Source of the DNA: an uncultured Pelagibacteraceae bacterium
Lineage (GTDB): Bacteria > Pseudomonadota > Alphaproteobacteria > Pelagibacterales > Pelagibacteraceae
NCBI GenBank assembly: GCA_902574695.1
Contig: CACGON010000004.1
Coordinates: 1-64,000, forward strand
Direction of reading: 5' to 3'
Length of the DNA stretch: 64,000 nucleotides
Shown here: piece after piece, positions 1 to 64,000 of the stretch
Layout: each line of letters opens with the position of its first letter
Position numbering within the stretch: the stretch's first letter is position 1
Made by a program: the position numbers and the translations under genes
The notes under the pieces: model-generated
Told to the model about the DNA's origin: nothing
The model's input: only the letters and a program-made list of their open reading frames with translations
The model's database searches: none

Positions 1-854
1 AGTTTATCATCTATCGTAATCGCTTGTATTGCTGCGGTTCCACCAGAAACTAGACTTTCCTTAATCTTTTTAAAGTAACTTTTTAAATAATTTTGACCAA
101 CTGCCTCTATCATCTCAATAGATGCTATGGAATTATACTTTGTTTTTACGTCTCTATAATCCATCATTTTAATATTTACTTTTTCATTAAGACCGTTTTT
201 AAAAATTCTTTGTTTTGCATACTCAAATTGTTTTTTTGATATAGTTATACAATCAAGATTTACATCATAATTTTTACCAATATATTCAGCATACCCTCCC
301 CAGCCACAACCAATCTCTAGCATTTTATCTCCAACATTTGGTTTTATTAAATTTGAAAGCTTTCTATATTTATTAATTTGAGCATCTTCTAAATTATTTT
401 TCTCATTTTCAAAAATAGCACTTGAATATGTTAATGTTTTATCCAACCATACAGAAAAAAATTCATTACCAAGATCATAATGTTTTGAAATGTTTTTTTT
501 ACTTCTCTCCTTGGTATTTTTAATAAATAAGTTCTTAAAGTAATTAAGTAATGGAAAATCAAAAATTCCAGAGAATTTATGTATGGTTTTAATATTTTTT
601 GCGAATATTTCTATAAGATTTGTAAGATTATTTGTTTCAATATCTCCCCTCATGTATGCTTCAGCAAGACCGATGCTGCCTTTATTAATTATTTCTATAA
701 AAAAATTAGACTTTTTAATTATCAAATTTGCTTCAAGTTTTGAATTTTTATCACCTATTAAATAATCTCTTCCATCGTGAGTTTTTAAATAAATTTTTCC
801 ATTTTTAAATTGTGACAATAAACCAAATACGATCTTGTTAGCTATTTTATTCAT
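1..854 (-). CDS. cfa: cyclopropane-fatty-acyl-phospholipid synthase family protein (3' end truncated by window edge)
   Basis: Minus-strand translation from ATG at 854: MNKIANKIVFGLLSQFKNGKIYLKTHDGRDYLIG..., with KHYDLGNEFFSVWLDKTLTYSSAIF and MLEIGCGWGGYAEYI motifs typical of CFA synthases; runs off the window start. Confidence 0.9.
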   Translation of the reverse strand, partial: MNKIANKIVFGLLSQFKNGKIYLKTHDGRDYLIGDKNSKLEANLIIKKSNFFIEIINKGSIGLAEAYMRGDIETNNLTNLIEIFAKNIKTIHKFSGIFDFPLLNYFKNLFIKNTKERSKKNISKHYDLGNEFFSVWLDKTLTYSSAIFENEKNNLEDAQINKYRKLSNLIKPNVGDKMLEIGCGWGGYAEYIGKNYDVNLDCITISKKQFEYAKQRIFKNGLNEKVNIKMMDYRDVKTKYNSIASIEMIEAVGQNYLKSYFKKIKESLVSGGTAAIQAITIDDK

Positions 855-856
855 AG

Positions 857-1624
857 TTATTTTTCAAAAGATATATTATTTTTTATTTTTAGTTTCTTTT
901 TCACTAACTTAATTCCTTTTAACCATAATCTTAATGCCTCAAAATGTATCGCTGATATGATTTTTAGGGTCATTAAAGGGTGTTTTAAATAGGAAAATAA
1001 CAAATTTTTTGTGTTTAAATCTGATCTAACCCCATCTTGTGACGCAAAAAGTAACCTTCCATCATTATCTCTTTGATTAATTATTATCGATAAATTTTTA
1101 TTTGGAATTAATATTTTAAAATAATACTTTGAGTTTAAATCCATAAAGGGAGATACAAAAAATCTTTTTTCACAATTGTTTTGTAAAGTTTCAGAATTTT
1201 CGTCTACTTTAAATATATATGTATGTTGTTCACCAAATGTATTTTTTACTTCATATAAAATAGAGATTAATTTAGCCTTTGAATTATAGATAAAAAAAAT
1301 ACTTAATGGATTAAATACATATCCAAGGATTCTTGGAAAACATAAAATTTTAATTTTTAAATTCTTTTCATGAATACCTATAGACTCAAGATTGGATTGA
1401 ACCCAGTTATCTAAGGAAGATCCATCTCTTGGGCCATGATCCTTGTCATAAAAACTAATTAGGTTAAATTTATTATAAGAAAAAAAATTAATACTTTTGT
1501 TAATAGTAGAAATTTCCTCTAAATCTAAAAAGATTGAAAAAACCTTATACTTAAAAAAATGCTCTTTTGGTTTAAATCTTTTATGAATTACCTCTCCAGT
1601 ATAAATAAAAGATTCTTTAATCAT
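857..1624 (-). CDS. DUF1365 family protein
   Basis: ORF 255 aa; IYTGEVIHKRFKPKEHFFKYKVFSIFLDLEE and NPLSIFFIYN motifs; sits between the CFA synthase and FAD oxidase genes, as is common for DUF1365. Confidence 0.85.
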   Translation of the reverse strand: MIKESFIYTGEVIHKRFKPKEHFFKYKVFSIFLDLEEISTINKSINFFSYNKFNLISFYDKDHGPRDGSSLDNWVQSNLESIGIHEKNLKIKILCFPRILGYVFNPLSIFFIYNSKAKLISILYEVKNTFGEQHTYIFKVDENSETLQNNCEKRFFVSPFMDLNSKYYFKILIPNKNLSIIINQRDNDGRLLFASQDGVRSDLNTKNLLFSYLKHPLMTLKIISAIHFEALRLWLKGIKLVKKKLKIKNNISFEK

Positions 1625-2865
1625 TTAAATAATTTATCATTTGTATAGATGATTTTATCCCATCTTCATGAAAACCATAACCAAAATATGCTCCACAGAA
1701 TAATAAATTATTTTTATTTTGAATTTCACTTAATCTATGTTGATTTTCTAAAGCTTCAATATCATAGTATGGATGAGTAAAATCAACCCTTTTTAAAATT
1801 TTATTATCCTCTATTTCCAAAATTGGATTTAAAGTTAAGAAAATATTTTTTTTTATTTTTAAATTTTGAAGTAAATTAAGCCAGTAAGTTATTGAAGTAT
1901 TATTAAAATTTTCATTATTAATTAAAGAATTCCATGCAGACCAAGCTTTAAAGTTTTTTGGCATAACTTTGTTATCTGTATGTATAACTGCTGTATTTTT
2001 TTTATATTTAAATTTTGAGAGAATTTCTTTTTCTTTATCAGTTGGTTTCTCAATTAATTTTATTGCATCATTTGCATGAGTTGCGAGAACTACTTTATCA
2101 TAATCAAAAAACTCGTTATTATTTCCATAGAAAACTCTTACTCCATAATCATTTCTTTTAATTTTTTTTATTTCGTAGTTTTTATAATATTCTCCACTTA
2201 TATTATCCAAAACTTTTTTGACATAGGATCTGCTCCTATTTTTTTACAGTATACCATTGGGGTCGATTTTTAATTTTAAATAATCCATGATTTTGAAAAA
2301 ATTTTAAAAAAAAAGAAAATGGCATTTGTTTTGCTTCATAGGGTGGCATTGACCAGATTGCAGAAACCATAGGAATTATATGATAATTTATAAAATATTC
2401 CGATAATTTTTTATTTTTTAAATATTCTTCTAAAGTAATTTTATTATTTTCTGAATTATTGAACTCGTTTTTTTTATAAAAATAAATGATTTCAAAAAAC
2501 ATTTTAAGAAATTTAAAATTAAATAGGTTTTTTTTGTTTGAAAACATTCCACTCAAACCTTTTCCACAATATTCAATTTCATTGTTGGTTGAGGTTACAG
2601 AAAAACTCATATTACTTTTTTCAATCTCAATTTTATTTTGATCAAAAAATTTTATTAAATTTGGATAAGTTAAATGATTAAAAACAATAAAACCAATATC
2701 AACAGATGTAGTTTGACTCTTATTATTTTCTATATTTAAATCAATTGTATGAGCATGCCCACCAAAGTGATCTGCTTTTTCAAAAAGATCTACCTTGTGT
2801 GTTTTTGATAAATAATAAGCTGCACTTAACCCTGAAATACCTGATCCAATTATTGCTATTTTCAT
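1617..2865 (-). pseudogene. NAD(P)/FAD-binding amine-oxidase-type protein split by a +1 frameshift in an A7 run (ORFs 2236..2865 and 1617..2210)
   Basis: N-terminal ORF MKIAIIGSGISGLSAAYYLSKTHKVDLFEKADHFGGHAHT... ends at ...NRPQWYTVKK*. The other half continues in another frame as (..NRSRSYVKKVL)DNISGEYYKNYEIKK...VVLATHANDAIKL. Removing one A from the A7 run restores WYTVKNRSRSYVKKVLDN. Confidence 0.8.
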
Positions 2866-2877
2866 TTTATAAAAAAA

Positions 2878-3759
2878 TTATTCTTTAAGAATAGTTTTTT
2901 TTTCACTCATTATAGAAGTGTAAAATTGAAGCAAAACAGCAAATATAACTATTGATCCCCCAATTAAAACCATGAAGGATGAATTTTCATTGATAAACAG
3001 CCAAGCCCAAAGTGGTCCTAGTACCGCTTCTGTTAACATTATAATCCCAACCATAGCTGAAGGAGTGGTTCTAGCTCCGATTGTTATTAAAATAAATCCA
3101 AAACCTAATTGAAAAAAACCTGCAAGAAATCCCAAAAAAATATCATGCGTTGAAATATTTACTTTACCAGCAATTAGATAGCCGATTACCATTGCTACAA
3201 TTCCTGCATAGAGTTGCAAAGGTACCATGTCTACACTTGGGTATTTTCTTATTATTAAAATTAAAATTGCAAAAGATATTGGCATAATAAATGCTGCTAA
3301 ATTTCCTGACATTTGCCCTGGAGCAAGATCTGAACCTACCATTAATATAATTCCAGAGATAGCAAGTATAATTGAAGTAAGAGTCATTCTTGAAATTTTT
3401 TCTCTCAAAAAAAAATATCCAAAAATTGCTAAAAAAATAGTTTGTGTTTGAATTATAAAATTAGTATTTGCAACTGTCGTATTGTACATAGCAAAAACAT
3501 ACCCGCAAAAACCAGAGGATAAAATTATTCCTCCAAAAAGTCCTGGTATACCTGAATTATAAAAAGCTTTGAAAATATTTTTTTTATAAGAAATTAATAG
3601 AAAAATAGTGACAACTAAAATAAAGAATAAGGATCTCCAAAATAGGATTTGCCATAATGTTGCTCCATCAAAAGATTTAACTATTAAACCTCCAAAGCTT
3701 AAACTGCATGCACCAAAAAAAACTAAAAGAGGTCCTGGAATTTTTTGAATAATACTCAT
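2878..3759 (-). CDS. EamA/DMT-family transporter
   Basis: 293 aa hydrophobic ORF with about ten TM segments; overlaps the pxpC-like start by 4 nt. Confidence 0.85.
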   Translation of the reverse strand: MSIIQKIPGPLLVFFGACSLSFGGLIVKSFDGATLWQILFWRSLFFILVVTIFLLISYKKNIFKAFYNSGIPGLFGGIILSSGFCGYVFAMYNTTVANTNFIIQTQTIFLAIFGYFFLREKISRMTLTSIILAISGIILMVGSDLAPGQMSGNLAAFIMPISFAILILIIRKYPSVDMVPLQLYAGIVAMVIGYLIAGKVNISTHDIFLGFLAGFFQLGFGFILITIGARTTPSAMVGIIMLTEAVLGPLWAWLFINENSSFMVLIGGSIVIFAVLLQFYTSIMSEKKTILKE

Positions 3760-4703
3760 TTTATCTGGTTTAATAAGTTTTCAGTTTCAAGATTATAAAG
3801 TTGGTAAATTTTTTCAGCTTCATGAAGATCTACTAATTTAAATTTTATTTTAGTGTTTGGAGCAAGTTGAACAAGTTTATCATAATCTGCACTTATAACT
3901 ACCCCAATTTTAGGATACCCTCCTATTGTTCCATGGTCTGAAAGCATGATAATTGGATTGCCGTCAGGTGGTATTTGTATTGTACCTTTCACAATACCCT
4001 CTGATCTAATATTTTTATCTTTTATATTTTCAATTATAGGTCCTTTAATCCTCATGCCCATTCTATCTGTAAGTTTGGTAACAATAAACTCTCTTTTTAA
4101 AAAATTATCTATACCCTGATCTGAAAAGTAATCGTAATTTGTTCCTTTAATAATTCTAATGTATTCAATCTTAGTATTTAAATATTTAATTTTTTTTGGT
4201 ACTTGATTATTAATAATTTTACTAATTTCCAATTTTTGATTTGTGAATAATTTTTCTCCATCAAATGGTCCAATTTTTGCTCTAGAAAAAGTTGAATAGC
4301 TATTTAAAATTTTTTTTATTGCAAAACCACCTGATACAGCAAGATAGCCATATACTGATTTATTTGTAGAAATGATATCTAATCTGTCTTCATTTTCTAA
4401 TTTATAATTCTTATAGCATTCACCATTAATAAAATTATTATCTTTTTTAATAATATTAAAATTAACATCTCCTGTAATTGTAATGATTGCTGACTCCCCT
4501 TTAAATTTAAGTAATGGTCCTTGATAAGCAAATTCAATTGCAGCTTCTTTACTATTGCCAGCTAAACAATTTGCTAGTAAAAAATTCCTTTTATCCATCG
4601 CCCCACTTGAGGGTAACCCAATGTGATAAAAATTTTCTCTACCCAAATCTTGAAAAGTAGAGTTTATCCCAGGTCTTAAAACATCAAAAAAATTACTTTT
4701 CAT
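3756..4703 (-). CDS. pxpC: biotin-dependent carboxyltransferase family / 5-oxoprolinase subunit C
   Basis: DVLRPGINSTFQDLGRENFYHIGLPSSGAMDKRNFLLANCLAGN and PDGNPIIMLSDHGTIGGYPKIG motifs of the KipA/PxpC family. Confidence 0.9.
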   Translation of the reverse strand: MKSNFFDVLRPGINSTFQDLGRENFYHIGLPSSGAMDKRNFLLANCLAGNSKEAAIEFAYQGPLLKFKGESAIITITGDVNFNIIKKDNNFINGECYKNYKLENEDRLDIISTNKSVYGYLAVSGGFAIKKILNSYSTFSRAKIGPFDGEKLFTNQKLEISKIINNQVPKKIKYLNTKIEYIRIIKGTNYDYFSDQGIDNFLKREFIVTKLTDRMGMRIKGPIIENIKDKNIRSEGIVKGTIQIPPDGNPIIMLSDHGTIGGYPKIGVVISADYDKLVQLAPNTKIKFKLVDLHEAEKIYQLYNLETENLLNQIK

Positions 4704-5370
4704 TTAATTTTTCGTATTCTTTTTTTGTTATTTGAAAAAAAGAAACTTCATCTCCGGGGTTAATTAAGACTGGATTTTCCTCATTGTTAGAATTAAAAAT
4801 ATTTATAGGTGTGTTTCCAATTATATTCCATCCACCCGGACTTTCAAAAGTATATATATTACTAAATTGCTCTGTGATCCCAACTGATCCCCGTGGAACT
4901 TTAACCCTGGGAGTCTCTAGTCTATAAGTTCTTAATTCCTTTGATATGTCTCCTAAAAAAGGCATGCCAGCAACAAAACCAGTCATATAACAAAAATAAT
5001 TTTTATTTAGATATTTTTTTAGTATTTCGTCTGTGCTTAATTTTAGTCTTTTCGTTAAAATATTTTTATCTAAGAAGAATTCATCATTACAACAGATAGG
5101 TATTTTAATTAACTTATTTTTTTTTTCACTAATCTCAGAAATTTCAATTTTGTTAATTTTTTTTTTTAATTCATCAAAATTTGTGATTTTTAAATCAAAA
5201 GAAACGACTAATTTATTATATGATGGAATTAAGTTTTTAATTCCGTCTATGCTTGATTTTTTAATACTATTAAAATAATTAATTACTTTTTTATTAGTTT
5301 CTTTATTTATTTGGTTTCCAAAATCATAATAAATTGCTGCGTCCCCAAGATTTGATATATTTTTGATCAT
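4693..5370 (-). CDS. pxpB: 5-oxoprolinase subunit B (KipI-like)
   Basis: GFVAGMPFLGDISKELRTYRLETPRVKVPRGSVGITEQFSNIYTFESPGGWNIIGNTP signature; adjacent to pxpC. Confidence 0.9.
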   Translation of the reverse strand: MIKNISNLGDAAIYYDFGNQINKETNKKVINYFNSIKKSSIDGIKNLIPSYNKLVVSFDLKITNFDELKKKINKIEISEISEKKNKLIKIPICCNDEFFLDKNILTKRLKLSTDEILKKYLNKNYFCYMTGFVAGMPFLGDISKELRTYRLETPRVKVPRGSVGITEQFSNIYTFESPGGWNIIGNTPINIFNSNNEENPVLINPGDEVSFFQITKKEYEKLNEK

Positions 5371-5398
5371 CCCATGTTATACTTTATCAATGAAAGGT

Positions 5399-6172
5399 AT
5401 GGAAATTAATATTAATTGTGATTTGGGTGAAAAATCAGAATTGCATTCAATAAAGAATGATCCTGAATTGCTTAAAATTGTGAATTCAGCAAATATAGCT
5501 TGTGGATATCATGCGGGGGATAATGAAACAATGCACTCTACGATTAAAATTTCTAAAGAGAATGGTGTCAGTATTGGTGCGCATCCATCTTTTAAAGATA
5601 TTAAAAATTTTGGTAGGAAGAGGATTAGTCTTTCTGAAAATGAAATAGTCAGTCTAATAATAGATCAGTTTAATATACTTCAAAATATAGCTGACCAACA
5701 CAATGAAAAAGTTACCCATATAAAACCCCACGGCGCACTAAACAATATGGCATGTGAAGATATTAAGCTTGCAACTTTACTTGCCAAAACAATTAAAAAT
5801 ATTGACAAAGATTTAATATACTTGGTTCCAACAGGTTCTAAGATGGAAACCGCTGCCAAAAAATTTGATATGAAAATCGCATGTGAAATTTTTGCAGATA
5901 GGAATTACGAAGATGATGGAAATTTAGTTTCTAGATCAAAAAAAGAAGCTTTGATCACAAATCCTGAAAAGGCAAAAAAACATGTGTTAGATATGGTAAA
6001 AAATCAGGCGATAAATTGTCTCTCTGGTAAAAAAATACCTTGTGAAATAGATTCCATATGTATACATGGTGATAATCAAAATTCTTTAAATACTGCTAAG
6101 ATCGTAAAGCAAAATTTAATAAATAATGATTTAGTATTAAAACCATTAAACAAATTAAATAAATTTAACTAA
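5399..6172 (+). CDS. pxpA: 5-oxoprolinase subunit A (LamB/YcsF family)
   Basis: MEININCDLGEKSELHSIKNDPELLKIVNSANIACGYHAGDNETM signature; upstream in-frame ATG at 5390 is the alternative start. Confidence 0.92.
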   Translation: MEININCDLGEKSELHSIKNDPELLKIVNSANIACGYHAGDNETMHSTIKISKENGVSIGAHPSFKDIKNFGRKRISLSENEIVSLIIDQFNILQNIADQHNEKVTHIKPHGALNNMACEDIKLATLLAKTIKNIDKDLIYLVPTGSKMETAAKKFDMKIACEIFADRNYEDDGNLVSRSKKEALITNPEKAKKHVLDMVKNQAINCLSGKKIPCEIDSICIHGDNQNSLNTAKIVKQNLINNDLVLKPLNKLNKFN

Positions 6173-6666
6173 TGAAAAAACTTTATATAATTTTATTCAC
6201 TTTCTTAATCGCAACTACAAATGTTTATTCTGCTGGTGGTTCTGGTGGAGACGGAGCAGATAATAATAAGCAGTCAATGTTTAAATCTGCAACAAATTAT
6301 GTGAAGGCCGGTAAGAAGCTAGAAAAAAAAGGTAAATTAGAAAAAGCAAAAGCAAAATATGAAAAAGCTTTTAAAAGATTGCTAAAAGCTAATGATAAAG
6401 ATCCATCAAATCCGGATGTTTTAAATTATCTTGGTTTTACTTCTAGAAAACTTGGAAACTTTATAGATGCTGAAGACTATTATATGAGAGGATTAAAGAT
6501 TAATCCAAATCACAATGGTATAAATGAATATCTGGGTGAATTATATTTATCAACTAATAGACCACAAAAAGCTAAAGAAAGGCTTTTAGTGCTTAAAAAT
6601 TGTAATTGTGAAGAATATGAGGAATTAAAAGCTCTCATAAATGGAACGAAAGAGTCAAAATATTAA
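6172..6666 (+). CDS. TPR-repeat protein, predicted secreted/periplasmic
   Basis: N-terminal signal-like stretch MKKLYIILFTFLIATTNVYSA then TPR-like LNYLGFTSRKLGNFIDAEDYYMRGLKINPNHNGINEYLGELYL. Confidence 0.75.
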   Translation: MKKLYIILFTFLIATTNVYSAGGSGGDGADNNKQSMFKSATNYVKAGKKLEKKGKLEKAKAKYEKAFKRLLKANDKDPSNPDVLNYLGFTSRKLGNFIDAEDYYMRGLKINPNHNGINEYLGELYLSTNRPQKAKERLLVLKNCNCEEYEELKALINGTKESKY

Positions 6667-6718
6667 ACATTTAAATCTCTAGATTGAAATAAAAAAAAAT
6701 CATATTATTATAACTATA

Positions 6719-7330
6719 TTGATTGAAGAGCTCATAATACTCACACAGATAATATTTATAGATATAATCTTAGCGGCTGATAATGCCATTATTATTGGAT
6801 TAATTGCTTCTAATTTTGTACCTAAAAATAGAAGACAAATTATTTTGTGGGGTGTCGCTGGTGCTTTAGTATTTAAAGTAATATTTGCATTATTCGCAAC
6901 ATACCTTTTTAAATTTTATTTTATAAAAATAATTGGGGGACTACTTTTAATTTGGATTGTTAACGATTTAAGAAAAGATCTTTTTGAGATTAAAAAAATT
7001 AAATCGCCAACTAAAAAATCAAAAGAACCTTCTTATATTCAAAGTGTTTATAAAGTTTTATTTGCAGATATTACAATTAGTTTCGATAATGTAATTGGAG
7101 TTGTTGGCGCTGCAAAAGGTCATTTTGGTTTTATGATTTTTGGACTAGTTTTATCAGTAATTTTAACTGGTGCATTAGCTACTTATTTAGCAAACTATAT
7201 TCAAAAGCACTTATGGATTGCTTATATTGGACTTGGATTTATTTTAATTGTAGCACTTCAATTAGTGATTGGTGGATTAGTAGATTTAGAAATTTTAACA
7301 ATTAATGAAAATTTTAAAAAATATTTTTAG
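6719..7330 (+). CDS. TerC-family integral membrane protein (TTG start)
   Basis: LTQIIFIDIILAADNAIIIG and VLFADITISFDNVIGVVGAAKG motifs of TerC/YjbE proteins. Confidence 0.85.
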   Translation: MIEELIILTQIIFIDIILAADNAIIIGLIASNFVPKNRRQIILWGVAGALVFKVIFALFATYLFKFYFIKIIGGLLLIWIVNDLRKDLFEIKKIKSPTKKSKEPSYIQSVYKVLFADITISFDNVIGVVGAAKGHFGFMIFGLVLSVILTGALATYLANYIQKHLWIAYIGLGFILIVALQLVIGGLVDLEILTINENFKKYF

Positions 7331-8103
7331 TAAGAATATTTTTTTGTTGGATATTTTTTAGATTTAACTTCCTTTTTAAATTTTAATATTGCTGAATTGA
7401 TTATTTTTTTAATATTTATATATTTTTTAACAAACTTTATCTTTGAGGCTGTTAAACCTAAAATGTCATCAGTAACTAATACTTGACCGTCACAATGCAC
7501 AGAAGCTCCTATTCCAATAGTAGGGATTTTTATAAGGCTGGTAATTTTTTTTGAAATATCAGAATAAATGCACTCCAGAACAATTCCAAATGCTCCATTT
7601 TTTTCCAATGCTCTCGCATCTCTAATTAACTTTTTACTCTCATTTTCAGTTTTGCCTACTGACTTAAATTTTCCTCTTACTGTTTGTGGCGTTATACCTA
7701 TATGACCTAAAACTGGTATTTTGTTTTTTACCAAATGATTTACTATATGTTGTACTCTTACCCCTCCCTCTACTTTTACTGCATCACACTTAGTTTCTTT
7801 GATAGCTTTTTTTGAATTTTTTAAGGCCTCAGACTTATTTCTGTATGTGTTAAAAGGTAAATCAAATACAAGAAGGCTGCTTCTCACACCCATTCTCACA
7901 CTTTTAGCATGTTCAAGCATCATCGAGAGATTAACTTTCCTTGTAGTATTATAATTATAAAGAACTGAACCTAAAGAGTCTCCAACTAAAACAATATCTG
8001 CATGAGCATCCACTATCTCAGCAATATTCTTAGAATATGCAGTTAAACAGACAATCTTAGATTTATTTTTTTTTTTAATAATTTTTTTTATTTTTTTAAT
8101 CAT
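7327..8103 (-). CDS. panB: 3-methyl-2-oxobutanoate hydroxymethyltransferase
   Basis: ADIVLVGDSLGSVLYNYNTT, GHIGITPQTV, IGIGASVHCDGQVLVTDDILG motifs. Confidence 0.92.
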   Translation of the reverse strand: MIKKIKKIIKKKNKSKIVCLTAYSKNIAEIVDAHADIVLVGDSLGSVLYNYNTTRKVNLSMMLEHAKSVRMGVRSSLLVFDLPFNTYRNKSEALKNSKKAIKETKCDAVKVEGGVRVQHIVNHLVKNKIPVLGHIGITPQTVRGKFKSVGKTENESKKLIRDARALEKNGAFGIVLECIYSDISKKITSLIKIPTIGIGASVHCDGQVLVTDDILGLTASKIKFVKKYINIKKIINSAILKFKKEVKSKKYPTKKYSY

Positions 8104-9665
8104 TATTCTAATTCAATTGTGCTTGGAGGCTTTGATGTTACGTCATAAACAACTCTATTTATACCCTTTATATTATTTATTATTTTATTTGAAACAAGCT
8201 GCATAAACTCTTTTTTAAAATCAAATGTATCAGCAGTCATTCCATCCTCAGATGTTATAGCCCTTAATAAACACATATAATCATATGTTCTGTTATCACC
8301 CATAACACCAACAGTTTTTACTGGCAACAAAGCAGCGTAAGCTTGCCATATTTTGCCGTATAGATTGTGCTCTCTCAATGCATTTATAAAAATATAATCA
8401 GCATCTTTCAAAATTTTTACTTTTTCCTTTGTAATTTTACCTGGCATTCTAATAGCTAAACCAGGTCCTGGGAAAGGATGTCTTAATACAATTTCTTTTG
8501 GTAATTTAAGTTCTAAACCTAGATTTCTGGCTTCGTCTTTAAATAATAATCTTAAGGGTTCAACTAATTTTAATCTCATTTTTTTGGGTAATCCACCTAC
8601 ATTATGATGAGATTTAATTTTAGAAGTTTGGCTACCTGTGACTGACTTACTTTCAATTAAATCTGGATAAAGGGTACCTTGCGCTAAATATTTAACATTT
8701 TTAATTCGTTTAGCATGTTTTTCAAAAATTTTTATAAATAAATTCCCTATTATTTTTCTTTTTTTTTCAGGATCAGAGATATTTTTCAATTTATTAAAAA
8801 AAAGATTTTTAGCATCAACATAAATAAGGTTTATTTTAAACTTCTTTTTAAAAGTATTAAGCACCTGGGCTTCCTCGTTTTTTCTTAATAGACCAGTGTT
8901 GACGAAAATACATGTAAGTTGATTACCTACTGCTTTATGGATTAATTTTGCAACGACGCTACTATCAACTCCTCCTGATAAAGCGCATATTACTTTTGAT
9001 GATTTTACATTTCTTTTGATTTCTTGAATTAATAATTGTTTTTGATACTTTGGTGACCAATTTTTTTTGACCTTACAAATAGAAAAAATAAAATTCTTTA
9101 AAATAATCTTTCCTTTATCTGTATGCGTAACTTCTGGATGAAATTGTATTCCATAAAATTTTTTTTTAGAATTTTCTACAATTGAATACTTTGAAGTTTC
9201 TGTTTTTGCCATTACTCTGAATCCTTTTGCCAATTTAGAAACCTCATCTGCGTGACTCATCCATACATTGTTAAATCCTTTTTTATCAAAAAAATTATGG
9301 GTAAGTTTACTAGAATTTATTTTCTTAAGTTTTGCCAGTCCAAATTCTCTATGTTTTGCTTTTTTAACCATGCCTCCTAATTCTTTTGAAATAATTTGGT
9401 GGCCAAAACAAATTCCTAAAATAGGAATATTCCAATTAAATATTTGTTTATTAAATTTTACTTTTTTAGATTGATAAACATTTAATGGTCCACCTGATAA
9501 AATAATTCCTTTTATTTTCTTTTTTTCTAGTTTTAAATTTATTTTATTGTGACTTACGATTTCTGAATATACTCCTGCTTCTCGTATTCTTCTTGCTATA
9601 AGTTGTGTAAATTGAGACCCAAAATCAATAATTAAAATTTTATTTAAATTATTGTTTAGACTCAT
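8103..9665 (-). CDS. guaA: GMP synthase (glutamine-hydrolysing)
   Basis: [51 protein letters not shown]; ends [10 protein letters not shown]-like. Confidence 0.97.
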
Positions 9666-10089
9666 TTTTTGGTTCTATATCTTTTAACAAATCTTCTATA
9701 TTTTTCTTTTCCTTGCATAGCTTGTCACATATTATCAAAAAACTTTCTTTTAACTCTTTTACCTTAGTGTAGTTTGACTTCTTAAGTTCATATTTTATTA
9801 AAAGAAACATTGCCTCTTCATTTTTGGGTTCTAAAAGAAGCGTTGTGTTAATATTTTTAATTTGCTCTTTCTCGTTTTCTTCATTTGCAAATATCTTAGC
9901 TAGGTACAAATAAGATTTTGCATCTTTTGGATTATAAACAATATTTCTTTGAAATAAAAATTTTGATTCCTCAAATTTTTTTTCATCATATTTTTTTTTT
10001 GCTTTTTCAAAAAAACTTTGTGCGCTTGATATATTAGAGAGAAAAAAAATGCTTATTACTGCAATATATAATACTTTAATATTTTTCAT
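9649..10089 (-). CDS. TPR-like predicted secreted protein
   Basis: Start re-assigned to ATG at 10089 ([42 protein letters not shown]...), giving a signal peptide plus TPR helices and a 14-nt overlap with the guaB 3' end. Confidence 0.65.
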
Positions 10090-11152
10090 CTTTTTTAACC
10101 TCATCGATATTATGTACCATACTTTCATAAAAACCTGCTTTTGTGATTTTAACAAATTTTGGTTTCTTTCTTAAATTAATTATTTGCCGAGATCCTAGAT
10201 ATCCCATAGATGATTTAAGTCCTCCTATTAATTTGAAAATAACTTTTTCCACAGGGCCTTTATATTTTACGTATCCTTCTACCCCTTCTGGCACATATTT
10301 AGATTTATCTTTTTGTTTTTTTTGAAAATATCTATCTGCAGAGCCTTTATTCATTGCTCCTATTGATCCCATTCCTCTAAAATTTTTGTAAAGTTTGCCA
10401 TTTTTTTTTACAATTTTTCCTGGTGATTCATCAGTGCCTGCAAAAAGTGAACCTATCATAACAGCATCAGCACCTGCAGAGAGAGCTTTTGCTATATCTC
10501 CAGAAAACTTGATACCTCCATCAGCTATAATTTTTACATTTTTGTTTTTTAATCCTTTTTTCACATCTAGGATTGCACTTAATTGCGGTACTCCAATACC
10601 CGCAACTAATCTTGTTGTGCAAATTGATCCAGGTCCAATTCCTACTTTAATAATATCAACACCTAATTTTGCTAAAAAGTTAGCTGCATTAGCCGTAGCT
10701 ATATTACCTGCACATAAAAGCATATCTTTACTTTTTAGTTTTTTAATTTTTTTAATAATATCTGCTACTTTTTTAGTATGCCCGTGCGCAGTATCAACTA
10801 CTATTAAATTTACTTTTTCTCTGATTATAGCTTTGGCTCTTTCAAGTTCTAAAGGACCAGCCCCAACAGCTGCACCAACCAATAGTTTTTGTTTTTTTAC
10901 TTTTTTTATTTCTAGTATTTGTTTTTTAATATCTAAATTCCTATGAATTACTCCAACACCTCCTGTTTTCGCAATTGCAATAGCCATTTTTGACTCTGTA
11001 ACTGTATCCATTGCAGATGAAATAAGGGGAATCTTTAGCTTTAAGCTTTTTGATAAAAATGTTGTAGTATTAACTTCGGATGGAAGTATTTCTGAATAGT
11101 TGGGGGCTAACGTGACATCATCAAATGTAAGTGCTTCTTTTATAGGGTCCAT
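10076..11152 (-). CDS. guaB: IMP dehydrogenase lacking the CBS (Bateman) module
   Basis: LTFDDVTLAPNYSEILPSEV, VGIGPGSICTTRLVAGIGVPQ, ADGGIKFSGDIAKALSAGADAVMIGS; only 358 aa, with catalytic-barrel segments joined directly. Confidence 0.95.
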   Translation of the reverse strand: MDPIKEALTFDDVTLAPNYSEILPSEVNTTTFLSKSLKLKIPLISSAMDTVTESKMAIAIAKTGGVGVIHRNLDIKKQILEIKKVKKQKLLVGAAVGAGPLELERAKAIIREKVNLIVVDTAHGHTKKVADIIKKIKKLKSKDMLLCAGNIATANAANFLAKLGVDIIKVGIGPGSICTTRLVAGIGVPQLSAILDVKKGLKNKNVKIIADGGIKFSGDIAKALSAGADAVMIGSLFAGTDESPGKIVKKNGKLYKNFRGMGSIGAMNKGSADRYFQKKQKDKSKYVPEGVEGYVKYKGPVEKVIFKLIGGLKSSMGYLGSRQIINLRKKPKFVKITKAGFYESMVHNIDEVKKDEKY

Positions 11153-11189
11153 AATCTTATATATATGATTCTTTAAAAATAAAAAGACT

Positions 11190-11801
11190 CTATCTTAAAA
11201 ATTTACAAATTATAAAGCTTTCTTTGGAATCTTTTCTGCTAGATAAGGGCTTAAAAATATTAACTTCTTTAAATTTTTTTTTTGCGTCTGCGACAATTTC
11301 ATTGAAACTTGAGCCCATAAAAATTTTTGACACAAATTTGCCTTTCCTATCTAAATTTTGGTATGCAAACTCCATCGCATCAATACATAATTCACCTGTA
11401 ACAATTGAATCTAAATTTTTATTTCCTGTAGTGTTTACTGCCATATCAGAAATTACAACATCTACTTTTTTGTTAAAAAAACTTTTTATTTTTTCTTGAT
11501 TTTCTGTCTTTGTAAAATCGCCTACTAAGTGATTAACTTTATCTATTTTTTCGAAGTTAAGTAGGTCGATTGCTAATACCTCGCTTTTTTTGTTTTTTTT
11601 CACAATGTACTGAGACCAACTTCCAGGAGCAGCTCCTAAGTCAATTATTGATTTTGTATTATTAAAAATTTTAAATTTTTCGTCTATTTCTATTAATTTA
11701 TAAACAGCTCTTGATCGATACCCCTCAATTTTAGATTGACGAACATAAATGTCTTTTTTTTGTCTCCTAATCCAATTTTTTGAAATTTTATTTTTTTTCA
11801 A
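11190..11801 (-). CDS. rlmE: 23S rRNA (uridine-2'-O-)methyltransferase, FtsJ/RlmE family
   Basis: SRAVYKLIEIDEKFKIF...IIDLGAAPGSWSQYIV...VISDMAVNTTGN motifs. Confidence 0.9.
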   Translation of the reverse strand: MKKNKISKNWIRRQKKDIYVRQSKIEGYRSRAVYKLIEIDEKFKIFNNTKSIIDLGAAPGSWSQYIVKKNKKSEVLAIDLLNFEKIDKVNHLVGDFTKTENQEKIKSFFNKKVDVVISDMAVNTTGNKNLDSIVTGELCIDAMEFAYQNLDRKGKFVSKIFMGSSFNEIVADAKKKFKEVNIFKPLSSRKDSKESFIICKFLR

Positions 11802-12713
11802 TTATAAACCAAATCTTAGGCTTTTGTTTATTGAAAGATTATCTAAAGTTTTGATTTCAATTTTCACATTTTTGTAAATTCTCATATCTTTATTATCTTT
11901 CCAAATACCCGCTGCTAGATGCATTATTCCAATTTTATAATTAGGTAAGTAAGGTTCTACGAAAGTACTATTTTTTTCATCATATTTTGGCAACATGTTA
12001 CTAGCTATCCAATTACAGTTTAAAGGCAAAAATTCTGTATCTACATTATCAATATAAACACTCATATTGATAGCTAATCCCTCAGATCCAAATATTTTTC
12101 CAGATTTTAATGTTTCTTTAAGATTATTCTGCCAAATACTCCAACACTTTGAATTTTTTTCTAAAGAAAAAACTCCAATATTTATATGGGGTGCAAATGC
12201 TAGTCTTCTTGCCTTCTGAATGCCGATTTTTGAGCTTATTGCATGCTTAAAATTTTGTGATTTTATAATTGCCAACTTTCCAAATAACCAGCTAGCCTTT
12301 GACATTATTTTATATCCAGGCCCAATAGTCTGAGTAATCCCTAACTTTCCATTATCGCAAGCTTTAAAATATAAATCGACGGCTAACCAATCATTTAACC
12401 ACGCATCACAATCTATCCATAAATACTTTTCATAATTTGGAAAATAATTAGGTAAAAAAGCTCTTGATACTTGACTTTTAAGCCACTCTTTTCCTTTTAT
12501 TTTAAAAGCAGATACTTCTATATCCCATTCTGCTTTTTTAATTTCGTCAACTTTTGAAGATAATATTTTTAACTGATCGTTACTGAGACCGGCATCTAAA
12601 ATACAAATTGCAACTTTATCACTTTCTTTAAACTGTTTAATTGAATCAATTAATTCATTTAATAAGTCAAAGTAATTTGAGTCAGCTAAAGAAATTATAA
12701 CATTTTTTTTCAT
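11802..12713 (-). CDS. putative glycosyltransferase (GT8-like)
   Basis: VIISLADSNYFDLLNELIDSIKQF...YEKYLWIDCDAWLNDWLAVDLYFKACDNGKLGITQ (DxD-like motif). Confidence 0.6.
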   Translation of the reverse strand: MKKNVIISLADSNYFDLLNELIDSIKQFKESDKVAICILDAGLSNDQLKILSSKVDEIKKAEWDIEVSAFKIKGKEWLKSQVSRAFLPNYFPNYEKYLWIDCDAWLNDWLAVDLYFKACDNGKLGITQTIGPGYKIMSKASWLFGKLAIIKSQNFKHAISSKIGIQKARRLAFAPHINIGVFSLEKNSKCWSIWQNNLKETLKSGKIFGSEGLAINMSVYIDNVDTEFLPLNCNWIASNMLPKYDEKNSTFVEPYLPNYKIGIMHLAAGIWKDNKDMRIYKNVKIEIKTLDNLSINKSLRFGL

Positions 12714-13513
12714 TATAAAACATCTTCTGGCTCTTCGTCATCATTGTTAGACGTAGTTGAATACTTTTTTTTAAGTTTTATATAATGATAAATGCTTATT
12801 GGAATTGATAAAACATAAACCATACAACTTATTACTATAACCTCAAATGTAAATACAAGAAGTAAACCAAATATTAAAACAATACCAAAAAGTAAAAATA
12901 CAGTTGTGCTTCTTGGCACAACAATCTTTTTCATCGAATAGGTGGGAACTTTACTTATTAGTAAAATTGATATTAAAATAAATATAAATGGAGCAAAAAT
13001 TTTAAAGTTTATATTAAATAAATTTAATCCACTAATATCTAAAACTAATGGAGTAAGCACTAATATACCTCCAGCGGGTGATGGCACTCCTTGAAAAAAA
13101 TTATCCTTCCAAGATACGTCACCTCCCGTATTAATATTAAATCTAGCAAGTCTGAGTGCAACACATACGACATAAATTAAAGATAATAACCATCCAATTT
13201 TTCCATAGGAATTAAGTGTCCAAAAATACATTATAAAAGCTGGAGCTACTCCGAAACTAATAACATCTGTGAGGGAATCTAATTCTTTTCCAACTTTTGA
13301 GGTACCCTTAATTAATCTAGCAATTCTTCCATCGAGCCCATCGATAATTGCAGCAAACAAGATTGCAATTATAGCAAGTTCATATTTTTGATTAAGTGCA
13401 AAGTTTATAGAACTTAAACCAACACAAACTCCTATCAATGTAAGTGTATTTGGCAAAATCATTCTTGCCTGTGTATCTGTGACAAGCTTAAATTTTTTCT
13501 TGGGTTCGTTCAT
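12713..13513 (-). CDS. pssA: CDP-diacylglycerol--serine O-phosphatidyltransferase
   Basis: DGLDGRIARLIKGTSKVGKELDSLTDVISFGVAPAF CDP-alcohol phosphatidyltransferase motif; precedes psd. Confidence 0.93.
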   Translation of the reverse strand: MNEPKKKFKLVTDTQARMILPNTLTLIGVCVGLSSINFALNQKYELAIIAILFAAIIDGLDGRIARLIKGTSKVGKELDSLTDVISFGVAPAFIMYFWTLNSYGKIGWLLSLIYVVCVALRLARFNINTGGDVSWKDNFFQGVPSPAGGILVLTPLVLDISGLNLFNINFKIFAPFIFILISILLISKVPTYSMKKIVVPRSTTVFLLFGIVLIFGLLLVFTFEVIVISCMVYVLSIPISIYHYIKLKKKYSTTSNNDDEEPEDVL

Positions 13514-13514
13514 A

Positions 13515-14165
13515 TTATATTTTTCTTGCTATTAATGTTTCACCTGCTACTGCTTTTTGTTCTAGTTTAACTAGAGGTTTATAATTTTCAAAATAAAGAT
13601 CTGCTCTACTTCCAAATCTAATCATTCCTATTCTATCACCTTGATTTAAATCATCATTCTCTAGAGTTTCACATACTATTCTTCGTGCGATAAGACCTGC
13701 TATTTGAACAACTATTATATCTTCACCATTTTTGTTAGTAATTTTATAATAATTTCTCTCATTGTCCTTGCTTGCTTTATCAAGTGAAGCATTAACAAAC
13801 TTGCCTGGTTTGTAAAGAATCTGTGAAACTTTTCCTGCACATGGTGTTCGATTGACATGACAATCAAATACATTCATAAAAATGCTTACCTTTGTAAATT
13901 TTTTTTCACTTAAATTAAGTTCTTTTGGACCAGGTGACTCCTCAACTTTAATAATTAATCCATCTGCAGGACTAACTAAATAATTATCATCATTAATTGA
14001 TATTCTTTCCGGATCTCTAAAAAAATAGTAGCACCAAACTGTTAAAACTAAACCTATTAAACCAAGGAATGTACTCAGCAGATATAAAATTATGGTAATA
14101 AATCCAAATATTACTAAAAACTTATAACCTTCGTTGTGAATTTTAGGAAATACTTTGTCTATCAT
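13515..14165 (-). CDS. psd: phosphatidylserine decarboxylase
   Basis: FFRDPERI, VSPADGLI, FMNVFDCHVNRTPCAG, RFGSRADLYF; next to pssA. Confidence 0.93.
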   Translation of the reverse strand: MIDKVFPKIHNEGYKFLVIFGFITIILYLLSTFLGLIGLVLTVWCYYFFRDPERISINDDNYLVSPADGLIIKVEESPGPKELNLSEKKFTKVSIFMNVFDCHVNRTPCAGKVSQILYKPGKFVNASLDKASKDNERNYYKITNKNGEDIIVVQIAGLIARRIVCETLENDDLNQGDRIGMIRFGSRADLYFENYKPLVKLEQKAVAGETLIARKI

Positions 14166-14239
14166 AATCGCTAATTGATAATTTTTAATTAATATGTATA
14201 TAAACTGTTTAAATTCAATTATTAAGATAGCAACAAAAA

Positions 14240-15454
14240 ATGAGCAAAATTAAGGTAAAAAACCCAATTGTCGAGTTAGATGGTGATGAAATGACCAGAA
14301 TTATATGGGATTTTATTAAAAAAAAACTAATTTTACCTTATTTAGACTTAAGTATTGAATATTACGATTTAGGAATGAAGAGTAGAGACAGCTCCAATGA
14401 TCAAATTACAATTGATTGTGCGAATGCAATAAAAAAAAATGGGGTAGGTATAAAATGCGCAACAATTACTCCTGATGAAGCTAGAGTAAAAGAATTTAAT
14501 TTAAAAAAGATGTGGCGATCTCCAAATGGTACAATAAGAAATATTATTGGTGGAACTGTTTTCAGGGAGCCAATAATTTGTAAAAATATACCAAAACTTG
14601 TGCCATCCTGGACCGATCCTGTGATTATAGGTCGTCATGCGTTTGGAGATCAATATAGAGCTACAGATTTTCAAGTTCCTGGTAAAGGTAAGTTAGAAAT
14701 TAAATGGACATCAGAGAATGGTAAAGATGAAAAAAAGTATGAAGTCTTTAATTTTCCTGGACCTGGTGTTGCTTTATCGATGTATAATCTTGACAGATCG
14801 ATAGAGGATTTTGCAAGGTCTTGTTTCAACTACGGTCTAATTAAAAAATGGCCTGTTTATCTTTCTACAAAAAATACAATTTTAAAAACTTATGACGGAA
14901 GATTTAAAGATATTTTTCAAAAAGTTTTTAATGAAGAGTTCAAAAAAGATTTTGATAAAAATAATATTACATATGAGCATAGATTAATTGATGATATGGT
15001 TGCATGTGCTATGAAGTGGAGTGGAAAATATATTTGGGCTTGTAAAAATTATGATGGAGACGTTCAATCTGATACAGTTGCTCAAGGATATGGGTCTTTA
15101 GGATTAATGACAAGTGTATTACTTGCTCCAGATGGAAAAACTATGGAAGCAGAGGCAGCACATGGCACTGTGACTAGACATTATAGAATGCATCAAGAAG
15201 GTAAAGAAACTTCAACAAATCCAATTGCATCAATATTTGCCTGGACAAGAGGGTTAGCACACAGAGGTAAATTAGATAATAACCAAGACTTAATTAAATT
15301 TTCAAACACATTAGAACAAATTTGTGTTGGCTGTGTGGAAACTGGATCAATGACAAAAGACTTAGCAATATTAGTGGGATCTTCACAAAAATATTTGAGT
15401 ACTAATCAATTTTTAGATGAAATTGACGGAAATTTAAAAAAGAAACTAAATTAA
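14240..15454 (+). CDS. icd: isocitrate dehydrogenase (NADP+)
   Basis: [29 protein letters not shown]...[21 protein letters not shown]...[12 protein letters not shown]; eukaryotic/alphaproteobacterial-type IDH. Confidence 0.96.
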
Positions 15455-18112
15455 TTTTTTAAGACTTTCTATAGCATCCTCTATTTTATCTATATGCTGT
15501 CCACCTGCCTGAGCAAAATCTTTACGGCCACCTCCACCTTTTCCTCCTAAAATTTCAGAACCTACTTTTGCAAATTTAACTGCATCAAAGCTTTCTGTAA
15601 GTTTTTCAGTAATACCTACCGCAAGACCAACTTTTTCATCTTTGCTTGCAAAAACAATTATAATTCCTTCTTTAAGTTCTTTCTTTCCGTTATCTACTAA
15701 TTTTCTTAATTCTTTTGGTGATAAATCAAAAATTTTTTGAAATCTTACTGTAATATTTTTTATTTTTTCATCTTTAATTATGTTCTTTTTTTTATCAGAT
15801 AAAATGGATTTAACGCTTAGCTGATCTAATTGCTTTGACAAATCTTTAATTAACTGTTTTTTGTCATCTATATTTTTTATTGGTTTTCCACCTAATGAAA
15901 GAATTTCTTTAGATATTTCATCAATTATCTGATCGTTTTTTTGTTCTGATATACCTACTTGCTTTTCTTTATTTGTAAGAAATTCCTCTAATTGTTTATC
16001 TCTCAAAGCCTCTACTCTTCTTACACCAGACGCAATCGCTGACTGACTTATAATTTTAAATTTGCCTACATCACCAGTATTTCTTACGTGTGTTCCACCA
16101 CATAATTCAGTAGAAAAATACTTATTTCCCTCATCACCCATAAATACTACTCTAACCTCATCACCATATTTCTCACCAAAAAGAGCTAAAGCACCATGCC
16201 CAATCCCTTCTTTTGGTGTCATTATTCTAGTTATAACCTCAGATTTTTTCTGAACCACTTCATTTACAGAATTATCAATTTTTTTAAGTTCATCAGAAGA
16301 TATTGGCTTCATATGGCTAAAATCAAATCTAAGTCTATCTGGTGCTACTAATGAACCTTTTTGGGTAACATGTGTTCCTAGAATTCTTCGTAAAGACTCG
16401 TGTAATAAATGTGTTGCTGAGTGGTACGCTCTAACATTATTTCTTTTCTCGACATCAATTTTAAGTTCAACATTTTCATTTATTTTTAAATTTCCTTTTC
16501 TCATTTTTCCAAAATGAACAAAAAGATTTCCTAATTTTTTTTGTACGTCATTCACCTCAAAAATATTTTCACCCGATTTAATTGTACCGCTATCGCCTAC
16601 TTGTCCACCTGACTCACCATAAAATGGAGTTTGATTTAAAATAATTATACCTTCATCACCATCATTTAACTTTTCGACTTCTTTATTATTTTTCACGATT
16701 TTCTGAATAACTGCTTCAGCATGTTCGTATTCATAACCTAAAAATTCAGTCGGTCCTACTTTGTCTTTTATTCCAAACCAGATTTCATCTACCGAGCTAT
16801 CTCCGGATCCTTTCCAATTCTTTTTTGCAAGTTCCTTACTTTTTATCATCAAATCTTCAAATTTCTTGTGGTCTAAAGTTAAAGATTTATTTTTTAAAAT
16901 ATCTTCAGTTAGATCTAGGGGAAATCCATATGTATCATAAAGTTTGAATGCAACTTCCCCAGATAATTTTTTATCAACCTTGTTAATTTCATCATTTAAT
17001 ATTTTCATTCCTCGATCTAAAAGTACTAAAAATTTTTCCTCCTCCATTCGTAAAGTCTCTTTAATAAGTGACTCAGCTCTCATTAGTTCTGGATAATTTC
17101 CAGACATTTCATTCATTAGTGTTTTAAAAATATTAAAAAAAACTGGTTCTTTGGATCCAAGTAAATGGCAATGTCTCATACCTCTTCTCATAATTCTTCT
17201 CAAAACATAACCTCTACCCTCGTTAGATGGTAAAACCCCCTCAGCTAATAAAAAAGAGCTAGCTCTTAAATGATCCGCTATTACTCTAAAACTAGATAAA
17301 TTTGTTTCACTTGGTTTAATCTTAATCGTTTCAGAAATTGAGTTTATAAGTTTTATAAAATGATCTGTTTTATAATTATCATGTGTACCTTGAAGAAGTG
17401 CAGCAATCCTTTCAAGACCCATACCAGTATCAACAGAAGGTTTCGGTAAATCAATTCTTTTTTCTTTTGAAACCTGTTCATATTGCATGAAAACTAAGTT
17501 CCAAATTTCAATATATCTGTCACCATCCTGATCTTTGGTTCCAGGCAAACCTCCTTTTAAATGGTCACCATGATCATAAAATATTTCAGAACAAGGCCCA
17601 CAAGGACCTGTCTCTCCCATTGACCAAAAATTATCTGAAGTTGGAATTCTTATTATTCTGTTATCATTGAAACCTGTAATTTTTTTCCATAAATTGAAGG
17701 CCTCATCATCTTCGCTATAAACAGTGAAATATAGTTTGTTTTTATCTATTCCAAAATCTTTTGTGATTAAATCCCAAGCATAAAATATTGCTTTTTCTTT
17801 GAAGTAGTCACCAAATGAAAAATTGCCTAACATTTCAAAAAATGTATGATGTCTTGGAGTATAACCAACATTTTCTAAGTCATTATGCTTACCTCCTGCC
17901 CTCACACATTTTTGAGAAGTGGTTGCTCTTTTATAATCTCTTTTTTCTAACCCAGTAAATACATTTTTAAACTGTACCATGCCTGAGTTGGCAAACATTA
18001 ATGTTGGATCATTATTAGGAACTAAGTTGCTTGACTCTACTATTTTGTGATCATTTTTTTCAAAATATTTTAGAAACGTAGACCTTATTTCATTTAGTGA
18101 TTTGTCAGCCAT
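15446..18112 (-). CDS. alaS: alanyl-tRNA synthetase
   Basis: [42 protein letters not shown]-terminal [16 protein letters not shown]. Confidence 0.98.
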
Positions 18113-18158
18113 ATTTTTAAAATACAGCTTTTTTGTTTGTTGTCTAGGTTATGAAGGG

Positions 18159-18187
18159 AAAAAAGGCGCTTAAATAAGCGCCTTTTT
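18159..18187 (-). terminator. Rho-independent terminator downstream of recA
   Basis: A6-GGCGCTTA-AA-TAAGCGCC-T5: 8-bp perfect GC-containing stem between the recA stop and alaS start; followed by a T6 run on the minus strand. Confidence 0.9.
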
Positions 18188-18206
18188 AGATAACTAAAAG
18201 TTATTG

Positions 18207-19352
18207 CTAATTCTTTTTAGATGGTGTTTCCTCAGTTTTTTCTTCTGCTTTCACCTTCTCTTGATCAATTGGATTTCCTTCAATCTTTTTAGAAATTAAG
18301 CCAGCTTTTTCTCTTATAGCCATCTCTATTTCAGCTGCAGCTTTAGGGTTTTGCTCAAGATAAAGTTTTGCGTTTTCTTTTCCTTGTCCAATTTTCTCAC
18401 CTTTGTAAGCATACCACGCTCCAGATTTTTCAACTATATCTGCTTTTGCACCAAGGTCTATTAACTCTCCTGTTTTACTAATTCCCTTGCCATACATAAG
18501 ATCAAATTCAACTACTTTAAATGGTGGAGCAACTTTATTTTTAACTACTTTAACCCTAGTAGAATTTCCGATAATTTGCTCTTTATCCTTGATTGCCCCA
18601 ATTCTTCTAATATCCATTCTTACTGATGAATAAAATTTTAAAGAATTTCCTCCTGAAGTAGTTTCTGGGCTACCAAACATAACACCAATTTTCATTCTAA
18701 TTTGGTTAATAAATATAACCATTGTATTAGTTCTAGAAATTGAGCCTGTTAATTTTCTTAAAGCTTGAGACATTAATCTTGCTTGTAGACCAACATGATG
18801 ATCTCCCATGTCTCCTTCAATTTCAGCTCTTGGAGTTAATGCTGCAACAGAATCCACAACAAGGACCGACATTGAGCCTGATTTGATTAATGTATCAGTA
18901 ATTTCTAATGCTTGCTCGCCAGTATCTGGTTGAGAAATTAATAATTCTTCCGTATTTACACCTAATTTTTTAGCATAAACTGGATCTAATGCGTGTTCTG
19001 CATCTACAAACCCACAAATTCCACCTGCTTTTTGTGCTTCAGCAACTACTTGGAGTGCAAGTGTAGTTTTTCCAGAAGATTCTGGTCCATAAATTTCAAT
19101 AATTCTTCCTTTTGGTAGTCCACCTATCCCCAAAGCCAAATCAAGACTTAATGAACCTGTTGAAATTGACTCAACATCCATTGCTTTTTGCTGTCCAAGC
19201 TTCATCACAGAGCCTTTTCCAAAATTATCTGTAATTTGGCTGATAGCAGCATCTAATGCTTTATTTTTTTCTTTATTTTCCAAATCTTTATCTTTTGCGG
19301 ATTTAACCACTTTTAAGTTATTTTTTGTCATTTTTGCCTCTTTTTTTTTCAT
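18207..19352 (-). CDS. recA: recombinase RecA
   Basis: [65 protein letters not shown]. Confidence 0.98.
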
Positions 19353-19390
19353 TATTTAACAATCGAATCATGTTATTAAATGTACACATT

Positions 19391-19422
19391 TTGTTCTCAT
19401 TGGCAAGAAATTAATTGTTCTC
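19391..19422 (-). promoter_or_regulatory. Direct repeat TTGTTCTC ... TTGTTCTC upstream of recA (candidate operator)
   Basis: TTGTTCTC at 19391-19398 and 19415-19422 (24-bp spacing), 39-70 nt upstream of the recA start; contains the GTTC half-site but not the N7 spacing. Confidence 0.45.
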
Positions 19423-19450
19423 GAAGATTATTAAGGAAAATAGCCTTTAA

Positions 19451-20746
19451 TTAATTAAAAGTTAAATAACGAGCATTTAAAAGCCCAACAGATTTAAGAA
19501 GTTGAAATTGTGAGAGAAGGTAATCTCTTTCAGATTTTGCAAGACTAACTTTTGCATCTAGCAATATTGAGTTAGATTGAAGCACATCTAATGTTGATCT
19601 ACCTTGTCCACTTTCATATTCTGCAGTGATTCCCTCGTTTGCAATCTCTGCTGCCTTTACCTGAAGTTTCACTGCTTCTAATACACTTTTTGACGACTGA
19701 AGATTTGACCAAGCACTTGCTACATTCGAGTCATTCAATTTTACAGCATTTTCATAAAGAAGTTGTTTTCTATTTCTTAAATTTTTGGATTTTGATAAAC
19801 TTGCATAATTCTTTCCTCCTGAAAAAATAGGCCATGTAATAGTTGCTTCTAAGGTTTCTTTATCTTGTTGATCATAAGTTGAACTCAAATCATCGGTTTC
19901 TTTCGTCTCAAAGGACAATGATGCAGAGGGTGATAAATCAGATTGTGCTATTTGAACATCTTTCTTTGATTGCTCAAATTCTAATTTTGAAATTATTAAA
20001 TTTGGGTTTGAGTTTTTTGATAAATTTATTGATTTTTCTAGTGATGTTGGAATTTTCAAGTTCATAGTAATATCCTTTTCCAGTTGAAAAGTATCACTTA
20101 AAGGGCCAATTATAGTCTCATAATTAAGTTTGGCAGTTACAACATCGTTTTTTGCTTGAATAAATTTAGCTTCAGCTTCAGCTAAAGAGGATTCCGATTG
20201 TGCCAAATCAGCTAATGTTACTTGTCCTCTATCAAGACGTACCTGGTCCATCTCAACTTGTCTCTCAATTAAATTTAAATTTTGTTGATAAATTAAATAT
20301 TTTTCATTAGCATATATTGCTCCTGAAAATGCATCAACAGCTTTAAGCAAAGTATTTTGCTCTACTTGTAAAAGTTTTGCATCAGCCACTGCTAAGCCAA
20401 TTTTATTTTTTTCATAATCTGCAATTCCTCCAAAACCTTGAAAGATTTTTTGCTCAATTTTGATTGATTGAGTCTCAGGATTAACATCATTAATTGTTGC
20501 GTTACTACCATCTTGATTAGTTAGTTTTGACGTATCTTGACTACTTTTAGTTCCAGACAGTGTTACAGATGGTAAAAATTCACTTTTAGAAATATTTAAA
20601 TCTTGCTTTGATGCTTTAATATTTTCTCTTTCAGCATTCAATTCAGGATTTTTTTTAAATGCTAATGATAAAGCATCAGATAAATTGATTGCATATGAAT
20701 TCGATAAATAGAAAAATATAAATAAAGTTAAAATTATTTTTTTCAT
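19451..20746 (-). CDS. tolC: TolC-family outer membrane protein
   Basis: Signal peptide then LSDALSLAFKKNPELNAERENIKASKQDLNISKSEFLPSVTLSG; repeated coiled-coil halves; YESGQGRSTLDVLQSNSILLDAKVSLAKSERDY. Confidence 0.9.
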   Translation of the reverse strand: MKKIILTLFIFFYLSNSYAINLSDALSLAFKKNPELNAERENIKASKQDLNISKSEFLPSVTLSGTKSSQDTSKLTNQDGSNATINDVNPETQSIKIEQKIFQGFGGIADYEKNKIGLAVADAKLLQVEQNTLLKAVDAFSGAIYANEKYLIYQQNLNLIERQVEMDQVRLDRGQVTLADLAQSESSLAEAEAKFIQAKNDVVTAKLNYETIIGPLSDTFQLEKDITMNLKIPTSLEKSINLSKNSNPNLIISKLEFEQSKKDVQIAQSDLSPSASLSFETKETDDLSSTYDQQDKETLEATITWPIFSGGKNYASLSKSKNLRNRKQLLYENAVKLNDSNVASAWSNLQSSKSVLEAVKLQVKAAEIANEGITAEYESGQGRSTLDVLQSNSILLDAKVSLAKSERDYLLSQFQLLKSVGLLNARYLTFN

Positions 20747-21666
20747 TTTTTAAACTTAATATTTTTAATTTCGTGGTTTTGATTTAATGAAAAAACAATT
20801 GAAGCAAATTTTGGTGCTTCTTTAAACATGTGTTCAGTTATTCTTTGATAAGTCATCATAAAATTTAAAACTTCATTGTTACTCATGATTTTTGAATTTT
20901 TTCTACTTTTATTATTTAAATATAATTTTTTTTCTTGTTTTAATCTCCATTTCCTTAATAAACTAAAATCTTTTGCTTTCAAATATAAAAAATAATCAAA
21001 GAATTTATGCATTGATTTATATTTTTTATTAAGTTGATTATTTACATATTTTCTCCATTTCAGTTTTTGATCATCATCACGCTCAATAGTGTTTATTGGT
21101 TTTTTTAAATTTTTTATTTTTTGTGGGGACGAGCCTACACACCATCCTTCTAATATTACAATATGAGGTTTTTTTTTTATTTTATACCATTTATCTCTTT
21201 TTATCCTATCATCAATAGATTTATCAAATTTCGGTAACAGTAGAGGTGAAAATCTTTTCTTTGAAATCTTTCTAAAAAAATTTAAAATTATATCTACGTC
21301 GTGTGTTCCTGGAACACCTCTTGTCATCAGCAGAGGATGCACTTTTTTAGCTAATATCATTCTATCTTTTCTGGTTTTATAAAAGTCATCAATAGATATT
21401 TTAAATACTATCAATTTAAAATATTTTTCTAAAATAATCTTAATTAAAGATGAAATAGTAGTTTTTCCAGTACCCTGCCCACCTGCTAAACCTATTATCA
21501 TTGTATTTTTTTTCACTCTATTTGCCAACCAAAAGCATGCTGGAATTAAAAAAGATTTAATCATTTTATCTTTTTTTTTGAATTTTTCAGTTCTTGTTTC
21601 TTGGCTTGATATAAATTTAATACAGTCTTTTTTTACTTTTGAGTAACATAAGTTTACTGGATGCAT
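20743..21666 (-). CDS. P-loop kinase, D-glycerate 3-kinase/YggC-like
   Basis: IIGLAGGQGTGKTTISSLIKIIL...KISIDDFYKTRKDRMILAKKVHPLLMTRGVPGTHDVDIILNF...VILEGWCVG. Confidence 0.8.
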   Translation of the reverse strand: MHPVNLCYSKVKKDCIKFISSQETRTEKFKKKDKMIKSFLIPACFWLANRVKKNTMIIGLAGGQGTGKTTISSLIKIILEKYFKLIVFKISIDDFYKTRKDRMILAKKVHPLLMTRGVPGTHDVDIILNFFRKISKKRFSPLLLPKFDKSIDDRIKRDKWYKIKKKPHIVILEGWCVGSSPQKIKNLKKPINTIERDDDQKLKWRKYVNNQLNKKYKSMHKFFDYFLYLKAKDFSLLRKWRLKQEKKLYLNNKSRKNSKIMSNNEVLNFMMTYQRITEHMFKEAPKFASIVFSLNQNHEIKNIKFKK

Positions 21667-21671
21667 AAAAA

Positions 21672-22040
21672 TTAATTCTTTTTATCCAAGGGGTGATTTA
21701 TTCCATCAAAAATTTCTATATCATCTAATTTATATGGATCTACACCTTCAATACATGCAGCATTAATCCCATACATATTTGGATTACTTCTCATTTTATG
21801 ATGAGTATAAATTCCACAAATTTTACAAAAATAATGTTCGGCTACTTTGGTATGGTACTGATATTTTGTTAATTGTTCACTGCCATTTTTTATTTGTAGA
21901 TCTTTGACCTCTACAAAAGTCATAACAGTTCCTTTTCTTTTACAAAGAGTACAATTGCATCTTCTTTTAGTTTTTAATCCTTCTTTAGGAAGTTGTATTT
22001 CTCCTTGTACTTCCCCACAATGACATGACAGTTTTTTCAT
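21672..22040 (-). CDS. GFA (glutathione-dependent formaldehyde-activating)/CENP-V family protein
   Basis: CHCGEVQGEIQLP, CNCTLCKRKG, HYFCKICGIYTHHKMRSNPNMYGINAACI Zn-binding motifs. Confidence 0.85.
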   Translation of the reverse strand: MKKLSCHCGEVQGEIQLPKEGLKTKRRCNCTLCKRKGTVMTFVEVKDLQIKNGSEQLTKYQYHTKVAEHYFCKICGIYTHHKMRSNPNMYGINAACIEGVDPYKLDDIEIFDGINHPLDKKN

Positions 22041-22105
22041 AAAGTTTATATTGAATACACCATGTAAAATTTCTTTTCATTTTTATTTTAATCCCACTTT
22101 TGGTG

Positions 22106-22135
22106 ATAGTTATCCACAACTATACACGATATAGT
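22106..22135. repeat. Nested inverted repeats ATAGTT-ATCCAC-AACTATA-CACGA-TATAGT containing a DnaA-box-like TTATCCACA
   Basis: Read directly from the GFA/umuD intergenic region; TTATCCACA at 22110-22118. Confidence 0.7.
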
Positions 22136-22195
22136 TTTCAATGTTCACGTTTTGATTCACTTTTGATTCAGTTACAGACTCAAAATACAACCTAT

Positions 22196-22223
22196 TTGAC
22201 ACTTACTAAGTAAGTGATATATT
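22196..22223 (+). promoter_or_regulatory. Predicted sigma70 promoter of umuDC (TTGACA-N16-TATATT)
   Basis: TTGACA at 22196-22201, TATATT at 22218-22223; the spacer contains the inverted repeat ACTTAC-TAA-GTAAGT (22201-22215). Confidence 0.7.
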
Positions 22224-22228
22224 AATAA

Positions 22229-22243
22229 GAACAAAATAAGAAC
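22229..22243. promoter_or_regulatory. Candidate LexA/SOS box (GAAC-N7-GAAC = GTTC-N7-GTTC)
   Basis: GAACAAAATAAGAAC exactly matches the alphaproteobacterial LexA consensus; overlaps the predicted +1 of umuDC. Confidence 0.8.
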
Positions 22244-22247
22244 ATTT

Positions 22248-22643
22248 ATGAAGCTAACTATACCTTACTATTTACATAAAGCAGGAGCTGGTTTTCCGTC
22301 TCCCGCGACTGACTATATAGAAGAAGATATCGATCTAAATGTACACTTAATAAAAAATGTTCCAGCAACTTTTGTAATAAGAGTTCAGGGAAAATCAATG
22401 ATAGATGTTGGTATCAATGATGGAGATATATTGGTTGTTGATAAAAGTTTAACACCTAGAAATTTTTCAACTGTAATTGCAAACGTACATGATGAATTGG
22501 TTGTTAAAAGTTTTGTTCAAGAAAGAGAAAAAAAATTTTTATCGTCTGGGTCTAAAAATTTTAAAGATAGAATTTTAATTAATGAAGAAGAAGATATTTT
22601 TATTTGGGGAGTTGTAACTTATGTCATCCACTCAGTTTACTAG
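22248..22643 (+). CDS. umuD: UmuD-like S24 family SOS mutagenesis protein
   Basis: AGFPSPATDYIEEDIDLNVHLI...VQGKSMIDVGINDGDILVVDKSL...DELVVKSF; catalytic Ser (GKSM) and Lys retained. Confidence 0.93.
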   Translation: MKLTIPYYLHKAGAGFPSPATDYIEEDIDLNVHLIKNVPATFVIRVQGKSMIDVGINDGDILVVDKSLTPRNFSTVIANVHDELVVKSFVQEREKKFLSSGSKNFKDRILINEEEDIFIWGVVTYVIHSVY

Positions 22644-23901
22644 GAAAATAGCACTAGTTGATTGTAATTCTTTTTACGTATCTTGTGAAAGATTATTCAA
22701 TCCAAAAATAAGAAAGAAACCTGTGGTAGTTTTATCTAATAATGATGGTTGTATTATTTCGAGATCAAATGAAGCAAAAGCTTTAGGTATTAAAATGGGC
22801 GAACCATATTTTAAAGCAAAAAATATAATTATAAAAAATAATGTTTACGTATTTTCATCAAATTACTCACTATATGGGGATTTGTCGAGAAGGGTAATGC
22901 GGACTCTTAAAAGATTTAATTCTGCAATAGAAGTTTATTCAATTGACGAGGCGTTTATGGATTTATCTAACTTTTCTGATCAAGAAGTTGAAGAAGTTGG
23001 AAAAGAGATTAGAAACACTATTTTGCAATGGACTGGTATACCAACCAGTATCGGAATAGCAAAAACTAAAACTTTAAGTAAAATTGCAAATCATATTGCA
23101 AAAAAGAAACAATCAGGAGTTACTAGTTTAATTGGAATAGAAAATATTGACCCAATATTAGAAAAAGTAGAAATAAATGATATTTGGGGAGTTGGAAAGC
23201 AGCTAACTAAATTTTATCAAAAGAATGGAATTTATAATGCTAAACAACTTAAAAATAAATCTAATACATGGATTAAAAAATGTTCAAATGTTTTAAGTTC
23301 GAGAACTGCAATGGAATTGCGAGGTATTCCTTGTATAGATTTAGAAACAACAGCAACTAAAAGAAAAAGCTGTGTAGTATCAAGATCATTTGGAAAAAGA
23401 GTTGAAAATTTTCAAGAATTAAAAGAGGCAGTTGCAAACTATTGTTTAAACGCTTCAGAAAAAATTAGGTCAGAGTCTTTAGTTGCAAAAGCAATTACTG
23501 TATTCGTTAGAACAAGCCCATTTCAAAGAAATTTTGGATATTATTCAAATTCAAAAACAATTGATTTTCCAATAGCTACGAATAATAGCATTGAAACAGT
23601 CAAAGCAGCAGTTTCAATTTTAGAAAATATTTATAAAGATGGTTATAGATATCAGAAAGCAGGGGTAATGCTCACAGGACTATCAAATTCAGATGGAAAG
23701 AAGAATTTATTTTCATCAGAAAAAGACTTAAAAATAAATAATTTAATGAGATCAATTGATAATACGAATTATAGATATGGTAGATCTACTTTAAGTCTTG
23801 CGAGTGCGGGTATTCATAAAAAATGGAATATGAGAAGAGAGCATTCTTCAAAAATAGATACTGCAGATTTTTACTGCCTACCAAAAATAAGAGCTATTTA
23901 G
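22621..23901 (+). CDS. umuC: DNA polymerase V catalytic subunit UmuC (Y-family)
   Basis: ALVDCNSFYVSCERLFNPKIRKKPVVVLSNNDGCIISRSNEAKALGIKMGEPYF; VYSIDEAFMDL; overlaps umuD. Confidence 0.95.
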   Translation: MSSTQFTRKIALVDCNSFYVSCERLFNPKIRKKPVVVLSNNDGCIISRSNEAKALGIKMGEPYFKAKNIIIKNNVYVFSSNYSLYGDLSRRVMRTLKRFNSAIEVYSIDEAFMDLSNFSDQEVEEVGKEIRNTILQWTGIPTSIGIAKTKTLSKIANHIAKKKQSGVTSLIGIENIDPILEKVEINDIWGVGKQLTKFYQKNGIYNAKQLKNKSNTWIKKCSNVLSSRTAMELRGIPCIDLETTATKRKSCVVSRSFGKRVENFQELKEAVANYCLNASEKIRSESLVAKAITVFVRTSPFQRNFGYYSNSKTIDFPIATNNSIETVKAAVSILENIYKDGYRYQKAGVMLTGLSNSDGKKNLFSSEKDLKINNLMRSIDNTNYRYGRSTLSLASAGIHKKWNMRREHSSKIDTADFYCLPKIRAI

Positions 23902-25081
23902 TAAAATGACAATTGGGCTCTACAACCGTCCATGAGGCACTACCAAAGCCTTTCTTATTAATATTTAAATAAGCATTAACTATCTTGCTTTGATAAGAAT
24001 TAAGTTCATTCTTATTATTAGACCAATTTTTTAATCTCTGAATGTTTTCGTGATCAGGAAACCTAGTAGCATAAGCATATAACCAGCCCCAATTACTGCC
24101 AGAATTTGAGCTTAAGTCCTGAATTTTATGATTTTTAGCAGGTCCTGGCCATCTATTTTCTTTAGCGTATTTAAATACAATTTCATTATTCTCTGTAAAG
24201 TCGATAAAAAATTTAACAATATTATGATAATTTTTTCCTTTAAACTCATAGTTCCAAATATTGTACCCCTGATTTTCAGCAATGATTGCTATCACAGCTA
24301 AAGCATTCATAGCTCTAGCTTGATAAAACATTGCTCGTCCACCTCTTCTGGTTTCAATTGGCATGCTGCCATCTTTTCTTTGATATTTAATTGCAGCTTC
24401 ATAATTTTTAAAAGCTTTCCTAAACAGTTTACTGTCGTTTAAAAGAACTCCTAATTCCATATGAGCTACTGCAGATGATAAAGCGTGGTTATGTGCTCTT
24501 CTAGGAGTTCCAGCAGCACCACCATAATCGTAATTTTTTAAGCCGTACATCAAATGTTGATTTTTTTTAACAATTTTTTTAAACCAATCTTTAATTATTT
24601 TATCATCACTTTCATTTACATTAATTATTTGTTTTGCAAATGAATATGCGGCCATCATTGGTGAGGCTATATAAAGATTTACAGTCAATGTATCATTCCA
24701 ATGTCTTCCCTCATTATCGGATGGGCCTGTTCTTTTTGCTGCATTTGCATTTGCCCAATCCAAAATAACTCTCACAACATTTTCACATGCTTCGATATTT
24801 CCTCCTCCACATGGAAAGCTAAAGTTTTCAAACTTATTTTGAGCATGATTAAATCTGTTATCAAGACCATACCCTGATGGCGCTTCTACTTTAAGCACTG
24901 GTTTAACAAAGTTAGTTTCTGGACTTACATACATCTTGGTTTGACAATTTTTTAAATTACTAGGTATTTTAAAAATTATTTCTGGATAAGTAACTTTAGA
25001 TTTTTTTTTAATATTTTTAAAATCCGCATAAAGATCTGACGAGATTAAAAAAAATATTAATGAGAGTATAATTTTAATCAT
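23894..25081 (-). CDS. alginate lyase family (PL5-like) secreted protein
   Basis: Signal peptide; DWANANAAKRTGPSDNEGRHWNDTLTVNLYIASPMMAAYSF; RRAHNHALSSAVAHMELGVLLND; RRGGRAMFYQARAMNALAVIAIIAENQG, resembling the AlgL NxH...RxxxYH regions. Confidence 0.7.
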   Translation of the reverse strand: MIKIILSLIFFLISSDLYADFKNIKKKSKVTYPEIIFKIPSNLKNCQTKMYVSPETNFVKPVLKVEAPSGYGLDNRFNHAQNKFENFSFPCGGGNIEACENVVRVILDWANANAAKRTGPSDNEGRHWNDTLTVNLYIASPMMAAYSFAKQIINVNESDDKIIKDWFKKIVKKNQHLMYGLKNYDYGGAAGTPRRAHNHALSSAVAHMELGVLLNDSKLFRKAFKNYEAAIKYQRKDGSMPIETRRGGRAMFYQARAMNALAVIAIIAENQGYNIWNYEFKGKNYHNIVKFFIDFTENNEIVFKYAKENRWPGPAKNHKIQDLSSNSGSNWGWLYAYATRFPDHENIQRLKNWSNNKNELNSYQSKIVNAYLNINKKGFGSASWTVVEPNCHFTK

Positions 25082-25949
25082 TTTTTATAACTTCTATATC
25101 TGAAATATTCTCAAGACACTTATCATATTCCTGCATATTCTCTCTTTGAGACAATTTTAGAATTAAAATGTTAAAAATAATAATTAAAACTATTGGAAAA
25201 GATGTAATTATAGAAAAGTTATTTTGGATAATTAAAGAATATAAAATTATAAATCCTAAAGAACGAATTATAACATTTATCTTAAAAACACTTATAATTG
25301 AGAGTGAGTGAGTAATTAAATTATAGAAACTCATTTTTGATAAATCAAAATATCTCTTTCCTCTTATAGAGGGTATAGAGTCTCTTATTTTGGTAATCTT
25401 TACTAATGAAGCTGAATAGCAATTCCATGTTGCTTTCTCATTTATCATTTTTTTTACTACACTTTTAGGGATACATGTAAAATGACCAAACCTAATTAAT
25501 TTTCCAGTAAATATATAAGTAATAATTTTATGAACTTCGTAGCAAAATTTAAATATATTATTCTCTGATCTTTTTACTCGTTTGCCTACTACTGAAATAT
25601 TTGGATTTTTAATTATTTTTTCTACAAATTGAATAATTTCGTCAGGTCTATCTTCTCCATCTCCGTCCATTGGAATAACATAATCAAAATCCTCTTTTTC
25701 ATAAATATATTTAAGTCCAGCTGCATTACACCTTCCATGTCCACGATTACTAATCATATTAATAATTTTGATAGATTTTAGACTTTTGAAACTTAAAATA
25801 TTATCTGGTTTTTCTTGAGTAGATGCGTCATTAACAATTATAACTGAAAAATCAGCATTTATATCTTTAATAGCTATATCAATATTTTTAATTAAAAGTT
25901 TTACTGAATTCCAATCATTGAAGATAGGTATCAGTATTTTAATTTTCAT
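25074..25949 (-). CDS. glycosyltransferase family 2
   Basis: KILIPIFNDWNSVKLLIKNID...FSVIIVNDAST...GRCNAAGLKYIYE...DYVIPMDGDGEDRPDEIIQF plus C-terminal TM segments. Confidence 0.88.
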   Translation of the reverse strand: MKIKILIPIFNDWNSVKLLIKNIDIAIKDINADFSVIIVNDASTQEKPDNILSFKSLKSIKIINMISNRGHGRCNAAGLKYIYEKEDFDYVIPMDGDGEDRPDEIIQFVEKIIKNPNISVVGKRVKRSENNIFKFCYEVHKIITYIFTGKLIRFGHFTCIPKSVVKKMINEKATWNCYSASLVKITKIRDSIPSIRGKRYFDLSKMSFYNLITHSLSIISVFKINVIIRSLGFIILYSLIIQNNFSIITSFPIVLIIIFNILILKLSQRENMQEYDKCLENISDIEVIKND

Positions 25950-25953
25950 AAGA

Positions 25954-26079
25954 TTAATTTACAGAATTTAAAAATCTTATTAAAGATACAAATATTCCAT
26001 GGCCTGAAATTTCTATAACGGCTATGACCACTATTATAAAAAGAGTTTTCTTTAATTTAGTATCAAAAAATTTATTCAT
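25954..26079 (-). CDS. small predicted membrane protein (41 aa), not in the ORF track
   Basis: Reverse translation MNKFFDTKLKKTLFIIVVIAVIEISGHGIFVSLIRFLNSVN*; start overlaps the upstream GT39-like stop as ATGA; ends 5 nt before the GT2 start. Confidence 0.65.
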   Translation of the reverse strand: MNKFFDTKLKKTLFIIVVIAVIEISGHGIFVSLIRFLNSVN

Positions 26080-27416
26080 TTCACTCCAATACAAATCTCA
26101 TCTAAACAAATATATTTACTATAACTATCTAATTTAGCTTTATCTACCTTTCCTTCCCAGGCTGGTCTCGATTTTAAATGATATGATAAGTTTCCAGCTA
26201 CCCATTCATCACCTAAAATGACATTTATTGTATCATTAAACTCAGTATCCCATTTTTTTTGAACTTTATCTGCAATTATCTTGCCTGGATAGTCTGTTCT
26301 TTTATCTTCTTTGATAATAGAGACAGATGCATAACCTATTGGAGATATTAAAAATAAAAATATAAAACACTTTGTGAATTTTTTAATATTGTTTAAATCT
26401 ATATACCTCTGAAAAATGTATACTAATAAAGTTCCAGAAAAAAGATAAAAAGGCGTCATCCACATTGTTCTAATTTTTGAACCACTTATAATTGATGTGA
26501 AAAGCATAAGACATATTGGTATTAAATTTACAATTAATAAAAATATAAATTTTTTATCTTTAAAATTTAAATTGAACTTTGGTTTTTTTATTGCAAAGTA
26601 AAATAGTATTAATGCTGGCAATATAATTAAAATTTGTTTTATTAAAAAGATAAAAGGGAATTTTAAGTGATTTATATAATTTACTTCTCCTAAACCAGCT
26701 CTAGAAAAAGCATATTTAATTGTTATAAAATCATTATTAAATAGCCAAATTAAATGTGGAATTAAAAGAACAAAAAATATCTCAATACATATTAAATATT
26801 TAAAATCGAATTTTTTATCTTTTAAAATTTTTATTTGATAAAAAAATAAAATTAAAATGGAAATCAAGAGATAGATAAATAAATATTTTGTTAGAAAACC
26901 TATTGCAGCAAAAACAGCTAAACAAAAAATGTCAAAAAGATTAATTTTTTTTCCCTCAAATATTTTCCAAGTATAAAAAACTGTAAGAGACCAAAAAGGT
27001 AATTGACAAACATTTACGTTAAATTCTGGTGTGGTGAAGTTATAAAAATATATACCTTCCAAAAGTATTACTGATAAAAAACTATATATTTTGTTTTCCA
27101 GTATCTTATCACTTACTTTAAAAACTATAAAAAATGAAAAAATAACAAAAATTTGACTGAGAAGGTAAAATGCCCAATCTTGATTACCAAATATAAAATA
27201 AAATAATTCTACAAAAAAAGCACTTGCGGGTGGGTGTTTACTGAAGCCCCAGTCTAAATTACTACCCCAGGCTAAGGCCTCTATCGTGTCTAGGGGTAAA
27301 TTTTCATTTGTTACTGAAGGAATCAGTGTCCAAATAAACAGATGCATTATTAGAAAAAGATAAAAATAATTTATTATTTTTTTTCTGTAATTAAACATTT
27401 GCTTGAATTTATACAA
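26076..27416 (-). CDS. glycosyltransferase family 39-like (ArnT/PMT) membrane protein
   Basis: LPLDTIEALAWGSNLDWGFSKHPPASAFFVELFYFIFGNQDWAFYLLSQIFV, a motif of dolichyl-P-mannose transferase-like proteins; many TM segments. Confidence 0.85.
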   Translation of the reverse strand: MYKFKQMFNYRKKIINYFYLFLIMHLFIWTLIPSVTNENLPLDTIEALAWGSNLDWGFSKHPPASAFFVELFYFIFGNQDWAFYLLSQIFVIFSFFIVFKVSDKILENKIYSFLSVILLEGIYFYNFTTPEFNVNVCQLPFWSLTVFYTWKIFEGKKINLFDIFCLAVFAAIGFLTKYLFIYLLISILILFFYQIKILKDKKFDFKYLICIEIFFVLLIPHLIWLFNNDFITIKYAFSRAGLGEVNYINHLKFPFIFLIKQILIILPALILFYFAIKKPKFNLNFKDKKFIFLLIVNLIPICLMLFTSIISGSKIRTMWMTPFYLFSGTLLVYIFQRYIDLNNIKKFTKCFIFLFLISPIGYASVSIIKEDKRTDYPGKIIADKVQKKWDTEFNDTINVILGDEWVAGNLSYHLKSRPAWEGKVDKAKLDSYSKYICLDEICIGVK

Positions 27417-27427
27417 TTAAACCAATC

Positions 27428-27455
27428 TTGACACTAATTAATTGCTGAATATACT
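27428..27455 (+). promoter_or_regulatory. Predicted sigma70 promoter of dksA (TTGACA-N16-TATACT)
   Basis: TTGACA 27428-27433 and TATACT 27450-27455, followed by a C-rich discriminator (CCCCAACG). Confidence 0.7.
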
Positions 27456-27478
27456 CCCCAACGTTTAATCTAATAAAT

Positions 27479-27895
27479 ATGGTTAAGATATCAAAAAACT
27501 ACATTCCTAAAAGCACAGAAAAGTACATGTGTGAAAAACATAAAGCTTTTTTTAAAACTAAGTTATTAGAATGGAAGAAAGATTTAGTTAAATCAAATAA
27601 TGAGGCTCTATATAATAGTTCACTTGATGATAATAGCACATCTGCAGATATTGTTGATCAAGCAAGTTCCTACACCGAAAAAAATGTAGAAATGAGAGCA
27701 ATAAATAGACAAATTAAATTAATTTCTAAAATAGACTCTGCTTTAAAGAGAATAAAAGATGGAACGTATGGCTTTTGTGAAGAAACAGCAGAGCCAATTG
27801 GTTTAAAAAGACTAATGGCAAGGCCAGTTGCAACATTATGTATTGCCGCTCAAGAAAAACATGAGAAAGAGGAAAAAGTTTATGCAGATGATTAA
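27479..27895 (+). CDS. dksA: RNA polymerase-binding transcription factor DksA
   Basis: TYGFCEETAEPIGLKRLMARPVATLCIAAQEKHEKEEK C-terminal DksA/TraR finger; coiled-coil domain upstream. Confidence 0.93.
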   Translation: MVKISKNYIPKSTEKYMCEKHKAFFKTKLLEWKKDLVKSNNEALYNSSLDDNSTSADIVDQASSYTEKNVEMRAINRQIKLISKIDSALKRIKDGTYGFCEETAEPIGLKRLMARPVATLCIAAQEKHEKEEKVYADD

Positions 27896-29709
27896 TTCAA
27901 TTTTCTTTTTAATATACTGTAATTTTCAATAGTTTCTATTAGTTCAAAATTTTCTTTTATATAATCATTTACCAAGAACAATCTTCTCTCTAAGGGTGCT
28001 AACCAATTAAATTTTATTCCCCCTGAAATAATTATTTCAGTTTTTTCTAATTCATTTATAAATTTTTCTTGATCTGGAATCGATCCAATACTCCAAATTA
28101 AATAATATTTTGAACAACTTTTTTTTCTTAATAGAAAATTAAGTGCTGCATCATGTGAAAATAGCTGAATACATTCATAGTTATCTAACATTGGCTTCAC
28201 ATTTTTAATAAAATTATTCTCCTTTTCGTCGAGATATATTTGATCATCATAATTTGTATACTCAATAAATCTTTTATTATAATTTTTTATATTTTTAAGA
28301 TTTATATCAAAAACTAAAAAAAATGATAAAATAAGGATAAAGGCTAAACTGATATTTTTAATACTAGAGTTATAGATAATAAATTTTTTATTAATTTTAG
28401 ATAACAAGGAATATAAAATAATTATTGAAAAAAAAATTATAGGATAACCAAATATATGTTTCATATGGGGTCCATCCGATCTTCCAACAACATAAGCATA
28501 ACTAAAAATCGAGATTAAACATAAAAATATAAGTAAAAATTTTAAACTTGTTAAATAATTGTCATCAATTTTGAAAAATAAATTTATAGTGATTATTGAG
28601 ATTAATATAATCGAAATCATAGTTTTAACTGCTCTGTAAGAGTCTGGATCGTTACTAAATGGGGTTGGATGAATTATGCCATGTATATGGCTTATATATT
28701 TATAAACAGAAAATGTATTATCTATAAAATAATTAAACTCTGTTCCTAAATAAAAATAAAATACTAACCACCAAAATAATATTGCTAATAATAAAATTAG
28801 GAAATTTTTAAAATTTTTTCTTATCAAAAGAAAAATCAGAAAGCTTATCAATATCAAATTTAATACTAAACCCCTATCAATACCCCATAACAAGGTGGCT
28901 ATACTTAAAAACCCAAAAATAAAAAGAACAGTAACTCGTAAATTTTTATTTTCAAAAAAAAATGTAAATAATATTAATGAAAAGATTATTGGTATTTCTC
29001 TTGAAACAAGGTGATCAACACTTGCAATATCATAATCTATAACTGATAAAAATATAAATGAATTTAAAATAAAAAATATATTTTTATAAAAATTATTTAT
29101 TTTTAAGTAATTAGTAATTTTAAAAGATAAAACCACAAGTAAAAACTTTAGAAAAAAAATTAAAAAAATGTCTGTAATTCTTTTAAGGCCAATGGTTTGA
29201 ATATCAAAAATATTCCATAAAATTTTAGCACTTACGGTTTCATAAAATATTCCCTGTGTCACGTAAGAACCGGACCATAATGATCCATCTATAGAACTTT
29301 TAAATGCTGAGCTTACCTGTTGACCTTCATGCATTAAATCAAGATTATGTAATTGAAATCGAACTGATAAAAATTCAGAAATAATTAATAAAAAAATTAT
29401 TAGGAACAAAAAATATAAAGAATAATTTTTATTATTATTAATTGTACTTTCATTATTAAGATTTAAAAAAAGGTTTTTAAGTTTTTTTTTTTTAAAAAAA
29501 ATTTGTGAAAAAAAAATTAAAATCGGTAAAAATATAAAAATTAAATATCTTAAAATATCATTGGCAGGATTAAATTTTTTTTTTGAATATTCTCCAACTA
29601 TAGATAAATCATTATATGGAAGGACAATTTTATCCCACATAACTGTTGAAATCAAAATAGATAAACAAATTAATAAACTTAAAATTATATTATATTTGAA
29701 ATGCCTCAT
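27892..29709 (-). CDS. polytopic membrane protein, unknown (glycosyltransferase-C-like)
   Basis: 605 aa, many TM helices; LDLMHEGQQVSSAFKSSIDGSLWSGSYVTQG luminal-type motif; adjacent to glycosyltransferases. Confidence 0.6.
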   Translation of the reverse strand: MRHFKYNIILSLLICLSILISTVMWDKIVLPYNDLSIVGEYSKKKFNPANDILRYLIFIFLPILIFFSQIFFKKKKLKNLFLNLNNESTINNNKNYSLYFLFLIIFLLIISEFLSVRFQLHNLDLMHEGQQVSSAFKSSIDGSLWSGSYVTQGIFYETVSAKILWNIFDIQTIGLKRITDIFLIFFLKFLLVVLSFKITNYLKINNFYKNIFFILNSFIFLSVIDYDIASVDHLVSREIPIIFSLILFTFFFENKNLRVTVLFIFGFLSIATLLWGIDRGLVLNLILISFLIFLLIRKNFKNFLILLLAILFWWLVFYFYLGTEFNYFIDNTFSVYKYISHIHGIIHPTPFSNDPDSYRAVKTMISIILISIITINLFFKIDDNYLTSLKFLLIFLCLISIFSYAYVVGRSDGPHMKHIFGYPIIFFSIIILYSLLSKINKKFIIYNSSIKNISLAFILILSFFLVFDINLKNIKNYNKRFIEYTNYDDQIYLDEKENNFIKNVKPMLDNYECIQLFSHDAALNFLLRKKSCSKYYLIWSIGSIPDQEKFINELEKTEIIISGGIKFNWLAPLERRLFLVNDYIKENFELIETIENYSILKRKLN

Positions 29710-30962
29710 GGTGCTTGATTATATAGGTATAAAAATTTAATTGTCTTATATGGTATTCTATAACCTGGAAAAGAATTTACATCTGCAGATAAAAGTGTTG
29801 GTGGACTCCAGCCAAATGCAAAAACCAAAAAAAATATTGTTAAAATGGTTTTTGGTTTAATTTTAAGTATTTTTTGTAAATTATTAACTATTTTAAAAGT
29901 TGTTTCTTCAATTGACTTAAAATTAATTTCTATAAAGTCATTTTTGAATAAATAAAAAAAGAATAATATTGATGAAACATAGGTTATATTTACCGCTCTT
30001 CCCCAATCTATAAACATTAACCAATGAATTGGTACAAAAATATTTAATATTACAAAAATTAAAACTAGTCTCTTAAAATTAAATATTTTTAAAGTTAATT
30101 TAGAATTTTTAATTAATAATAATAATGGAGCAGATCCAATTAGCATTATCAAAAAATATCTGAATAAGTATGCATAAATACTAAATTCTTTCTCAGTTAA
30201 TTTGCCTATTGTTGCTTTGATATGTACAATTGCTTCTCTTTTTGTATCCATAAGGCCACAAGACATATAGCAAGCTTCTCCAAAATTATTCATTAAGGAC
30301 AATTTCATAATTTCAAAACCATCTTTAGAGATAATGTGAAAGGCGCTGTAATATGAAATAATAACTGATGGTAAAAAAATAACAAATATTGTTAAAAAAA
30401 TTTTAACTAAATTTTCATTTCTCATTTTAATTAATACTATAGCTGCAAAGAAAGTATAATAAAATATTGCTGGTTCATATAAAATAGAAATCAATGGTAA
30501 AATAAAAATTATCCATAATATAGAATTTGCGGTCTTGCTTTTTTTTGAAGATATATTGTAGAACCAAATATAACCAATAAATAAAAACAATTCTTTTCTA
30601 GCTAATACTTCTAGTTCAGCAATATGATAAATTAAAAAGATTGGTGTAAATAAACTAAATAAAACAATTCCATTTAATTTAATGGTTTTAAAAAATTTGT
30701 AAATTAGAATTAAATATAGGCTGTAGAAAAAAATCTGCATCAATAGAATTACAAACCTTAGTTTTAAATCGAAAATTTGTGCTATATGAAAAGCTATTTC
30801 ACCTGGCAAACCTCTTCTTGTAAAACCACCTTGATAATTAATTATCCACTCTGAAATAGTAGAGTCGTTGCCTACCTCGTGTTTTAGATATAACCAAATA
30901 AAGGCAAATACTGATATTGAAATTAAATAGTATTTAAAATAGTTTTTGTAGTTTTTTTCCAT
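29706..30962 (-). CDS. polytopic membrane protein, unknown (possible glycan polymerase-like)
   Basis: 418 aa; ISEWIINYQGGFTRRGLPGEIAFHIAQ motif in the first loop; many TM helices; overlaps the next gene by 4 nt. Confidence 0.55.
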   Translation of the reverse strand: MEKNYKNYFKYYLISISVFAFIWLYLKHEVGNDSTISEWIINYQGGFTRRGLPGEIAFHIAQIFDLKLRFVILLMQIFFYSLYLILIYKFFKTIKLNGIVLFSLFTPIFLIYHIAELEVLARKELFLFIGYIWFYNISSKKSKTANSILWIIFILPLISILYEPAIFYYTFFAAIVLIKMRNENLVKIFLTIFVIFLPSVIISYYSAFHIISKDGFEIMKLSLMNNFGEACYMSCGLMDTKREAIVHIKATIGKLTEKEFSIYAYLFRYFLIMLIGSAPLLLLIKNSKLTLKIFNFKRLVLIFVILNIFVPIHWLMFIDWGRAVNITYVSSILFFFYLFKNDFIEINFKSIEETTFKIVNNLQKILKIKPKTILTIFFLVFAFGWSPPTLLSADVNSFPGYRIPYKTIKFLYLYNQAP

Positions 30963-30966
30963 AAAT

Positions 30967-31605
30967 TTATGGTAAGGGAATCTTATCTCCTTGTTTCATA
31001 AACTCATAGCCCTTTTTCACAGCTTCTCGCTTTGAAATTTCTAAATACCATCTAGTCAAATTTTTAAATTTTTTGAGGCCTATATCATGCCATTTGTGTC
31101 TGGCTATCCAGGGCCAAGTCGCTATATCTGCAATTGAATAGTTATCACCTGCTAAAAATTTTGAATTTAAAAGCCTTTCATCTAAATCGGTGTATATTGA
31201 TTTTGTTATTTTAAAATAACGTTCCTCACCAAATTTACTTTTTCCTGGATTATAATGATGAAACTGGTGATGTTGACCAATTATTGGTCCTACGTATCCC
31301 ATCTGCGCCATAAGCCATTGATTTATTTTTAATCTATCTTTTTTTTCATAAAGCATATTACTTTTTTCGGCTAAATAAATTAAAATTGCTCCAGACTCGA
31401 AAATTTCTTCTCCATTCTCGTGATCTTTAATTACTGGTATTTTGCTAAAAGGACTAATTTTTCTAAAATTTTTTTGAAATTGTTCACCCTTGATTAAATC
31501 AATTTTAGTAACCTTATAATCAAATTGAATTTCCTCTAACATTATGCTTATTTTTTTTCCGTTAGGGGTATCAGCTGTAAATAACTCAATCACTCTTTTT
31601 ACCAA
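30967..31605 (-). CDS. glutathione S-transferase family protein
   Basis: [31 protein letters not shown]...SPFSKIPVIKDHENGEEIFESGAILIYLAEK...YSIADIATWPWIARH (YghU/YfcG-like). Confidence 0.9.
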   Translation of the reverse strand: MVKRVIELFTADTPNGKKISIMLEEIQFDYKVTKIDLIKGEQFQKNFRKISPFSKIPVIKDHENGEEIFESGAILIYLAEKSNMLYEKKDRLKINQWLMAQMGYVGPIIGQHHQFHHYNPGKSKFGEERYFKITKSIYTDLDERLLNSKFLAGDNYSIADIATWPWIARHKWHDIGLKKFKNLTRWYLEISKREAVKKGYEFMKQGDKIPLP

Positions 31606-32605
31606 GTCTCTTTAATATACTTGATGAGGATGTTGTAAATTCAAATCTATATTTTTCATTTGGTCTAGCTAATTTAAAGCATGCTCTGGCTGCTAAAGCT
31701 CCCTCGTGAAAACCTGATAAAATTAACTTTAATTTACCTGGATATGAGCAAATATCACCAACTGCATAAATGCCTTTTTGATTTGTCTCAAACTTTTCAG
31801 TATCTACTTCAATTGTCTTTTTATTCAAATTCAATCCCCAGTTTGCAATTGGTCCAAGCTGCATTATTAAACCAAAAAAGCCCAAAACGTAGTCAGTTTT
31901 AAGGTTTTTTATTTCTTTGTTTTCATGTTGAATATCAATACTATCAAGCTTTCCATTGCCTTTAGGAACTTTTAATTGATATTTTGTGAATAAATTAATT
32001 TTACCCTCTTTTCTAAGCTCATAAACTTTATCTAATGTGGATTGAGCTCCTCGAAATTCATCACGTCTATGTATAAGATTTACCTTTGAGTTTGCAGATA
32101 ATTCAACAGCCCAATCTAAAGCACTATCACCACCCCCAAAAATTGATACTGTTTTATCTTTAAAAATATTTTTATCTTTAATTGAATAAAAAATTGACTT
32201 CTCCTCGTATTGTTCACACTCCTTTGGCGTAAATTTTCTTGGCTCAAACGAACCTACCCCACCTGCAATAATAACATTTGGTGTAGAAAAAAAAGTTCCA
32301 TTATTCGTTTTTACCTGCCATTGACCTTTTTCATTTTTCACTTCTTCAACTCTCTCGTTTAGATGAAACTTAACTTCAAAAGGTTTAAGTTGATTTATCA
32401 AATTTTTAGTCAATTCTTCACCGGTGCATTCTGGAACTGCTGGTATATCATAAATAGGCTTGTCTGGATAAAGCTCAATACACTGACCACCAATTTTATC
32501 TAAATTATCTACAACTTCACATTTAAGACCAATTATATTTAATTGATGTGCAGTGAACAAACCAGTAGGGCCTGCTCCAATAATTAACGCATCAGTTTTA
32601 ATCAT
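31586..32605 (-). CDS. ferredoxin--NADP reductase (thioredoxin-reductase-like type)
   Basis: [92 protein letters not shown]. Confidence 0.9.
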
Positions 32606-32919
32606 TGTTTTTCTGGAAGATCAACTACCAATCCATCAATTTCATCAGTAACTGAAATTTGACAGCTTAGTCTACTAAATTTATTTGGATCGTGTGCCTG
32701 ATCTAACATGTCATCCTCTCCTTCAGATTTTTCATTAATTTTATTATACCATTCCTCTTTGACATAAACATGGCATGTAGCACAAGCCATACTACCTCCA
32801 CAATCTGCATCAATTCCGGGTATATTATTTTGCACAGCACCTTCCATAACTGTTAAACCTTTGCCTACTTCAACAGTATGGGATTTACCATTATTTTCTA
32901 TGTAAGTAATTTTAGGCAT
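32602..32919 (-). CDS. 2Fe-2S ferredoxin (adrenodoxin-like)
   Basis: [17 protein letters not shown]...[34 protein letters not shown] cluster ligands. Confidence 0.93.
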
Positions 32920-32944
32920 TAACCGTATTTATAAAGACAAAAAA

Positions 32945-32978
32945 AAATAGGGCAATATGTAAACATATCGCCCTATTT
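32945..32978 (-). terminator. Rho-independent terminator/attenuator downstream of proteorhodopsin
   Basis: AAATAGGGC-A-ATATGT-AA-ACATAT-C-GCCCTATTT hairpin (9+6 bp, one A/C mismatch) followed by a T-run on the minus strand. Confidence 0.88.
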
Positions 32979-32996
32979 AAATAACTTCAGTTATTA

Positions 32997-33767
32997 TTAT
33001 GCTCTTCTAGCTCCTGGCTGAGAAACAGCTGCACTCCAAATTACTAGACCGAAAGCGATCTTGTTAATGAAGTCTGCTAAGTTATAAATAACGTTTAGTG
33101 TGTTAGCATCTACACCACCTGTTAGGTAACCAAATACATAACCTAATGGGTAAATTGCCCAACCTACTGTTACGATCATTCTCATAGCGCCAAATGCAGT
33201 ACTTAATCCTCTGTTACCGCTTTTAGCTGCCATTTTGCCAGCTTCACCTGAGAATACTTCATATAAGATGTAGATCCATCCAGCCATACCGATTATGAAA
33301 CCAAGCATTGCGTTGATGTAACCTGCTTCTCCTAAGTAACCTCCGATTAACATTACTAGAGATCCAATTAATAGTCTCCAGAAGATGTTAGCTGATACTT
33401 TTCTCACAGCTGCTAGAATTAAATAAAATTCTATCATCTGTAGTGGTACAGTAATTAACCAGTCAATATATCTGTATACTGTTGGTGAATCACCTGTTTG
33501 AACCCATACACCTCTCATGTAAACATAGTGAATGAATGCAATACCAGTTACAAGTCCTGCTACTGTTACTGATGTTTTCCATCCAGCAGCTACTGATCCT
33601 CTTTCTAAGAAAAAGAATGCTGTAGCAGCTAACATACCCATTGAAATTATCCAAAAAGATATTCCAACGAAGTCATCAGATGCCAGAAGGACAGTTTCCG
33701 CGTTTGCAGATCCAGCAAAGCCTAATAAAGCTACTGCTGCTAATGCAAACAATTTAAGTTTTTTCAT
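32997..33767 (-). CDS. proteorhodopsin, proton-pump type, Gln at tuning position 105 (predicted blue-absorbing)
   Basis: RYIDWLITVPLQMIEFYLIL (Asp97, Gln105, Glu108 in GPR numbering) and NLADFINKIAFG (retinal Lys); N-terminal signal peptide. Confidence 0.97.
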   Translation of the reverse strand: MKKLKLFALAAVALLGFAGSANAETVLLASDDFVGISFWIISMGMLAATAFFFLERGSVAAGWKTSVTVAGLVTGIAFIHYVYMRGVWVQTGDSPTVYRYIDWLITVPLQMIEFYLILAAVRKVSANIFWRLLIGSLVMLIGGYLGEAGYINAMLGFIIGMAGWIYILYEVFSGEAGKMAAKSGNRGLSTAFGAMRMIVTVGWAIYPLGYVFGYLTGGVDANTLNVIYNLADFINKIAFGLVIWSAAVSQPGARRA

Positions 33768-33793
33768 AAAAAACTCCCTCTTTAGTTAGTTTT

Positions 33794-33813
33794 TATAGTT
33801 TATATAAACTATA
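33794..33813. repeat. Perfect 20-bp palindrome TATAGTTTATATAAACTATA upstream of proteorhodopsin
   Basis: Identical to its reverse complement, checked base by base. Confidence 0.92.
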
Positions 33814-33831
33814 GCAGATATTAATATCTGC
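33814..33831. repeat. Perfect 18-bp palindrome GCAGATATTAATATCTGC abutting the previous one
   Basis: Identical to its reverse complement, checked base by base; starts at the base after the first palindrome. Confidence 0.92.
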
Positions 33832-33984
33832 CAAAGTTAAGGGGTTAATTACCAAATTACAGTAGTTTATAGAAGACTTTTTTACCTCTTATTTATGTTG
33901 ATTTTATTGACTTTTTGAAATTAAATGCAACTTGTTGCTTAAATATCAAGCAATTAAGGCTGCTTTGAATCAAACAAACTAATT

Positions 33985-35874
33985 ATGAGTTTTAAAGAAA
34001 TTTACGAAAAATCAATAAAAAAACCTGAGGAATTTTGGAGGTCGTTAGCCGATGATATCTTTTGGTTTAAGAAACCATCGAAAATTTTAAATAGTACTAA
34101 ACCACCTTTTTATAGATGGTACGAGGATGGTGTCACTAATACTTGTTATAATGCTCTAGACTTGCACATTCAAAATGGTTTAGGAGACAAGATTGCATTA
34201 ATTTACGATAGTCCAATCACTGGAAATAAGTCAAAGTTCACTTTTAAAGAGTTAAAAAATAAAGTTTCTAAGTTCGCAGGTGCGCTTAAGAACCAAGGTA
34301 TTGGTAAAGGTGATAGGGTTGTCATTTATATGCCTATGGTACCTGAGGCAGTCATTGCAATGTTAGCTTGCGGTAGAATTGGTGCTATACACTCCGTAGT
34401 TTTTGGAGGATTTGCATCTAATGAACTTGCAAGCCGTATTGATGATAGTAAAGCAAAAATACTAGTTACAGCTTCATGTGGTTTTGAACCTGGAAGAACT
34501 GTTGAATATAGACCATTAGTTGATGGAGCGCTTAAATTAGCTAAACATAAATTAGAGAAAGTTATTTTTTATCAAAGAAAAAATCACGAGATTAAATTAA
34601 ATTCACCTTTAGAAATCAGTTGGAATGAAAGTCTTCAAAATGCAAAAGATACAGATTGTGTAGAGATGAATTCAAATGATTATGCTTATATTCTTTATAC
34701 ATCTGGAACAACGGGTATTCCAAAGGGGATTGTGAGAGACATTGGTGGTCATATCGTAGCCCTTAAGTGGACTATGAAAAATATTTATAACATAGATCAA
34801 GATGATGTCTGGTGGTCAGCAAGTGATATTGGATGGATTGTCGGACATTCTTATATAGTTTACGCACCATTATTTAAAGGATGTACAACTTTATTGTTTG
34901 AAGGTAAGCCAGTTGGAACCCCTGATGCTGGTGTTTTTTGGAGAGTAATTTCTGAGTATAAAATTAAATCTTTATTCACTGCACCAACTGCTTTTAGAGC
35001 AATTAAAAAAGAAGATCCAGATGGAAAATTTTTTTCTAAATATGACTTAAGTTCTTTTAAATCATTATTTTTAGCTGGAGAAAGAGCTGATCCTGATACA
35101 ATTAAATGGGCAGAAAATTTATTAAAAGTTCCAGTAATTGATCACTGGTGGCAAACTGAAACTAGTTGGGCTATTAGTTCAAACTGCACAGGTATTGAAA
35201 TGATGAAAACTAAATATGGATCAGCTTGTAAAGCTGTCCCAGGATATGATGTAAAAATTATTAAACCCGATCAAACTATCGCTAAAGCAAATGAAATGGG
35301 AGATATAGTTGTAAAACTTCCACTTCCTCCTGGTACCTTTCCAACTTTATGGAATGCAGATAAGAGATACGAAGATAATTACATGTCTAATTATAAAGGA
35401 TATTACCAAACCTATGATGCTGGGCATATTGATGAAGATGGTTACATTTGGATTATGTCACGTACCGATGATATTATAAATGTTGCTGGTCATAGACTTT
35501 CAACTGGTGCTATTGAAGAAGTATTATCAGAACATAAGTCTGTAGCTGAATGTGCGGTAATTGGAATTGCAGACAAGCTTAAAGGTCAATTACCGATTGG
35601 ATTGTTAACTTTAAAAGCAGGAGTAGCTCAAGATAATGAGGCTATTTCAAAAGAATGTATTAAAATGATTAGGGATAAAATTGGTCCAGTTGCTGCTTTC
35701 AAATCAGCTATAGTAGTAAAAAGACTTCCAAAAACAAGATCGGGTAAAATTTTAAGAGGCACAGTAAGAAAAATTGCAGATAAGGAAGACTATAAAATGC
35801 CAGCAACGATTGATGATCCTAAAATTTTGGATGAAATTAAGGAAGAATTAATCAAAAATAATATTTTAAAATAA
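33985..35874 (+). CDS. prpE: propionyl-CoA synthetase / acyl-CoA synthetase (AMP-forming)
   Basis: YILYTSGTTGIPKGIVRDIGGH, SCGFEPGRTVEYRPLVDGAL, SRTDDIINVAGHRLSTGAIEEVL, PKTRSGKILRGT. Confidence 0.88.
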   Translation: MSFKEIYEKSIKKPEEFWRSLADDIFWFKKPSKILNSTKPPFYRWYEDGVTNTCYNALDLHIQNGLGDKIALIYDSPITGNKSKFTFKELKNKVSKFAGALKNQGIGKGDRVVIYMPMVPEAVIAMLACGRIGAIHSVVFGGFASNELASRIDDSKAKILVTASCGFEPGRTVEYRPLVDGALKLAKHKLEKVIFYQRKNHEIKLNSPLEISWNESLQNAKDTDCVEMNSNDYAYILYTSGTTGIPKGIVRDIGGHIVALKWTMKNIYNIDQDDVWWSASDIGWIVGHSYIVYAPLFKGCTTLLFEGKPVGTPDAGVFWRVISEYKIKSLFTAPTAFRAIKKEDPDGKFFSKYDLSSFKSLFLAGERADPDTIKWAENLLKVPVIDHWWQTETSWAISSNCTGIEMMKTKYGSACKAVPGYDVKIIKPDQTIAKANEMGDIVVKLPLPPGTFPTLWNADKRYEDNYMSNYKGYYQTYDAGHIDEDGYIWIMSRTDDIINVAGHRLSTGAIEEVLSEHKSVAECAVIGIADKLKGQLPIGLLTLKAGVAQDNEAISKECIKMIRDKIGPVAAFKSAIVVKRLPKTRSGKILRGTVRKIADKEDYKMPATIDDPKILDEIKEELIKNNILK

Positions 35875-35884
35875 AGTAATACAA

Positions 35885-36520
35885 TTGAAATTAAGAACAC
35901 TTACAAATATTTTCTGGTTATTAAAAAATCATCGACAAATTAAAAATTGGAAAAAAAGAAATTTTACTCCTCCTTCGCCTGAATTTATCAAACATCAGAT
36001 CATTCAAAATAACAATATAAAAGACGCAGCCTGGATTGAAACAGGGACCTACTACGGTGAAACTACTAAAATATTATCAAAAATATCAATGAAAATAATT
36101 TCAATTGAGGCAGATGAAGATTTATTTAATCTAGCAAAAAAAACTTTATCTAATTTAAAAAACGTAGAACTAATGCTTGGAAAAAGTGAAAATGAATTGC
36201 CTAAAGCAATACAGAGATTAAAGAATTATAAAAATATTTGTATCTACCTTGATGCTCATCTTTGCCATGATCATATAAAAAATATAAAAACCTTCGGAAA
36301 TGAAGAAAATGCAACTCCAATAAAAAGAGAGCTTAAATTTATTCAAGAATGTAAAGATGAATTTAATAAAATTACTATTCTTATAGATGATATCAGACTT
36401 TTTAATGAAAAATTTCAAAATTATCCAAAAAAAAATTATTTAGTTAATTGGTGCACCGAAAATAATTTTGAATGGGAAATTGAACAAGACATTTTTATTT
36501 GTAAAAAAACAAATGATTAA
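35885..36520 (+). CDS. class I SAM-dependent methyltransferase-like protein (TTG start)
   Basis: WIETGTYYGETTKILSKISMKIISIEADEDLFNLAKKTLSNLKNVELMLGKSE; 10 nt after prpE. Confidence 0.6.
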   Translation: MKLRTLTNIFWLLKNHRQIKNWKKRNFTPPSPEFIKHQIIQNNNIKDAAWIETGTYYGETTKILSKISMKIISIEADEDLFNLAKKTLSNLKNVELMLGKSENELPKAIQRLKNYKNICIYLDAHLCHDHIKNIKTFGNEENATPIKRELKFIQECKDEFNKITILIDDIRLFNEKFQNYPKKNYLVNWCTENNFEWEIEQDIFICKKTND

Positions 36521-36845
36521 AACCTACATTTTTTTAATACTTGCAATTTTTTTTGAAGTAGCTGGAACTATGTTATTGCCTGCAACTTTAAACTTTACAA
36601 AATTAATACCAACAACGATTCTTACTATATGTTACTTATCAGCATTTTATCTATTAACCTTTGTTGTAAATAAATTACCAATTGCAATCGTATATGCTAC
36701 ATGGAGTGGATTAGGTATATTTACAATAGCTATTTTAGGTTATATTTTTTTTAAACAATCTCTAAGTTGGCAAGCAATCTTAGGGTTGTTTTTGATCGTT
36801 CTTGGGGTTGTGCTTGTAAACAGTTTTACTGTCAAAATTAATTAA
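36513..36845 (+). CDS. small multidrug resistance (SMR/EmrE-type) transporter
   Basis: IFLILAIFFEVAGTMLLPATLNF (conserved Glu), AIVYATWSGLGIFTIAILGYIFFKQSLSWQAILGLFLIVLGVVLVN; start re-assigned to ATG 36513, overlapping the preceding stop. Confidence 0.9.
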   Translation: MIKTYIFLILAIFFEVAGTMLLPATLNFTKLIPTTILTICYLSAFYLLTFVVNKLPIAIVYATWSGLGIFTIAILGYIFFKQSLSWQAILGLFLIVLGVVLVNSFTVKIN

Positions 36846-38145
36846 ATATTAATGGAGTTCCGTCTGGTTCCCCTAAAATTTTTCCATCTCTCATTTTTGT
36901 TTTTCCACCTATAATAGTGGCTACTGGAGTTCCTTTAAATTCAAAATCATTGAATGGAGACCATTTACATTTGCTCTCTATATTCTCATTTTTAATAACA
37001 ATTTTTTTATTCATATCAACTATAGTAAAATCTGCATCATATTTTTCTCTGATAAATCCTTTATTTTTGATACCAAAAATTCGAACAGGGTTCTCGCAAA
37101 CAAAATTTATTAATTGATCCAAAGATAACTTTTTTGCATTTACATGATCTAACATAACTGGCATCAAAGTCTGAACTCCTGGCATGCCTGACGGGGAATT
37201 TGGATATATTTTTTCTTTATTTTTTTGCAGATGAGGAGCATGATCTGAACCAATTGTATCATTTAAATTATTTTTTACTGCATACCATAGTCTGTCATAG
37301 TGTGATTTGTCTCTTATTGGGGGGTTCATTTGTGCATAAGTTCCTAGTTTATCATAACAGTCTGGAGCATAAATTGTTAAATGCTGTGGGGTAATTTCAA
37401 AAGTAATTTTACCTTTATGTTGTGATAAAAAATCAATTTCTTCCTTTGTAGTTACATGAAGCACATGAGCTTTTTTATTATGTTTTTCCGCTAACCTAAC
37501 AATTCTTCTTGTAGAAGACATTGCGCATTCAACACTTCTCCATACAGGATGAGAGTGAACATCACCATTTTTAATTAATTTTTTATTTATATTTAAAATT
37601 TCTTCATCCTCAGAGTGAACTGCTACAACTTTTGAACTATTTTTAAAAACCTTTTCAATATCCTTTTCATTTGCAACTAATAAATTGCCTGTTGAAGAGC
37701 CTGCAAAGAGTTTTATACCACAACAACCCTCTAAATTTTTTAGATCAGCTAAGTCATCTGCATTATCTGCTGTTGCCCCAAAATAAAAAGCATAGTTGCA
37801 GTACATTCTTTTTTTGGCGAGATCTAATTTCCTTTGAAATTCTTTCTTATTAGAGGTTGGTGGATTAGTATTGGGCATTTCGAAAACTGCGGTGATACCT
37901 CCTGCAATTGCAGCTCTACTTCCAGAGTGTAAATCTTCAGTATCTGTTGAACCTGGCTCTCTAAAATGGGTTTGTGTATCAATGCATCCTGGCAAAACTA
38001 GTAAATTCTTAGCTTCATAAGTCTCCTTAGCTTGCTCAGAAACTTTACCAATTTTTAAAATTTTACCATTTTTGACTGCAATATCTTGTTCTTGTAGCTT
38101 GCCATCAATATAGCAGTTTCCATTTTTAATTATAAGGTCTAACAT
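36838..38145 (-). CDS. pyrC: dihydroorotase
   Basis: LPGCIDTQTHFREPGSTDTEDLHSGSRAAIAGGITAVFEMPNTNPPT; IGSDHAPH; SPSGMPGVQTLMPVMLDHV. Confidence 0.9.
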   Translation of the reverse strand: MLDLIIKNGNCYIDGKLQEQDIAVKNGKILKIGKVSEQAKETYEAKNLLVLPGCIDTQTHFREPGSTDTEDLHSGSRAAIAGGITAVFEMPNTNPPTSNKKEFQRKLDLAKKRMYCNYAFYFGATADNADDLADLKNLEGCCGIKLFAGSSTGNLLVANEKDIEKVFKNSSKVVAVHSEDEEILNINKKLIKNGDVHSHPVWRSVECAMSSTRRIVRLAEKHNKKAHVLHVTTKEEIDFLSQHKGKITFEITPQHLTIYAPDCYDKLGTYAQMNPPIRDKSHYDRLWYAVKNNLNDTIGSDHAPHLQKNKEKIYPNSPSGMPGVQTLMPVMLDHVNAKKLSLDQLINFVCENPVRIFGIKNKGFIREKYDADFTIVDMNKKIVIKNENIESKCKWSPFNDFEFKGTPVATIIGGKTKMRDGKILGEPDGTPLIFN

Positions 38146-38188
38146 TATTTAAAAAACTATCTATATTATATAAAACTATTAATCAAAT

Positions 38189-39079
38189 ATGAATATGGAC
38201 GATTTTTATACATTAGAGGATAGAGGAATACTTTACGTAAGCGGTTCAGATGCTAAAGATTTCCTTCAAAATGTAATTACAAATAATATTGACAAAATAA
38301 ACGACAAATCTTCTATTTTTTCTTCTTTATTAACCCCCCAGGGTAAATATCTTTTTGATTTTATTATAATTAAACATAAAAATGGTTTTTTTTTGGACTG
38401 TGAAAAAAATCAAATTTCAGATTTGTTTCAAAAACTAAGTTTATATAAACTTAGATCAAAAGTGGAGATTTTGAATTTAAGCAATGAATTTGTAGTAGCT
38501 TCAATTAATAAAGAAAAATTTTTAACATTTGAGAATGCAGAAAATAAAGAGGGTTATACTATTAAGTTTAGAGAAGATCCTTTATTTTTAGACCCAAGAA
38601 ACTCTCAACTTGGTGCAAGATTAATAATTAATCTTGAAAAACTTTATTTATCAATAAAAAAACTTAATTTAAAACCTTCTAAGTCAAATAAGTATTATGA
38701 GCTTAGTCATAGACTTGGGATACCCCAGGTAGAATGCTCGATTATGCAAAATAAGATTTTTGGTATTGAGTGTAATTTTGAGGAGTTAAACGGAATTGAT
38801 TTTAAGAAAGGTTGTTACGTTGGTCAGGAAAACACAGCTAGAATAAAACTTAAAAATAAACTTTCTAAAAGACTCTTGCCTTTTAAAGTTATCGAAGGAA
38901 AGATTGAGATTAATGATGATATTTACTTAAAGGATGAAAAGCTGGGTAAAATTTTGATAGGTAATATCTATCCATTTGGATTGATCAAATTTAAAAATAA
39001 TGATTTTGATTTTTCATTAAATTATAAGTGTAAAGAAGCAATAATAAAGTTTTACAAACCTGATTGGTTAGTAAATTAA
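38189..39079 (+). CDS. ygfZ: folate-binding YgfZ/GcvT-like protein
   Basis: GRGILYVSGSDAKDFLQNVITNNI-like start and the KKGCYVGQENTARIK signature. Confidence 0.9.
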   Translation: MNMDDFYTLEDRGILYVSGSDAKDFLQNVITNNIDKINDKSSIFSSLLTPQGKYLFDFIIIKHKNGFFLDCEKNQISDLFQKLSLYKLRSKVEILNLSNEFVVASINKEKFLTFENAENKEGYTIKFREDPLFLDPRNSQLGARLIINLEKLYLSIKKLNLKPSKSNKYYELSHRLGIPQVECSIMQNKIFGIECNFEELNGIDFKKGCYVGQENTARIKLKNKLSKRLLPFKVIEGKIEINDDIYLKDEKLGKILIGNIYPFGLIKFKNNDFDFSLNYKCKEAIIKFYKPDWLVN

Positions 39080-39816
39080 TTTAGAATTTTAATCGCTGCT
39101 TGAGCAGTATCTGTTGAAAAAGATATAAATTTATAATCTTTTTCATCAAAAACTTCAGTCAGTGCTTTATACTCTCCAACATCCCATCCCTCAAAATTAT
39201 AAAGCTCATCAAATAAAATAATTGCTCCATTTATGAGATGGGGCTTTATTGTTTCTAATATAAATTTTGTAGTTTCGTAAGTATCAACATCCATATGAAC
39301 AAAGTTTATTTTGGGTTTTTTTTCATCAATAAAATTAGGAAGTGTTTCATGAATCCATCCTGATATTGGAATAACATTTTTATTTAATTTTGGTATTTTT
39401 TTTTTTAAATCAAAGGTTCCTTTTGTGACTGTGGTACCCAACCAATCCTCCCTAAGTCCTTCAAATGAGTCGAAACCGTAAATATTTTTATTTATTTTTT
39501 GTGAAAAAAAATTTATTGAAGTTCCACTAAATACTCCAAATTCTAAATAGAAATTATTTGGATCTTTATCATTTTCATTTGCCCGATCTATTGCATGATC
39601 TCTTATATTTTCTGAATTTAACAATACAGCAGTTTTAAAATATTTTTTAAAATGCTCATAACAGTTTTTTATTTGCTCATCTTTGTACATGTCGTAGACT
39701 GTGGGACTTAGTTTATAGGTTGGATAAGCGTATTTTTTAAAAACATTAAAAGCTTTTCTTAACTTTTTTAATATTGGCATCAAATAAGCCCTTCTTTTTC
39801 TTTTTAAATTAAACAT
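39076..39816 (-). CDS. TylF/macrocin O-methyltransferase-like SAM methyltransferase
   Basis: NFYLEFGVFSGTSINFFSQKINKNIYGFDSFEGLREDWLG...INFVHMDVDTYETTKFILE...GAIILFDELYNFEGWDVGEYKALTE. Confidence 0.82.
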   Translation of the reverse strand: MFNLKRKRRAYLMPILKKLRKAFNVFKKYAYPTYKLSPTVYDMYKDEQIKNCYEHFKKYFKTAVLLNSENIRDHAIDRANENDKDPNNFYLEFGVFSGTSINFFSQKINKNIYGFDSFEGLREDWLGTTVTKGTFDLKKKIPKLNKNVIPISGWIHETLPNFIDEKKPKINFVHMDVDTYETTKFILETIKPHLINGAIILFDELYNFEGWDVGEYKALTEVFDEKDYKFISFSTDTAQAAIKILN

Positions 39817-39824
39817 ATTTTTTT

Positions 39825-40778
39825 CTAAAATAAATTTCTATTTTCTTTGTACCAATTTATAGTTTTATTAAGCGCTTTATTTATAGTTATACTTTGTTTC
39901 CATCCTAATTCTTTTCGTATTTTATTATCATTAAGTTTTTGAAATTTTAATTCTTTTTTGGATTTATTCAAAATTATAGGCTTTAAATCTCTTCTATTCA
40001 TTAAAGCTAAAATCATGTTTACCAATTTTATTACTGACAAATTATCTTTAGAACCAACATTATAAATTAAAGTATTGGAATTCTTATTTTTTAATTTATT
40101 CATTATCATGAAGTATGCTTTTACTGCATCATCAACGAAAAGGTAATCTCTTATTAATTTTCCTGAGGATCTTATTTTTAATCTTTGATTTTTCATAGTC
40201 GATAGAATTGTTTCTGGAATAATTCTATTTTTATTAAAGTCACCTGGACCAAATAAATTTCCACATCTTACAATAGCAACTTTTAAGTTATATACTTTGC
40301 TGTATGACTGACATATCAAATCTGAACACGTCTTAGATAAATCATAAGGATAAATCGAGTTTAAATTATCATTTTCTAAGTAATTTCTTTTTTTTATTTC
40401 ACCATAAGCCTTATCAGATGAGCTATAAATTAATAAAATCGATGGATCTATTTGCCGAATACATTCAAGAATATTTATTGTGCCCATTATATTATTTTTA
40501 TAAGTTTTAAGTGGATATTTTAGTCCGTCTAAGACTTGTGTTACCGCGCCGGTATGAAATATTACATTTATTTTCTTATTTTTAATTGTTTTTTCTAGAA
40601 AATATTTATTTTGATAATTTCCATAAATAAAACTTATATTCCTTCCCTTAATTAAACTGTTTCTTTTTTTATTTTTAGATCTATCTAAAACAAAGACATT
40701 ATATTTTTTTTTTTTTAAAAAACTTACTAACGGTTTCCCTAATAAACCCAATCCACCAGTTACAAGTATATTTTTCAT
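39825..40778 (-). CDS. NAD-dependent epimerase/dehydratase (CDP-glucose 4,6-dehydratase-like)
   Basis: ILVTGGLGLLGKPLVSFL...HTGAVTQVLDGLKYPLKTYKNNIMGTINILECI...YSSSDKAYGE...YDLSKTCSDLICQSY...VRCGNLFGPGDFNKNRIIPETI. Confidence 0.85.
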   Translation of the reverse strand: MKNILVTGGLGLLGKPLVSFLKKKKYNVFVLDRSKNKKRNSLIKGRNISFIYGNYQNKYFLEKTIKNKKINVIFHTGAVTQVLDGLKYPLKTYKNNIMGTINILECIRQIDPSILLIYSSSDKAYGEIKKRNYLENDNLNSIYPYDLSKTCSDLICQSYSKVYNLKVAIVRCGNLFGPGDFNKNRIIPETILSTMKNQRLKIRSSGKLIRDYLFVDDAVKAYFMIMNKLKNKNSNTLIYNVGSKDNLSVIKLVNMILALMNRRDLKPIILNKSKKELKFQKLNDNKIRKELGWKQSITINKALNKTINWYKENRNLF

Positions 40779-40780
40779 TG

Positions 40781-41542
40781 CTATAAATTTCTTAATTTTT
40801 TTTTTGCTGCAATTAATTCTTTTTTATCATTTATGCTATAAAAATATCCTTTGTGCTCATAGCTTACAAGCAAACCTTTTTTTGTAAGTTTGGGTAAAAA
40901 ACTACTCTCAATTTCTTCATTCGATTTAAATTTTTTAATTAAAGATGAATTTATCAGATAATTTCCAATATTAATTGGATTAGAAAAAACAGGTTTTTCA
41001 AAAAATTCTTTAACAAAACCTTTTTTATTTAAAACCACATGCCCATATTGGGATCTTTTTTTATATATAGTTGCAATAGCTTTTTTTTTCTTAAAATAAA
41101 TATACTTTCTAAAAATTTCCTTGATTTTTATATTAGATAGATCATCACCGTAAACAATTAACAAATCATTATCAAGAATATATTTTAGTGACTTAATAAC
41201 TCTTTTCATCTTATTTGCATTCTTGCCGGCATCAAATAATGAGATATTTATTTTATTTTTTTTCAAATTTATATTCTTAAAGTTTTTATTTAGTAGGTTT
41301 AATTTATATTTTTTAATATTCTTTTTTGAATAAAAAAATTTCTTAAAAAAATTTTTTTTGTATCCTAATGGTAAGATAAAATGATTTAATCCATGTTTAT
41401 TAAGATGTTTAATAATGTGCATAAGAATGTAATCATTATTAAGTTTTGAAAGTTGCTTTGGTGGTTCATTTATTGAAGAAAATCTTGATCCAGAACCCCC
41501 AACTAATAAAATAACTGATATCAGGCTGGTATTTATTTTCAT
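40781..41542 (-). CDS. sugar nucleotidyltransferase (RfbF-like)
   Basis: SVILLVGGSGSRFSSINEPPKQLSKLNNDYILMHIIKHLNKHG...LLIVYGDDLSNI...FFEKPVFSNPINIGNYLI. Confidence 0.8.
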   Translation of the reverse strand: MKINTSLISVILLVGGSGSRFSSINEPPKQLSKLNNDYILMHIIKHLNKHGLNHFILPLGYKKNFFKKFFYSKKNIKKYKLNLLNKNFKNINLKKNKINISLFDAGKNANKMKRVIKSLKYILDNDLLIVYGDDLSNIKIKEIFRKYIYFKKKKAIATIYKKRSQYGHVVLNKKGFVKEFFEKPVFSNPINIGNYLINSSLIKKFKSNEEIESSFLPKLTKKGLLVSYEHKGYFYSINDKKELIAAKKKLRNL

Positions 41543-41626
41543 AAATTATTGGGTTACCATATATTATATGCTAAGTAAAACATGATTAATAATTTAATTT
41601 TTAGGAATTTACTATATTAATAATTA

Positions 41627-42658
41627 ATGTCTAAAAATTTGGCAATCACAGTACTCACCTGGAATGACTGGCAAAATACAATTAAATGTCTCGAAAGTAT
41701 TTATCAGAGTACGTTTAACAATTTTGATATTATATTAGTAAATAACAATTCAGAGGAAATTCATCTTAAAAAAATCTTTGATTGGTCAAAGAATAATATA
41801 AAAATTGAAGATGAGGAAATAACTTATAATCCAAATAAAAAAATAGAAATAATTAAAGTTGAAAAAAGTACAATTATAAAAAATAAGGGAAAAAAGGTAA
41901 TTTATTTAATTGATAGTAAAGAAATTAAAAATGAAAGATGGGCTGTAAACTTAGGTTGTACTGCAGGTTTAAACTTGGGTTATCAATTTTCATTAAATCA
42001 AGATTATGATTATATTGCACGTATTGATTGTGATTTTATAATCACTAAAAATTATTTGGAAAACATAGTCAAGACATTAGATGGTGATACAAGTATTGTT
42101 GCTGCTTCCCCAAAAATAATTCACGGGGGTTTAAAAAATACTATTTGGTATTGTGGATGGTACAGGAGTTGGGGATTTTTAAAGTTTCATAAAATGATGA
42201 ATTTAAAAAAAAATAGGATAATAGATCACCCATCCTATAAAGGAATAAAAGATACAGATGTAGTGTCAGGCTGCTGCTCTATCTATAAAGCAGATGCTCT
42301 TAAACTATCAGGTTTAGGAGACGAAATATTTTTTTTTGGGCCTGAAGATTTTGATTTATCTTTTAGATTAAAAAAATACGGAAGACTGGTTGTCAATTTA
42401 GATGTTAAAACTTTTCACATGCTCACTCAAAGCTCAAAAGTCTCAGGTTGGCTATCTAGAAGTTACTATGAAGCTAAAGGTTTTTTGATTCTAATAAAAA
42501 AAAAGGGAGATTTATTAGATAAAGTAATAGGTTACTCTTATTTTGTTTTAAGAATACCTTATTATTTAATACTACTTGCTTTGAAAAAAAGAGAAAAAGA
42601 TAGAGTTTATGGTTATTGTCTTGGGTGTTATGATTTTTTTTTAAACAAAAAATTATAA
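41627..42658 (+). CDS. glycosyltransferase family 2
   Basis: NLAITVLTWNDWQNTIKCLESIYQSTFNNFDIILVNNNS...DYIARIDCDFIITKNYLENI...VVSGCCSIYKADALKLSGLGDEIFFFGPEDFDLSFRLKKYG. Confidence 0.9.
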   Translation: MSKNLAITVLTWNDWQNTIKCLESIYQSTFNNFDIILVNNNSEEIHLKKIFDWSKNNIKIEDEEITYNPNKKIEIIKVEKSTIIKNKGKKVIYLIDSKEIKNERWAVNLGCTAGLNLGYQFSLNQDYDYIARIDCDFIITKNYLENIVKTLDGDTSIVAASPKIIHGGLKNTIWYCGWYRSWGFLKFHKMMNLKKNRIIDHPSYKGIKDTDVVSGCCSIYKADALKLSGLGDEIFFFGPEDFDLSFRLKKYGRLVVNLDVKTFHMLTQSSKVSGWLSRSYYEAKGFLILIKKKGDLLDKVIGYSYFVLRIPYYLILLALKKREKDRVYGYCLGCYDFFLNKKL

Positions 42659-42666
42659 AAATTTTT

Positions 42667-42752
42667 TGGTGCGGTCGGAGAGACTCGAACTCTCATGAGC
42701 TAGGCTCACACGGCCCTCAACCGTGCCTGTCTACCAATTTCAGCACGACCGC
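42667..42752 (-). tRNA. tRNA-Leu (anticodon GAG), encoded CCA
   Basis: Reverse complement GCGGTCGTGCTGAAATTGGTAGACAGGCACGGTTGAGGGCCGTG...AGTTCGAGTCTCTCCGACCGCACCA; 7-bp acceptor stem, long variable arm, loop TTGAGGG. Confidence 0.95.
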
Positions 42753-42794
42753 TTATTATGCGGCAGAATAAGTGAATGACAATTATGTTTCAAG

Positions 42795-43799
42795 TTGATA
42801 CATTTAATTATGGAATTTAACTCTGAGATAAAAAAAGCAACTGACCCTATTTATCAAAAAATATCAAAAATAATGCCTCAAATAGAGTGGTCTACACATG
42901 CTCCTTACATTTATGAGATAAATAAATTAAAGAAAGAAAAGAATGCTGTGATACTTGCTCATAATTATCAAACGCCGGAAATATATCATGGTATATCAGA
43001 TTTTTCAGCTGACTCCCTTGCATTGGCTGTAGAGGCTGCAAAAACAAGAGCTGATATTATAGTAATGTGTGGAGTACACTTCATGGCTGAGACTGCAAAA
43101 TTAATGAGTCCGGATAAAAAAGTTCTCCTTCCAGATATGCTTGCTGGTTGCTCATTGTCATCCTCAATAACTGGAGAGGATGTGAGGAAGCTTAAAAAAA
43201 AATATCCTGGCGTTCCTGTTGTGTCATATGTAAATACATCTGCTGATGTCAAAGCTGAAACTGATGTTTGTTGCACTTCTGCAAATGCAGTCAAAATTGT
43301 TAATTCTTTGGGTATGAAGAAAGTAATTTTTTTACCTGATGATTATTTGGCTAAATACGTCGCTTCTCAAACAGATGTTGAAATTATTTCTTGGAAAGGA
43401 ACATGCGAGGTTCACGAACAATTTAATGATGAAGAGATAAACGAAATTAGAAAAAATAATCCTGGAATTAAAATTATAGCTCATCCTGAATGTCCACCAG
43501 ATGTTATTGAAGCAAGTGATTTTGCAGGTTCAACTAGTGGTATGATTAAATATGTAAAAGATAATCAGCCAGAAAAAGTAATGATGGTTACTGAGTGCTC
43601 AATGAGTGATAATGTTCAAATTGATAATCCTAATGTTCAATTTATAAGACCATGTAATTTATGTCCACACATGAAAAGAATAACTCTTCCAAAAGTTTTA
43701 GATTGCCTTAAAAATGAAACTAATGAGATATTGATGAGTAAAGAGACTATTGAAAAAGCAAAAAAATCAGTAGAGAAAATGGCAGAGATCGGCAGATAA
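42795..43799 (+). CDS. nadA: quinolinate synthase A
   Basis: NAVILAHNYQTPEIYHGISDFSADSLALAVEA...VMCGVHFMAETAKLMSPDKKVLLPDMLAGCSL...CNLCPHMKRI; true start may be the internal ATG at 42810. Confidence 0.96.
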   Translation: MIHLIMEFNSEIKKATDPIYQKISKIMPQIEWSTHAPYIYEINKLKKEKNAVILAHNYQTPEIYHGISDFSADSLALAVEAAKTRADIIVMCGVHFMAETAKLMSPDKKVLLPDMLAGCSLSSSITGEDVRKLKKKYPGVPVVSYVNTSADVKAETDVCCTSANAVKIVNSLGMKKVIFLPDDYLAKYVASQTDVEIISWKGTCEVHEQFNDEEINEIRKNNPGIKIIAHPECPPDVIEASDFAGSTSGMIKYVKDNQPEKVMMVTECSMSDNVQIDNPNVQFIRPCNLCPHMKRITLPKVLDCLKNETNEILMSKETIEKAKKSVEKMAEIGR

Positions 43800-43804
43800 A
43801 TTCT

Positions 43805-44632
43805 GTGTCTAAAATAAAATTATCAAAAAAATATATTTATAAAATTTGCAAAGAGGCATTAAAAGAAGACCTTCACCCCTATGGAGATATAACATCAAAA
43901 CTTTTAAATAATAAAGATAAAATAAAAGCAAAGATAATATCCAATTCAGATGGTATAATTGGTGGTTTAGATTTAGCGAAACAAACATTTAAAATAGTTG
44001 ATAAAAAAATTTTATTCAAAACTAAAAAAAAAGAAGGTTCAAAAATTAAAAATAAGCAAATAATTGTAGAAATTAAAGGCAATGCTAAAAATATATTAAC
44101 CGCAGAAAGAGTAGCCCTAAATTTTTTATCACATGTTTCGGGTATAGCTACTCAAACTTATAAATTTGTAAAGAAAGTTGGAAAAAATACTAAAATTTGC
44201 TGTACCAGAAAAACCATACCTGGACTAAGGATTATTCAAAAATATGGGGTGAACCTTGGTGGTGGTCACAACCATCGTTTTAATTTAAGTGACGAATATT
44301 TAATTAAAGACAATCATATAGCAAATTCAAATTTAAGAAATTTAGTTATAAAAGCAAAAAAAAATAGTAAAAAAATTACTGTAGAGATAGATAATTTGAG
44401 TCAATTAAAAAAAATAATAGATTTAAAATTTAATACTGTTTTATTTGATAATATGAGTATTAAAAATTTAAAAAAAGGAGTTCGATTAGTGGGAAATAAG
44501 TATGAGACTGAAGCATCTGGAAATGTTAATTTAAAAAATATAAGAAAAATAGCATCAACTGGTATAAATAGAATTTCTATTGGGCGTCTAACACATAGTG
44601 TTTCCGCAATAGATTTAAAATTAGAAATTTAA
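43805..44632 (+). CDS. nadC: nicotinate-nucleotide pyrophosphorylase (GTG start)
   Basis: GDITSKLL, NFLSHVSGIATQTYKFV, CTRKTIPGLRIIQKYGVNLGGGHNHRFNLSDEYLIKDNHI. Confidence 0.95.
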   Translation: MSKIKLSKKYIYKICKEALKEDLHPYGDITSKLLNNKDKIKAKIISNSDGIIGGLDLAKQTFKIVDKKILFKTKKKEGSKIKNKQIIVEIKGNAKNILTAERVALNFLSHVSGIATQTYKFVKKVGKNTKICCTRKTIPGLRIIQKYGVNLGGGHNHRFNLSDEYLIKDNHIANSNLRNLVIKAKKNSKKITVEIDNLSQLKKIIDLKFNTVLFDNMSIKNLKKGVRLVGNKYETEASGNVNLKNIRKIASTGINRISIGRLTHSVSAIDLKLEI

Positions 44633-44633
44633 A

Positions 44634-47291
44634 TTATTTTTTTAATTGTGCTTGAGCTGCTGCAAGTCTTGCAATAGGAACTCTATAAGGTGAACAGGAA
44701 ACATAATTAAGACCTGTGTCTGAGCAAAATTTGATACTTTTTGGATCCCCACCATGCTCTCCACAAATTCCCAATTTAAGTTTTCTATTTTGCTTTCTCC
44801 CTTTTAATGTAGCAATTTCAATTAAATCTCCCACACCTTCATCTATTGATATAAATGGATCAATATCAAATATTCTATTTTCAATATAATCATTTAAAAA
44901 TTTACCACTATCATCCCTGCTGATACCAAATGTAGTTTGCGTTAAATCATTAGTTCCAAAACTAAAAAAGTCAGCATGTTTAGCTATGTCTTTAGCTTTT
45001 ATCGCAGCTCTCGGTAATTCTATCATTGTGCCAACTAAGTAATCTATTTTTGTTTTATTTTCTGTTTTTACTTGATTGGCAACTTTGTTAACTAAATTTT
45101 TCATTATTTCTATTTCAGCTTCAGTTGAAACTAAAGGAATCATGATTTCTGGAATAATTGATTTAATCTTTTTATTCTTGCATTCAATCAGGGCTTCAAA
45201 AATTGCTCTACATTGCATTTCATAAATTTCAGGAAAAGAAATAGCTAATCTACATCCTCTATGCCCCAACATTGGATTATGTTCATGTAACTCGCCTATA
45301 CGTGACTCAATCTCTGAAACCGTTAAGCCAAGGGCATCAGAAACATCTTTTATCTCTTTTTCATTTTTTGGTAAAAACTCATGTAATGGAGGATCCAAAA
45401 GTCTAACTGTGACTGGGAGACCATTCATTATTTTAAATATTTCTATAAAATCTTTCTTTTGATGAGGAAGTAGTTTAGCAAGAGCTTTACTTCTATCATT
45501 TATTGTTTTAGACAATATCATTTCCCTAACAGACATAATTCTGTCTTCGTCAAAAAACATATGCTCTGTTCTGCATAGTCCTATACCTTCTGCCCCAAAG
45601 ACTCTAGCAGTTTTAGTATCTATTGGTGTTTCTGAATTTGTTCTTACTTTAAGTTTTCTAAAACCATCAGCCCAACTCATTAATTTTGAAAAGTCACCTG
45701 ATATTTCTGGTTTTACTGTTTGAACTTCTCCCAATATTATTCTTCCGGAAGAACCATCAATAGTAATTATCTCACCTTCTTTAACTTGAAATTGATCAGT
45801 TTTGAATAATTTATTTTCGTAATCTATGTTAATTTCACTTGATCCAGAAACGCACGGTCTTCCCATACCTCTTGCAACAACCGCTGCATGACTTGTCATT
45901 CCTCCCCTAGACGTTAAAATTCCTTTAGCTGCATGCATTCCATGTATGTCTTCTGGTGATGTTTCAACTCTAACTAAAATAGTATTTTGCATCATACCAT
46001 TAAGTCTTTCGGCCTCTTCTGATGAGAAGACTACCTTTCCACTAACTGCGCCTGGAGATGCAGGTAATCCTTTTGCTATTACTTTTATATCTGTTTTCTC
46101 ATCTAAAGTTGGATGAAGAAGTGTATCCAAAGAGTTTGGATCAATTCTTAAAATAGCTTCTTTTCTGGAAATTAATTTTTCTTTTACCATATCTACTGCA
46201 ATTTTAACTGCTGACTTTGCAGTCCTTTTTCCTGATCTTGTTTGTAACATCCACAATTTTTTATTTTCAACCGTAAATTCAACATCTTGCATGTCTTTAA
46301 AATATTTTTCTAAGGTACGAAGAATTTTTTTTAATTTTTTAAAAATTTCAGGCATTGCCTCTTCCATAGATAATTCTTTAACACCGGCATATGATCTAGC
46401 TTTCTTTGTTAAATATTGCGGAGTTCTTGTGCCAGCAACTACATCCTCTCCCTGCGCATTAATTAAATACTCACCGTAGATTTCATTTTTGCCATTTGCT
46501 GGATTTCTAGTAAAAACTACTCCAGTCGCACAATCATTTCCCATGTTGCCAAAAACCATCGATTGAACATTTACTGCTGTTCCCCATTCAAGCGGAATTT
46601 GATTTATTTTTCTGTAAACCTTGGCTCTATGACTCTCCCATGATAAAAAAACAGCGCTTATAGCACCATACAATTGATCAAATACATTTTGAGGAAATTC
46701 TTTTTTTGTTTTCTCTTTTACAACATTTTTAAAATCTCCAATTAAAGCGTCCCAATCATTTTCGTCAAGGTCAGTATCTAACAATACCCCTTTTGTTAAT
46801 TTATAATTTTCAATTAACTCTTCGAAGTTATAACTATCAACATTTAAAACTACGGTACTATACATCTGTATAAATCTTCTATAACTGTCTTTTGCAAAAC
46901 GCATATTTGAAGTTTTTTTTGCTAATGCAAAAACTGTTTTATCATTTAAACCGAGGTTTAAAATCGTATCCATCATACCGGGCATAGAAACTCTTGCTCC
47001 AGACCTCACAGATACCAATAAAGGATTATTTAAATCTCCAAATTTTTTACCAGACTCTTTTTCAATATTTTTTAGTTCTGCATTAATATCTTTTAATATT
47101 TTCTTATCTAATTTTTTTTTATTCTTATAAAAAATTTCGCAAACTTTTGTGGAAATCGTAAATCCAGGAGGAACTGGTAAACCCATTTTTCCCATTAAAG
47201 CTAGGTTCGCACCTTTGCCCCCTAAAAAGTTTTTAGGATTTTTTATTTTTTTTGTATATTTAGATTTAAAATTTAATACTAGTTTGTTCAC
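44634..47291 (-). CDS. ppdK: pyruvate, phosphate dikinase
   Basis: GGKGANLALMGKMGLPVPPGFTIST, LTSRGGMTSHAAVVARGMGRPCVSG, GFGAEGIGLCRTEHMFF-like, FSFGTNDLTQTTFG. Confidence 0.97.
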   Translation of the reverse strand: MNKLVLNFKSKYTKKIKNPKNFLGGKGANLALMGKMGLPVPPGFTISTKVCEIFYKNKKKLDKKILKDINAELKNIEKESGKKFGDLNNPLLVSVRSGARVSMPGMMDTILNLGLNDKTVFALAKKTSNMRFAKDSYRRFIQMYSTVVLNVDSYNFEELIENYKLTKGVLLDTDLDENDWDALIGDFKNVVKEKTKKEFPQNVFDQLYGAISAVFLSWESHRAKVYRKINQIPLEWGTAVNVQSMVFGNMGNDCATGVVFTRNPANGKNEIYGEYLINAQGEDVVAGTRTPQYLTKKARSYAGVKELSMEEAMPEIFKKLKKILRTLEKYFKDMQDVEFTVENKKLWMLQTRSGKRTAKSAVKIAVDMVKEKLISRKEAILRIDPNSLDTLLHPTLDEKTDIKVIAKGLPASPGAVSGKVVFSSEEAERLNGMMQNTILVRVETSPEDIHGMHAAKGILTSRGGMTSHAAVVARGMGRPCVSGSSEINIDYENKLFKTDQFQVKEGEIITIDGSSGRIILGEVQTVKPEISGDFSKLMSWADGFRKLKVRTNSETPIDTKTARVFGAEGIGLCRTEHMFFDEDRIMSVREMILSKTINDRSKALAKLLPHQKKDFIEIFKIMNGLPVTVRLLDPPLHEFLPKNEKEIKDVSDALGLTVSEIESRIGELHEHNPMLGHRGCRLAISFPEIYEMQCRAIFEALIECKNKKIKSIIPEIMIPLVSTEAEIEIMKNLVNKVANQVKTENKTKIDYLVGTMIELPRAAIKAKDIAKHADFFSFGTNDLTQTTFGISRDDSGKFLNDYIENRIFDIDPFISIDEGVGDLIEIATLKGRKQNRKLKLGICGEHGGDPKSIKFCSDTGLNYVSCSPYRVPIARLAAAQAQLKK

Positions 47292-49363
47292 TTCACGCTT
47301 TCAATTTTAGAAAAATTTATATAATTTTCGAACGTTTTACATAACATTTGTATAAGTTCCAAACGATTTTTTCTAATTGATAAATCCTGATCATTCACAA
47401 TAATATTATCAAAAAACTCAAAAACCGGCTTTTTGATAGATGCTAGATTTTTAAGTGTTTCATTATAATCTTCATCATCATCTCGGCTAATGTTTAAAAA
47501 GTATTTTCTTAATTCTTTAATTTTTTTATATAGATTTTTTTCGTACTCACTTTTAAATATTCCTGGATCAGTTGATTCTGAAAGTTTAATTTCTTGTGTT
47601 TTTGTTTCATTCTCTAAGATATTTGATGATCTTTTATAACTTGAAATTACATCTTGGCCTAAATCTAAATTAATAATTTTATTTATCGCAAAAGATTTTC
47701 TAAAAATTTTATTTAAATTATCTATACCAAAGCTTGATAGTCCTGAATTAATAATATCTCCTCTAATATTCTTTTCTTTCATGTAATATTTTAATCTCTC
47801 TAACAAAAAATCAGACAATTCTTTTAAAACTATCTTGCTTTCAAATTTAAAACCTTGATCTTGATAAAGTAACAAAGAATAATTAATTAAATCTTTAATT
47901 TTAAATTCTTTGTTATTTTCTACTATCAATCTAACAATTCCTAATGCTGCTCTTCTTAATGCAAAAGGATCTTTAGAGCTTGTAGGTTTAAATTTAATTC
48001 CAAAAAAACCCACTAAAGTATCTAATTTATCTGTCAAAGATAAAGCTAAACTGAAAGATTTTTTAGGAGTTTTACTTTCAAGTCCACTAGGTAAATAATG
48101 CTCTCTAACCGCTAAAGCTACATCCTTTTCAAAACCCTGCTCCTCTGCAAAATATCCCCCCATTATGCCTTGGAGCTCAGGAAATTCCCCAACTAAATCT
48201 GAAGTTAAATCAACTTTACAAATTGAGCTGGATAGTTCCATTTTCTCCTTACTTATCAACAATTGATCTGAAACAATAGCTCCAAGTTTCCTCATTCTTT
48301 GAATTTTATCAAAATAAGTTCCTAGACCTTTAAAATAATTTACATTTTTTAGCTTAGATATTTGCTTAACAAGGTTTTGAGATTTATTTTTATTCCAGAA
48401 AAACTCTGCATCATTTAACCTTGCCTCTACAACTCTTTCATTGCCAAGCTTTATAAGTCCTTTTTTATCTTCGTTATTTGCAACAACTAAAAATTCATTA
48501 GAAATATTATTTTTATTATCAAAAGTAGGAAAATATTTTTGATGATATTGCATTGTAATAATGAGTATTTCTTTGGGTATTTTTAAAAATTTTCTATCAA
48601 ACTTACATGATAAGATTTTTGGTTGATCAACTAAGTCAGTTACCTCTTGTAAAAGTTTTTCATCAATTTCTATCTTTAAATTCTTTTTATTAGAATGCTT
48701 TATAAGCTCCCCCCTAATAAATTCTTTTCTTTCACTGTGATCAATAATTATTCCACTTTTTTTAAAATAATATGAGTAGTTTTTAAAGTTTTTAAAAGCT
48801 TTTTTTTTATCTTCAAATTCTTTATCCAAAAAAGTACAATTAGAACTCTCAATATGATGAAATTTAAAATCTAGTGTTTTATTTTCAAAAGTCGCTAAAA
48901 TAGATTTTAATGGTCTTCCCCAATTTAGATCGTAATCTGCCCATTTCATTGATTTCTTCCACTGAATATTATTGAGAGCAAAAGGGATATTTTTTACCAA
49001 AAAATCGTGGGTCAAGAATTTTTTCTCTGGTTTTTTATAAAAATAAAATTCTCCTTTTTCTGTCTCTTTCTTAAAAATTTGTTCTTTAGTAAAATTGTTT
49101 GACCTTAAGAATCCTTCAATAGCTTTATCATCTGCCTTTGTGCTGGGACCTCTAACTTCCTCCTCTTTTTCTATAATTTTACTGGGCAGACCTTCGAATA
49201 AAATAATAAGTCTGTTAGGAACAGAATAACTATGACTTTTTTTAAAAAGAATATTTTTATTTTCAAATAATTTAATGAAGTTTTCTAAAAGATTTTGCCT
49301 AGCAAATTTTTGTAAATTTGCAGGAATTTCTTCACTAAAAATCTCTAAAAAAAATTCAGACAT
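47288..49363 (-). CDS. glyS: glycyl-tRNA synthetase beta subunit
   Basis: FFLEIFSEEIPANLQKFARQNL, KSMKWADYDLNWGRPLKSI, PKILSCKFDRKFLKIPKEILIITMQYHQKYFPTFD. Confidence 0.95.
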   Translation of the reverse strand: MSEFFLEIFSEEIPANLQKFARQNLLENFIKLFENKNILFKKSHSYSVPNRLIILFEGLPSKIIEKEEEVRGPSTKADDKAIEGFLRSNNFTKEQIFKKETEKGEFYFYKKPEKKFLTHDFLVKNIPFALNNIQWKKSMKWADYDLNWGRPLKSILATFENKTLDFKFHHIESSNCTFLDKEFEDKKKAFKNFKNYSYYFKKSGIIIDHSERKEFIRGELIKHSNKKNLKIEIDEKLLQEVTDLVDQPKILSCKFDRKFLKIPKEILIITMQYHQKYFPTFDNKNNISNEFLVVANNEDKKGLIKLGNERVVEARLNDAEFFWNKNKSQNLVKQISKLKNVNYFKGLGTYFDKIQRMRKLGAIVSDQLLISKEKMELSSSICKVDLTSDLVGEFPELQGIMGGYFAEEQGFEKDVALAVREHYLPSGLESKTPKKSFSLALSLTDKLDTLVGFFGIKFKPTSSKDPFALRRAALGIVRLIVENNKEFKIKDLINYSLLLYQDQGFKFESKIVLKELSDFLLERLKYYMKEKNIRGDIINSGLSSFGIDNLNKIFRKSFAINKIINLDLGQDVISSYKRSSNILENETKTQEIKLSESTDPGIFKSEYEKNLYKKIKELRKYFLNISRDDDEDYNETLKNLASIKKPVFEFFDNIIVNDQDLSIRKNRLELIQMLCKTFENYINFSKIESVK

Positions 49364-50238
49364 TATTTTGTTTGAGCGCTAATCCAAACTTCAGCTACAC
49401 CTTTGGTAATATCTCTTATCCTCGAAATAAACTCAGCTCTTTGAGCAACGCTTATTACACCTCTTGCATCCAATATATTAAAAACGTGACTAGCTTTTAA
49501 ACACTGATCATAAGCTGGAAGAGATATTTTTTTTTCTGTTAAGCATTTTGCCTCTTGCTCAAGCATATCAAAAATCTTAAATAAATTATCTGTGTTTGCA
49601 TGTTCAAAATTGTAAGCTGAAAACTCTTTTTCTGCTTGATGGAATACATCTCTATATCTAATGCCTTCATTATTCCATTCTAAATCATAAACATTCTTTT
49701 TTTGTTGAGTAAACATACAAATCCTCTCAAGACCATAAGTAAGTTCCACAGAAACTGGTTTGCATTCAAATCCTGCCATTTGTTGAAAATATGTAAATTG
49801 AGTAATTTCCATTCCATCACACCACACCTCCCATCCAAGTCCTGCGGCTCCCAATGTAGGACTTTCCCAGTCATCTTCTACAAATCTAATATCGTGATCT
49901 TTGTAATTTATTCCAATAGTTTTTAGGCTATTTAGATAAAGTTTTTTTATATTTTTTGGTGATGGCTTAATTATAACTTGAAACTGATAATAATGCTGAA
50001 GTCTATTTGGATTTTCTCCATATCTTCCATCTGTTGGTCTTCTTGATGGTTGGACATAAGCTGCTTTCCAATGCTTAGAACCTAAAGATCTTAATGTGGT
50101 AGCTGGATGAAAAGTTCCTGCCCCAACTTCTATGTCATAAGGTTGTAAAATTACACAACCATTCTTACTCCAATATTTCTGAAGATTTAATATAGTATCT
50201 TGAAATGTTTGAAGCTTTGTTTTTTTTTTAGAAACCAT
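49363..50238 (-). CDS. glyQ: glycyl-tRNA synthetase alpha subunit
   Basis: [64 protein letters not shown]. Confidence 0.98.
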
Positions 50239-51034
50239 ATCTTTGCCAGATAGATCTTTCTTCCATAATACTTATGACTTTGTCGGTATGACTTTCAGAT
50301 GAAAGCTTTCTTGCAAGCCAACCCTTTTGCTTTTCGAATTTTTTAATAATAATATCCTCACCAAATTTTTCTTTTAAAATTTTTTCAGCATTGCCTATAC
50401 CATCAATAAGACCTAACTCTTTTGCTTTTCTGCCTGACCAAAACTCACCTGAAAATAACTCTATTCCAGAATCTTTTTTCAATTTGTTTGACCTACTGTT
50501 TTCTACGACTTCTATGAAATCTTTATGAAGATCTAATTGAATATTTTTTAATCTTTCTATATCTTCTTTTTTTTCTTCTGTAAAAGGATCAAGAGTACTT
50601 TTATTTTTTCCTGCAGTATATACTCTTCTTTGAACACCTATTTTGCTAATCAATTCTGTAAAACCAAAGGATGAATATATTACTCCAATCGAACCAATTA
50701 TTGAACTTTGATTAGCATAAATTTCATCTCCGGAACAAGCGATGAGGTATCCGCCAGAAGCAGCTACATCTTCAGCAAAAATCAATACTTTTTTATTATT
50801 TTTTTGTGCAAGTGATTTAATTTGATCGTGAATCAAATGAGATTGAACAGGAGAACCTCCAGGAGAATTAATTGAAATTGCAACTGCGGGAGCTTTTTTA
50901 ATTGAAAATGCTTTTTTTATTATTTCTTCTTGGCTTGCAAAATCTATTCCTTGCTTAAATTTACCTACATTACCAATTACCCCACTTAATTTGATATGGG
51001 GTATTATTTTTTTTTTTTTGAAAAATGAAAACAT
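50228..51034 (-). CDS. S49 family signal peptide peptidase (SppA/SohB-like)
   Basis: [58 protein letters not shown]. Confidence 0.9.
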
Positions 51035-51143
51035 GCCTATGCTTATAAAATTTATGGCTAAATATAAAGTCTACTAATAGTTGAAGTTTTAGGTGCGTCA
51101 ATTGATAAGTATAATATTGACGGTATTATACTAGTTTGGCTTC

Positions 51144-52157
51144 ATGGGTACGGTTGTACAGTTAAAAAACAGGATAAATAATTCTTACTCTGAACTAAAA
51201 AGCTCAGTTGAAGATAAGTTAGTTTTGGTAGAGGAGAAAATAAAATCAAGATTATCAAGCAAGGTAAATTTGGTTGATGAAATGACAAAGTATCATTTAA
51301 GAACAGGCGGAAAAAGGTTGAGAGCAATGCTTACCCTAGGTTCAGCCAGATTATGTGGATATCAAAAAGGATCTAGAGACGTAAATTTGGCAGCTTGTGT
51401 GGAATTAATCCATGCAGCCACTTTAATGCATGATGATGTAATAGATAACAGCGAAGTAAGAAGAGGAAAAAAAACTTTAAACAAAATTTGGGGAAATCAA
51501 TCATCAATTCTTGTTGGTGATTATTTATTAAGTAGGTGTTTTGAAATGATGGTAGAAGATGGTAATCTTGAAGTTTTAAAACTTTTATCATCAACTTCTG
51601 CAGAAATATCGCAGGGTGAGGTTTTGCAACTACAGCACAAAGGTGAGGTAGACATGTTGGAAGAAACATATCTAAAAATAATTTCTGCAAAAACTGCGTC
51701 ATTATTTGCTGCATCAACAAAAGTAGGTTCAATATTGGCGAATAAAGATAATAAAATCAAAGATGCTTTAAACTTTTATGGAAAAAATTTAGGTCTAACT
51801 TTTCAAATAGCAGATGACACTTTAGATTATAATTCAGACCTAAAATTTTTTGGAAAAGAGTTGGGAAATGATTTTTATGAAGGAAAAGTTACGTTACCAA
51901 TTATATTGCTATATCAAAAAGTAGATGCCAATGAAAAATATAATATTAAAAAGATATTTGAAAAAAAATATAGAAATAGCGATGAATTAGAATTTATCTT
52001 AAATTTAATAAAGAAAAAAAATATTATTAGTGATTGTTATCACAAAGCTGAATATTTTATTAATCTTGCATCAAATTCCTTAAGTATTTTTGATGAATCT
52101 AAAGAAAAAGATATTTTTAAAAAATTAACTTCCTTTAGTTTGGAAAGAAATTTTTAA
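51144..52157 (+). CDS. ispB: polyprenyl (octaprenyl) diphosphate synthase
   Basis: RTGGKRLRAMLTLGSARL, ELIHAATLMHDDVIDNSEVRRGKKTLN, GLTFQIADDTLDY (aspartate-rich motifs). Confidence 0.92.
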   Translation: MGTVVQLKNRINNSYSELKSSVEDKLVLVEEKIKSRLSSKVNLVDEMTKYHLRTGGKRLRAMLTLGSARLCGYQKGSRDVNLAACVELIHAATLMHDDVIDNSEVRRGKKTLNKIWGNQSSILVGDYLLSRCFEMMVEDGNLEVLKLLSSTSAEISQGEVLQLQHKGEVDMLEETYLKIISAKTASLFAASTKVGSILANKDNKIKDALNFYGKNLGLTFQIADDTLDYNSDLKFFGKELGNDFYEGKVTLPIILLYQKVDANEKYNIKKIFEKKYRNSDELEFILNLIKKKNIISDCYHKAEYFINLASNSLSIFDESKEKDIFKKLTSFSLERNF

Positions 52158-52780
52158 GGGCTTAATAGATTTCTTATCCAATCGCCATTAGAAGACTGAG
52201 AGTATTTTAATCTTTGATGAATTCTGTTTTCCCCATCAAGCCAAAATTCAATTTCTGTTGGATTAAGCTTCCATCCTGACCAATGCTTTGGTCTTGGAAC
52301 GCTATGCTCCTCAGGATATTTTTTTTTAAAATCGTCAATTGATTTCATTAACTCATCTCTGTTTTTAAGGATAGTACTTTGCTTTGATGCCCAAGCTCCA
52401 ATCCTGCTTCCATATGATCTTGAATTATAATAGGTGTCGGCATCTAAGTCAGGAACATTATCTAATGTTCCAATTATTCTGATTTGTCTTAAAAGACTTT
52501 TCCAATGAAAACACATCGACCCATGTGGATTTTCCTTTATGTCATTACTTTTCTTGCTATTAAGATTTGTATAAAAAATAAAACTATTTTCAGTAATATC
52601 TTTTAGAAGTACCATTCTAACTGATGGAATACCACTTTTTGTACTTGTGGCAAGCGCAAGGGCATTTGGATCATTAATTTCAGTTTTTTTCGCTTCATTA
52701 AACCATTCTCTAAATAGTTTAATGGGATTATCATAGTCCTTGAAGCAATAATCCAGCCCTAATGAGTTTTTTTCATTCAT
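52154..52780 (-). CDS. pdxH: pyridoxamine/pyridoxine 5'-phosphate oxidase
   Basis: [75 protein letters not shown]. Confidence 0.92.
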
Positions 52781-52813
52781 AATTTTAACAAAATAACTTA
52801 TATAATATATTTA

Positions 52814-53899
52814 ATGTCATTTAATACATTTGGAAAGATATTTCGCTTCACAACTTGGGGAGAATCTCATGGGCCAGCAATTGGCTGTGTTGTAGATGGG
52901 TGTCCACCCAATATTGCAATCTCTGAAAGAGATATACAGATAGAGCTGAACAAAAGAAGACCTGGTCAATCAAAGTTCACCACTCAAAGAAAAGAAGATG
53001 ATAAAGTAAATATTTTATCTGGGGTTTTTGAGGGAAAAACAACTGGGACTCCTATATCTATGATCATTTATAATAAAGATATGAAGTCTAGGGATTACGA
53101 GACAATTAAGAATAAATTTAGACCAGGGCATGCTGATTATACATATTTTAAAAAATATGGAATAAGAGATTATAGAGGTGGTGGTAGGCAGTCTGCAAGG
53201 GAAACTGCTGCAAGAGTTGCAGCAGGCGCAATTGCAAAAAAAGTTTTAGAAAAAAAGATAGGATTAAAATACAAAGTAATAGGCGCAGTAACACAGCTCG
53301 GTATTCTTGGCTGTGACATTAGTAATTGGAATGATAAATTTATTTCAAGGAATCCCTTTTTTTGTCCAGATAAGAAAATTTTAAAACTTTGGGAAAAATA
53401 CTTATTAAGTATCAGAAAAGCTGGCTCATCATGCGGTGCAGTTATTGAACTTAGAGCTAAAGGTATTCCATTGGGGCTTGGTGCGCCTATATACTCAAAA
53501 TTAGATATGGATCTAGCCGCTGCAATGATGAGTATAAATGCTGTTAAAGGAGTGAATGTAGGGTCTGGGATGAATTCGGCCCAATTGACTGGGGAACAAA
53601 ACTCTGATGAAATATTTCAAACAAGAAAATCTACAAAATTTAAATCAAATAATGCAGGCGGAATACTTGGTGGAATATCTACAGGACAAGAAATAATTAT
53701 TTCTTTTGCAGTGAAACCTACATCATCAATACTTAAATCAAGAAAAACTATTGATAAATTTGGAAAAAATACTTCAATTTCTGTAAAAGGTAGACACGAT
53801 CCATGTGTAGGAATTAGAGCAGTTCCAATTGGTGAGGCTATGATGCATTGCGTTATTCTAGACCACTATTTAATGAATGTTGCTCAATGTTCAGCTTAA
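52814..53899 (+). CDS. aroC: chorismate synthase
   Basis: [62 protein letters not shown]. Confidence 0.98.
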
Positions 53900-55809
53900 T
53901 TTGTTTTTTTAATTACGACTTTTGAATTCAATGTATCAAAAACTTTATTTTCTATATTTTGTGCATCTAGACCAGCAACTTTATACATCAAATCTGGTTT
54001 ATCGTGATCGATAAATATGTCTGGTAATGTCATTGATCTAAATTTTAAACCACTATCAAGTAAATTTTTTTCCGATAAAAAATGAGATAAGTGAGATCCA
54101 AAACCCCCTATAGATCCTTCCTCGATAGTTATTATAGCTTCATGATCAGTTGCTAGCTGCCAAAAGAGATTTTCATCTAAAGGTTTTGCGAATCTGGCAT
54201 CTATAATTGAAGGATTAACTCCTTTTTTTGATAAATTATTATAGGCAAGTAAGCACTCATTTAATCTACCGCCAAAATTTATAATTGCAACTTTTTTTCC
54301 CTCTTTGATAACCCTAGCTTTTCCAATTTCTATTTTTTCATCAATAGAAGGCAACTTAACCCCTAAACCGTTACCTCTGGGATATCTAAACGCAGAAGGT
54401 CTATCATTTATATCTATGGATGTATTTATCATTTTAACAAGTTCTGCCTCATCACTAGCTGCCATGACCACAAAATTTGGCAAGGTTGAAAGATATGTTG
54501 TATCAAATGATCCTGCATGAGTTGGTCCATCTGCTCCAACGAGACCCGCTCTATCGATTGCAAAACGCACAGGTAAATTTTGTATAGCGACATCATGGAC
54601 GACTTGATCATATGCTCTTTGTAAAAAAGTAGAATAAATCGCTGCATAGGGTTTATAACCCTCTGTTGAAAGCCCAGCTGCAAAAGTAACTGCATGCTGT
54701 TCCGCGATACCAACATCGAACATTCTTGCAGGAAACTTTGATCCAAATAAATCCATTCCTGTGCCAGATGGCATAGCTGCGGTAATTCCAATAATCTTAC
54801 TATCTTTTTCTGCATGTTTTATTAAAGTATTTGCAAAAACCTTAGTATACGAGGGCGCAGCTGACTCAGATTTTTCTTGAACACCAGTATTAATATTAAA
54901 CTTCGATACTCCATGAAATTTATCTTTAGATTTTTCTGCAAATTTATAGCCTTTGCCTTTTTCAGTTTTGATATGAATCATAATAGGACCTTCATAATTG
55001 ACTTCTTTTGCATTTTTTAACACAGATATTAGAGCGTCTATATCATGTCCATCAATTGGACCCATGTAGTAAAAACCCATAGAATTAAATAAGGTTCCAC
55101 CTGTCATAGCGGATCTTAAAAAATCCTCGGCTTTACCAGCTTTTTTAGAAAATCTTTTTGAAAATGCTGAGATTATTAATTTAATTGTTTCCCTGAAACT
55201 AAAATATAATTTTCCAGATAAAATCTTTGCAAGATATGCTCTCATTGCGCCTACTGGTTTAGCAATAGACATGTCATTATCATTTAAAATAACAATCATT
55301 TTAGTTTTACTTGAACCAGCATTATTCATAGCCTCATAAGCCATTCCAGCACTTATCGCACCATCGCCAATTACGGCAATTACGTTGTCTGTTTTATTTG
55401 AAAGTTTGTTTGCTACCGCAATACCTAAAGCTGAAGATATTGACGTTGAGCTGTGAGCTGCACCAAAAGGATCGTATTCACTTTCAGATCTTTTTGTGAA
55501 TCCAGATAACCCTCCTCCTTTTCTTAAAGTTCTAATTCTATCTTTTCTTCCAGTTAAAATTTTATGAGGATATGCTTGATGTCCAACATCCCATATTAAC
55601 TTATCACTTGGAGTATTAAATATATAATGCAATGCAACAGTTAACTCTACAACACCTAAGCCAGCACCTAAATGTCCCCCGGTTTCGGATACTGCATCGA
55701 TCAATTCATCCCTGACATCTTGAGCTAAAAGTTTAAGTTCTGATTGTGATAATTTTTTAATGTCAGCAGGAAATTTTATATCGTTTAAAAATTTATATTT
55801 TTTAATCAT
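53896..55809 (-). CDS. dxs: 1-deoxy-D-xylulose-5-phosphate synthase
   Basis: [65 protein letters not shown]. Confidence 0.97.
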
Positions 55810-56675
55810 TTGCTTCTATCAACTATATAATCGATTGTTTCTTTTAAGTCTTTACCTCTGTTACCAAATTTGCCAATTCTATTTATTATATTTAATTTTA
55901 ATTTTTCCCTATAATCAACAGTATTTTTATAACCCAAAGCTCTAATTAAAGTTGCTTTTCCTTTTTTCATATCTTTCTTTGTTTTTTTTCCAGCTTTTTT
56001 TGAGTTTCCCTTAAGATCGATTAAATCATCAACTATCTGGAATAGTAAACCTATTTTTTCACCAATATCTTCAAATACTTTTATATAATTAAATTTTTTT
56101 GAAATTATTACTGGGGCCATACAACAAAAACTAAATAATTTACCAGTTTTTTTTATTTGCATTATTTCGATTTTTTTTTTAGAAACTTTCTTTCTTTCAA
56201 AATTTAAATCCAAATATTGACCTCCAGCAATACCTGAATGTCCTGAGCATTTCGAAATTGAATTAATAAGTTTTATCTTACTTTCAGTTTTAATTTTAAG
56301 GTTTTCACTCGAAAGAATTTCAAATGCAATCGTTAATAAAGAATTTCCAGCTAATATTGCAGTAGCCTCCCCATATTTTTTATGTGCCGACAATTTTCCT
56401 CTTCTTAAGTTATCGTTATCCATGCATGGCAAGTCATCATGTATAAGTGAATATGCATGAATACATTCAACAGCTGCAGCAACTTGGATTAATTTTTCAT
56501 ACTTTATTTTAAAAATTTTACCAATATCTATTATTAATTTAGATCTAATTTTTTTTCCACCAGGAAACATTCCATATTTCATTGGTGAAATTAAATTAGA
56601 TTTCTTTTGTCTTAAGAAAAAATTCTTTAAAAAAATATTTGTATCCTTTGCAATTTTATTTAATTTTTTTTCCAT
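55806..56675 (-). CDS. ispA: farnesyl/geranylgeranyl diphosphate synthase
   Basis: [60 protein letters not shown]. Confidence 0.93.
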
Positions 56676-56910
56676 TATCTTTTTTTAATATTTGTTTAAT
56701 TTTTTCTTTGGTAATTTCTGTTATTTTCTTTGAATTTTTTTGAAACTTTCTCTCTATCAAAACATTTAATTTTATCAGCATTTGATAATCTTCAATTGAG
56801 TTATCTAAATTATTTTTACTTTCTAGATTTTCAATTATATTATTTGCTAAATCTGTTAACTCTTCTACAGATTTACTTTGAATATCATGTGGTAAATTTT
56901 TTTCTTTCAT
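56656..56910 (-). CDS. xseB: exodeoxyribonuclease VII small subunit
   Basis: Short helical ORF upstream of ispA; start re-assigned to ATG at 56910 (MKEKNLPHDIQSKSVEELTDLANNIIENLESKNN...). Confidence 0.75.
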   Translation of the reverse strand: MKEKNLPHDIQSKSVEELTDLANNIIENLESKNNLDNSIEDYQMLIKLNVLIERKFQKNSKKITEITKEKIKQILKKDNGKKIK

Positions 56911-56930
56911 ATAAAAAGTCTTAATATTAC

Positions 56931-57863
56931 ATGAAAAACGGTCTTTCAAATATTAAAAAAAGTAAATTTTATTTAAATAAAAATGAATGTATTGGAATAC
57001 CAACGGAAACTGTCTATGGTCTTGCGGCAAATGCATACTCGGACAAAGCGACCTCTAAAATATTTAAACTGAAAAAAAGACCAAAAAAGAACCCTTTGAT
57101 AGTTCATTATTACTCAATAAATGATTTGAAAAAGGATTGCTATATTAATAAGAATTTTCTAAAACTTTATAAAGAATTTTGCCCTGGTCCAATCACATTT
57201 ATATTAAAATTAAAAAAAAATAATAAAATATCTAAGAATGTTAATAACAAAAAAAATAATCTTGCAGTTCGGTTTCCAAGCCATCCCTTAACAAGAAAAC
57301 TTTTAAAGTCTTTAAACTATCCATTAGCAGCTCCAAGTGCAAATATTTCATCAAGGGTTAGTGCAGTTTCAAAAATGGATGTTGTAGACGAATTTGGAGA
57401 TAAAATTAAATATATTCTAGACGGAGGTAGTTCAAAAATAGGATTGGAGTCAACTATTGTTAGTTTAATAAATAAACCAAAAATTTTAAGACTTGGAAGT
57501 ATTTCTGTGAATCAAATTCAAAATATAATTAAAAAAAAAATTAATTTTGAAAAAAATTCAGGAAATATTGTAGTTCCAGGTCAAGGAAAACTTCACTATT
57601 CTCCAGGTATTAAAATAAGAATTAATGTAAAAAATCCAAAACGACATGAGGCATTTATATTAATTAAAAAAAGAGAAATAAATGATAAGAATTATTTTTA
57701 TATAACTAAAAATAAAAATCTAAACGAAGCTGGAAAAAATTTATATAAAACATTAAGAATGATTAAAAATTTAAATTATAAAAGTATATCAGTTGAAAAA
57801 ATACCAGGAAAAGGAATTGGCCAAACTATAAATGATAGATTAATTAGGGCATCTAAAAAATAA
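56931..57863 (+). CDS. tsaC: L-threonylcarbamoyladenylate synthase (Sua5/YrdC)
   Basis: CIGIPTETVYGLAANAYSDKATSKIFKLKKRPKKNPLIVHY; AVRFPSHPLTRKLLKSLNYPLAAPSANIS. Confidence 0.93.
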   Translation: MKNGLSNIKKSKFYLNKNECIGIPTETVYGLAANAYSDKATSKIFKLKKRPKKNPLIVHYYSINDLKKDCYINKNFLKLYKEFCPGPITFILKLKKNNKISKNVNNKKNNLAVRFPSHPLTRKLLKSLNYPLAAPSANISSRVSAVSKMDVVDEFGDKIKYILDGGSSKIGLESTIVSLINKPKILRLGSISVNQIQNIIKKKINFEKNSGNIVVPGQGKLHYSPGIKIRINVKNPKRHEAFILIKKREINDKNYFYITKNKNLNEAGKNLYKTLRMIKNLNYKSISVEKIPGKGIGQTINDRLIRASKK

Positions 57864-58585
57864 TGCAATTACCTATTGTTGTTCAAAATCTCTCTAAGTT
57901 TTATTCAAAAAAAGAAGCTGTTAAAAATATTAGTTTTAAAATAAACAAAAATGAAATTGTTGGATTATTAGGACCAAATGGATGCGGTAAAACAACTACA
58001 ATTGCAATGATGCTTGGTCTTCTTAAACCCTCAAACGGGAAAGTTTTTATAGATGGTGAAGATATTGAAAAAAAAAGAATATCGTTGTTACATAAAATGA
58101 ACTTTATTTCACCTTACATCGAATTACCAAAAAAACTCACCGTAAGAGAAAACCTAATCGTTTATGGAAAGTTATATGGTGTAAAAGAAATTTATAAAAG
58201 AATAAATTATTTATCTGATAAACTAAGATTAAGAGAAATTTTAAATAATAAAACGGGTGAACTATCGTCTGGTCAAAAAAACAGGGTAAGTTTAGCGAAA
58301 GCTCTAATCAATGACCCTAAAATATTATTCTTAGATGAACCAACTGCATCCTTGGACCCAGAGACTGGTGATTTTGTTAGATCTTTTATAGAAAAAATAT
58401 CAAAGGAAAAAAATATGTCTATTCTTTTAGCTTCTCACAATATGGACGAAGTCAAAAGACTTTGTAAACAAGTTTTGATGATGAAAGATGGTTCATTAAT
58501 TGACCAAGGTACACCAGAAGATTTAATTATCAGACATGGAAAAGAAAATTTAGAAGAGGTTTTTTTAAAATTAAATAGGAGCTAA
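57863..58585 (+). CDS. ABC transporter ATP-binding protein
   Basis: GLLGPNGCGKTTTIAMMLGLLKPSNG (Walker A), LSSGQKNRVSLAKALINDPKILFLDEPTASLDP (signature/Walker B). Confidence 0.95.
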   Translation: MQLPIVVQNLSKFYSKKEAVKNISFKINKNEIVGLLGPNGCGKTTTIAMMLGLLKPSNGKVFIDGEDIEKKRISLLHKMNFISPYIELPKKLTVRENLIVYGKLYGVKEIYKRINYLSDKLRLREILNNKTGELSSGQKNRVSLAKALINDPKILFLDEPTASLDPETGDFVRSFIEKISKEKNMSILLASHNMDEVKRLCKQVLMMKDGSLIDQGTPEDLIIRHGKENLEEVFLKLNRS

Positions 58586-58586
58586 T

Positions 58587-59378
58587 ATGAGTTTCAACAG
58601 AATATATGGTCTTTTTTTAAGACACTTTTTTTTAATAAAAAGTTCTCTACCTAGAATATTAGATCTTATTTATTGGCCTACAATTCAAATAATTTTATGG
58701 GGTTTTATTTCTTTATTTTTTTCAACTTATAGCGATTATTATAATAATACCTTAGGTGTAATTCTTACTTGTGCAATCCTTTATGATTTTTTATTTAGAT
58801 CTAGCATAAGCTTTAATATGCTTTTTCTTGAGGAAATTTGGAGTAGAAATTTTACAAATCTTTTTATTGCACCAATGAAAATAAGTGAAATAATTATTTC
58901 CTTAGTTTTAACAGCTCTTATTAGAACCTTAATAGGTTTGATACCTGCAATTTTAATTACAAGCCCACTTTTTGGAATCTCAATTTTAAATCTTGGCTTT
59001 CCTTTATTTTTTTTATTTTTAAGTTTATATATTTTTGGAATAACACTGGGATTATTTGTATCATCTGGATTGTTAAGGTATGGACCTGCATTTGAAAATA
59101 TTGCTTGGTCATCTTTATTTTTGCTTGCGCCGTTAGGCTGTATTTATTATCCAATTGAAATATTACCTGGATTTCTTCAAGAATTAGCTCGGGTACTTCC
59201 TTTGGTTTATATATTTGAGGAAGCTAGATCAATTTTAGTAAATCAAATTGTTGATTATTCAAACATTAAAAATGCTTTTATGTTGAATTTAATTTATTTA
59301 TTTATTGGTGTAATTTTATTTTATTATTCATTCTCACAAGCAAGAAAAAAAGGGTCATTGATAAATATTGGCGAATAA
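58587..59378 (+). CDS. ABC transporter permease (ABC-2 type)
   Basis: Six-TM hydrophobic protein immediately after the ATPase; RILDLIYWPTIQIILWGFISLFF, LAPLGCIYYPIEILPGFLQELARVLPLVYIFEEAR. Confidence 0.9.
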   Translation: MSFNRIYGLFLRHFFLIKSSLPRILDLIYWPTIQIILWGFISLFFSTYSDYYNNTLGVILTCAILYDFLFRSSISFNMLFLEEIWSRNFTNLFIAPMKISEIIISLVLTALIRTLIGLIPAILITSPLFGISILNLGFPLFFLFLSLYIFGITLGLFVSSGLLRYGPAFENIAWSSLFLLAPLGCIYYPIEILPGFLQELARVLPLVYIFEEARSILVNQIVDYSNIKNAFMLNLIYLFIGVILFYYSFSQARKKGSLINIGE

Positions 59379-59469
59379 AGAAGAAGATTGTTTTTTTATG
59401 CTTGATTAAAATATCAATTTAATATTTAAAACCTATTTATATTTTAAATCATGAGGGAAATGATAATTT

Positions 59470-59546
59470 TGGTGCGCCTGCTAGGAGTTGAACCCAGAAC
59501 CTCCTGATCCGAAGTCAGGCGCTCTATCCAATTGAGCTACAAGCGC
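59470..59546 (-). tRNA. tRNA-Arg (anticodon TCG), encoded CCA
   Basis: Reverse complement GCGCTTGTAGCTCAATTGGATAGAGCGCCTGACTTCGGATCAGGAGGTTCTGGGTTCAACTCCTAGCAGGCGCACCA; loop CTTCGGA. Confidence 0.95.
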
Positions 59547-59569
59547 ATATAGTATTATTATTACAATTT

Positions 59570-60547
59570 ATGGAAAATAACATTAATTTAATTTTTGCAG
59601 ATAACACTACAAAAGAAAGAGTAGACCAATTCTTGGCAAAAAAATATCATAATCTTAGCAGAAGTAAGATTAAGAATTTAATTATCAATAAAAATTTAAA
59701 GATTAATAATAAAGTTATTTTGGATCCCTCAAAAAAAATAATCAAAGGCGATAAATTAATTTTAACTATTCCTTTACCAAAAAAATCTTTAATAAAACCA
59801 TATAATTTCAATTTAGATATAGTTTTTGAGGATAAAGATCTTATGGTTATAAATAAACCTGCCGGTATATCAATGCATCCGGGTGCAGGAGATTACGATA
59901 AAACTTTAGTAAATGCATTAATTCATTATAACAATAAAAATTTATCTAATGTAGGGGGTGAGCTTAGGCCAGGTATTGTACATAGGATTGATAAAGATAC
60001 ATCAGGTTTAGTTGTGATAGCAAAAAATAATCTTTCACATGAAAAGCTTTCAAATCAATTTAGTCTTCACTCAATAAAAAGGGTTTATCAGACACTAATT
60101 TGGGGTAAATTAAGACCCCAAATAGGTAGAATTAAAACTTTAATTACAAGAAGTTCAAAAAATAGACAAATAATGCAAGTTGGTTTTACAAAAGGAAAAA
60201 AGGCAATTACTAATTATAAAACCTTAGAAATATTTGAAAGTGAAAAAATCCCAACTTTTAGTTTGGTGGAATGTAAACTAGAAACAGGCAGAACACACCA
60301 AATTAGAGTTCATATGAGTTATAAAGGAAATAATATTTTGGGAGATAAAAAATATAAAAAAAAATATAAAAAAATTAAACAAATTGATAAAAATTTAGAA
60401 AAAAAAATAACAAGTTTAAGTAGGCAATTTTTACATGCAAAAACAATTGGCTTCATTCACCCTACCACTAATAAAGAAGTAGAATTTAACTCAAATTTAC
60501 CGAATGATTTAAGTATACTGTTAAAAATGCTTAGAAAATCTAAATAA
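59570..60547 (+). CDS. rluD: 23S rRNA pseudouridine synthase RluD family
   Basis: LMVINKPAGISMHPGAGDYDKTLVNALIHY; RPGIVHRIDKDTSGLVVIAKN; CKLETGRTHQIRVHMSYKG. Confidence 0.93.
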   Translation: MENNINLIFADNTTKERVDQFLAKKYHNLSRSKIKNLIINKNLKINNKVILDPSKKIIKGDKLILTIPLPKKSLIKPYNFNLDIVFEDKDLMVINKPAGISMHPGAGDYDKTLVNALIHYNNKNLSNVGGELRPGIVHRIDKDTSGLVVIAKNNLSHEKLSNQFSLHSIKRVYQTLIWGKLRPQIGRIKTLITRSSKNRQIMQVGFTKGKKAITNYKTLEIFESEKIPTFSLVECKLETGRTHQIRVHMSYKGNNILGDKKYKKKYKKIKQIDKNLEKKITSLSRQFLHAKTIGFIHPTTNKEVEFNSNLPNDLSILLKMLRKSK

Positions 60548-60592
60548 TTATACCATTGTATTATTGAAATAATTAATTAAATAAATACCTCT

Positions 60593-61483
60593 ATGAATAC
60601 TACAACTTTTAAATTTCCTGCAATATCTAATGAGGGTGGATTAAGCTCATATTTAGATCAGATTAAAAAATTTCCAATGCTGGATGCTGAGGAAGAGTAT
60701 ATGCTTGCAAAAAATTGGAAAGCAACTGGAAATGTAAAATCAGCAGAAAAATTAGTCACAAGCCATTTAAGGTTAGTGGCTAAAATTGCTATGGGATATA
60801 AAGGATATGGTCTGCCTTTAAGTGAAATGATCTCGGAAGGAAACGTGGGATTAATGCAAGCAGTAAAAAAATTTGAGCCAGAAAAAGGTTTTAGGCTAGC
60901 AACATATGCTATGTGGTGGATTAAAGCATCAATACAGGAGTATATTCTTAGATCTTGGAGTTTGGTAAAAATTGGGACAACTACTGCACAAAAAAAATTA
61001 TTTTTTAATTTAAAAAAAATTAAAAATCAAATTGCCCCTAAATCAGAGGGTGACTTGAGAGAGGAACATGTAAAAGATATTGCAAATAGACTTGATGTCA
61101 GCGAGCAAGAGGTGATCTCGATGAACAGACGTCTGTCAGGCAAAGAGCAATCGCTAAATGCACCTATAGGAGAAGATGGGGATGAATGGCAAGATTGGGT
61201 TGTAGATCAAAATATGGATCAAGAGTTAAAGTTAGCGCAACAAGAAGAAATTGAACAGAGGAAAGATTTATTAAAAGACTCAATAAAAATATTAAATGAT
61301 AGGGAAAAAGAAATTCTTTATTCAAGAAAATTGAATGATAATCCACTTACGTTAGAAGATTTAAGCAAAAAATATAAAATTAGTAGAGAAAGAATTAGAC
61401 AAATTGAAAATAAAGCTTTCGAAAAACTTCAAAAGCATATGATTAATGCTGCTAAGTCAAAAAACTTATTACCAGCAAATTAA
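60593..61483 (+). CDS. rpoH: RNA polymerase sigma-32 factor
   Basis: LVTSHLRLVAKIAMGYKGYGLPLSEMISEGNVGLMQAVKKFEPEKGFRLATYAMWWIKASIQEYILRSWSLVK. Confidence 0.95.
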   Translation: MNTTTFKFPAISNEGGLSSYLDQIKKFPMLDAEEEYMLAKNWKATGNVKSAEKLVTSHLRLVAKIAMGYKGYGLPLSEMISEGNVGLMQAVKKFEPEKGFRLATYAMWWIKASIQEYILRSWSLVKIGTTTAQKKLFFNLKKIKNQIAPKSEGDLREEHVKDIANRLDVSEQEVISMNRRLSGKEQSLNAPIGEDGDEWQDWVVDQNMDQELKLAQQEEIEQRKDLLKDSIKILNDREKEILYSRKLNDNPLTLEDLSKKYKISRERIRQIENKAFEKLQKHMINAAKSKNLLPAN

Positions 61484-61485
61484 GC

Positions 61486-62778
61486 TTAAACCTTAAAAGG
61501 GTCCACAATTAAAATTGTATCATTTCTCTCAGGGCTAGTAGATATACTTGATATTTTTGTTTCAATAAATTTTTCTAACTCTTTAATATAAATTTTTGCA
61601 TTTTCAGGTAAATCATTAATTTTTTTAATTCCTTTGGTAGGTGACATCCAGCCTTTAAAGGTTTTGTAAACTGGCTTTACTTTTAATTGATCGTCCATTG
61701 CTGCTGGTAAATAGTCTATTCTCTTTCCTTCAAGTTCATATGCAATACAAATATTTATTTCCTCAAGCTCGTCTAGTACATCAAGCTTTGTTAATGCAAT
61801 TCCATCTATACCTGAAATTTTTATGGTTTGTCTGACTAATACACCGTCAAACCAACCACATCTTCTTTTTCTGCTTGTAACAGTCCCAAATTCTTTTCCC
61901 CTATGTCCTAATTGTTCACCTATTTCATTTGTAAGTTCAGTTGGAAAAGGACCTTCCCCAACTCTAGTAGTATAAGCTTTGGTAATACCTAAGACATAAT
62001 TAATAGAGTTTGGGCCACAACCAGAACCAGTTGCCGCAGAAGATGCAACTGTATTCGATGAAGTAACGAATGGATAAGTTCCATGATCTACATCCAATAA
62101 AATTCCTTGAGCGCCCTCAAATAAAATTTTTTTTCCTTGTCGTTTAAATTCGTCTATTTTTTTCCAAACCGGTTGTGAATATTTTAAAATTTTTGGAGCT
62201 ATCTCTAATAAATCTTTCTTTAATTTATTTTTATGAAACATGTCTTTACCAAGACCTTTTCTTATTGCATTATGATGAAGCAATACAGTCTCAAGTCTAT
62301 GATCTAAATTCTTTTCAGAAATTAGATCCATAACCCTTATTGATCTTCTGCCGACCTTATCTTCATAAGCTGGGCCTATGCCTCTTCTAGTTGTTCCTAT
62401 TTTTGCTTTTCCTGCGGTATCCTCCCTAATTTCATCCATTTCTCTGTGAAAAGGCAAAATTAAATTTGCAGACTCTGATAAAATTAAATTTTTATCAGAT
62501 ATTTCTATACCTTTTGATTTTATTTCATTTATTTCATCTAATAGAGCCCAGGGGTCAACCACAACTCCGTTACCAATTATAGAAATTTTGTTTTTTCTGA
62601 CAATTCCAGATGGTAATAATCTTAACTTATAAGTAATGCCGTCTATTACAAGTGTATGTCCTGCATTATGGCCACCTTGAAACCTTATTACTACATCTGC
62701 TTCACTTGAAAGCCAATCAACTATTTTTCCCTTACCTTCATCACCCCATTGAGAACCTACTACAACAACATTTTTCAT
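61486..62778 (-). CDS. purA: adenylosuccinate synthetase
   Basis: [62 protein letters not shown]. Confidence 0.98.
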
Positions 62779-63587
62779 TTAAACTTTTTTTTAATATTTA
62801 ATACGCTTATATGGTTAATCGGCCCATAACCTTTTCCATACTTTGGTCCCATACCGATAGAATGGTTAACATAATTTATCCCCATTCTACAAGATTTCTT
62901 TAATGTTTTTCCACATGAGAAATATGTTGCAATTGCACTTGATAATGTACACCCTGTTCCATGAGTATTTTTAGTATTAATTTTTTTACTCAAAAAAATT
63001 TCCTTATCATTCTTATTTAAAAAGATATCAAATATTTTTTTTGACTTTAAATGACCGCCTTTAATTAATACGTTTTTAGCACCTAGCTTAATTAATTTTT
63101 TTCCAGCAAAAATCATATCATTTATTGATTTGATTTTTGTTTTACTTAGAATTTCTGCTTCAGGAATATTTGGTGTTATTAATGTAACTTTTTTCATCAA
63201 TTTTGATCTTATTAATTCAATTGATTTCTCATCAACTAGTTTTGTACCTCCTTTAGCAATCATAACAGGATCCAAAATAACTTTTTCAACATTTATTTTT
63301 TTTAAAGATCTTAAAATTGTTTTTATAACTTTGTCCGAATGCAGCATACCGATTTTAATAGCATCAGGTCTTATATCTTTTGCAGAAAATTCAATTTGTT
63401 TTTTAATATCAGTTAATGGAACTCGAGATATAGAGAGAACGCCGGTAGTATTTTGTGCTGTAATTGCTGTAATTGCTGTCATTGCGTAACTTCCAAGACT
63501 AGTTACAGTCTTAATGTCTGCCTGTATGCCAGCACCACCCGAAGAGTCTGAGCCTGCAATTATTAATATTTTAGATTTAAATTTCAA
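62775..63587 (-). CDS. thiD: hydroxymethylpyrimidine/phosphomethylpyrimidine kinase
   Basis: [75 protein letters not shown]. Confidence 0.95.
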
Positions 63588-63588
63588 T

Positions 63589-64000
63589 TTATTTTATTGA
63601 TCTTTTAACAATATTAATGCAGTTTTTTAATAAAATAATATTATTAGATTCCCCCATAATCCTGATTTTAGGCTCTGTGCCTGATTTTCTTACCAGCATT
63701 CTTCCGTGGTTTTTTATAAGTTTTTCAGATTTGCTGATTGCAGCCTTACATTTTTTGGAGTGAATAATTGACTTATTTTTAACTCTAATATTTTCTAAAA
63801 TTTGGGGAGTGGCGTCAAACAAATTAAATAATTCGCTGGCTTTTTTTCCTTTTCGCATTGAAAATAGAATTTCTAGCGCAACAAGCAATCCATCTCCAGT
63901 AGTTGCAAATTTTCCTAATATTATATGTCCTGACTGCTCTCCACCAAGATTAAAACTTTTTTTTTGCATTTTTTCTTTTACATATCTGTCCCCAACATTG
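63589..64000 (-). CDS. glmM: phosphoglucosamine mutase, 5' end truncated by window edge
   Basis: NVGDRYVKEKMQKKSFNLGGEQSGHIILGKFATTGDGLLVALEIL...RMLVRKSGTEPKIRIMGES; frame stays open to the window end. Confidence 0.92.
   Translation of the reverse strand, partial: NVGDRYVKEKMQKKSFNLGGEQSGHIILGKFATTGDGLLVALEILFSMRKGKKASELFNLFDATPQILENIRVKNKSIIHSKKCKAAISKSEKLIKNHGRMLVRKSGTEPKIRIMGESNNIILLKNCINIVKRSIK

Follow-up and report, generated by a model that had tools for sequence, protein, structure and literature searches.

The two abutting palindromes that lie upstream of the proteorhodopsin (PR) gene in a SAR11 genome probably sit side by side in a single short, structured 5' leader of the PR mRNA, in which the first palindrome (P1) would be protective and the second (P2) would provide a separate signal. 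Judged by comparison with relatives, P1 is an RNA hairpin whose stem is maintained while its sequence varies freely, and P2 appears to be a conserved recognition element of PR expression, which is as far as we commit ourselves on this dyad. The DNA analysed, hereafter the window, is a stretch of 64,000 nucleotides from an uncultured Pelagibacteraceae bacterium.

Two palindromes abut in the spacer upstream of the PR gene

The PR gene (Table 1) is divergent from an acyl-CoA synthetase gene (prpE, or prpE-like) that begins at position 33985 on the + strand, and the spacer between them is 217 bp long with 25.3% GC. Read in the PR sense, the leader runs from P1, GCAGATATTAATATCTGC (33831-33814), through P2, TATAGTTTATATAAACTATA (33813-33794), to AAAAACTAACTAAAGAGGGAGTTTTTTATG, whose first A is also the end of P2. 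A preliminary description of this DNA had reported the abutting palindromes at 33794-33813 and 33814-33831, and we found their sequences, coordinates and perfect dyad symmetry to be correct. It had also held such an adjacent pair unlikely to arise by chance. Dinucleotide shuffles of the window contained on average 1.5 palindromes of at least 18 bp and 0.5 of at least 20 bp, and the real window contains five of at least 18 bp, so that a lone palindrome is unremarkable. Two of at least 18 bp within 40 bp, however, occurred in none of 60 shuffles, in agreement with the preliminary description.

Table 1. Features of the PR gene and its upstream region, in window coordinates.
Feature	Position	Strand	Basis
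PR gene, 256 aa	32997..33767	-	Pfam PF01036 Bac_rhodopsin, E = 1.6e-51
P3, possible hairpin AAAAACT (33794-33788)/AGTTTTT (33775-33769)	33769..33794	-	weaker evidence
Shine-Dalgarno-type GAGGGAG of PR	33774..33780	-	read from sequence; near-invariant in alignment A1
P2, sequence-conserved dyad	33794..33813; conserved core TAGTTT-ATAT-AAACTA 33796-33811	-	core self-complementary across three genera
P1, 5'-terminal RNA hairpin GCAGATA-TTAA-TATCTGC (PR sense)	33814..33831	-	pairing kept, sequence variable in relatives
Projected PR transcription start	33838 (about)	-	aligned TTTGnTA (anchor + 18) from HTCC7211; leader ~71 nt
Probable PR promoter: GTCTTC 33877-33872; TTTGnTA with -10-like TAATTA 33851-33846	33846..33877	-	113 distinct Pelagibacter sequences

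PR loci were gathered from the genus Pelagibacter (g1), from sister genera and from families of the order; many of them are near-copies, and counts of sequences are therefore not counts of events. Alignment across SAR11, the check that had been proposed for this element, separates the two palindromes: P1 shows compensatory changes, and P2 shows conserved half-sites and a symmetrical centre.

Both dyads lie within the PR transcript

In a metatranscriptomic dRNA-seq study (PMC5069720, Table 2), the bacteriorhodopsin gene PB7211_669 of strain HTCC7211 is entered at 529616-530457 on the + strand. Since this entry is 842 nt long and the entries without start-site reads are divisible by three, the start column must give the transcript start, a reading that fits the glcB start given 162 nt upstream in the same paper. 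We took genome G095 to be HTCC7211 on the strength of matching coordinates: its PR coding sequence (529690-530457) ends exactly as the PB7211_669 entry does, and the coordinates of the other genes listed in that table fall at start codons or leaders in G095. The HTCC7211 PR start, for which the evidence is environmental reads that were recruited to this single strain, precedes the ATG by 74 nt and P1 by 5 nt, meaning that both dyads are transcribed. Starts projected onto 107 relatives leave 3-7 unpaired nt, followed by P1.

The promoter motifs in Table 1 are spaced consistently with the HTCC7211 start. Several other strong promoters of this strain have a CTTG-type -35 sequence, in place of which the PR promoter carries the conserved GTCTTC and TTTGnTA; a scan with the E. 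coli promoter consensus gave no match at the PR start. We examined 23 promoters of HTCC7211 that are highly transcribed, and PR was the only one at which a hairpin lies close against the transcript 5' end (-13.3 kcal/mol, z -3.6). Elsewhere in this set, comparable folding energy was found only for the glcB riboswitch leader and for an apparently internal site, the ATP synthase subunit c entry.

P1 keeps its pairing while its sequence changes

Directly upstream of P2, the stem sequences of relatives are quite different: 88 distinct Pelagibacter leaders contain 46 distinct 5' arms of P1, with pairing kept. RNAalifold applied to the sequence-based alignment A1 found P2 only, because P1 sequences are too divergent to be aligned by sequence, and tests based on chimeras and on a fixed geometry were used instead. 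The 26-nt P1 region has a mean minimum free energy of -8.9 kcal/mol, compared with -3.4 kcal/mol for chimeras made from the halves of two different sequences, and a median fold z of -3.6, compared with +0.3 for a control region 40 nt further upstream. In the fixed-geometry test, which involves neither folding nor filtering, 306/392 cells were paired in the ATAT-core group, for which 1000 whole-arm shuffles reached 277 at most, and 199/312 in the AAATTT group, for which the shuffle maximum was 184; the geometry is the best of 70 tried, a bias that the shuffles leave in, and the energy test is independent of it. When the relatives were aligned by structure (subset A2), both partners had changed in six of the eight P1 pairs, and the signal vanished once the partner was shifted by one or more columns, but A2 was pre-filtered for pairing and its row L020 is without two linker bases so as to fit the geometry, which makes it an illustration rather than an independent test.

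In the window, P1 can be extended by two pairs, to about 33812-33833. P1 loops of relatives are as a rule not self-complementary; the perfect palindrome of the window is thus due to a loop that happens to be TTAA, and its symmetry is accidental. The P1 loop of genus g5 (L215-L224) contains a sequence similar to the Shine-Dalgarno sequence of PR, namely GAGGGAG or a slight variation of it.

P2 is conserved in sequence and in central symmetry

Among PR loci for which 95 nt or more of upstream sequence was available, the P2 dyad (GTTT-core-AAAC) with a self-complementary core is present at the equivalent position before the PR start in all 171 from three genera: 135/135 loci of Pelagibacter, 24/24 of g7 and 12/12 of g5. 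Loss of palindromicity in close relatives, which had been named as an observation that would speak against the element, was therefore not seen. The arms TAGTTT/AAACTA are almost invariant with almost no compensatory change, and the six arm pairs do not vary at all in A2. Departures consist of one-sided changes of the outer pairs, mainly in g5, where outer pairs are lost, and in some loci of Pelagibacter and g7; the commonest arm change, TAG to TGG, retains a G-U pair. Five cores were found (ATAT, AAATTT, ATATAT, ATTAAT and AATATT), all of them self-complementary. Mapped onto a maximum-likelihood tree built from 163 PR genes, the core has changed at least eight times; this figure is a parsimony minimum, and the tree was a quick one in which many branches are weak. 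Self-complementarity would be expected in one of four A/T-only tetramers if these were unconstrained. Asymmetry was seen in the P2 centre of a single g9 genome (L272) and in the palindrome of one f2 genome (L266).

These properties suggest that P2 may be a second, independent signal that is read by sequence and symmetry, and we put about even odds on its acting as operator-like DNA or as sequence-specific RNA. The DNA reading, in which P2 is the operator of a homodimeric protein just downstream of the PR start and P1 an unrelated RNA hairpin beside it, is plausible without being probable. It agrees with the invariance of the arms, which distinguishes P2 from the adjoining P1, and with the centre of the dyad: the four innermost bases of so small an RNA hairpin are unable to pair, and an ordinary hairpin consequently leaves unexplained a symmetry kept in 171/171 leaders of three genera through five cores and at least eight changes. 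The weakness of P2 as an RNA hairpin points the same way: its folding energy is between -1.6 and -3.1 kcal/mol at 37°C and between -4.1 and -5.5 kcal/mol at 15°C. The fold predicted for the leader of the window itself has no P2 hairpin; there the 5' end pairs into P2, extending P1. As for what is expected of a dimeric operator, the half-sites are conserved and symmetrical but their spacing is not constant, the gap being 4 or 6 bp (TAGTTT-N4/6-AAACTA), and a shift of 2 bp is beyond the tolerance of most dimers. The distance from P2 to the promoter is not fixed either, and no helical phasing was found with respect to the promoter or the Shine-Dalgarno sequence, both spacings being unconstrained. 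An operator must also be reconciled with a single P2 site per genome, hence no regulon, with the lack of a regulator among the neighbouring genes examined and with the description of PR as constitutively expressed (PMC3090418).

The RNA reading, which we consider a serious candidate short of a probable one, makes P2 either a hairpin by the ribosome site or the target of an RNA-binding protein or trans-acting RNA, controlling PR translation. P2 is transcribed, abuts P1 and lies just upstream of the Shine-Dalgarno sequence in all lineages seen, including distant genera in which other palindromes occupy this place (g12 and g15 have TTTGTTTAAACAAA, and most of family f2 has TAATTTTATAAAATTA). The 16- and 18-bp forms would both be explained by a loop fixed at 4 nt on a stem of either 6 or 7 bp, and the G-U pair retained in the commonest arm change is in keeping with a stem. 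On the other hand, an RNA hairpin has no need of a self-complementary loop, the stem is weak (the f2 palindrome barely folds, with 0 kcal/mol at 37°C) and the distance to the Shine-Dalgarno sequence varies from 14 to 24 nt. Of the two proposals in the preliminary description, that the pair are operators bound by dimeric regulators or that they are hairpins in tandem in the 5'-UTR, the hairpin holds for P1, while P2 has an operator-like pattern and may equally have a role as RNA.

The leader is specific to PR

A covariance model of the leader (R1) matched in 15/15 Pelagibacter genomes searched, once per genome and always at PR; in g7 the matches were weaker and again always at PR, and all other matches had E values of at least 0.08. 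We rejected P2 as a genome-wide operator, since there is one copy per genome and no further copy was found. A perfect palindrome of 20 bp at 38435-38454 of the window, CTAAGTTTATATAAACTTAG, has 14 bp in common with P2; it lies within the coding sequence of a GCV_T-domain protein and, given this location and its weak covariance-model score, was discarded as a second P2 site.

No Rfam 15 family reached its gathering threshold on the leader. A survey of SAR11 RNAs published in 2009 (Meyer et al., PMC2704228) lists spacers whose GC content is 26% or more, and the word rhodopsin is absent from it; the GC content of the PR spacer is below this floor, so that the leader would have been filtered out. 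Other RNA-discovery papers that we examined make no mention of rhodopsin. The open-access papers examined contain no account of the leader, which does not prove its novelty.

P3 and the remaining explanations

Downstream of P2, the loop of P3, a predicted A/U-rich hairpin, holds the Shine-Dalgarno region. P3 is invariant within the genus and is therefore without covariation support there; in g7 and g5 its flanks are GAAAAC/GTTTTC, still complementary with a shifted register.

It seems improbable to us that the leader serves to attenuate transcription or to terminate a unit lying upstream. P1 with a short T tract gave the one terminator-like match of our scan, against 0.8 expected, and in Pelagibacter P1 is followed by TAGTTTATAT with no T run, unlike an intrinsic terminator, in which a G/C-rich hairpin leads straight into a run of U; moreover, the upstream neighbour prpE is divergent, leaving nothing to terminate. 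Such a function is favoured by g12 and g15, in which a run of seven or eight T separates a hairpin from the GTTTAAAC palindrome and the Shine-Dalgarno sequence. These loci (L148, L149, L150, L152, L153, L155 and L156), with their hairpin-like repeat, T run, TTTGTTTAAACAAA and PR Shine-Dalgarno sequence, resemble a terminator or an attenuator that may be accompanied by an antiterminator; the repeat was not among the results of the consensus scan of L150.

A metabolite riboswitch or temperature sensor is more improbable still. Other SAR11 leaders are riboswitches (PMC2704228, PMC5069720) and the Shine-Dalgarno sequence is placed inside the predicted P3 hairpin, but the loop and stem sequences of P1 are unconserved and thus offer no evident ligand pocket, the Rfam search was negative, and the predicted accessibility of the Shine-Dalgarno sequence is nearly constant from 5 to 37°C. 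Finally, the idea that the palindromes arose by chance because the DNA is rich in A/T, for which the number of palindromes in shuffled windows could be invoked, has practically no chance of being right, as it is refuted by the conservation of P2 in every Pelagibacter locus and by the pairing that P1 keeps despite sequence change.

Other features of the window

The preliminary description had also pointed out a weaker dyad near prpE (33935-33953). This dyad does exist in the window, but its structure is not conserved: across 83 relatives the median fold z was +0.36. Upstream of prpE, a strongly conserved block with the consensus TTGATTTTACTnACTTTTTAAAATTAAATACAA (33902-33934, + strand) is probably the prpE promoter, although it has more conserved positions than a promoter needs. 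Just past the PR stop codon is an inverted repeat, GGGCaATATGT/ACATATCGCCC (32950-32978, - strand), that probably acts as a terminator; in relatives, too, PR is followed by repeats of this type. The window also contains the SAR11_0636 sRNA (RF01827) at 22102-22192 on the - strand, with 89.7 bits.

Discussion

We propose that the PR mRNA begins with a leader of about 71-75 nt, which would comprise some 5 unpaired nt, the P1 hairpin, the P2 dyad, a linker and the Shine-Dalgarno region. It is known that 5'-terminal stem-loops protect mRNAs from decay beginning at the 5' end (PMC3997798), and P1 is most likely a hairpin of this kind, which would shield the 5' end of the abundant PR mRNA from 5'-end-dependent decay. 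Its stem could also serve another purpose, such as pausing or holding the 5' end away from the ribosome site. P2 would add the second signal, independent of the first. A more specific version, in which P1 and P2 form a composite leader proper to PR, with an RNA stabiliser beside a one-site-per-genome operator or RNA signal for an additional factor, is offered tentatively and with rather low confidence.

The E. coli ompA and papA mRNAs are examples of 5'-terminal stabilising stem-loops (named in the reference list of PMC3997798). Like them, P1 stands a few nucleotides from the mRNA 5' end (5 nt in HTCC7211; a projected distance in the window), keeps its pairing while its sequence is free, and belongs to a highly expressed gene; unlike the E. 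coli stem-loops, it abuts a second, sequence-constrained dyad. P2 in turn resembles CIRCE, the operator of HrcA in heat-shock leaders with the consensus TTAGCACTC-N9-GAGTGCTAA, in being a conserved inverted repeat between the start site and the Shine-Dalgarno sequence that is readable as DNA and also transcribed. It differs from CIRCE in sequence, half-site gap, target gene and its single site per genome, and we rejected an identification with the HrcA operator because the consensus does not match. The structured RNAs reported in SAR11 by Meyer et al. (SAM-V, rpsB, rpsL, ffh, pntA, bablM, rhtB and SAR11_0636; PMC2704228) are, like the PR leader, conserved structured intergenic RNAs of the same organisms, and bablM and pntA also have tandem stems; none of them precedes a rhodopsin gene.

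A filter on GC content can overlook structured RNAs in SAR11 genomes. SAR11 bacteria are among the most abundant cell types of the ocean, PR is the commonest gene there for a light-driven proton pump, and the PR of SAR11 is a main route of microbial light harvesting. The leader is found in every Pelagibacter PR locus examined, among bacteria that have very short spacers and few regulators, and so gives a concrete entry to the control of PR. If the composite leader is real, it would mean that SAR11 has dedicated control of PR, a gene regarded as constitutively expressed.
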